A DNA stretch of 34,839 bases from Armatimonadota bacterium (GCA_031432545.1 JAVKGX010000015.1:1-34839); one strand, 5' to 3'. Positions 1 to 34,839 are shown, counted from the stretch's first letter. Numbers and translations: made by a program. Notes: generated by a model not told the origin, from the letters alone.

Positions 1-674
1 ACCACCCGCTGCGGCGACCCGGTGTGCAACCGCACCGCCGCCCGGGCGGCGGCGTCGTTGCTGAGGTGCCCCTGTCGGCTCAAGATGCGGTTTCGGACAA
101 ACCACGGGTAGGGACTCACCCCCATCAACCGCAGATCGTAGTTGGCCTCCAGCAAGACCACGTCCGCGCCCGCCGCACGCTCGACGAACACGTCTTCCAC
201 CGTACCCAGATCCGTCGCAATCGCCACGCGCACGCCGTAGGCGGACAAGACAAACCCCACCGGATCGGCAGCGTCGTGCGCCACCGGCACCGCCTCCACC
301 GTCCACTCCCCGATACGGAACGCACGGGCGTTGTCGATTCGGTCGTGGGACGCCCCGGAGAGGAAAGCGCACGCCCGCAGCGTCTTCTCGTTTGCCAGCA
401 CCGGTGCCCCACTCAACCGTGCCACCGCACCGGCGCTCCGGGCGTGGTCGTCGTGCTCGTGCGTCAGCAAGATCGCCCCCAGCGAGCCCGCCTCTACCCT
501 CGCCGACTGCAACCGGCGCACCGTAGCCTCCGCGGACAGTCCCGCGTCCACGAGCAACCGCGTCCGGCCGGCTTCCAGCAGGACGGAGTTGGCGGCACTG
601 CCGGTGGCGAGCACGCACACCCGCACAGACCCGGCGGCGTTCACAGTGCCATTGTAAGGCGGATCGCCACTCAT
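1..674 (-). CDS. MBL-fold metallohydrolase, YycJ/WalJ-like (3' end cut by window)
   Basis: The reading frame starts at an ATG at 674 and runs off the left edge after 224 codons, so the C-terminus is missing. Residues 71-77 read THEHDDH, the HxHxDH zinc motif of metallo-beta-lactamase-fold hydrolases, after an N-terminal ATGSAANS strand-turn. A later VAHDAADPVGF and an ATDLG segment fit the remaining metal-ligand region. The short ATGSxxNS start and the overall pattern resemble the YycJ/WalJ group of single-domain nuclease-like hydrolases, whose role in many bacteria is tied to cell-wall or DNA metabolism. The start overlaps the stop of the upstream glycosyltransferase (ATGA), so the two are probably translationally coupled. 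An in-frame GTG at 644 is an alternative start. The family call is firm; the subgroup is inferred from pattern only. Confidence 0.85.
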   Translation of the reverse strand, partial: MSGDPPYNGTVNAAGSVRVCVLATGSAANSVLLEAGRTRLLVDAGLSAEATVRRLQSARVEAGSLGAILLTHEHDDHARSAGAVARLSGAPVLANEKTLRACAFLSGASHDRIDNARAFRIGEWTVEAVPVAHDAADPVGFVLSAYGVRVAIATDLGTVEDVFVERAAGADVVLLEANYDLRLMGVSPYPWFVRNRILSRQGHLSNDAAARAAVRLHTGSPQRV

Positions 675-1900
675 CCTCTCACCGGCGCCCGCGCCAGCCG
701 CTCCAGCAGAGGGAGCAACTGCCGGTTCAGGATGGCGTCCCAGGTGAAGCGTTCCGCGACGCGCCGCCGCAGCCGGCTCGCATCGCTCCCGAGCAGACAC
801 GTCAGGATCTTCTCCGCGACCGTGCGCGGCTCGTCGCCGGGATCGAAGTACGTCAAGAACTCGCCCCCGACCTCGACCGCGGCCGGTATGCGCGTGCAGA
901 ACACGGGGGTCCGCAGCATCCCGGCCTCCGCCACCGGCATTCCGAACCCTTCCAGCGTACTCGTGATCAATACCGCGTCACAGAGCAGATACAGGTCTCC
1001 GATCACCCGCGGACCGCACCGGATCCCATGCTCGGCGAGGAAACAGACGTCGTCGTCGGCGCCCAGCCCTCGGCGAAGGGCCTGCAGGTCTGCGAGGTAC
1101 TTCCTGTTGGTGGGATTGTGTACGCCGAGCGGCCCCGTGACGACGATAAGAGGGTCGGCTCCTCTCGCCCGCAGCGCCACCGCGATGTGGATTGCCATCT
1201 CGAGGTTCTTCCGCCGCGTGATCCGGATCGGCATCAGCAGAACCGGGAACCGTTCTCGTAAGGGCAGCATCTCGAGAATTCGAAGTGTCTGCGGTTGCAG
1301 CCCGTGGAGTGTTTCGACCGACGTACCCGTGTACACGACCGCCACCCCCTGGGCGGGAATCCCGAGGTGGCGGACGAGGAGATCCCGGACCGCTTCTGTG
1401 ATCGCGACGTAGGTCACGTCGGCGCGTGCAGTCTTCAGCAGGTTCCAAGGATAGGCGTCGCGCATCCGGCCCGCGTCCTGCGGGTTTGCCCACGCCAGAT
1501 CGTGCGTCCACGCCACCATGCGCACGCGCAACCCCCCGCTCAGAAGCTCGTGCAGTGCGGCCGTGAGGGGGAGGTTCTTGGCCAGCGTGAAGACGTTGTG
1601 GGCGAGGCAGATCCGGTTCTCGAGGTGCGGCGTGAGCAGGTCGGCGAGCCGATCCCGCAGCCGCTCGAACAGGGAGGGATCACCTTGGTGCAGCGAGGTG
1701 TGTGCCCTCTGGATTTCCGCATGGCGAGAGTAGATCAGGGGCAGGATCGCTGCCGGCAGGCGGCGGCCGCCCCCGCGCCCCGCGACGATCCGGACGTCGT
1801 AGCCGGCGCTTCGCAGCAACCGCGCGTGCGTTCCGACGACCGATTCCACGCCGCCGACGACCGGAGGCGCGGTGTAGTGCAGCAGGACGATCTCCGCCAT
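671..1900 (-). CDS. Glycosyltransferase family 4 (GT-B fold)
   Basis: A 409-residue protein that probably transfers a sugar from a nucleotide-sugar donor to an unknown acceptor in the cytoplasm. The N-terminus (MAEIVLLHYTAPPVVGGVES) is the typical glycine-containing acceptor-domain start of GT4 enzymes. The donor half has MPIRITRRKNLEMAI, corresponding to the usual GRL...KG segment, and ends with EGFGMPVAEAG, the E-x7-E motif of the family. The frame is open 56 codons further upstream, but those residues are repeat-derived and non-conserved, so I chose the ATG at 1900. No clear ribosome binding site precedes it, so a leaderless mRNA is possible. It is coupled to the following metallohydrolase gene by an ATGA overlap. 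Substrate is unknown. Confidence 0.88.
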   Translation of the reverse strand: MAEIVLLHYTAPPVVGGVESVVGTHARLLRSAGYDVRIVAGRGGGRRLPAAILPLIYSRHAEIQRAHTSLHQGDPSLFERLRDRLADLLTPHLENRICLAHNVFTLAKNLPLTAALHELLSGGLRVRMVAWTHDLAWANPQDAGRMRDAYPWNLLKTARADVTYVAITEAVRDLLVRHLGIPAQGVAVVYTGTSVETLHGLQPQTLRILEMLPLRERFPVLLMPIRITRRKNLEMAIHIAVALRARGADPLIVVTGPLGVHNPTNRKYLADLQALRRGLGADDDVCFLAEHGIRCGPRVIGDLYLLCDAVLITSTLEGFGMPVAEAGMLRTPVFCTRIPAAVEVGGEFLTYFDPGDEPRTVAEKILTCLLGSDASRLRRRVAERFTWDAILNRQLLPLLERLARAPVRG

Positions 1901-2008
1901 CGAGTTAACTATTCCGGTTCGCCACCCGAGAATCCCGTTCACCGTCCCAGGTTCCCGCCCGCTGCCCGACGACCGTGCGGTTGTCCCCACTACCCACAGT
2001 ATCCACAC

Positions 2009-2063
2009 CCAGGTATCTGGAACCGGTACCAGGAACGCGTTCCAGGTAGAGGTACCAGGTACG
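2009..2063. repeat. Cluster of degenerate inverted/direct repeats upstream of tRNA-Gly
   Basis: The stretch is built from variants of CCAGGTA / GGTACCAGG. It contains a 12-bp perfect palindrome GGAACGCGTTCC at 2032-2043, which extends to a 22-bp dyad (2027-2048) with one A:A mismatch. GGTACCAGG occurs at 2025-2033 and again at 2051-2059. It lies about 50 bp before tRNA-Gly, in the space between that tRNA and the glycosyltransferase start. Function is unknown; it could be an operator, a REP-like element or a remnant. Confidence 0.6.
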
Positions 2064-2114
2064 GGCATGAGTTTGAAGGGGTTTCCGGGCTCCTGCTAGA
2101 ATCGTAGGGTGCGG

Positions 2115-2189
2115 GCGGGTGTAGCTCAGGGGTAGAGCATCGGCTTCCCAAGCCGAGGGTCGCGGGTTCAAATCCCGTCGCCCGCTCCA
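2115..2189 (+). tRNA. tRNA-Gly (anticodon CCC)
   Basis: The cloverleaf folds fully. The acceptor arm GCGGGTG (2115-2121) pairs with CGCCCGC (2179-2185), the D-arm is GCTC/GAGC, the anticodon arm TCGGC/GCCGA encloses TTCCCAA, and the T-arm contains GTTCAAAT. Loop positions 34-36 are CCC, which reads GGG glycine codons. The discriminator base T is followed by an encoded CCA (2187-2189). Confidence 0.95.
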
Positions 2190-2338
2190 CGCGGTTCCCC
2201 GTAACGTATCCTGGACCCCTCGGGTAAACCTATCACGAAACCCGTCGCCTCTACGGGGCATCCGAACTCGGCTGGCCGCGGTGGAAGATCCTCACCGAGT
2301 AGAGCATACGTCCGTGCCAGTCAATCATCTTTACACGG

Positions 2339-3412
2339 CTAGTCCTCTGCGCCAACGAGCATGAACGGACCCACTGCTCGCGCGGGCGTGAGTCGGCCGG
2401 CTTGGTCATAAAAGCACACCCTGTCCGGATCGAGGGTAATCCCTACCGGCGCCCCTCGCTCCGCCTGAAACGCAGCGTCACCTAGGGCCTTCAGACGAAT
2501 GCCACCCACGGTGACCTCCACGATCTTCCTCCGCCCTACTGGCTGGATCAGACCTACCGTCGCCGGCAGGCCAGCTCCCATACGAGCGTGTTCAGGTCGA
2601 ATGCCGAGGGTTGCCTCTCCAGCGGCATCCGTGACAGCGACGGCCAGTTCCCCAGCGATTGCCCGCCGATCGCGGATACGACAGGGAATCAGGTTCATCG
2701 GCGGAGTCCCAGTGATGGTGGCTACGAACGTGGTGGCCGGGCGAAGGTAGATCTCATCAGGCGCGCCGATTTGATCTACCTGACCGTCGTGAAGCACCAG
2801 AATCCGATCGCCCAAAGCGAGGGCTTCCTCGTAATCGTGAGTGGCATAGATGGTCGTCTGTTGTGTCCGCCGCTGCAGTCGGCGTAACTCGGCGATCATC
2901 ATCTCGCGCACCTTGGCGTCCAGGTTGCTGAGGGGTTGATCCAGCAGGAGGACTTTGGGCTCGCGGACGATAGCGCGGGCGATAGCGACGCGTTGCTGCT
3001 CCCCACCACTGTACGTGTGTGGCAACCTCATGAGAAGGTGGCGAATGTTCAGGAGGTCGGCGACATCATACACCCGGCGACGGATTTCCGCCGAAGCCAC
3101 GCGCCGCATCCGTAGAGGATGTGCGATGTTGTCGAAGCCGGACATGTGCGGGTAGAGCGCCAGATCTTCAAAGACCATGGCCACGTCCCGCTGTCCCGGC
3201 CGAACCCCGCTCACCGGTTCGCCATCCAGGAAAATCTCTCCCTGATCGGGACGATCCAACCCGGCAATCAGTCGCAGCACGGTGGTCTTCCCCATACCGG
3301 GTGGGCCGAGAAGGCAAAAGAATTCCCCCGAAGTGACATCTAAACTCAGCCCCACAATCGCATTCACGTCTCCGTAGCGTTTGGCGACATGGCGCAGGGA
3401 GATCTCAGCCAT
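2339..3412 (-). CDS. ABC importer ATPase A (CUT1-type), degenerate catalytic residues
   Basis: A 357-residue MalK-like ATPase with an N-terminal NBD and a C-terminal TOBE-type domain (GIRPEH region). Walker A is GPPGMGKTT (36-44) and the signature YSGGEQQ (134-140) is canonical. The D-loop LSNLDA and H-loop His192 are present. Two residues are abnormal: Walker B reads LLLDQP, so the catalytic Glu is Gln159, and the Q-loop reads VFED, so Gln82 is Glu. I checked both at codon level (GAT CAA and TTT GAA). The start at 3412 overlaps the stop of ATPase B by 8 nt, placing it last in the SBP-permease-permease-ATPase-ATPase operon. It probably binds ATP and pairs with ATPase B to power the importer. 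Confidence 0.93.
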   Translation of the reverse strand: MAEISLRHVAKRYGDVNAIVGLSLDVTSGEFFCLLGPPGMGKTTVLRLIAGLDRPDQGEIFLDGEPVSGVRPGQRDVAMVFEDLALYPHMSGFDNIAHPLRMRRVASAEIRRRVYDVADLLNIRHLLMRLPHTYSGGEQQRVAIARAIVREPKVLLLDQPLSNLDAKVREMMIAELRRLQRRTQQTTIYATHDYEEALALGDRILVLHDGQVDQIGAPDEIYLRPATTFVATITGTPPMNLIPCRIRDRRAIAGELAVAVTDAAGEATLGIRPEHARMGAGLPATVGLIQPVGRRKIVEVTVGGIRLKALGDAAFQAERGAPVGITLDPDRVCFYDQAGRLTPARAVGPFMLVGAED

Positions 3413-4475
3413 AGAGGGCTTCTCCCGACTCAACATCAAACAGGTAGAGGGCGTCAGGTGGAAACTCCACATTTACAGCCTGGCCTTCGGCCACCCTGTA
3501 GTCACGTTGCGTCACAGCCAGCAGACGGTGCTCCCCAAACGTCATCTCCACCACTTGCTCGCCGCCGATGGGGCGGATCAGATCCACCCGTCCCACACCC
3601 TCTCCCCGCCCCAGAACCAAGTCCTCGGGGCGTATGCCCAGTAAATAGGCGCCTGGGCCACGGACAACCTGGACCCAGCGATCCGCCGGAATCACCAAGC
3701 CCCCTGCCACCAGCGTCGGCCGCCCCTCCCGTATGGTGAAGCGGCAGGGCAAGAAGTTCATCGTCGGAGAACCGACGAAGCTGGCAACAAAGCGATTGCG
3801 TGGTCGACGGTAGACTTCCTCTGGCGTTCCCACCTGCTCCACTCTGGCTCGCTGCATGACAATGACCTGGTCCCCCAGGGATAGGGCTTCTTCCTGATCA
3901 TGAGTAACGTACACAGCCGTCTGCTGTAACTCCATCTGTAGTCGCCGTAGCTCCGTGCGCATCGTCTCCCGCAGGCCAGGCCGGATGTTGTTGAGCGGTT
4001 CATCCAGCAACAGTACCTTGGGCCGAGTCACCAGGGTGCGCCCAACAGCGACACGCTGCATGGTGCTGAGATCCAAACGAGCGACGGCCGCGCTAAGTAG
4101 GTCGCTCAGTTCCAGAAGGGCCGCGATGCGGCGCACCTCGTGGTCAACTACTGCTGCCGGCTGTCTGCGGACACGCAGGCCGAAGGCTAGGTTGTCGTAG
4201 ACGGAAAGGTGCGTGAAAAGGGCGTAGTTCTGGAATACCATGCCCACGCCCCGAGCAGCCGGGGGTACTTCGTTCATCCGCACACCGTCGAAGCGCACTT
4301 CTCCTGCCGTCGGCGCCTCCAAACCTGCAATCATGCGCAAGATGGTTGTTTTCCCGCACCCAGATGGACCCAGAAGGCACACAAGCCTACCATGGGGAAT
4401 CTCCAAAGAAACGCCGTCCACGGCCACGGTCTGCCCAAACTGCTTGCGCACCCCATCGAGTGTTATCGTGGCCAT
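3405..4475 (-). CDS. ABC importer ATPase B (CUT1-type), degenerate signature and D-loop
   Basis: A 356-residue MalK-like ATPase. Walker A GPSGCGKTT (36-44), Q-loop Gln82, Walker B LLLDEP with Glu159 and H-loop His192 are all canonical. The signature region reads LDLSTMQRVAVGR (134-146) in place of xSGGQQQRVAxAR, and the D-loop reads LNNIRPG in place of LSNLDA. It aligns without gaps to ATPase A over the first 200 residues, so the two are paralogues with complementary losses. The start ATG overlaps the TAA of the upstream permease (TAATG), and its own stop overlaps ATPase A. A TOBE-like C-terminal domain follows (GIRPEDLVLG). It should supply the Walker residues of the only canonical ATP site in the dimer. 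Confidence 0.93.
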   Translation of the reverse strand: MATITLDGVRKQFGQTVAVDGVSLEIPHGRLVCLLGPSGCGKTTILRMIAGLEAPTAGEVRFDGVRMNEVPPAARGVGMVFQNYALFTHLSVYDNLAFGLRVRRQPAAVVDHEVRRIAALLELSDLLSAAVARLDLSTMQRVAVGRTLVTRPKVLLLDEPLNNIRPGLRETMRTELRRLQMELQQTAVYVTHDQEEALSLGDQVIVMQRARVEQVGTPEEVYRRPRNRFVASFVGSPTMNFLPCRFTIREGRPTLVAGGLVIPADRWVQVVRGPGAYLLGIRPEDLVLGRGEGVGRVDLIRPIGGEQVVEMTFGEHRLLAVTQRDYRVAEGQAVNVEFPPDALYLFDVESGEALYG

Positions 4476-5332
4476 TACCTGACCAAACCGAACGTGAAAC
4501 CGCGGACAAGGTGGCGCTGAATGACATACCCTGCGATGACCACCGGAAGGGAAGCGACGATCCCCAGGGCGGCCTGCGGCCCGTAGAAGCGCCCAACGGC
4601 TCCGGCGTAGTGACTGACCTGCACGGGCAACGTGATGGCATGCCGGCTGCTGAAGACCAACGCCAGAAGAAACTCTGTCCAGTTGAGGATAAAGACAAAG
4701 AGCGCAACGGCGGCGATGCCTCCCTTTACCAGCGGCAGGGTGATGGTAAACACCACACGCCAGCGGCTCGTCCCATCCAGAAGAGCCGCTTCCTCGATGT
4801 GGCGAGGCACACTGTCGATGAACCCTTTGAGCATCCACAAGGAAAAGGCTGTGGTGAAGCCCGTGTACATCAAAATCAGACCTATGCGGGTGTCGATCAG
4901 GCCCAGCATCCTGAAGTAGACAAGCAGTGGGACCGCGAAGGCCACTGGCGGAAACATGCGCGTGGTCAACACGGTCAGTGGTAGCAGCGGTCCGCCCACG
5001 CCGTAACGAGAAACACCATAGGCAGCGAAAAATCCAATGGTCACCGAAAGCACCGTCGCCAACGGAGCCACAATAAGGCTATTCACGAACGCCCGCGTCA
5101 CCGGTTCCGCTGTCCGAGTCATCTCTGCAACGGGACCGATCGGGTTACCTACCTGGAAGAGAACCTGGTAGTTTGCCAGCGTGGGCGCTTCCGGAATCAA
5201 CCGCGGCGGATATGCGACCCACTCGCGGGGCAGTTTGAAGGAAATGGACAGCGTCCAGGCCACAGGAAGCAGCACCAGCAGCGCCACCAGCGCTGCAGCC
5301 AGCCAGCGTGCGAGGTTGAAAAGCAGCCTCAT
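4475..5332 (-). CDS. ABC importer permease 2 (MalG-like, CUT1)
   Basis: A 285-residue inner-membrane protein with about six hydrophobic segments; the first (LVALLVLLPVAWTLSI) is near the N-terminus. The EAA coupling loop is EEAALLDGTSRWRVVFTITLPL, which docks onto the ATPase in this family. Its start overlaps the stop of permease 1 (ATGA at 5329-5332) and its stop overlaps ATPase B, so it is tightly coupled in the operon. The frame is open upstream, but only the ATG at 5332 gives a normal MalG-like N-terminus. Confidence 0.93.
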   Translation of the reverse strand: MRLLFNLARWLAAALVALLVLLPVAWTLSISFKLPREWVAYPPRLIPEAPTLANYQVLFQVGNPIGPVAEMTRTAEPVTRAFVNSLIVAPLATVLSVTIGFFAAYGVSRYGVGGPLLPLTVLTTRMFPPVAFAVPLLVYFRMLGLIDTRIGLILMYTGFTTAFSLWMLKGFIDSVPRHIEEAALLDGTSRWRVVFTITLPLVKGGIAAVALFVFILNWTEFLLALVFSSRHAITLPVQVSHYAGAVGRFYGPQAALGIVASLPVVIAGYVIQRHLVRGFTFGLVR

Positions 5333-6234
5333 GAGCGGATCTGCTGCCACTGCAGCGGCTGAGTAGCCAAACGCGTGAGAAGCACCACAATCATCAAGAT
5401 GACAACAGCCATGGCGGCTGCGTAAGACAACTGACCGTACACGGCGCTGAGGAGGTAAATATACAGCGACACGCTTTCCGTAGCCGTACCCGGGCCGCCC
5501 CGTGTGATGATGAACACCAAGTCGAAGATCTTGAACGCCTCCAAGGCCCTGATGATGATGGCAATGAGAATAACAGGGCGTAGCAGGGGAAGGATGACCA
5601 GCCGAAAGATCTGCCAGGAGCTGGCGCCCAATGTCATCGCTGCTTCCTGGGGCTCCTTGGGCAGCGCCCCCAGACCGGAGTAGAGAATCAAAAACATGAA
5701 CGGTGTCCACTGCCACACGTCTGCAAGGACGATTACACCCAGCGCCGACACAGGGGAGGCGTACCAGTCAATAGACACGCCGGGCCCGAATACGCGGCCG
5801 ATGACATAGTTTACGGGCCCGCGCTCCAAGAACAGTAAGTAAAAGACCAGCCCGACCACCACCCAAGGAAGCATCATCGGGTAGAGGATGATGGACGTAA
5901 ACAATCGCTTCCCGAAGAAGTCACGTCGGAAGAGTAAGGCCAGTCCCAGCCCCAGGAGAAACTCGAGCGACACGGCGGTCGCAACAATGGCTCCCGTCCG
6001 CAGCAAGGCCTCCAAGAAACGCCGGTCCTGGACGATCCGCGCGTAGTTGCCGAGTCCGATAAAAGGAGCCTCCCACCAGTCCACACCCATGATCGGCTGC
6101 CAGTTGACCACGCTGAGGTACAGCACGATTAAGGTGGGAATGATGAGGAGAAACCACAAGAGGAGTTGCAAGGGAGCGACGAGCGCGAGCCTGAACACCC
6201 GCTCCTCATTCGCTGTGGCAGCGAATGTCTTCAT
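5329..6234 (-). CDS. ABC importer permease 1 (MalF-like, CUT1)
   Basis: A 301-residue integral membrane protein with six predicted helices, the first being LQLLLWFLLIIPTLIVLYLS. The EAA loop reads QEAAMTLGASSWQIFRLVILPLLRP. The ATG at 6234 has an excellent ribosome binding site (AAGGAGGAAC) directly before it, so the longer upstream frame was rejected. It forms the translocation pore with permease 2. Its ATG also overlaps the TGA of a possible short upstream frame (6231-6416). Confidence 0.93.
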   Translation of the reverse strand: MKTFAATANEERVFRLALVAPLQLLLWFLLIIPTLIVLYLSVVNWQPIMGVDWWEAPFIGLGNYARIVQDRRFLEALLRTGAIVATAVSLEFLLGLGLALLFRRDFFGKRLFTSIILYPMMLPWVVVGLVFYLLFLERGPVNYVIGRVFGPGVSIDWYASPVSALGVIVLADVWQWTPFMFLILYSGLGALPKEPQEAAMTLGASSWQIFRLVILPLLRPVILIAIIIRALEAFKIFDLVFIITRGGPGTATESVSLYIYLLSAVYGQLSYAAAMAVVILMIVVLLTRLATQPLQWQQIRS

Positions 6235-6416
6235 GTTCCTCCTTCGTGGGGCATACTGGAGATGCTCCCCCCGACGGATGCGGCTGAGCGCAGCCTTCGA
6301 ATTGCCATGGCTGCCTCCAACCTGGTCCGCATCCACAATCCGACAGCCGCGAAAGCGTAAGCCAACCCGGCAAGCAGGGCGGACAATGAGCCGCGCCTAC
6401 ACCACCGAATGGCCAC
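6231..6416 (-). CDS. Possible small single-pass membrane protein between SBP and permease genes
   Basis: A 61-codon frame with a GTG start, encoding a positively charged N-terminus, one hydrophobic stretch (SLSALLAGLAYAFAAVGLWM) and a basic tail rich in Arg and Ser. Its TGA overlaps the ATG of permease 1 (ATGA), the same coupling seen between the other genes of this operon, and it fills an otherwise empty 256-bp gap. The frame is open back to 6521, and no good ribosome binding site marks the start, so the exact N-terminus is unknown. I do not recognise a family. It could be an accessory transporter protein or a chance frame. Confidence 0.35.
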   Translation of the reverse strand: MAIRWCRRGSLSALLAGLAYAFAAVGLWMRTRLEAAMAIRRLRSAASVGGSISSMPHEGGT

Positions 6417-6490
6417 GACCAGCCAGCACTTCGCCTCACCCTGCCGAGGACGGAGTTGCTCCTCGATGAACTGCCGTTGTGAACATCGTG

Positions 6491-8059
6491 CTAGGACGGG
6501 AACCTCCCCAGCTTCTTCCACAACTCTCGAATCGGCGCGGGATACCCTTGTCGTTCGCTCCGCCAGGCTTCAATCTGACCCAGTCGTCCCAGGCGGTCCG
6601 TCGTCTTCTGCCATTCAGCCTCAGTATCCTTCAGCGCCTGCTCAGGAGTCTTTTTGCCAGCGAAGGCCTGTTGCAGATTGAGATTTAGCTTGTCGAGATA
6701 TTCGTTGGCTCCACGGAGCGAGAGGTCAGGAAAAGCACTCTGCGCACTTTCCAGCAGGACCGGCAGGAGCTCGGCACCATAGGCCTTCCTCATTTGTTCC
6801 GCCTCGAACCATGGCTTGCGGAACGGGTCCAGGGTGCCCACACGCGCGATGGCATCAAGTCCCGTCTCAGGACCGGTAAACCACTGGACAAAGCAGTACG
6901 CCGCCTCCGGGTTCTTCCCGTAGCGAGAGATGCTGAAGCTCCAGCCAACCACGTGCGGAACAGCCCGGATGAGCTCACCGTCGTGCATGGTACCTGGCAC
7001 GGCCATGGTACCCACCTTGCCGGCGATCCTGGAGTGAGCCGGATCCTCCGCGAACTTCCCCAATGACGGCCAAGCCCACGCAAAGAACACTGCGCCCTGA
7101 GGGAACCTTGAGTAGGCGACCGTCCAGTCGCCCGTCACCGCCTCCGGCAGCATGTGGTTGCGCACCAGGCGTACTTGTTCCTCCAGGGCGGTCACGCCTT
7201 CCTCAGTGGCAATCGTGGGGTCCATGTTGTCGTTGAAGTAGGCGCCACCCTTAGAGACAAACCGCGACGCCCATGCCGTGTAGGCAAAGTAGCGCTCCGC
7301 ATACATGTGGGCCCCACGGACGCCTTGCTCGGGACGGTCGAAGAAGGCAACCCACTCGTCGAACTCCTTCCAGGTCTTGGGGACCTCCAACGGCCGCCCA
7401 TACCTGTCCTGGAAGCGCTTCTGCTCCTCGGGATTGTCCATCAGGTCCTTGCGGTAGAAGGCGCAGAACGCATCGTTGTCCGCACCTACCGCGAAGCGCC
7501 GGCCCTTGTACGTGGTAGTGAACCGGTCGAGTGGAGGAACGTAGGCGCTCGGACCATGGTCAACCTCCGGGTCATAGCGGGCGTAGAAGTCTGTCAAATC
7601 CACTATCAGTCCGGCCTCTGCCATATCGGCAATCCAGTTGACGAAGGTGAGGAAGATATCGAAGTTCCCGGTGCGCACAACCGCTTCGTGCATGGCCTTC
7701 GTGTAAATGTCCGGCTCCGCCCCGACCTCAACGCTGACGAAGTTCAGTCCCGTGAGGCGATTCCACTCCTGCAGCGCGGGGACGATATTGTTGCGCTGCC
7801 CAGAATGATGCATAACGGCGAACGTCTCCCCCTCCTTGAGCCTCCCCGCGTCCTTGAGGGCCTTGATCCCGTTGAGAGCTCGCTCCTCGGGCGTGGCACC
7901 CGCGATACGGGCGTCGGTTTGTTGCGGTGCGGGTGCCTGTGGAGTGGGGAGGCGGCAGGCCGCCACCACAGACGAAGTAAGAACCAGCCCGCCAGCGGCG
8001 ACCGCCGCCCGGATAGCCTCCCGGCGCGTCAACCTGAAGCCCTCCAGTTCGGTGCCCAT
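6491..8059 (-). CDS. ABC importer solute-binding lipoprotein (carbohydrate type)
   Basis: A 522-residue extracytoplasmic solute-binding protein. The N-terminus has a twin-arginine motif (LTRREAIRAA), a hydrophobic stretch and a lipobox VVAAC, so it is probably exported by Tat and lipid-anchored at Cys34. The body has features of family-1 solute-binding proteins, such as GNFDIFLTFVNWIADMAEAG and a late WFTGPETG segment. It is longer than most CUT1 binding proteins (about 400-450), a size seen in the GlpV-like group. The ATG at 8059 follows a GGGAGGGAGG-type site on the minus strand. The ligand is not evident; neighbours suggest a sugar acid. Confidence 0.92.
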   Translation of the reverse strand: MGTELEGFRLTRREAIRAAVAAGGLVLTSSVVAACRLPTPQAPAPQQTDARIAGATPEERALNGIKALKDAGRLKEGETFAVMHHSGQRNNIVPALQEWNRLTGLNFVSVEVGAEPDIYTKAMHEAVVRTGNFDIFLTFVNWIADMAEAGLIVDLTDFYARYDPEVDHGPSAYVPPLDRFTTTYKGRRFAVGADNDAFCAFYRKDLMDNPEEQKRFQDRYGRPLEVPKTWKEFDEWVAFFDRPEQGVRGAHMYAERYFAYTAWASRFVSKGGAYFNDNMDPTIATEEGVTALEEQVRLVRNHMLPEAVTGDWTVAYSRFPQGAVFFAWAWPSLGKFAEDPAHSRIAGKVGTMAVPGTMHDGELIRAVPHVVGWSFSISRYGKNPEAAYCFVQWFTGPETGLDAIARVGTLDPFRKPWFEAEQMRKAYGAELLPVLLESAQSAFPDLSLRGANEYLDKLNLNLQQAFAGKKTPEQALKDTEAEWQKTTDRLGRLGQIEAWRSERQGYPAPIRELWKKLGRFPS

Positions 8060-8086
8060 GGACGCTCCTCCCTCCCATGGTGTCCT

Positions 8087-8112
8087 GTTATACGAAATAG
8101 TGTTTCTGATAT
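8087..8112. promoter_or_regulatory. Candidate IclR operator overlapping the importer promoter
   Basis: The divergent region holds a dyad GAAA-TAGTG-TTTC at 8094-8106, with outer ATA/TAT matches on both sides. IclR-family regulators of the KdgR type bind GAAAC/GTTTC dyads of this kind. On the minus strand the dyad falls between a possible -35 (TAGATA) and a -10 (TATAAC, 8087-8092) spaced 17 bp apart, where a bound repressor would block the importer promoter. The assignment is inferred from sequence only. Confidence 0.5.
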
Positions 8113-8193
8113 CTACCAGATAGGGGGTTCGCATCCCAGTAGGCCAGATCCTGCTGGTGTCCCATTCTACGGGACTAAAAGGGAGGAGATACC

Positions 8194-9087
8194 ATGAGGA
8201 CGGCGAATACCGGATCCGAGGAAATCGGAGACGAGGTTCCGATGTACAAGACGAGCAACCGCTCTCGGTCCAATCCCTACGGCGTCCGGGCGGTGGAGCG
8301 AGCAATCGCCATCCTCCGGGCGTTTTCACCCGGTTCCCCGGAACTAGGGGTCACAGAACTGGCGCGCGCACTAGGTCTTCACAAGAGCACGGTGCACCGA
8401 CTGCTGGCAACGCTGGAGCGGGGGGGCTTTCTCGTGCAGAACACCACCACGGGTCGGTACCGCCTGGGGTTGCCGCTCTTGGAACTGGGGAACCTGGTCG
8501 TCGCCAACATGGAACTGCGGCAGGTGGCTCGTCCGTGCTTGGAAGCCACCCACCGTGCTTGCGGGGAGACGGTTCACTTGGCCATTCTCGATGAGGGCGA
8601 AGTGGTCTATGTGGATAAGATCGAAACCACTCGGCCGGTGCGCATGTACTCCCAGGTCGGTCGGCGCGCCCCTGCACACTGTACCGGCTTGGGCAAAGTC
8701 CTCTTGGCCTCGCTACCGGCCAGCGCTCTCGATCAAGTCATCCAGCGGCGCGGGCTGCGGGCCTATACTACACGCACGCTGACCTCGGCAGACGCTCTAC
8801 GCAACCACCTGGCGGTCGTCCGCAAGCGCGGCTACGCGGTGGACTGCGGTGAGCACGAGGAACTCGTACGTTGTGCTGCTGCTCCGGTCTTTGACCACAC
8901 CGGCCACGTGGTGGCAGCGGTGAGCATCGCCGCGGTGGGGGTGGATGTGGACTCACCCCGCTTCAAGGAGTACATCACCCTAATCCGCAGATGCGCACGT
9001 TCCATCTCCGACGCGCTAGGTTATGGCCGCGCCACAGTCCTGACGGCGAGAGGCACGCATGCGGATCGGTTCGTTTCTGGCATCTGA
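8194..9087 (+). CDS. IclR-family transcriptional regulator
   Basis: A 297-residue protein. Residues from about 30 to 95 form the winged-helix domain (AVERAIAILRAFS... GLHKSTVHRLLATLERGGFLVQ). The rest is the IclR ligand-binding domain, with VYVDKIETTRPVRMYSQVGRRAPAHCTGLGKVLLA and RGYAVDCGEHEE. The ATG at 8194 has a strong AGGGAGGAG site. It is divergent from the importer and is the first gene of the catabolic operon, overlapping the next gene by 29 nt. It probably controls both units in response to a pathway keto acid. Confidence 0.93.
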   Translation: MRTANTGSEEIGDEVPMYKTSNRSRSNPYGVRAVERAIAILRAFSPGSPELGVTELARALGLHKSTVHRLLATLERGGFLVQNTTTGRYRLGLPLLELGNLVVANMELRQVARPCLEATHRACGETVHLAILDEGEVVYVDKIETTRPVRMYSQVGRRAPAHCTGLGKVLLASLPASALDQVIQRRGLRAYTTRTLTSADALRNHLAVVRKRGYAVDCGEHEELVRCAAAPVFDHTGHVVAAVSIAAVGVDVDSPRFKEYITLIRRCARSISDALGYGRATVLTARGTHADRFVSGI

Positions 9088-9943
9088 AGGCCCCAGTTGG
9101 GGATTGGTCGAAGACGAACGAATCATTGACGCCCCCCGACTCTTGGCGGCTGCCGGCTACGCCCCAACCACAGATGTCCGCACATTCCTCGCAGGTGGTG
9201 GGACCGCGGAACAACTGGCGCTGGCCGTCCGCCGCGGGATCCCCAAGAACGCGGTGTATCCCCGCTCCGCGGTGCGTCTCCGTGCCCCCCTACCCAACCC
9301 ATCCAAGATTGTGTGCATCGGGCTGAACTTTGAGGACTACCGCCAGCTTTTGGGACTGGAGTACCTGCCTGTGCCACAGCTCTTTCTCAAAGCACCGTCA
9401 GCAGTGGTGGGACCAGACGATCCAGTAGAGATCCCAGAGGGTTACGGCACGGTGTTTCACGAGTTCGAAGTCGGCGCGGTTATCGGCCGTCGGACGAAGG
9501 GGGCAACCGCCGCCCAAGCGGAAGAGGCGATCTTCGGCTACACCATCTTCAATGATCTGGTCCTGCACGACATTGAACTGCTGAGCCGTGAGTACCAGCA
9601 GTGGGCCAAGAACTGTGACACGTTTGCCCCAATGGGGCCGTGGATTACGACGGCCGAGGAGTTCCCTGTCCACGGCGCCCGTATGGTCCGACGTCGCAAC
9701 GGCCGGGTGGAGGCCGAGTCCAGCACGAAGCGAATGCGCCGGCAGTTTCCCGAGTTGATCAGATTTGTCTCGACCTTCATGACCCTGGAGCCGGGCGATC
9801 TAGTGACGTCGGCTTCGCCGCCCGCCGGGCCCTTCGCTCCCGGGGATGTTATCGAGGTGGAAGTAGAGGGGATCGGCGTCCTGCGCAATCCCGTAGTATC
9901 GGGGTGCGTGGATCGACAGTACGCTCAAGCCCTGGGCTTGTGA
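9059..9943 (+). CDS. Fumarylacetoacetate hydrolase (FAH) family protein
   Basis: A 294-residue FAH-family protein; members cleave or hydrate beta-diketo or keto acids using a divalent metal. Visible motifs are KIVCIGLNFEDY, FHEFEVGAVIGR (the ExE metal pair), YTIFNDLVLHD and WAKNCDTFAPMGPWI. The usual IxTGTPxG segment near the C-terminus reads VTSASPPAG here, a clear departure that may change the substrate pocket. The start lies inside the end of the IclR gene, behind a GAGAGG site. In oxidative L-rhamnose/L-fucose-type pathways an SDR dehydrogenase and an FAH hydrolase act in sequence on 2-keto-3-deoxy acids, and an SDR gene lies two genes downstream. Confidence 0.88.
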   Translation: MRIGSFLASEGPSWGLVEDERIIDAPRLLAAAGYAPTTDVRTFLAGGGTAEQLALAVRRGIPKNAVYPRSAVRLRAPLPNPSKIVCIGLNFEDYRQLLGLEYLPVPQLFLKAPSAVVGPDDPVEIPEGYGTVFHEFEVGAVIGRRTKGATAAQAEEAIFGYTIFNDLVLHDIELLSREYQQWAKNCDTFAPMGPWITTAEEFPVHGARMVRRRNGRVEAESSTKRMRRQFPELIRFVSTFMTLEPGDLVTSASPPAGPFAPGDVIEVEVEGIGVLRNPVVSGCVDRQYAQALGL

Positions 9944-9996
9944 GTGGGTGAGCCCCGCCATACCCGCCCAGGAAGCCGAACCGAGAGGACAGGGCC

Positions 9997-10941
9997 GTGC
10001 CTGATGTGGTTACCTTGGGCGAGACGATGTTGCGACTCTCTGCACCCCCTGGTGTGGCCTTGGAATCCGCTCCTTATTTGATGGTCCATGTGGCCGGCGC
10101 CGAATCCAACGTGGCGATCGCTCTGAGCCGGCTAAACACCAGCACAGGGTGGATCTCGCGGCTCGTGGACAACCCACTCGGTCGACGGATCCACAACGAA
10201 GTCCGCTCCCACGGCGTCGACGTCTCCCGGGTTCTCTGGACACGAGGGGAGAGGGTTGGCACTTACTTTGTGGAGCTCGGTCGCCCGCCGCGTTCGGGAC
10301 GCGTGATCTACGATCGCACCGGGTCGGCGATGACGACCATCGATCCTGAAGAGGTGGACTGGACGTACGTCCGCAGCGCGCGTGTCGTGCACCTCACCGG
10401 CATTACGCCCGGGCTGAGTCCTTCCTGTCTCGAGTTGGTGATGCGGGCCCTGCAGGAGGCCAGAGCCGGAGGGGCCATCGTCTCGTTCGACGTGAACTAC
10501 CGGACCCGGCTGTGGACCCCAGCCGACGCCGCAGCGATCCTCGCGCCTTTGGTGCGTCAGGTCGGGATCCTGATTTGCACGGCGGACGATGCCCGCCGCG
10601 TGTTTGAGATTGCCAGCGACGTGGCGGAGACGGCCCAGGCTCTACGAGACCGCTTCCAGGCAGACGTCACGGTGGTGACCAGCGGAGGTCGCTTTGCGGC
10701 TGCGGACGCCAGCCGGACCTATGAGCGTGAAGGTTATCTTGTGGATCCGCTGGACCGAATCGGTGCGGGAGACGCCTTCGCCGCCGGCTTCATCCATGGA
10801 TTCCTCACCGATGGGGTGGAGCAGGGCCTGACCGTCGGAGCCGCGCTGGCGGCACTGAAGCACACATTTTACGGCGATACGGCCTGGGTATCCGCAGAGG
10901 ACATCCAGACGCTCGTCACCGGAGAGGAGATGTGGCGGTAG
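9997..10941 (+). CDS. PfkB-family sugar kinase, 2-keto-3-deoxygluconate kinase-like
   Basis: A 314-residue ribokinase-fold enzyme. The N-terminal VAGAESNVAIALSRL (sugar-binding start), FDVNYRTRLW (typical of KDG kinases) and C-terminal DRIGAGDAFAAGF with the catalytic Asp are all present. ALKHTFYGD near the end is also characteristic of KDG kinases. It starts with GTG at 9997, preceded by GAGAGGACAGG. It would phosphorylate a 2-keto-3-deoxy sugar acid, giving a substrate for an aldolase; an HpcH/HpaI-type aldolase lies about 2.7 kb downstream on the other strand. The substrate is inferred. Confidence 0.88.
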   Translation: MPDVVTLGETMLRLSAPPGVALESAPYLMVHVAGAESNVAIALSRLNTSTGWISRLVDNPLGRRIHNEVRSHGVDVSRVLWTRGERVGTYFVELGRPPRSGRVIYDRTGSAMTTIDPEEVDWTYVRSARVVHLTGITPGLSPSCLELVMRALQEARAGGAIVSFDVNYRTRLWTPADAAAILAPLVRQVGILICTADDARRVFEIASDVAETAQALRDRFQADVTVVTSGGRFAAADASRTYEREGYLVDPLDRIGAGDAFAAGFIHGFLTDGVEQGLTVGAALAALKHTFYGDTAWVSAEDIQTLVTGEEMWR

Positions 10942-10950
10942 GAGGCCGCG

Positions 10951-11724
10951 ATGAGGGTCAAAGATCGGGTCGCGATTGTCACGGGTGGGGCGATGGGCAT
11001 CGGAAAAGGGATTGCCACAGTGCTCACGCGTGAAGGGGCCAAGGTGGCGATAGTCGATATTGACCAAGAGGAAGGGGAGCGCACGGTCGCCGCCTTAATG
11101 CGCGACGGAGCGCAGGCAATCTTTTTGCGTGCCGACGTCGCCGATGAAGAGCAGGTGGCCGCTATGGTGAAGGCTACGGTGGAACACTTCGGCTCGTTGG
11201 CCATCCTAGTGAACAACGCAGCGATCGGCATCTACACTCCGGTGCACGAGACCACACTGGAAGCGTGGGAACGCTGCTTACGGGTCAACCTCACAGGTCC
11301 TTTCCTCTGCGCCAAGTACGCCCTGCCCCATCTGCGCAACGCCGGACGAGGGGCCATTGTGAACATCGCCTCTGTGCACGCCTATCAGAACGTGGGTGGC
11401 ACCGCTCCGTACGCTGCCAGCAAGGGAGGTTTGGTCGCCCTGACCCGTGTCATGGCGATCGACTATGCGCGTGAGGGCATCCGGGTGAATACCGTTTGCC
11501 CCGGTTGGATCTACACACCGCTGATCGAGCGAATCTTCCGGGAGTCAGGCGACTTCGAGGGCATGAAGCGCGCCGTCACGCAGCGCCAGCTCCTGGGGCG
11601 CCTGGGGACACCCGAGGACATCGGATACGCCGTTCTCTACCTAGTAAGCGACGAGTCTGCCTTCGTCACGGGAACTTCGCTCTTTGTGGACGCCGGATTG
11701 ACGGCGCAGCTGGAAACATGGTAG
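10951..11724 (+). CDS. Short-chain dehydrogenase/reductase (SDR)
   Basis: A 257-residue classical SDR: cofactor motif TGGAMGIG near the N-terminus, NNA at about residue 88, catalytic Ser in NIASVHAY, and YAASK catalytic Tyr/Lys. Acidic residues at the end of the second strand (VDID) suggest NAD preference. It begins 9 bp after the kinase stop and overlaps the next gene. It probably oxidises a hydroxyl group of a sugar acid or keto acid in this pathway; the exact substrate cannot be read from sequence. Confidence 0.92.
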   Translation: MRVKDRVAIVTGGAMGIGKGIATVLTREGAKVAIVDIDQEEGERTVAALMRDGAQAIFLRADVADEEQVAAMVKATVEHFGSLAILVNNAAIGIYTPVHETTLEAWERCLRVNLTGPFLCAKYALPHLRNAGRGAIVNIASVHAYQNVGGTAPYAASKGGLVALTRVMAIDYAREGIRVNTVCPGWIYTPLIERIFRESGDFEGMKRAVTQRQLLGRLGTPEDIGYAVLYLVSDESAFVTGTSLFVDAGLTAQLETW

Positions 11725-12890
11725 GGAACACTGCTTTGCGGGCGCGCCTCTCCACAGCGCAAGCGGCACTGGCCGCGGAGGGCTTGGGAGCACTCATCTG
11801 CCAGCAGCCGGAGAACTTAGTGATGCTGGCGGGATATTGGCCAGTGATTGGCCGGTCGGCCCTGCTGCTGCCCGCCGACAGCGAGCCCGTGCTTCTGGCC
11901 CCGGAGATGGAACGCGACGCGTTGGCACGGACGTTCATCAACGACGTCCGAACCTTTCCCGTGTGGAAGCTGGGCGATCCTTCACCCGAGGAGAGCTTGG
12001 CTCGCGGGCTACGCGATGTCATCGCTGCCCGGGGACTGAGCGGTTTAACCGTCGGTGTAGAGCAGGACCCGGACGAGGATCTGACCCCGACGCAGAAGGT
12101 GCTGGAGCCCTGGTATCCTGCACTGCCGACGGAGCGCCTCCTTTCCAGTTTGGGTATCAAGCCGGTCGATGCTTCGGCGCTGCTGCGGCGCTTGCGGGCG
12201 CGAAAGACCGCAGCAGAACTGCAGCGGTTGCGCGTCGCCAGCGAGATCGCAGCATTTGGAATTCGCGCCTTCTACAAGGCCGTAGATGATGGGCGCAGTG
12301 AGGCTGCCATAGCGGCCGAGGTGGAGCATACCATCCTCACCCGGGGCGTGGGATACAAGGGGACGCTATATGCTCGAGGACAAGCCCTCGTCTTCTCGGG
12401 GGCGGAGCGTCTGTTCCGGGTCGGCTGGGGCTTTGCCCCCCCTACTGAGCGGCGGCTGGCCCGCGGAGACTTCGTTATGCTCGAACTCTCCACGGTTGCC
12501 GACGGCTACTACTCCGACCTGACGCGGATGGCCACCGTCGGGCCGCCTTCAGCGCGCCAGCTAGAGCTCCTGGAGGCGGTGCGGGCGGCGCAGCAGGCCG
12601 CTCTCTCCGCAATTCGTCCGGGGGTCACAGGACACGTTGTCGACCGAGCCGCGCGCGGCGTTCTGGATGCGCGAGGACTGGGAAGCTCTTTTCTTCACAT
12701 CACCGGGCATGGCCTGGGGTTTCGTTATCATGAGGCTGTGCCGTTGCTCGCACCGGGCGCCGACGACCCGCTGACTGAGGGAATGGTGACGAGTGTCGAA
12801 CCGGGGGTGTACGCTCCGGAGTTCGGCGGCGTACGCATCGAGGACAATGTGGTCGTCACTGCGACCGGGGCGGAGTTGCTCTCGTCCTGA
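11718..12890 (+). CDS. M24-fold (Xaa-Pro peptidase/creatinase-like) protein with altered metal ligand
   Basis: A 390-residue two-domain pita-bread protein. The C-terminal domain carries D267 (YYSDLTR), H331 (GHGLG), H338 (YHEAVP), E361 (EPGVY) and E375 (RIEDNV). The first metal Asp, normally in IDxG, is E256 in MLELS. Such ELS variants occur in M24 members that are not ordinary aminopeptidases (creatinase/ectoine-hydrolase-like amidases), so a C-N hydrolase role is as likely as peptidase. The ATG at 11718 overlaps the SDR stop by 7 nt. The frame extends upstream inside the SDR gene but that part is not homologous. Its place in a sugar-acid operon is unexplained. Confidence 0.87.
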   Translation: MVGNTALRARLSTAQAALAAEGLGALICQQPENLVMLAGYWPVIGRSALLLPADSEPVLLAPEMERDALARTFINDVRTFPVWKLGDPSPEESLARGLRDVIAARGLSGLTVGVEQDPDEDLTPTQKVLEPWYPALPTERLLSSLGIKPVDASALLRRLRARKTAAELQRLRVASEIAAFGIRAFYKAVDDGRSEAAIAAEVEHTILTRGVGYKGTLYARGQALVFSGAERLFRVGWGFAPPTERRLARGDFVMLELSTVADGYYSDLTRMATVGPPSARQLELLEAVRAAQQAALSAIRPGVTGHVVDRAARGVLDARGLGSSFLHITGHGLGFRYHEAVPLLAPGADDPLTEGMVTSVEPGVYAPEFGGVRIEDNVVVTATGAELLSS

Positions 12891-13328
12891 AGACCCCCTA
12901 TCTCGAGTAGCCCACTTCGAAACCTCTCTGCGTTGCCCTTCGCATCCGAGACCTCACTGCTTTGCACCCGACACGGGCCCTGGAGACCGACCCGACACCC
13001 CTGAGAGCACGGTGTGGATCTCCGGTGGGGGCACGGGACAACGGGGGTCTTCGAGAGGTGCCGCTGGAATGGCCCAAATGAAGTCCACCAGCCCTCGACT
13101 CCACCATCTGGAAGGGACGCCCAGGCACCCTCGAGACAGCGCGTGACCAGACATCCGGACGGTCTGTGGCCGGAGATGCCCGCTGTTCGAAAGTAGGGAA
13201 GTTCACGACAGAGGACCCGACCGCGGTGATTCCGGCACTTTGCATCCAGGAGGCGTACGGGGGCTAGCCTACTGTTTCGTCGGCACGCACGAACATGCGG
13301 CACGCCCTGCACACTTGGACGAGTGAAC
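12891..13328. other. Gene-poor stretch
   Basis: No frame here has a good start site or recognisable motifs. A minus-strand 66-codon frame (12954-13154) with Trp-Ala-Ile-Pro and Cys-Pro-Val-Pro segments could be a remnant, but I cannot name it. No clear terminator hairpin with a T tract is visible after the M24 gene. Confidence 0.4.
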
Positions 13329-13490
13329 CTAGGAATCCTCGGCCAGCGGCGGTGCGTCCTGCGGCTGCTCCCCATCCTGTTCGTCGGGCACTGGCTGTGT
13401 GGTCTCCGGCAGCCTCGGGTGCACCGTCACCGTGACTCGGCGGAACATCGGATGGTCTGGGTCGGGCTCCATGACTCGTGTCGGCACCAT
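13329..13490 (-). CDS. Small hypothetical acidic protein (53 aa)
   Basis: A 54-codon frame starting at ATG 13490, with GGAGGGG ending one base before the start, closer than usual. The product starts MVPTRVMEPDPDHPMFRRVT, has a short beta-like VTVTVHP run, and ends in an acidic Pro/Gln/Glu-rich tail (DEQDGEQPQDAPPLAEDS). A second ATG seven codons in would have better spacing. The codon third positions look like those of neighbouring genes. It lies 173 bp downstream of the aldolase on the same strand. No family recognised. Confidence 0.45.
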   Translation of the reverse strand: MVPTRVMEPDPDHPMFRRVTVTVHPRLPETTQPVPDEQDGEQPQDAPPLAEDS

Positions 13491-13663
13491 ACCCCTCCGC
13501 AGTTCGCAGTTGAGTTAGGGATCAGCTCCACGACGTTCATCGAAGATCCTGGTGTCGGATACCGGGCGTCAGCCGCCGGGCCCCGCTCTCGTAGACCGCT
13601 GGGCCCGCAAAGGAGGATCGCTGCAAACCGCCCGCCTGCCCCTGGCTCCGTCTGCCACGGGTT

Positions 13664-14458
13664 TCAGTCCCTGGGATCCGCCGGGACCCGACGCACAGCC
13701 TCCAAAGCTGCGGTTGCCGCGCCGGCAAGCAGGCGCGCGTCCGAACTCAAGGCCACGAACCGGAATCCCTGGGCGATCCGCCGCAGCGCGTCTTCGGGCC
13801 CGGTGCACATCACGCCGGCGGCCTTCCCATGCCTCCGGGCGGCCTCAAGGACGCGGTCCACCGCATCCCGGAAGCCCTGGAACTCGAGGTCCCGCCATCG
13901 GTTGAGGTTTGCTGAGAGGTCGTTGGGACCCACGAACAGGACGTCTACGCCCGGGACTGCGGCGATTTCCTCCACCTGTTCGACAGCCCGCACCGTCTCG
14001 ACCTGACAGACGACCAGGACTTCGCGATTCCACGCGGCGAAGTACTCCGGGAGGGTGGCGCCGTACCGGCTCGCGCGGCTCCCCGCCACGCCACGGATCC
14101 CCTCGGGCGGGTATTTGCACGCAGCCACGACGCGCTGCGCCTCTTCTGCACTGTCGACGAGGGGTACGACGACGCCGAGCGGCCCGCGGTCCAGCGCCCG
14201 CTTCAGCACCGCGGGATCTCCGGCTGGGACGCGCACCATGGGGACGACCGGTGTGCCGGCCATGGCGCGCAGCATGTCCTCCAGGGTTTCCCAGCCGACC
14301 GGGCCGTGCTCGAGATCTACCAAGAGCCAGTCCACCGGGAGCCCTGCGAGGATCTCCGCCACGGATGGGGCAGGCAAAGTAAGCCAGTAGCCGATGACCA
14401 CCTCTCCTTCCCTCAGGCGCTTTTTCACGCGGTTGTCGAGCGTGTAACGCTGCGTCAT
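13664..14458 (-). CDS. HpcH/HpaI-family aldolase/citrate lyase-like
   Basis: A 264-residue class II (metal-dependent) aldolase. Signature segments are WLLVDLEHGP (catalytic His), PMVRVPAGDP, KYPPEGIRGV, CQVETVRAVEQV (metal Glu) and LFVGPNDLSANL (metal Asp). The family cleaves 4-hydroxy-2-keto acids, often 2-keto-3-deoxy sugar acids, to pyruvate plus an aldehyde. The ATG at 14458 follows GGGAGGGTGGC. It faces the catabolic operon from the opposite strand, and its likely chemistry fits the kinase, SDR and FAH hydrolase upstream. Confidence 0.92.
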   Translation of the reverse strand: MTQRYTLDNRVKKRLREGEVVIGYWLTLPAPSVAEILAGLPVDWLLVDLEHGPVGWETLEDMLRAMAGTPVVPMVRVPAGDPAVLKRALDRGPLGVVVPLVDSAEEAQRVVAACKYPPEGIRGVAGSRASRYGATLPEYFAAWNREVLVVCQVETVRAVEQVEEIAAVPGVDVLFVGPNDLSANLNRWRDLEFQGFRDAVDRVLEAARRHGKAAGVMCTGPEDALRRIAQGFRFVALSSDARLLAGAATAALEAVRRVPADPRD

Positions 14459-14656
14459 GCCACCCTCCCCGCTCGCGGGTATGCCTTGCTATCCGTTTCG
14501 AAAGACCACTCCCCCGTTGAATTGGGTTGTGAAGGCCCCGGCGGCTGTCTCGACAAGGATGATAGGTTCACTTGGCCGCCGCCGCGATCCGATCCTCCGG
14601 CGGCCCCGCACCCCCCCGGGAGGATGACGTCCCGGCCGTGGCTAGAATTAGCCAGC

Positions 14657-15214
14657 ATGAACCGACTGTCGGCCCGGCGCTGGCTCCGCCTGAGCACCCT
14701 CGGGCTGTTGGTGCTGTCGCTGGGTCCCGCCCCGGTTCGCACGGCCTGCACGATGCCGCCACAGCCGGACGGGCTGGTCGCGGCCCGGGTGATGCGGATC
14801 GTGGACGGCGACACGGTGCGGGTCGCGCTGTATGGGGGTGGCAGCTGGCCGTTGAGATTGCTGGGGATCGACACGCCCGAGGTCTTCCAGAGCGAGAAAC
14901 TCGACCGTGATGCGCGCGACAGCGGACGGTCCAAAGAAGCGATCCAGGCCTTGGGTCGGCTGAGCTCCAGGTACACCCGCATGCACCTGGACGCCAAAGA
15001 CGTCGGCTTGGAGTTCGACGTTCAGCGGTGGGATCGCTTTGGCCGGCTGCTGGCGCACGTCTGGCTGTCGGATGGGAGGCTGTTCAACCTGCAGATCGTG
15101 CGCGACGGCTACGCACAGGTCCTGACCATCCCGCCCAACGTCAAGTACGCAGACCTGCTGCTCGCATGCCAGCAAGAAGCCCGCCGGCACAACCGCGGTC
15201 TATGGGGTCGCTGA
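14657..15214 (+). CDS. Secreted thermonuclease-like (SNase) protein
   Basis: A 185-residue protein with a signal peptide (basic MNRLSARRW start, hydrophobic LGLLVLSLGPAPVRTA) followed by one Staphylococcal-nuclease domain. Motifs RIVDGDTVRV, LRLLGIDTPE (Arg and Glu of the active site) and DRFGRLLAHVWL (second Arg) are intact, as is RRHNRGLW at the C-terminus. It should cut DNA or RNA outside the cytoplasm, with calcium. The frame is open upstream, but only the ATG at 14657 gives a signal peptide. The last 15 nt overlap the convergent MFS gene. Confidence 0.9.
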   Translation: MNRLSARRWLRLSTLGLLVLSLGPAPVRTACTMPPQPDGLVAARVMRIVDGDTVRVALYGGGSWPLRLLGIDTPEVFQSEKLDRDARDSGRSKEAIQALGRLSSRYTRMHLDAKDVGLEFDVQRWDRFGRLLAHVWLSDGRLFNLQIVRDGYAQVLTIPPNVKYADLLLACQQEARRHNRGLWGR

Positions 15215-16504
15215 CACCCCCTCTGCGGAGACCCGCAGGCTCCACCGCAGGGCCGCCAGCATGAACGCGGCGCCGGGCAGGAAGAATGCACGGAAACCCA
15301 GCAGATCCACAACCGCACCGTACAGCGGCGCCGACACCAACCCTGCCACCGCGATCGCCAGGTTCCAAAGCCCTGTGTAGGTGCCGGCCTGCTCGGGCGG
15401 AGTGAGGTTCACGAGCACGGGGTAGGAGTTGGTGATCACCAAAGCGTACGCGACGCCGCCCGCTGCGAACGCCAGGTAGTGCACGAGCGGGTAAGGGAAC
15501 GCCACGAGCAGCGCAAACGCTGCCAGCACGCCTCCCAGTCCCCAGCGTACGGCGCGCAGTCGTCCGGTCCGATCCCCCAGGTACCCGGCAGGCACGGCGG
15601 CCGCGATGAACGGCAATACGAAGACGCCGAGCATCATCGTCGCCGAAGGGGCGTCCAGACCGAGGTGGTGTACGCCGTAACGCGTGAACATGTTCTGCAC
15701 GCCGTTGATCGCCGCGACCCACGCCGTGCATGCCAGCAGCAGGTAGTACACGCTGCGGTTCGGGCCACGCAGCACCACGCGCAGGGTGGGCCCGATCTGC
15801 CCTGCAACGACGCCCTCCCCGATGGGTGCGGGCGGGCCCGCAGTCCCCTCGCCGAGAGATCCCCCACGGGCGTCTTCCGCGTACAGCAACGACATCCTCC
15901 GCTCGCGCACCACGAGGAAGATCACCAACAATGCGGCCACGAGCACGACGCCCGCGGCGTCGAACGGGAGAGTCGGCGACCTCCCATAGAGGGGAGACAG
16001 AGCGAAGAGGGCGGTCAGTGTGCCCAAGCCGGCCATCAGGCTGAGGATACCGTTTGCGCGGCCGCGGAAGCGCCTCGGCGTCACGTCCGGCATCAGGGCC
16101 ATGCTCGGACTCGTGAAGGAGAACATCGCGACGTTCATCAGGAGCGTGACCGCCAGCAGCGGGACCAGACCGTCCACGCGTGGGATCCATGCGAACAGCA
16201 CGGCGGTGAGCGGCGCGCCGACGAGCAAAAAGGGCAGACGCCGCCCGATCCGGGTGTCGATGCGGTCGCTGAGCGCGCCGGAGTACGGCTGCACCGTGAC
16301 CGAGGCGATGTTGTCGAGGATCATCACGAGCCCGATCAGGGTGTTGCTGGTGAGGAACCGACCGTACAGCAGCGGCAGGTAGGCGTCGTACAGGCCTCGC
16401 ACGGCCTGCACGCCGAAGTAGCCGAGGCCGATCGCGGCCGTCACGCCCACGCGAAAGCGTGTAGCGTCCGGGGTCGCCGAACGAACCGCTCTGTCCGGTG
16501 TCAC
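15200..16504 (-). CDS. MFS transporter (SLC45/GPH-like)
   Basis: A 434-residue membrane protein with about 12 hydrophobic segments and a central hydrophilic loop rich in Gly/Glu (around residues 205-240). The first cytoplasmic loop has DRIDTRIGRRLPFLLVG, and ALMPDVTPRRFRGRANGILS is like sugar:cation symporters of the SLC45 or GPH types. It starts with GTG at 16504 and lacks a clear ribosome binding site. It is convergent with the nuclease gene. Substrate unknown; sugar is a reasonable guess. Confidence 0.85.
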   Translation of the reverse strand: MTPDRAVRSATPDATRFRVGVTAAIGLGYFGVQAVRGLYDAYLPLLYGRFLTSNTLIGLVMILDNIASVTVQPYSGALSDRIDTRIGRRLPFLLVGAPLTAVLFAWIPRVDGLVPLLAVTLLMNVAMFSFTSPSMALMPDVTPRRFRGRANGILSLMAGLGTLTALFALSPLYGRSPTLPFDAAGVVLVAALLVIFLVVRERRMSLLYAEDARGGSLGEGTAGPPAPIGEGVVAGQIGPTLRVVLRGPNRSVYYLLLACTAWVAAINGVQNMFTRYGVHHLGLDAPSATMMLGVFVLPFIAAAVPAGYLGDRTGRLRAVRWGLGGVLAAFALLVAFPYPLVHYLAFAAGGVAYALVITNSYPVLVNLTPPEQAGTYTGLWNLAIAVAGLVSAPLYGAVVDLLGFRAFFLPGAAFMLAALRWSLRVSAEGVSATP

Positions 16505-16589
16505 GAGTGCAGACAGACTTCCGGTGCGCCGATGATCGGTCAGGGTTCGGGCCGGCGCTCGAATTCCCTCCCCGCTGGCCTAATCCGGA

Positions 16590-18017
16590 TCACTCGGCAC
16601 AGCACGACAGGCGCTCGACGTCCTTGTAGAACGAGAGCGCAACGATCTTCAGCGCCTCCGCCATCGTCGGGTAAACATGGACCAAATCGATGAAGTCGTG
16701 CACGGTGGCTCCGAATCGAAGCGCCATCGCCGCTTCGTGGATCACCTCGCCTGCGTCGACGCCGACCATCGACACACCCAGGACCCGGGTGCTGCCCGCT
16801 TCCACGACCATCTTGACGACACCGCGCGGATCGCGTACCGCGGCCGCCCGCGGGACCAGCGCCATGGGAACGGCACGGCACGAGCAGCGGTAGCCATGCC
16901 GCTTGGCCTCCGCGTCCGTCAACCCGACGGTGGCAACCTGAGGATCCGTGAAGATCGTCCGCGGGACCACGCTGTGGTCCACCCTTCGCGATTCGGTGCC
17001 CAGCGCGTTGGTCGCAGCGATGACGCCGTCATGTGCGCCGACCGGCGTGGCCTGGTGTGCATCCCACTGGCGTCCGATGACGTCGCCCGCTGCCCATACT
17101 TTCGGCGCGGTCGTTCGCAGGAATGCGTCGACGACCACGAAGCCAGCCTCGTCGGTACGTACCCCGACGTGCTCGAGGCCGAGGCCGTCCGTATTCGGCT
17201 TCCGACCCGCGGCGACGAGCAGATGATCTGCCCGAAAGGTGACTTCGCGTCCCTGCCGTTCACCCGTCACCGCGACGCCATCTCCCTCGGGGCGGACCGC
17301 CCGGACGGCGATGCCGGTGACCACGTTTACGCCCTCGTCGACGAGCGCCCGCGTAATCGCCCCCGACACCTCGGGCTCGTGCGACGGCAGCACGCGCGGG
17401 CTCCTTTCCAGGATCGTGACCGCGCTACCGAAACGGCAAAACATCTGGCCCAGCTCCAGGGCGATGTATCCGCCGCCCACCACCACGAGCGACCGCGGGA
17501 TTTGCGCCAACCCGCTTCCTCCGGCCGACTCCAGCAGGTCGGACGTCAGGTACGGGACGCGATCGAGGCCCTCGATCGGAGGCAAGAAGGGGCGCGAACC
17601 GGTCGCGATCAGCACGTGCTTTCCGACCAGCCGCCGCCCGTCCACCTCGACCACGCCGTCGGGACCGAAGCGCGCCCGACCGGGATACACGGAGATCCGT
17701 TCGGAGTCGTTCACGATCGCCGCGTACTTCTTCTCCCGGTAGGCATCGATGACCTCGTCCTTCTGCGCCACGAGCGCGGCGAAGTCCACGTCCATGCCCT
17801 GACAACGCAGGCCCGGATAGCGCGGGCGGCGCGCATCCCACACGATGCGCGCGGCCTCGATGAGGTTCTTGCTGGGCAGGCACCCGCGGTTGACGCACGT
17901 CCCCCCGAGTGTTCGGCTCTCCGTCATCGCCACGGTGAACCCGAGCTCTGCCGCCCGAATCGCTGCGGCGAACGCCGTCGAGCCCGATCCGAGGATCACG
18001 AGGTCGTAGGCATCCAC
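16590..18017 (-). CDS. merA: Mercuric reductase-like flavoprotein (MerA core)
   Basis: A 475-residue pyridine nucleotide-disulfide oxidoreductase. It has an FAD-binding [17 protein letters not shown], redox Cys pair C41/C46 in [13 protein letters not shown], an NAD(P) segment [16 protein letters not shown] and the FAD motif VWAAGDVIG. The C-terminus ends ERLSCCAE, so C472/C473 form the vicinal Cys pair that, in MerA, passes Hg(II) to the active site; this sets it apart from lipoamide dehydrogenase. There is no N-terminal heavy-metal domain. It would reduce Hg(II) to Hg(0) with NADPH. No merR, merT or merP is in the window, so it is not in a classic mer operon. Confidence 0.88.
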
Positions 18018-18548
18018 TCTGGCTCACCTCCCAAGATGCCAACGGACATCGAGCCGGGTGCCGCGGCTCGGTGCCCACGCTCCCCAAGCACGCGCCCCGT
18101 CCTCATGCTATACGTTCGACTCGACGGGAGGGTCAGGGGAGGCGCGGAAGGTCCTGGCGGACGAGGATGCCCTCCCCGGGCCTACCCGGTCCGATACCCC
18201 CGACGTACGGATGGCCGCCCTTCCACGGTTCCCAGCGAGCAGGAACCCGGCCACGCCCGGCCTTCGGACGCCTTTGACCCCGCCGGGCGGAGGCCCTTGC
18301 GGGCCCGGGCGTGGCCTTCGCGAGGGTCGGATCCCGCCGGCCGGCAAGCCCATGATCGAGCCGGTCAAGGGCAAACTCTGGCATAGGTGTCCTGACACCG
18401 GCCCGTTCCCTTCGGGTAGCCTTGGCCGACGATCGAACCTTCGCGGCTTGGACTAAACTTCGCCGCCGCTCCAACGGTCTCATCGGTCGGAGTTCACAGC
18501 ACCCACACAAGTCGCGCTACAGCCGCGGCAGATGCACGGAGGTGAGGC
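18018..18548. other. Long divergent intergenic region
   Basis: Between the divergent merA-like and Spy-like genes I see no convincing gene. It must hold both promoters. It contains a 12-bp inverted repeat (18249-18260 / 18305-18316) and a short hairpin GGTGTC-CT-GACACC near 18389. The downstream end has a good ribosome binding site for the Spy-like gene (GGAGGTGAG). Confidence 0.5.
18249..18316. repeat. 12-bp inverted repeat with 44-nt loop
   Basis: GGCCACGCCCGG (18249-18260) is exactly complementary to CCGGGCGTGGCC (18305-18316). The loop is itself GC-rich, with GCCGGGCGG and GCCCTTGCGGGC segments that can pair further. It could be part of a structured RNA or leader; no T-tract follows on either strand, so a simple terminator is unlikely. 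Confidence 0.5.
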
Positions 18549-18974
18549 GTGAGAAGGTCCGTTTCCCTTGTCGCCCTTGGGCTCGCCATCGTCGTGGCAG
18601 CGGGGCCGTGGCTCATGGTCAACCCACCGGAGGCGTTCGCCCAGCAGTCGCGTGCCCGGCGCCAGCCCTGCCTCACCGAGGCGCAACGCCGCCAGGCCGA
18701 GGCGATCTTCGATCGGCACCGCGTGCCCTTGCGGAACGCGCGCTTCCGGGTCGCTGACGAATCCCGGGCCCTGCGCCGCTTGCTCATCGCCGAAGGCACA
18801 ACGCGCGCGCAGCTGGACGCCCAGGCCGCCCGCCTGGCCGAGGCCCGCAACGCGGCCCAGCGTGCGCGGATCGACTTCCTCTGGGAACTTCGGGCGGTCC
18901 TACCCGCCGACCAGCGCGAGCGCGCCATACGCTGCCTCATGCAGCAGTGGACGGGGCGCATGCGTCGCCGCTGA
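18549..18974 (+). CDS. Periplasmic Spy/CpxP/ZraP-like protein
   Basis: A 141-residue exported protein. The signal peptide ends at about AFA/QQS. The mature part is nearly all helical and rich in Arg, Ala and Gln, with LTEAQRRQAEAIF near its start and LPADQRERAIRCL near its end, matching the paired LTxxQ-type motifs of Spy/CpxP and metal-responsive ZraP/CnrX proteins. One Cys lies near the start of the mature protein (QPCLTE) and one near the end (RCLMQ). It starts with GTG behind GGAGGTGAGGC. It may act as a periplasmic chaperone or metal sensor; being divergent from merA hints at metal stress. Confidence 0.75.
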   Translation: MRRSVSLVALGLAIVVAAGPWLMVNPPEAFAQQSRARRQPCLTEAQRRQAEAIFDRHRVPLRNARFRVADESRALRRLLIAEGTTRAQLDAQAARLAEARNAAQRARIDFLWELRAVLPADQRERAIRCLMQQWTGRMRRR

Positions 18975-19154
18975 CGCTCGCCGGAAACCCCACGGGCGCT
19001 AACCCGAGCCTCGGTTCCTGGTACCGAGGTGGACCGGGCCGCTGATGGCGTTCGTGCCATCCCTGGGACGCATCCACTATGATGAGCATGGTGGTCGGCG
19101 GCCGACCCTTTGCGGGTCGGGCGCCGGCTGTCCACTCTTGTCGGGAGGTCCTCG

Positions 19155-20705
<1,551 letters not shown>

Positions 20706-20714
20706 GGGCCGGTC

Positions 20715-20927
20715 GTGCACAGGTTACGCGCCGACGAGTGGATCTGGGACGAAGAGCGCAGCGTCCTTCGTTTCGTCAACAGGGGTGAGGTCGTCGCTGA
20801 GGTGGCGCTGACCGGCGACGCACTGGACCTCTGGCGAAAGGCGCTGGAAGCCGGCACCGACATCGACGAGGTCGTGGCGGAAGCCCGCGCGCGCACCGAG
20901 CCGGAGGAACTGCAGAAGATCGACTGA
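20715..20927 (+). CDS. Small hypothetical protein (70 aa) downstream of pruA
   Basis: A 70-residue acidic protein starting with GTG only 9 nt after pruA, so probably in the same transcript. It has a beta-rich N-terminal half (EWIWDEERSVLRFVNRGEVVAEVALTG) and a helical C-terminal half rich in Glu and Ala. No known family is recognised, and the ribosome binding site is weak. The downstream tRNA-Ala begins 14 nt after its stop. Confidence 0.65.
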   Translation: MHRLRADEWIWDEERSVLRFVNRGEVVAEVALTGDALDLWRKALEAGTDIDEVVAEARARTEPEELQKID

Positions 20928-20941
20928 AACGGACCGGTCAC

Positions 20942-21016
20942 GGGGACGTAGCTCAGCGGGAGAGCACCTGCTTTGCACGCAGGGGGTCGGGGGTTCGAAT
21001 CCCCTCGTCTCCACCA
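20942..21016 (+). tRNA. tRNA-Ala (anticodon TGC)
   Basis: The cloverleaf is complete: acceptor GGGGACG pairs with CGTCTCC (one G-T), D-arm GCTC/GAGC, anticodon stem CCTGC/GCAGG around TTTGCAC, T-arm with GTTCGAAT, discriminator A and encoded CCA (21014-21016). The anticodon is TGC. Its 3' 49 bp are duplicated at 29166-29214, so this tRNA is the integration site of the island that follows. Confidence 0.97.
20968..21016 (+). repeat. Left att site (attL), 49-bp tRNA-Ala 3' repeat
   Basis: These 49 bp, from the anticodon stem to the CCA end of tRNA-Ala, recur without mismatch at 29166-29214 in the same orientation. The preceding bases (C versus T) and following bases (A versus T) differ, which fixes the repeat length. 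Tyrosine recombinases commonly use such tRNA 3' segments as att sites. Confidence 0.93.
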
Positions 21017-21951
21017 AGCCAGTCAGGACGCGGGTTTCAGCCGTTGAGCCCCTCGCGAGACCAGCCGAAAAAGCGGGGACTCACCCCCTCACTGATGCTG
21101 TCGAGGCGTTCCTGCTCACGAAGCGCGTGGCCTGATGTACTGAGGCCACGCTCCAGGTCTACACCTGGTGGCTGCGCCGGCTGCTGGTCGGGGTCGAGGT
21201 GACGGCGCTCAGTATGCGCCAGTTCCTCGTCACCCTCCAGGCCGCCTCTCTGTCCCTGAGCAGCCAGCACCAGGCGTACCGGACGCTCAAGACGTTCTTC
21301 CGGTGGTGCGTTGACGCCGGCGTGCTCGCCGAGAGCCCTCGGCGCGGATTCACCATGCGCACGCCGAAGACGCTCCCCGACGTGCCCTCCGAGGACGAAC
21401 TGCGCGCCGTGCTTGCGGCGTGCCCCGACACCCTCGAAGGGATCCGCAACCGTACCATGGTCCTGACCCTCGCCGACGCTGGCCTGCGCGCCGGCGAACT
21501 GCTGCACCTGCTGGTCGAGGACTGGCGGGCCTCCGACCGCGGCCTGTTCGTGCGCGCCGGCAAAGGCTGCAAAGACCGCGTGGCCTTCATCGGGCCGACC
21601 ACGACGCGGGCCCTGAAGGCGTGGCTGGCCCGGCATCCGTAGCCGTCACCCGAGGCGTTCCTGTTCACAGACCGGCATGGGAAACCGCTCAAGTACCGCC
21701 ACCTAGTGCAGATCCTCCACCGGCTCTCGGCCAAGGCCGGCCTGCCACCGCACCGACGGCTGCACCCTCACGCGCTCCGACACTTCGCGGCGACGGCCTG
21801 GCTTCGGGCGGGCGCGGGGTTGGACGAAGTGCGCCGGTTACTGGGGCACGAGAGCCTGAATACCACGCTGCGCTACAGCAGCCTGGTAGGAGCCGACCTG
21901 CAGCGGGCGCACCGGAAGGCTGGGGCGATTGAACGGCTGTGGCTGGAGTGA
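21017..21951 (+). pseudogene. Tyrosine recombinase body, no local start, two nonsense codons
   Basis: The frame encodes a phage-type integrase: TDAVEAFLLTKRVA, core-binding LKTFFRWCVDAG, then catalytic Arg in DAGLRAGEL, Lys in GKGCKDR, HALRHFAA (HxxR), LLGHES and the LRYS tyrosine. Two in-frame stops break it: TGA at 21133-21135 and TAG at 21640-21642. At both points the paralogous integrase at 26613-27644 aligns straight across. No usable in-frame start codon lies between the tRNA and the first conserved residue. The missing 5' end, with start codon, is found in the same frame at 29085, beyond the other att copy. Confidence 0.88.
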
Positions 21952-22145
21952 AGGCCTCTGCGCTGGCGTGGGTAGCATGGGGTCTCGGGAGGTGAGCGCG
22001 CAGTTCGGAAGAGCGAGCCTGCTCGAAAGCCCCTTCCCGCCCCGGGACGGAGGCGGACAAGCGGCCGATAATCTAGGTGAGAGGACTGGCATGCCCGGAG
22101 GAGAAGCAAAGCAGGAGCCTTTCAGTCTCCTGGAGGAGGAACCCG

Positions 22146-23102
22146 ATGGCAGAGGTTGACATCATCCACCACGCCTCGTGTGAGGACCTCTCCGCGCTGG
22201 AAGACAACTCCGTCACCCTCACGGTGACCTCGCCGCCATACTGGAACGCGATAGACTACGACATCCATGAGAGGGACCCGAACCGCTGGTACCGGACGCG
22301 GAAATACGCCTTCGGGTACAAGGAATACGACGAGTACCTGGACTGGGTCGAGCGCATCTTCGGGGGTGTCCTCGCCAAGACCCGACCTGGAGGCTACTGC
22401 GCCGTGGTCATCGGCACGGTCCTGCTGAACGGCCGCCACTACCCCGTCCCGTTCGACCTCGCCGCCCGGCTGTCCAGGTCCGGATGGGAGTTTCACCAGG
22501 ACATTGTCTGGCACAAGGTCACCGGCGGGGTGAAGCGTGCGGGCGTCACCATCCAGAAGCCCTACCCCGGCTACTTCTACCCGAACATCATGACGGAGTA
22601 CATCCTTGTCTTCCGTAGGCCCGGCAAGGCGATCTACACAGGCCGGTCCCGGTCGAGCCTGGACAGGGCCCGCATCCCCATCAACCGCGTGTTCACGATG
22701 GACGTGGCCAACACGGTCTGGCATATCGCGCCGGTTCCACCGGGCCACCTCCACCACCCCTGCCCGTTTCCCGAGGAAATCCCGTACCGGCTTATCCAGT
22801 TGTACTCGTATCCCGGCGACCTCGTGCTAGATCCGTTCGCGGGAAGCGGGCAGACGCTGAAGGTCGCCAAACACCTGGGGCGGCACTTCGTGGGTTACGA
22901 CACGGTGAAGAAGTACGTGTATTACGCCCAGCGCCGGTTGGACGAGCCGCTCGCGGTCCGGCAGAAGCAACTGATTGCCGTGTTCGATTCCGTTCCCATA
23001 GATTCGCCTCTAGCGGGGCCGGGCAGGCATGGGAAGGGCCACGGTCCGAGGAGGCGGCCGAGAGCCCGCCGCGAAGAGGAAATGCTCCTCCTGTTCACCT
23101 GA
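22146..23102 (+). CDS. DNA methyltransferase, beta-class (N4-cytosine type likely)
   Basis: A 318-residue SAM-dependent DNA methyltransferase. Catalytic motif IV TSPPYW (28-33) comes first, and SAM-binding motif I DPFAGSGQT (229-237) is near the C-terminus, the beta-class order. The form SPPYW is most common in N4-cytosine enzymes, though N6-adenine cannot be excluded. The ATG at 22146 follows GGAGGAACCCG. The gene converges on the next gene with 3 bp between stops, so the pair looks like a type II restriction-modification system carried by the island. The C-terminal tail (from about 280) is basic and poorly conserved in look. Confidence 0.9.
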   Translation: MAEVDIIHHASCEDLSALEDNSVTLTVTSPPYWNAIDYDIHERDPNRWYRTRKYAFGYKEYDEYLDWVERIFGGVLAKTRPGGYCAVVIGTVLLNGRHYPVPFDLAARLSRSGWEFHQDIVWHKVTGGVKRAGVTIQKPYPGYFYPNIMTEYILVFRRPGKAIYTGRSRSSLDRARIPINRVFTMDVANTVWHIAPVPPGHLHHPCPFPEEIPYRLIQLYSYPGDLVLDPFAGSGQTLKVAKHLGRHFVGYDTVKKYVYYAQRRLDEPLAVRQKQLIAVFDSVPIDSPLAGPGRHGKGHGPRRRPRARREEEMLLLFT

Positions 23103-23105
23103 AGG

Positions 23106-23708
23106 CTATTTGAACTTCCTCAGAGTGGGGAACCTTTCCAAGAGTTCGTGGGCCACGGCTTCGCTGGCCATTCTTGTGCGATCAAGGTTTGTCGACTTCT
23201 GGGCGATTTTGCAGCGCAAGAGGTACTCCGGTTGCCTAGCCAGGAATTCCGTAAGGTTTCGCCGCTTCAACAGCACAGCGTCGCCGCTCGACACCGTCGC
23301 GTGTGGCAGAAGTTCCGGGTCCGCGTAACCAATCCCGATGCCGGTCAGGACGAAGATGGTGGCCTCCCGCCAGCCCCCGCCGACGCCTCCGCCCAGGACG
23401 TTTATGAGCCGAATCTGGCCTGTACCCGTGAACTCGCCCTTGACGGAGAAGCCTTCCGTGCCGGGTACTGAGATGTCGATGCGCGGGTGGACCTTGCCGA
23501 CATTCGTGGCATCTATCCCGGCGGCCCGCATGGCGGCACCAATGATGCGTTCAAGGACTCCGCCGACAACGAACCTGTTTTCGTGTATGGTCGTGTTGTA
23601 CTCGGACAGCAAGACCTCGATTACGGATTCGACCTCGGAGCGCAGTACTACGTTGCGTTCCAACTCGGTCTTGAACCGGCGAAAGACAGCGCGTTCCTGG
23701 TCGTACAT
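23106..23708 (-). CDS. Probable type II restriction endonuclease
   Basis: A 200-residue protein that partners the convergent methyltransferase. The segment HPRIDISVPGTEGFSVKGE holds D78, E85 and K90 in an arrangement like PD-(D/E)xK nucleases, with Ser88 where the ExK glutamate is usual and E92 just after. The N-terminal part is helical. The frame is open to 24023, but the extra 105 residues are Arg/Pro-rich and look non-coding, so I used the ATG at 23708, which has only a weak ribosome binding site (GGGAC). I cannot assign a named enzyme or recognition site. The call rests on context and the nuclease-like motif. Confidence 0.62.
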   Translation of the reverse strand: MYDQERAVFRRFKTELERNVVLRSEVESVIEVLLSEYNTTIHENRFVVGGVLERIIGAAMRAAGIDATNVGKVHPRIDISVPGTEGFSVKGEFTGTGQIRLINVLGGGVGGGWREATIFVLTGIGIGYADPELLPHATVSSGDAVLLKRRNLTEFLARQPEYLLRCKIAQKSTNLDRTRMASEAVAHELLERFPTLRKFK

Positions 23709-24096
23709 GTCGTCCCACAGGTGCGGCTTTTGAGCATGTATTACGTCACGGAGACCCGATTGGCCTTTATCCGAGCGGGAGCCTTCCGCCACTCCGGGGT
23801 AGAGGCCGGACGGACGGGATGGGCGAGTCCGAAATAGCCTCGAACCGGGTGGACGTGGAGATTTGATGCCATCGTACTGGAAGGTAGCGCGACAAAGGCA
23901 CCGCTGAAGGCAGTGACCGGATTCCAGCCAGCAAGCGACTTGCGCAGGAAAGCGCAATGGTGGCTGACCCGAGGGTGTTAACCCGCCGACCACGCCGGCG
24001 GCAACATCAGGGCGAGCGGCCATTCACCATCCGGCGGGATGGGGACTTCCGCTCAGGGAACCTTCTTTGGGATTTTGGGAGATTTTCTTGATGATA
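23709..24096. other. Gene-free gap between nuclease gene and IS
   Basis: No convincing gene. It should contain the promoter of the nuclease gene (minus strand). The right part (24060-24096) is locally T- and A-rich (TTTTGGGAGATTTTCTTG) just before the IS inverted repeat, and may be the target site of the IS. Confidence 0.4.
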
Positions 24097-24112
24097 TGAA
24101 AGCGCTGCGCCT
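24097..24112 (+). repeat. IS left inverted repeat (IRL)
   Basis: TGAAAGCGCTGCGCCT, the exact reverse complement of 25355-25370. Its right part overlaps the left arm of a hairpin that ends at the transposase ribosome binding site. Confidence 0.9.
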
Positions 24113-24169
24113 CCAGACGGCGAATCTCTTGCTGAGCAGACAGCAAGAGCCGAAGAGAGGAGGCGCAGC
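24104..24169 (+). promoter_or_regulatory. Two-stem leader hairpin covering the transposase ribosome binding site
   Basis: The outer stem pairs GCTGCGCCTCC (24104-24114) with GGAGGCGCAGC (24159-24169), 11 bp with no mismatch. Inside it, CTCTTGCTG (24126-24134) pairs with CAGCAAGAG (24141-24149) around a 6-nt loop. The GGAGG ribosome binding site at 24159-24163 is in the right arm of the outer stem, 9 bases before the transposase ATG, so folding would hide it. Confidence 0.65.
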
Positions 24170-24172
24170 ACC

Positions 24173-25212
24173 ATGCAGTATGTCGCGTTCGATGCCCACA
24201 AACACTACACCTGGGCCCGGGTGGAGCGGCCGGAGGGCACTGTGGTAGGGGAGCAGCGGATCGCGCACGAGCGTGGGGCGCTGCGGCGGTTCCTGGCGGG
24301 CTGTGAGCCCGGCTCGCCGGTGGCCATCGAGACAGTGGGCAACTGGTACTGGATGGTCGATGAAACGGAAGCAGCGGGGTACAGGCCCCAGTTGGTGCAT
24401 GCGCACAAGGCCAAGTTGATGTTGGGGGTGGTGAACAAGACGGACCGACTGGATGCGCGCGGGATGAACCAGCTGCAGCGGACCGGGACGCTGCCCACGG
24501 TGTGGATTCCCCCAGGGGAACTGCGGGACTGGCGTGACCTCCCGCGGACGCGGATGGTGCTGGTGCGCCAGCGCACCCAGTTGAAGAATCGCATCCACGC
24601 GACGCTGGCCAAGTACGCGCTGACGGTCGGTGAGGTCGACGATCTGTTTGGAAAGCAGGGGCGCACACTGCTCCGCCAGCGGCTCGCCGAGCTGCCGCCG
24701 CAGACGGCGTTTGCGACGACGCGGGTGCTCGATCAGATTGAGACCCTCAACCACCAGGTCGACCTCTTTGAGCGGCAGATGGCGAACTCTTTGAGGTCAC
24801 CGACGAGATCAAGCTGCTGATGACGCTCCCGGGCGTGGGTTTCATCCTGGCGACCGTGATCCTCGGAGAGATCGGCGATGTGGCCCGTTTTGGGCGCAGC
24901 GAGCAGCTCGCCGCCTATGCGGGTACCACCCCGCGGGTCCACGAGTCCGGAGGCCGGCGCCGCTACGGCCCACTGCGGGCGGACGTCAATCGCTATCTCA
25001 AATGGGCGTTTGTGGAGGCGGCCAATGTGGTCTGTCTGCACCGGGGGCGGCACCCGCAGCGCCATGTCAGCCGACTCTACGACCGCATCTACAAGCGGAA
25101 GGGGCATCAGAAAGCGATCGGAGATGTGGCCCGCCACCTGGCGGAGGCGGCCTACTGGGTGCTGACCAAGCGGGAGCCGTATCGCGAGCCGGGATCGTCC
25201 ACGGAGGCGTAA
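24173..25212 (+). pseudogene. IS110-family transposase, frameshifted
   Basis: The N-terminal half (24173-24820) has the RuvC-like DEDD residues: [20 protein letters not shown] and [10 protein letters not shown]. The C-terminal half (24820-25212) has MTLPGVGFILATVI and the Ser region AYAGTTPRVHESGGRR. Near 24781 the frame shifts: continuing in the second frame through [20 protein letters not shown] restores the family sequence, consistent with loss of one base. The first frame ends TGATG, overlapping a start for the second part, so two fragments could be made, but a working transposase is unlikely. Confidence 0.88.
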
Positions 25213-25354
25213 GCGCGGGTTGCGTCTGAGCCCAGCGAGGCTCGTGACTTGATTGCGACACGCTTCCGGGACATCCTCATGCCAGCATCAGGGCGTAGAG
25301 ATGACTCCGACGAGATCGGCGAAAGTAGACGAACCGGTAACCGAGACTCTTGAC
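25213..25354 (+). ncRNA. Candidate guide (bridge/seek) RNA region of the IS
   Basis: IS110-family elements encode a guide RNA in one non-coding end; in IS1111-type elements with sub-terminal inverted repeats it lies downstream of the transposase gene. This 142-nt stretch is the larger non-coding end here (the left has 60 nt between repeat and ATG). I did not derive a confident fold, so the call rests on family knowledge and position. Confidence 0.3.
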
Positions 25355-25370
25355 AGGCGCAGCGCTTTCA
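25355..25370 (+). repeat. IS right inverted repeat (IRR)
   Basis: AGGCGCAGCGCTTTCA, the exact reverse complement of 24097-24112. Its first nine bases also occur at 24161-24169 in the transposase leader. Confidence 0.9.
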
Positions 25371-25421
25371 GAGATGACGGCGCTGCCCGCTTCCTGCCCA
25401 ACACGCCACCCTACTTTCGCC

Positions 25422-26606
25422 CTACTCCGGCCGCACCCGACCGAGTTCGCCCGCGCCAGGCAGGAACAGGCTGATGCCACGATGCTTGCCGACGAAGCGA
25501 ATTGTGCCGGCAGCCAGCAGCGTACAAACCAGCGCCCCAGCGGCACGTTCGTCGATGCGACACCAGGCAGAGACGAAGCGCCATGACAGCGGCACAGGCT
25601 TGCCCGGTTCGCGCAGCCAGTGGATGCCGAAGAGCAGCCGCACCATCTCAGACACAGGTGCGCCTACGCTGGCGGGGAATCGCAGCGGCACCACGGGTGG
25701 CCGAAGCAGACCGAGTTCGACCTGCAGCCTCGCCGCCCAGACGGCATGACTGGTGCCCGGGAGTTTCAAGGTGCGGCCGGCGCGAATGGAAGCGAAGACC
25801 TCGGGCACGGTGTAGACAGGCGGCCGGCCGGAGCCACCGTGCGCCTCTTCGCCGTCGCGTCGATGGAAGTCAACCAGCACGATGACGCCGTTCTCCCCGG
25901 CCCACCACGCCGCGGAAGCCCGGCGCTCCTCGTGCCCGGGCAGCGGGCACCTGAACCCTCGACCGAGTTCATCAGGCAACCCGAGGAGCCGCGCCGCCGC
26001 CGGCCAGACCCCTCCGACTGGACACCCTCCCAGTTCTTCACTACCTGAAAGACGAGGTGCAGCAAGATATGCATATGCATACCTTGCTGCAGTGGTCGTG
26101 GTGTTGACGTTGTGGAGTGTGTCTCTGGTGGCGGCAACACGGTCAAGCCACGCACGCGGCAAATCGGTCAGGTGGTCAAGGTCGAGCAACCAGTGCCGGC
26201 CAGCGCTCCGCGGTACCACGAGGAGGCCGGAGCCGAGGAATTCCAGGTCTGGCAACATCGCAGTCCTCGGCAGGGGTCCGGTCGTTCGGTAGAGCAGGTG
26301 GTGCCCTCGCCGCGCCTCGAAGGCGGCTGTTGGCGGCAGCGGGAGCCGCTCGGCTCGAACCGAGGCCACAGCAGCCGGGCCGTCGTGGTCCAAGTCGCCC
26401 AGCGAGAGACCAGGCCCACCGAGAATGACAGCGATATCGCCATCCGGGTACTCGCGTGCAAGTTCGCCGACCTCCGCGGCGGTCTGCCGTTCGTGCTGCC
26501 ACCGGCTCCAGGCCACGGCCGACCGCTTCGTGCCGGGCACCACGGGCACAATGTTCAGGCCGTGCGCGTGGTAGGCCGGGGCATCGCTGGCGAACGCGCC
26601 GCTCAT
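25422..26606 (-). CDS. Primase-polymerase (prim-pol) replication protein
   Basis: A 394-residue protein with an N-terminal bifunctional primase/polymerase domain: AYHAHGLNIVPVVPGTKRSAV at the start, the acidic GDLDHDGP at about residues 69-76, and FEARRGHHLLYRTTG (catalytic His region). The middle has a Cys/His cluster (GFRCPLPGHEERRASAAWW) like the zinc or CHC-type segment of primases. The C-terminus is a probable helical winged-helix region. No helicase domain follows. It starts 6 nt after the integrase stop, so the two form an operon. It is the element's likely replication initiator. A 34-bp palindrome lies within the gene. Confidence 0.82.
   Translation of the reverse strand: MSGAFASDAPAYHAHGLNIVPVVPGTKRSAVAWSRWQHERQTAAEVGELAREYPDGDIAVILGGPGLSLGDLDHDGPAAVASVRAERLPLPPTAAFEARRGHHLLYRTTGPLPRTAMLPDLEFLGSGLLVVPRSAGRHWLLDLDHLTDLPRAWLDRVAATRDTLHNVNTTTTAARYAYAYLAAPRLSGSEELGGCPVGGVWPAAARLLGLPDELGRGFRCPLPGHEERRASAAWWAGENGVIVLVDFHRRDGEEAHGGSGRPPVYTVPEVFASIRAGRTLKLPGTSHAVWAARLQVELGLLRPPVVPLRFPASVGAPVSEMVRLLFGIHWLREPGKPVPLSWRFVSAWCRIDERAAGALVCTLLAAGTIRFVGKHRGISLFLPGAGELGRVRPE
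26058..26091. repeat. 34-bp near-perfect palindrome inside the prim-pol gene
   Basis: TGCAGCAAG (26058-26066) and CTTGCTGCA (26083-26091) enclose the self-complementary TATGCATATGCATA (26068-26081). Only the pair at 26067/26082 (A and C) does not match. The core is AT-only apart from two GC steps, in a very GC-rich gene. It encodes AARYAYAYLAA at the junction between the prim-pol domain and the zinc segment. It could be a replication origin, an operator or a protein-binding site. Confidence 0.8.
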
Positions 26607-26612
26607 CGGCGC

Positions 26613-27644
26613 TCACCGCGCGGCCCGCAGGTGATCCATCGGGGAGGCGGTCGCGAACTTCGCGGCCAGGTCAGCCTGCGAAACCGCCACATATCGCAGG
26701 GCCATGATCAACGTCTCGTGGCGCAGAACGCGGCGGACGAGTTCCAAATCACCGCTACGCCGCCAAATGGCCGTGGCAGCGTAGTGCCGTAGCGCGTGCG
26801 GCCCGATGAGGCGGTCCAGCCCGGCGCGCCGGCTGAGCCGATGCAGGATGCGGCGGATGGCGTAGGGCCCCAGCGGCGACCCGTCGCGGGTGACGAACAG
26901 GAACGCTGCGGGCCTCGGGTCGGGATGGACGGCTAGCCAGGTCCGCAGCAGCGATGAGGTGGCCTCGCCGAAGAAGGCCAAGCCGTCCTTCTGGCCCTTG
27001 CCGGCGTGGACGTGAATCGTGCGGGCGGTGAAGTCGAGGGCCCCGATGCGAAGCCGGCGGGCCTCCTCCTTGCGCAGTCCGCTGTCGGCGAGCAGGGCAA
27101 TCAGCGCGCGGTTGCGGCGGCCTTCGGGGGTGGACGGGCAGGCGGCCAGCAGCCTGCGGACGTGCCCATCCTCGGGCACACGCGGCAAGGTCTTGGGGAG
27201 GCGCATCGTCATCCCCGCCATCGAGTCGGCGGGCAGGCGGCCGGTGCGGACGCACCAACGGAGGAATGTTCGCAACGTTCGGAAGTGTTGATGCACCGAC
27301 ACCGCGCGCATCCGCTCGCGCAGGCCGGTGAGGTAGCGCTGGATGACGGAAGGCGTGCAGTCAGCGAGCCCGCCTCCGCCGACCGCCCGGACGAACCGCC
27401 AAAGGTTGGCGGCGTAGATATCCACCGTGCGAGCCGTGCAGTTTCCGACGCGCCGGCTGAGCAGGAACCCCTCGACAGCGTCGGAGAGGGTGGCGGGCGA
27501 ATCCTCTGGCGGTACCAGTGCCGAGGAGGCGGGAGCAACACCAGCAGGCCGGCCCAACTCCTCCGAATGCTGCCTCGGGTTCCTCCGTCTCACCAGGCGG
27601 CCGACGACGGCCGTTTCCGAAGGGGCAGGCAGGCTGGGAGGCAT
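26613..27644 (-). CDS. Tyrosine recombinase/integrase (apparently intact)
   Basis: A 343-residue phage-type integrase. The core-binding domain starts at about residue 53 (LSDAVEGFLLSRRV). Catalytic residues seen are R191 (DSGLRKEEA), K219 (GKGQKDG), H283-R286 (HALRH), H309 (LRHET) and Y318 (ALRYVA). It is a paralogue of the decayed integrase at the left end, sharing MTMRLPKTLP-like and ILHRLS-AGL stretches. The first 52 residues are low in conservation and overlap another frame (27361-28047), so a later start is possible. It may be the recombinase that could still mobilise the island. Confidence 0.88.
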   Translation of the reverse strand: MPPSLPAPSETAVVGRLVRRRNPRQHSEELGRPAGVAPASSALVPPEDSPATLSDAVEGFLLSRRVGNCTARTVDIYAANLWRFVRAVGGGGLADCTPSVIQRYLTGLRERMRAVSVHQHFRTLRTFLRWCVRTGRLPADSMAGMTMRLPKTLPRVPEDGHVRRLLAACPSTPEGRRNRALIALLADSGLRKEEARRLRIGALDFTARTIHVHAGKGQKDGLAFFGEATSSLLRTWLAVHPDPRPAAFLFVTRDGSPLGPYAIRRILHRLSRRAGLDRLIGPHALRHYAATAIWRRSGDLELVRRVLRHETLIMALRYVAVSQADLAAKFATASPMDHLRAAR

Positions 27645-28047
27645 CAGGATACCCCCTTGGCCTCTGACCCCTCAGCAGGATTGCGATTGGGCCTCGTGCA
27701 CCGTTTCGGCCATTCCTGAAGGCGTCCCGGAGTCTCGCACGGCGGGCCTGCTCCTTGGCCGTGACTCGGCGTGGACCCGCGAACCGAACCGCCTCAAGGG
27801 GCAGGCTGAACTGATACCCGCACCCGACGCGCCCGACCTGTGCACCCCACGCCTGGGCGACGCGCAGCAGCCGGCGGGTCAACCGGGCTGAGTCTGTGTG
27901 AACGCACCAGTCGTCTTCGTCATCGGCGATGGTCAGCACGATCTCTCGCTCGGAAGCGGTCAGGGTGCGGCCAGGGGAAGATAGAGGGTTGCCCTTCGGC
28001 TGGCGGTGCCCGACAATGCCAGTGGCGGTGGACGTGGACTGAGCCAT
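27361..28047 (-). CDS. Hypothetical island protein; C-terminal part probably spurious
   Basis: The ATG at 28047 has a GGGGTGAACG site upstream. Residues 1 to about 125 look real: TASEREIVLTIADDEDDWCVHTDSARLTRRLLRVAQAWG followed by GYQFSLPLEAVRF and a basic KEQARRARLRDAF helix, a pattern I associate with uncharacterised phage and actinobacterial island proteins. The last 95 codons overlap the integrase gene in another frame and are Arg/Pro/Gly-rich, so either a frameshift has fused frames or the native protein ends close to 27640. Function unknown. Confidence 0.5.
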   Translation of the reverse strand: MAQSTSTATGIVGHRQPKGNPLSSPGRTLTASEREIVLTIADDEDDWCVHTDSARLTRRLLRVAQAWGAQVGRVGCGYQFSLPLEAVRFAGPRRVTAKEQARRARLRDAFRNGRNGARGPIAILLRGQRPRGYPDASQPACPFGNGRRRPPGETEEPEAAFGGVGPACWCCSRLLGTGTARGFARHPLRRCRGVPAQPARRKLHGSHGGYLRRQPLAVRPGGRRRRAR

Positions 28048-28110
28048 CTGCGTTCACCCCGGTGAGCACCGGCTGGGAGATGTGGCGACCCGCAGCCGGT
28101 GCTCGGCTTT

Positions 28111-28314
28111 CTAGCCCCGCTGCGGACCCTTCGCAACGTGCTGCCGCTCGCGCCGACGGATGAGCGCCACGAGCGCGGTCTCGGGAATGAGCCGACGGTC
28201 CGTCGCATCCCGCAGGTGCTTCAACTGCCCGGAGCGGCATAGCGCCCGCACCCGCTCGGAGGAGAGCGAAAGCCGTCGCGCGGCGAGGCCGACGGAGAGC
28301 AACGCGTCTTTCAT
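28111..28314 (-). CDS. Excisionase/MerR-like small HTH protein
   Basis: A 67-residue protein with a helix-turn-helix fold: LLSVGLAARRLSLSSERVRALCRSGQLKHLRDATDRRLIPETALVALI. This is the AlpA/excisionase-family pattern of a winged HTH that binds att or promoter DNA. A GAGGTGG site is placed 5 nt before the ATG at 28314; the GTG nine bases upstream overlaps that site and is less likely. It is divergent from the zinc-ribbon gene. In an integrative element it would direct excision or control the integrase operon. Confidence 0.78.
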   Translation of the reverse strand: MKDALLSVGLAARRLSLSSERVRALCRSGQLKHLRDATDRRLIPETALVALIRRRERQHVAKGPQRG

Positions 28315-28438
28315 CGTAACCACCTCACGTTTGAGTCTGGTTCGATTCTCTCTCCACGCCCCCGCCGCGATAACTGCGGACTCTCAAGCGCCCGGTAGCG
28401 CAAGGATTCTGCCTCCTGTCCCCTGAACATGAGGGGCG

Positions 28439-29161
28439 ATGGTTCAGGAGGCGGCCCGCAAACAGCCGCGCAGAGTAAAGAAGCCCAGGGTCACGCGCAG
28501 GGCGCTTGAGCCGTTCTGGCTGACGCGCCCCGAGGCCGAAGCGAAGCGGCTTCGACGGAGAGGCAAGACGGTGCGGGAAATCGCCGCAGCCATCATCGCC
28601 CGCTTCGACGGGGTGAAGGGGGCGCGTCTCACGGACCGGGAGAAGTGGCAGGTGGACTCCCTGCGCACACTTGAAGAGCCGCGGGTTCACCGGACTATCC
28701 GTGAGTGGCTCGCCAAAGGGAAACTGCGGCGGGGCGAGCCGAAGCGCTCGCCGCCCGCGGTGCCCGTCTGGGTGGACCAAGTGCGATGCGCGGCCTGCGG
28801 TCGGCCGGAGGCCGTGCTACGAAAGGTCCTCACCCGGCGCGACTTGCACGGACGCGAGCAGGAAGAATGGGCAGCGCGGTTGTTGCCCCTCCTGCCGTCG
28901 GGCGAGGAAGGCTTCGGTTACTGCCGGACCTGCAAGCGCCACCGACGCTTTCGCGTCGAGGAGAGTCGGCGCATATCAGACGCCGAGGTCAAAGCCCTGG
29001 TCACCAACTGGGCAAAACAGCCGCGGCTGGCGCGCTCAAGGTTCCTCCTGGCCTGGCTGGGAGTGACCCAAGGAGGTGGACGCGATGGAACAGGCCACAG
29101 AAAAGCAGGGGCTCACCCCTCTAGAACCCGCATCAGGACTGGGTTTCATCGGTCGGGATGA
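28439..29161 (+). CDS. Zinc-ribbon protein of unknown function at the right end of the island
   Basis: A 240-residue basic protein with ATG at 28439 preceded by GAGGGG. The N-terminal third has an HTH-like helix pair (EAEAKRLRRRGKTVREIAAAIIARF). Two CxxC pairs follow, VRCAACGRPE and GYCRTCKRH, spaced as a possible zinc ribbon. The last 25 codons overlap the start of the displaced integrase frame (29085) and look less protein-like. It ends 4 bp before attR. No family recognised; it may be a regulator or DNA-binding protein of the element. Confidence 0.65.
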   Translation: MVQEAARKQPRRVKKPRVTRRALEPFWLTRPEAEAKRLRRRGKTVREIAAAIIARFDGVKGARLTDREKWQVDSLRTLEEPRVHRTIREWLAKGKLRRGEPKRSPPAVPVWVDQVRCAACGRPEAVLRKVLTRRDLHGREQEEWAARLLPLLPSGEEGFGYCRTCKRHRRFRVEESRRISDAEVKALVTNWAKQPRLARSRFLLAWLGVTQGGGRDGTGHRKAGAHPSRTRIRTGFHRSG

Positions 29162-29214
29162 GCCTCTGCTTTGCACGCAGGGGGTCGGGGGTTCGAATCC
29201 CCTCGTCTCCACCA
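29085..29214 (+). pseudogene. Displaced 5' part of the split integrase gene
   Basis: ATG at 29085 is preceded by AAGGAGG (29070-29076) at an 8-nt spacing. Its 27 codons lead into the 49-bp repeat exactly at a codon boundary and read through it in the same frame (LLCTQGVGGSNPLVST) as the integrase body uses on the left side. Joining 29085-29214 to 21017-21951, as in the excised circle, gives 1065 nt, exactly 355 codons. In the integrated state this start leads only into chromosomal sequence and stops at 29423. Confidence 0.8.
29166..29214 (+). repeat. Right att site (attR), 49-bp tRNA-Ala repeat
   Basis: An exact copy of 20968-21016, lacking the 5' half of the tRNA, so it is not a functional tRNA gene. 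It marks the right end of the island. Confidence 0.93.
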
Positions 29215-29395
29215 TTCCGTGCCCGCTTTCGAACCGCCCTGCCCCCGCCTCTGATCCTCGCCCGGCCGAGCCCGAGGACCGAGGGGGGAATACGAGCCGC
29301 CTCCCCTTCGTTTGTTCGGCCAGCGCGGACAGCCGTCTGCGGCAGCCGACAGGCGGCCGTGCCAGAGTCCAAAAACCGCAAGGGGGGCGACGATC

Positions 29396-29833
29396 GTGCT
29401 CGCAGACATCTTTTCTGCGGTGAGCGACTGGGGACTCTTGATCCTCCGGGTCGCACTCGGCGTGATCTTCATCGTGCACGGGTGGCCGAAGCTGAACCCC
29501 AACTCCCCGATCAAGGGGATCGCCGGGTTCGCCGGCTTCCTCCAGCAGTTGGGCGTTCCCGCGCCGCGGTTGTTCGCATGGGTCGTCGCGCTGCTCGAGG
29601 CGGTCGGCGGCGTCCTGCTGATCCTCGGACCGCTCACCCGCCTGATCTCCGTGGGACTGGCAATCGACATGCTGGTGGCGATCATCCTGGTGAAGCGCGG
29701 AATGGCCAAAGCACCCTTCGCGGATCCCAAGGGAGCCGGGTGGGAGTTCGAGTTCGCTCTGCTGGCCGCATCTCTCGCACTCGTGTTCACGGGTCCGGGA
29801 GCGATCGCGCTCCCATGGGGCGCGGGATGGTAG
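29396..29833 (+). CDS. DoxX-family membrane protein
   Basis: A 145-residue integral membrane protein with four hydrophobic helices. It has the DoxX pattern: LILRVALGVIFIVHGWPKL, GIAGFAGFLQQLGVPAP, ALLEAVGGVLLILG and GWEFEFALLAASLALVFTGPG. GTG at 29396 follows AAGGGGGGCGACG. DoxX proteins are linked to redox or thiol-stress modules, but no partner is next to it. It is the first chromosomal gene beyond the island. Confidence 0.88.
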   Translation: MLADIFSAVSDWGLLILRVALGVIFIVHGWPKLNPNSPIKGIAGFAGFLQQLGVPAPRLFAWVVALLEAVGGVLLILGPLTRLISVGLAIDMLVAIILVKRGMAKAPFADPKGAGWEFEFALLAASLALVFTGPGAIALPWGAGW

Positions 29834-29896
29834 CGACTCGGCCGGGCCTGCAGCGTCCCACGCGCACACGCGGAACTCCGCTGGGGGACGAACGGT

Positions 29897-30148
29897 CTCA
29901 CCTCTGATCGGGACGTACGGGCAGCGACTTTCGAGGCGTTCAGCCACTGGTTGGCGGGCGGGTGGTTCGGGAGACGACGGCTTCGAGCCTGGTTTGACGC
30001 CTTGGGCGATCGCCTGGTGGAGGGCGATCGGTCGTACGCGCTGGTCGAGCACGTCGACGAGATCGCGGCGACCAAGCCCACCGCGGCGGTCCGGCTGCCG
30101 CCGGGTTTCGATCAGTACTTGATGGGGCCCGGTACCGCGGACGGCTGA
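29897..30148 (+). pseudogene. Remnant of an AlkZ-like winged-helix (HTH_42) protein
   Basis: The frame gives AATFEAFSHWLAGGWFGRRR, RAWFDALGDRLVEGDRSYAL and AVRLPPGFDQYLMGPGTADG, which match the middle to late part of AlkZ-like winged-helix DNA glycosylase-family proteins. The N-terminal domain is missing upstream and a TGA ends the frame just after GPGTADG, where the family normally continues for about 80 residues. No start site is visible. Most likely a decayed fragment. Confidence 0.6.
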
Positions 30149-30287
30149 GTCGTGCCACCGAATCGACGTGCCCGCCGTGAGCCGCAGGCCAGCGGGATTT
30201 CGCCGGTGGCCCTCGCCGGCGCATCAACCGTCGGATAAGAGCCAACGGCACGCGCCCAAGGTTTTCCGGCCAGCGAGTCGGGTGTGA

Positions 30288-30956
30288 CTACTTCAGTTCC
30301 ACGCGCCCACGCGCACCTTCGATGGTCGCGATAAGCGCCGGCAGCGGGCCGACCTCGACCGGTACCTCGATGCCCAGCCGCGATAGCATATCCCGGACGC
30401 GCGGCGCGTCGGGATGTTCGGCACGCAACCCGACCCACGAGCCGCCCCGAGGCGCGGTCGCCGCCGGATGCGGGGAATCTTTCCAGTCGATGAAGAATGG
30501 TACGATGCCTTCGGCAACCGCGCACCAGGGGTCGGTCATCTCCCACGACAGCGCCACACCGTCGGGCCGCCGCCGGCTTGCGGACTTCACCCCGCCGATC
30601 GGTACACCCGCGCGGAGAGCCTCCCCTCTCAGCCGGCCCAGATCGCTCGCCCTGAGGAACCACGCCGCCAGCTTCGAGCCGCACAACTGATCGATCCCGA
30701 ACGGCCGAGGCACGAGCGGAGGTGGTTGGTCGGGGTCGGGCGCGATGATCTCCAGGTACGTCATAGGTCCTAAGCCGACCAGGGCGTTGCGCGTCCCGAT
30801 CCCGATGTGCTGGCCGCCAGCAGATGGCTGCACGCCCAGCAGTCCTTCGATCTCGGCGATACCGCGGTCTAGGTCCGGCGACGCGTAGACGAGGTGATCC
30901 ACGTTTGGAGGAAGTCGCACGGCAACACCACGAAGCATACGGCCAGCGTCGCTCAT
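30288..30956 (-). CDS. VOC/glyoxalase-like protein
   Basis: A 222-residue protein with the pattern of Glyoxalase_3-type vicinal-oxygen-chelate proteins: VDHLVYASPDLDRGIAEIEGLLG with the conserved N-terminal His, GTRNALVGLGPMTYLEIIAPD, and a C-terminal PFFIDWKDSPHPA region. Members are often unassigned in function. The best start is uncertain: ATG at 30956 gives 17 residues before the conserved PNVDHLVY. It stands alone, with no co-oriented neighbours. Confidence 0.8.
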   Translation of the reverse strand: MSDAGRMLRGVAVRLPPNVDHLVYASPDLDRGIAEIEGLLGVQPSAGGQHIGIGTRNALVGLGPMTYLEIIAPDPDQPPPLVPRPFGIDQLCGSKLAAWFLRASDLGRLRGEALRAGVPIGGVKSASRRRPDGVALSWEMTDPWCAVAEGIVPFFIDWKDSPHPAATAPRGGSWVGLRAEHPDAPRVRDMLSRLGIEVPVEVGPLPALIATIEGARGRVELK

Positions 30957-31057
30957 CCGTCACCCCACACCGGCAACGTTCGCCGTCGGCGGTCCAAAGC
31001 GGTCAGGAGGCCATTCGTGCTGTTCCGATGAAGATCACAACGGGAGGAGGTGATGCC

Positions 31058-31204
31058 GTGCTGACGACGGTCGAGATCTGGCTGTGGGCGTGGTGGAGGA
31101 GGATCGCGCGAGACACGTCGGGACAGGCAGAAGCCCTCGTCGTCGCGCTGCTGCTGTTCTTGCTCATCCTGCTGGTCATGCACCAGCGCGTCGTGGTGCA
31201 GTGA
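31058..31204 (+). CDS. Tiny membrane protein (48 aa), Flp-pilin-like look
   Basis: GTG at 31058 with an excellent GGGAGGAGG site 7 nt upstream. The product has a basic amphipathic start (TVEIWLWAWWRRIARDTSGQ), then AEALVVALLLFLLILLVMH and a short tail. The SGQAEALVVALLL run recalls the cleavage and hydrophobic region of Flp/TadE-type pilins (GQxxxE then hydrophobic), but no prepilin peptidase or Tad gene is in the window. It could equally be a small regulatory membrane protein. Confidence 0.6.
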   Translation: MLTTVEIWLWAWWRRIARDTSGQAEALVVALLLFLLILLVMHQRVVVQ

Positions 31205-31222
31205 CGCACGCCCACGCATAGC

Positions 31223-31243
31223 GTCTGACACCAGGTGTCAGAC
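31223..31243. promoter_or_regulatory. Perfect 10-bp-arm palindrome upstream of the LuxR gene
   Basis: GTCTGACACC and GGTGTCAGAC flank a single A with no mismatch. It lies 19 nt after the small membrane gene and 136 nt before the activator gene. No T-tract follows, so an operator or a weak transcription-stop hairpin are both possible. A related short hairpin, GGTGTC-CT-GACACC, occurs near 18389. Confidence 0.6.
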
Positions 31244-31379
31244 ACCGGCGAGGGCCGTCACCTCGCCGCTAACGCATCCGTCTGTCTCGAGGGGCTGAGG
31301 GCTTCCGGATGCCTGCGCGCATCGGCGGCGGCGAGGAGGAGTCCGATCGCTGAAATCTAAGGTCACCCGGGAGGCGTCA

Positions 31380-33959
31380 GTGGGCGCGCCGCAGCTTCCG
31401 GTGCAGACATCCCCGCTCGTCGGACGCGGACGGGAACTGGCTGAAGCGTGTCGGCACCTGTTGTCAGGTCAGATTCGCCTGCTTACCCTCACCGGGCCCC
31501 CGGGAGTGGGCAAGACGCGCCTCGCGGTGGAGGTCACGCGGGCTGTCCGAGGCCGCTTCGACCGGACGGCTTTCGTCGACCTGGTGCCCCTGCGCGATCC
31601 TTCCCTGCTACTCGGTCAGGTGGCGCACGCGCTGCAGGTCCGCACGGCTCGGCCTGCGGCGCTCCTGGAGAGGCTCGCGGGAGCCCTGCGGGGCCGCACA
31701 GTCCTCCTGTTGCTGGACAACTTCGAGCACCTGCTCCAGGCCGCAGAAGCCGTGGGCCGGTTACTGGAGACCCTCCCCGACCTCAAGGTGTTGGCCACCA
31801 GCCGTGAACCGCTCGGGTTGCGCTGGGAGCACCAGATGGCGCTCGAGCCCCTGGAACTTCCGGACCTGCGGAACCTCCCTTTCCCGGCGCACCTGGCCGC
31901 GGTACCCTCCGTCGCCCTCCTGCTGGCCCGTGCCACCGCGGTCCTCCCCACGTTCCGCATCAACCCCGCCAACGCGCACGCGGTGGCAGAGATCTGCGTC
32001 CGCCTCGACGGGCTTCCGCTGGCGCTGGAACTGGCAGCCCCGGTGCTCAAGGTCCTTTCGGCCCAGGCGGTCCTGGAACGCCTGGACCACCGCCTCTCCC
32101 TCCTCACACGGTCCGCCCGGGACCTGCCAGAGCGGCACCGCACCCTGCGGGCCGCGGTGGGGTGGAGCTACGCCCTGCTGCCCCCTCGGGAACAGAGCGC
32201 CTTCCGCGCCCTCAGTGCATTCCCCGGTGGGTGGAACGTGGACGCCGCGACAGCGGTCTGCGAGTTGGAGCGAGGCGAGGCGTTAGACGTGATCCGTGGC
32301 CTCGTGGACAAGAGCCTCGTCCGCAGCCAGTCGGTCGGGGTGGAGTCGCGTTTCCGAATGTTGGACACCATCCGGGAGTTCGGGCTGGAACGGTTGGAGG
32401 CGGCCGGTGAGCGCGAGGGAGTGGAAGCTCGTCTCGCACACCACCTGCTGGCCGTGGCGGAACGGGCCGGCCGGGCCCTTCGAGGCCCAGAGCAGGGGCA
32501 GTGGCTCGCGGTACTGGAGGAGGAACACGACAACCTGCGCCACGTGCTGGAGTGGTCGGCGCAGGTGGGGGACCACGACACCTTGCGGCGGCTGGCGGCT
32601 TCCCTGTGGCCCTTCTGGAACGTGCGGGGCCACTGGGCGGAGGGGTACAGCTGGACGCGCGCGGCCGCGGCCACCGCGGACCAGGCCGCACAGAGCGAAC
32701 GTGCCCGCCTCCTCTGCGGGGGTGCTGTGCTGGCCTGGCGGTGCCGAGACTACGGGGCCGCCCGCCAGCAGGCGGTGGAAGCCGCGCGCCTGGGGCTCCG
32801 GCTGGGAGACCGAAGCCTCGCGGCACACGCTCTCCGGACCCTCGGTTTGGTGGCGCGGGACCGCGGCGAGTGGGAACGCGCCTCCCGGCTGGCGGGGCGG
32901 AGTATCGTCCTGTGTCGGGAGAGCGGGGACCTTCACGGCCTGTCGTCCGCGCTGCGGCTGATGGGGCTGATCGCCATCGAACGGTGCGGCTTCCCGGAGG
33001 CGCGCGAGCCCTTCGAGGAGAGCCTTGCCTTGAGCCAGGCGCTGCAGGACGCGCGCGGCGTGGCCTGGTCCCTGTACGGCCTCAGCGTGGTAGCCCTGGC
33101 AGGTTCACAGCCGGCCGCCGCCCGATCCTATGCTGAGCGGTGCCGCCAGGTTTTCGCAGACCTCAGCGACCAAGACGGCGTGTCTACCGCCCTGAACCAC
33201 CTGGCTCGGATCGCCTGGGCGCTGGGGGACCTGCCACAGGCACGGGCACTCTACGAGGAAGCCCTCGCGATTCGCAGGGATCTGGCGGACCCGGGGCGCG
33301 TGGCCTCCACCCTGGTGGAGCTCGCGGGGCTGGCGCAGGCCGAACAGCAAAAGCGGGAGGCGGCCCGGCGGTACTTGGAAGCCCTCCGCCTGTACCAGGA
33401 GGAGTTCGACCCCATGGGCGTGGTCTACGCAGCGGAGGGGCTGGCCATCCTGGCCGCGCGCCGGGGGTACGCCACGGTTGCAGCCCACCTGTTGGGCTAC
33501 GCGGACGCTCAGCGGCGCGCAGTCCACGTCTCCCTCGACCGCCCGAGGATCCCGGGCATGCCCGCCCGGTCCGACCTGCTCGAGACGCTGGGCACGGTCA
33601 GGTCCGCACTCGCTGCCGACTTCGAACCCGCCTACGCCGAAGGAGCGCGCACATCCCTGGCGTGGCTGGTGGCGGAGGCAGCCGCTCTGACCGCCGACAC
33701 GGAAGGGAGCTCCCCACGCGGTGGGCTCAGCCGGCGCGAGCAGCAGGTAGCCCAGCTGGTGTCCCAGGGTCTGACGAACCGGGAGATCGCCGCGCGACTA
33801 GTTGTATCCGAGCGCACGGTCGACAGTCACGTGCTGCACATCCTCAACAAGCTTGGCTTCCGATCCCGGGCCCAGATTGCCGCATGGGCCGTGGAGCAGG
33901 GAATCGCCTCCTCCGCGGGCACCGCGTACGGTGGGGAGGGGGCGGTCGGGAAGTCCTAG
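31380..33959 (+). CDS. Large STAND-ATPase LuxR-family transcriptional activator
   Basis: An 859-residue regulator. Order: NTPase domain with P-loop GPPGVGKTR (about 40-48) and LLLLDNFEHLLQ (Walker B); sensor segment LATSREPL; winged-helix segment around RTLRAAVGWSYALL; a long helical TPR-like region (about 400-700) with repeated EARxxYEEALAL-type units; and a C-terminal LuxR HTH, LSRREQQVAQLVSQGLTNREIAARLVVSERTVDSH. GTG at 31380 follows GGGAGGCG. Such proteins usually form ligand- and nucleotide-controlled oligomers and activate nearby promoters. Two similar candidate sites lie in front of the next two genes. Confidence 0.9.
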   Translation: MGAPQLPVQTSPLVGRGRELAEACRHLLSGQIRLLTLTGPPGVGKTRLAVEVTRAVRGRFDRTAFVDLVPLRDPSLLLGQVAHALQVRTARPAALLERLAGALRGRTVLLLLDNFEHLLQAAEAVGRLLETLPDLKVLATSREPLGLRWEHQMALEPLELPDLRNLPFPAHLAAVPSVALLLARATAVLPTFRINPANAHAVAEICVRLDGLPLALELAAPVLKVLSAQAVLERLDHRLSLLTRSARDLPERHRTLRAAVGWSYALLPPREQSAFRALSAFPGGWNVDAATAVCELERGEALDVIRGLVDKSLVRSQSVGVESRFRMLDTIREFGLERLEAAGEREGVEARLAHHLLAVAERAGRALRGPEQGQWLAVLEEEHDNLRHVLEWSAQVGDHDTLRRLAASLWPFWNVRGHWAEGYSWTRAAAATADQAAQSERARLLCGGAVLAWRCRDYGAARQQAVEAARLGLRLGDRSLAAHALRTLGLVARDRGEWERASRLAGRSIVLCRESGDLHGLSSALRLMGLIAIERCGFPEAREPFEESLALSQALQDARGVAWSLYGLSVVALAGSQPAAARSYAERCRQVFADLSDQDGVSTALNHLARIAWALGDLPQARALYEEALAIRRDLADPGRVASTLVELAGLAQAEQQKREAARRYLEALRLYQEEFDPMGVVYAAEGLAILAARRGYATVAAHLLGYADAQRRAVHVSLDRPRIPGMPARSDLLETLGTVRSALAADFEPAYAEGARTSLAWLVAEAAALTADTEGSSPRGGLSRREQQVAQLVSQGLTNREIAARLVVSERTVDSHVLHILNKLGFRSRAQIAAWAVEQGIASSAGTAYGGEGAVGKS

Positions 33960-33990
33960 CTCTGAAGCTCCCGGAAGATCCCGAGCGCAG

Positions 33991-34035
33991 TCCGCCTTTC
34001 CACGGATGTTCTGCCGCTGTCCTCTCCCCTATGCT
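33991..34035 (+). promoter_or_regulatory. Operator-like site 1 with -10 element
   Basis: TCCGCCTTTCCACGGATG (33991-34008), containing the dyad TCCG-N8-CGGA, stands upstream of a TATGCT -10 candidate (34030-34035). The dyad centre would lie about 43 bp before the transcript start, the position of class II activator sites used by LuxR-type proteins. A near-identical site occurs at 34344. Confidence 0.55.
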
Positions 34036-34068
34036 TCGAGTGTCCTTGCACCTCCCTGGAGGTCATCC

Positions 34069-34332
34069 ATGCCGCTGTACATCGCGGACTGCGACGTTCC
34101 GGGCATTCCCCCGGAGCAGGTGCGGGATCTGGCGGTGCGCGCCCGCGCCGCGTGCGAGGAAGCGGCCCAGGGCACCGGGGTGCACTACCTCCTGACCCTC
34201 TGGATCCCCGCGGACTGGCGGGTCATGGTCCTCTTTCAGGCGCAGAGTGCCGACGCGGTCCGGGCCGTCTGCCAGGTGGCGCGCACCCCGCTCCTGCGGG
34301 TGGTGGAGGTTGTGGAGGTCTGTGGGACCTAG
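34069..34332 (+). CDS. Small DUF4242-like (ferredoxin-like fold) protein
   Basis: An 87-residue protein with ATG at 34069 behind CTGGAGGTC. Its pattern MPLYIADCDVPGIPPEQVRDLAVRARAA... VHYLLTLWIPADWRVMVLFQAQSADAVRAV resembles the DUF4242/SCO4226-like group of small alpha-beta proteins, some of which bind nickel. The usual CxYEA stretch is MVLFQAQ here, so metal binding is doubtful. It lies directly behind the activator gene and its own operator-like site. Confidence 0.6.
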   Translation: MPLYIADCDVPGIPPEQVRDLAVRARAACEEAAQGTGVHYLLTLWIPADWRVMVLFQAQSADAVRAVCQVARTPLLRVVEVVEVCGT

Positions 34333-34343
34333 AGAGGGCGATA

Positions 34344-34387
34344 TCCGCCTTTTCACGGATGGCGGGATCCATCGCGTGGGCTACCCT
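34344..34387 (+). promoter_or_regulatory. Operator-like site 2 with -10 element
   Basis: TCCGCCTTTTCACGGATG (34344-34361) differs from site 1 at one base. A TACCCT -10 candidate follows at 34382-34387, within one base of the same spacing as in site 1. It precedes the cupredoxin gene. Confidence 0.55.
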
Positions 34388-34418
34388 GCACCCACAAGGC
34401 TCAGAGGAGGTGGTCAGC

Positions 34419-34839
34419 ATGGTCCGGTGGCATCGCGGTCTCGCCGTCGCGGCCGTGGTGGCCCTGGTGTTGGTGGCTCCGCCACCCGCCAAGGCCCAGG
34501 CTCGCACGTGGACGGTGGTGGCCGGAGGACTCACGCGGGACGGGAGCGTGTGGTCCAACGCGTTCCACCCGCGGGAGGTGGACGTCACGGTGGGGGACGT
34601 GGTGGAGTGGCAGTTCGCGGGCTTCCACAACGTGGCCTTCGCGGGCGGGGGCAAGCTCCCGCCGCTTGTGGTGATGGAGGACAAATCCGCATACCTCAAC
34701 CCGCAGGTGGCCTTCCCTGTGGGTTCAGCGGAGTACGACGGGCAGGGCTACCGGAACTCCGGTGTCCCCCCGGAGGACCTGCGACTCTGGGCCTCCCGGC
34801 AACACCGCTACCGCCTGCGTTTTGTCAAACCCGGCACCT
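34419..34839 (+). CDS. Exported cupredoxin-like protein (3' end cut by window)
   Basis: ATG at 34419 has a GAGGAGG site. A signal peptide (MVRWHRGLAVAAVVALVLVAPPPAKA) precedes WTVVAGG and FHPREVDVTVGDVVEWQFAGFHNVAF, the plastocyanin/azurin-type strand pattern with the first His copper ligand in FHNVAF. The region with the remaining Cys/His/Met ligands lies near or beyond the right edge, so copper binding cannot be confirmed. The 140 codons seen already exceed a simple plastocyanin and include an insertion (SAEYDGQGYRNSG). Confidence 0.82.
   Translation, partial: MVRWHRGLAVAAVVALVLVAPPPAKAQARTWTVVAGGLTRDGSVWSNAFHPREVDVTVGDVVEWQFAGFHNVAFAGGGKLPPLVVMEDKSAYLNPQVAFPVGSAEYDGQGYRNSGVPPEDLRLWASRQHRYRLRFVKPGT

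Follow-up and report, generated by a model that had tools for sequence, protein, structure and literature searches.

An integrase gene apparently split near its 5' end by its own attachment site in a tRNA-Ala island of an Armatimonadota bacterium

The window, by which we mean the whole stretch of DNA that was analysed, is an entire contig (C15, 34.8 kb) of a 2.19-Mb Armatimonadota genome. It carries an island whose tyrosine integrase, in the reading which we consider highly probable, has attP inside its 5' coding sequence, with integration disconnecting the start and excision restoring the gene. The case is built on anatomy: no local start is found behind the tRNA gene, a start at the far end of the island matches the integrase frame, the layout recurs at different tRNA genes, and two relatives give intact genes when their paired ends are joined.

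The island and its integrase gene

A direct repeat of 55 nt (96% identity; 20962-21016 and 29160-29214), containing an exact block of 49 nt, represents the 3' part of a tRNA-Ala gene and encloses an island of 8.2 kb. These borders, together with an integrase gene adjoining attL directly after the tRNA, are those of an integrative island of the tRNA-gene type. The features discussed below are as follows.

20942-21016, + strand: tRNA-Ala(tgc), target gene and attL, found by ARAGORN; its orthologue in relatives lies beside the same upstream gene
20968-21016, + strand: attL core of 49 nt, identical to 29166-29214 and also read in the integrase frame (LLCTQGVGGSNPLVST)
21017-21951, + strand: body of the split integrase, with start-less spacer, SAM-like domain (PF13495) and catalytic domain (PF00589)
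21023-21042, + strand: left arm box A (TCAGGACGCGGGTTTCAGCC), repeated directly, in a different reading frame, as right arm box A
21070-21086, + strand: left arm box B (AAAGCGGGGACTCACCC), 54 nt past CCA, repeating the tRNA core half-site in inverted orientation
26613-27644, - strand: second tyrosine recombinase of the island (343 aa), intact and provided with a local start; identity to the split integrase 45%
29070-29076, + strand: Shine-Dalgarno sequence AAGGAGG of the distant start
29085-29165, + strand: right-end 5' coding segment of the integrase (MEQATEKQGLTPLEPASGLGFIGRDEP), which runs without a stop into the core in the integrase frame and is homologous to the right arm in genome G010
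29102-29118, + strand: right arm box B (AAAGCAGGGGCTCACCC), exact pattern match
29133-29150, + strand: right arm box A (TCAGGACTGGGTTTCATC), from the sequence and the alignment of the window and G010 arms
29166-29214, + strand: attR core, from its repeat match to the attL core

Besides the integrase body the island encodes an N4/N6 DNA methylase, an IS110-type transposase, a Prim-Pol protein and the second tyrosine recombinase. The transposase (24173-25212, + strand) is split into two ORFs, carrying DEDD_Tnp_IS110 and Transposase_20, respectively. The gene upstream of tRNA-Ala(tgc) is the same in the host relatives G003, G004 and G005, and in contig-edge copies in G001 and G002; among the integrase matches listed for G001 to G005 none lies at the orthologous tRNA-Ala site. 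Since the window's downstream flank has no match at these orthologous sites, the right border of the island is defined by the repeat only.

The left integrase frame (20968-21951) is open from inside the tRNA gene except for TGA at 21133-21135 and TAG at 21640-21642. Translated with X at the stops, the body matches PF00589 (8e-31) and PF13495 (5e-7), the same two families as the relatives L044 and L050; a catalytic domain combined with a SAM-like core-binding domain identifies it as a tyrosine recombinase/integrase. A first-pass annotation of this DNA had described the gene as lacking a start codon, and indeed ATG, GTG and TTG are absent from the tRNA, from the spacer, and back to the preceding in-frame stop, as are the near-cognate codons CTG, ATT, ATC and ATA from the spacer ahead of the SAM-like domain. 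With the PF13495 match starting at the end of the spacer, what the body lacks is a leader rather than a domain. The two nonsense codons, which had also been recorded correctly, interrupt the gene, and on this evidence the window copy is a fossil and not itself functional. Recoding of the stops was judged unlikely, since the two differ (TGA and TAG) and sense codons stand at these positions in the closest relatives.

At the opposite end of the island the ATG at 29085 enters the repeat in the frame of the left integrase. Joining 29085-29214 to 21017-21951 yields 1065 nt, or 355 codons including the stop, as had been calculated before; every position given earlier holds. In dinucleotide shuffles, which handle the arms as random DNA, a Shine-Dalgarno sequence and start equally good, in frame and open to the core occurred in 0.15% of the shuffled right arms (P = 0.0015). 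Integration had been said to remove promoter, ribosome binding site (RBS) and about 43 codons; the loss of RBS, start and leader stands, while removal of a promoter is at most possible. No sigma-70-type promoter was detected upstream of the right-end start, a result that speaks against the split reading.

We propose that in the excised circle the RBS and start (29070-29087), the leader, the tRNA-derived core and the spacer would lie in one frame leading into the SAM-like and catalytic domains, 355 codons in all. Recombination with the tRNA-Ala gene would then strand RBS and start, with about 43 codons, at the right end. The domains would follow the tRNA without a start that could be used, and the integrated copy could therefore not be translated as an enzyme. 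Excision would rejoin start and body. From this layout we infer translation of the leader, silence of the integrated gene, and the need for another source of the excision enzyme, whether leftover enzyme, a related complete element, or a second integrase acting in trans. The second recombinase of the island, which belongs to the other main group of the family and has its nearest relative (L053) in G029, is a candidate for such a trans-acting integrase.

Relatives at other tRNA genes

The relatives were gathered from 43 genomes of the phylum and are not independent of each other. Eighteen left ends lie directly 3' of tRNA genes (Ala-tgc; Arg-ccg, -tct, -cct and -gcg; Gly-ccc; Pro-ggg and -tgg; Ile-gat), and 12 of them, the window included, are start-less, with spacers of 10-29 codons that contain no stop and no ATG or GTG (one, L057, has a TTG). 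These 12 occupy tRNA-Ala, tRNA-Arg (ccg, tct, cct, gcg), tRNA-Gly and tRNA-Pro genes and make use of all three tRNA frames. A local start just after the tRNA had been named in the first-pass annotation as an observation that would count against the split. It occurs, as an ATG, in a minority of relatives: in L047, L153 and L048 (whose tRNA is off the contig) and probably in L052 and L060; the spacer, measurable in four of them, spans 37-64 codons. It is missing from the closest relatives of the window integrase, L044, L045 and L046; in L044 the earliest in-frame start is 33 codons inside the SAM domain. Of the other left ends L058 is ambiguous and L147 decayed.

In the protein tree start-less and local-start forms are both present on either side of a branch with 100/100 support, and the distribution of the two labels needs 3-5 changes, a count whose details are uncertain as several rows are short. 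The N-terminal split in this tRNA-Ala island is no isolated curiosity; the comparison supports the split layout as a common architecture of one integrase family in the phylum, at several kinds of tRNA gene, which seems to alternate with the local-start form. Since the local-start sisters have few residues before the domain, we argue against an enzymatic role of the leader and see the split as probably regulatory; the same sisters suggest that the enzyme can dispense with the leader. A scan of the genome contigs with the family alignment found a single relative, and searches of IMG/VR, plasmids and phages gave no close relative and hence no sequenced circular form. Directly behind the integrase gene of L044 (G023, oriented 6660-6684) there is a tRNA-Arg-like 3' fragment followed by a box-A-like sequence, possibly the remnant of nested or tandem islands.

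Five right ends match left ends of the same genome by an exact att sequence of 49-64 nt: those of the window, G003, G010, G018 and G021. The G003 pair bounds a 6.7-kb element on one contig; the pairs in G010 (L045 and L095), G018 (L054 and L190) and G021 (L058 and L191) were made across contigs. An in-frame start is present in all five, with Shine-Dalgarno matches ranging from strong to weak. The shuffle P values are 0.0015 for the window, 0.0385 for G003, 0.0175 for G010, 0.32 for G018 and 0.067 for G021, the RBS support being weak in the last two. In G018 the two remaining frames have no RBS-start of any kind; in G021 a TTG with an equally good RBS exists in another frame, and the left gene also has a local GTG and ATG in frame. 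Intact relatives of the joined frame, for which a search had been proposed, do exist: the genes joined from the two ends are uninterrupted in G003 (348 aa) and G010 (355 aa).

Although the window element targets tRNA-Ala and that of G010 tRNA-Arg, their right arms share 69% identity across 78 bp. This removes a second possible objection, that 29085-29165 might have no homology to any integrase N-terminus, because the matching stretch begins at the RBS, takes in the start and reaches box A. For the local-start element L048 the right end is L098, where none of the frames contains an RBS-start; on the split reading this is the negative control to be expected. With 12 start-less integrases, five att-matched right ends bearing an in-frame start, and the lack of an RBS-start at the right end of one local-start relative, placement of the start beyond attR in related islands is borne out.

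Three unpaired right ends (L096, L112 and L113) show the identical order of RBS, start, box B and core. At L112 (G021, contig C58, near 19984) right arm, tRNA-Ala core and left arm occur together, with start and spacer in one frame; its integrase is frameshifted, which rules it out as an intact joined junction, and it may represent an attP-like or tandem-island scar. L103, L114 and L197 were rejected as right ends of L050 and L145, the core not being theirs or the arms being absent, and among the 43 genomes no right ends were found for L044, L051, L057 and L059.

Of the competing explanations the one that fares best, while still improbable, is that the integrated gene is translated from a non-canonical or distant start (a near-cognate codon, GTG or TTG within the tRNA, or read-through from upstream) and that the right-end ATG is incidental. 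Near-cognate ATC, ATT, ATA or CTG codons do occur in the spacers of L050, L051, L056, L057, L059 and L145, and the tRNA contributes an in-frame GTG or TTG in L045, L050, L054, L057 and L059. The spacers of the window, L044, L045, L046, L054 and L148 have no near-cognate start, however, and in the window, L044 and L046 the tRNA offers no ATG, GTG or TTG either. An incidental ATG also sits poorly with the recurrence of an in-frame RBS-start at the far end of the paired elements and with its lack in the local-start sister L048.

Chance agreement of the frames appears still less probable, to the point that we give it little weight. It would hold that tRNA genes and GC-rich flanks commonly lack stops in every frame and that the RBS-like site belongs to another gene. 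Frames through tRNA genes are in fact often open, the probability that a single spacer lacks a stop being 0.2-0.9, and a putative ORF at 28439-29161 overlaps the right-end start region. That ORF has no relative in the phylum, which also made it useless as a probe for further right ends, and against coincidence are the in-frame starts at five of five paired ends, the three best shuffle values (P = 0.0015, 0.0385 and 0.0175), the homology of the RBS-start module between families, and the repeated order of RBS, start, box B and core at L096, L112 and L113. Least credible of all is decay by itself, in which recombination in a dead island removed the N-terminus of the left gene: the window copy has its two nonsense codons, and L051, L056, L057 and L148 are truncated or frameshifted, but the undisrupted bodies of L044, L045, L046 and L050 miss the start likewise, the SAM-like domain was found in all three bodies tested (window, L044 and L050), and G003 and G010 join to unbroken genes.

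Comparison with known integrases

Ordinary bacterial tRNA islands keep the RBS and start on the integrase side. The present island resembles them in its tRNA 3'-end target, its direct-repeat att sites and an integrase gene adjoining the tRNA, and differs in having RBS and start beyond attR.

A 2021 review (Badel et al., PMC8371274) describes integrases which disrupt their own gene as exclusively archaeal. In these suicidal (type I, SSV-type) integrases, such as those of SSV1, pTN3 and pT26-2, attP lies in the integrase ORF and the att sites, 40-50 bp long, are often in tRNA genes (PMC8371274). As in the SSV type, an N-terminal coding piece is parted here from the body with the catalytic domain upon integration (PMC8371274), and at the sequence level, with att inside the integrase frame and the start separated, the window gene is a suicidal, or self-splitting, integrase by architecture. 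It is not a member of the archaeal family (superfamily 25_02): PF16795 (Phage_integr_3), which marks the SSV type, gave no match, and a bacterial host is combined with PF13495 and PF00589. The separated piece is, moreover, a short and poorly conserved leader with RBS and start, and local-start sister enzymes exist. Membership thus fails on domain and host, and the architecture would work like the archaeal one.

Bacterial cases with att inside the integrase gene that we found in print affect the 3' end and retain the start. Myxococcus phage Mx8 has a tyrosine integrase with attP within the coding sequence; upon integration 13 residues take the place of the C-terminal 112, with partial activity remaining (PMC6070905, PMC4701971). 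Whereas Mx8 exchanges the 3' end of int, the 5' end with the start is lost here, att being at the 5' end and the C-terminus unaffected. In the streptococcal rumA ICEs att lies within a serine integrase gene, and the integrated and excised forms differ (PMC4701971); there the C-terminus changes and the start is kept, in contrast to a tyrosine integrase which loses its start. No printed case of a bacterial 5' split was found in the open-access literature, which is no proof of priority.

If the proposed split is real, bacteria also have a 5' version of the self-splitting integrase, for which the local-start sisters provide natural controls, and expression would be tied to the circular state with no repressor. 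It would also make testable how such elements exit the chromosome and how the gene stays open during swaps of the att core between tRNAs.

Arm-like boxes in the coding region and other duplicated ends

The window core is flanked by boxes in direct orientation, in the order B-A-core-A-B, box A reading TCAGGAC..GGGTTTCA and box B being AAAGCAGNNGCTCACCC-like. A sequence similar to box A follows the tRNA in most relatives; its reading frame differs between the two sides and among relatives, and the boxes are kept even in a non-coding stretch (L047). Box B repeats the 5' half of the tRNA anticodon arm in inverted orientation, and in 16 of the 18 left ends it lies 52-54 nt after CCA. In 13 of 18 no other tRNA fits the box better than its own, single matches often not being significant alone, and the box tends to vary with the targeted tRNA, as though arm sites were copied from the target.

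The boxes are best read as putative integrase-binding sites that follow the target tRNA, and the N-terminal leader would therefore be constrained as DNA. The leader peptide shows little conservation past its first residues, and the integrase frame appears to be held open by compensating changes in length. The placement of attP in the 5' coding part, as first described, stands, with a wider extent: the coding region would overlap not the core alone but the whole presumed attP, arm-like boxes included.

A broader scenario strikes us as slightly better than an even bet. It would have self-silencing integrases arise in a bacterial lineage independently of archaea, with all of attP and the arm-like boxes coding, each new tRNA target requiring the frame to be fitted again, and split and local-start forms interconverting; integration would be one-way unless a complete enzyme, for example the second integrase, acts in trans.

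Duplicated RNA gene ends were also seen elsewhere. At L104 (G038, contig C31, at 861, 13940 and 19292) three 3' fragments of tRNA-Ala share one orientation, and a box-A-like sequence follows two of them, which suggests an island array. The 3' ends of the tmRNA gene (ssrA) are duplicated in several genomes (L102, L105, L106, L108, L109 and L114), probably as islands at ssrA, and some of these are accompanied by similar arm-like boxes.
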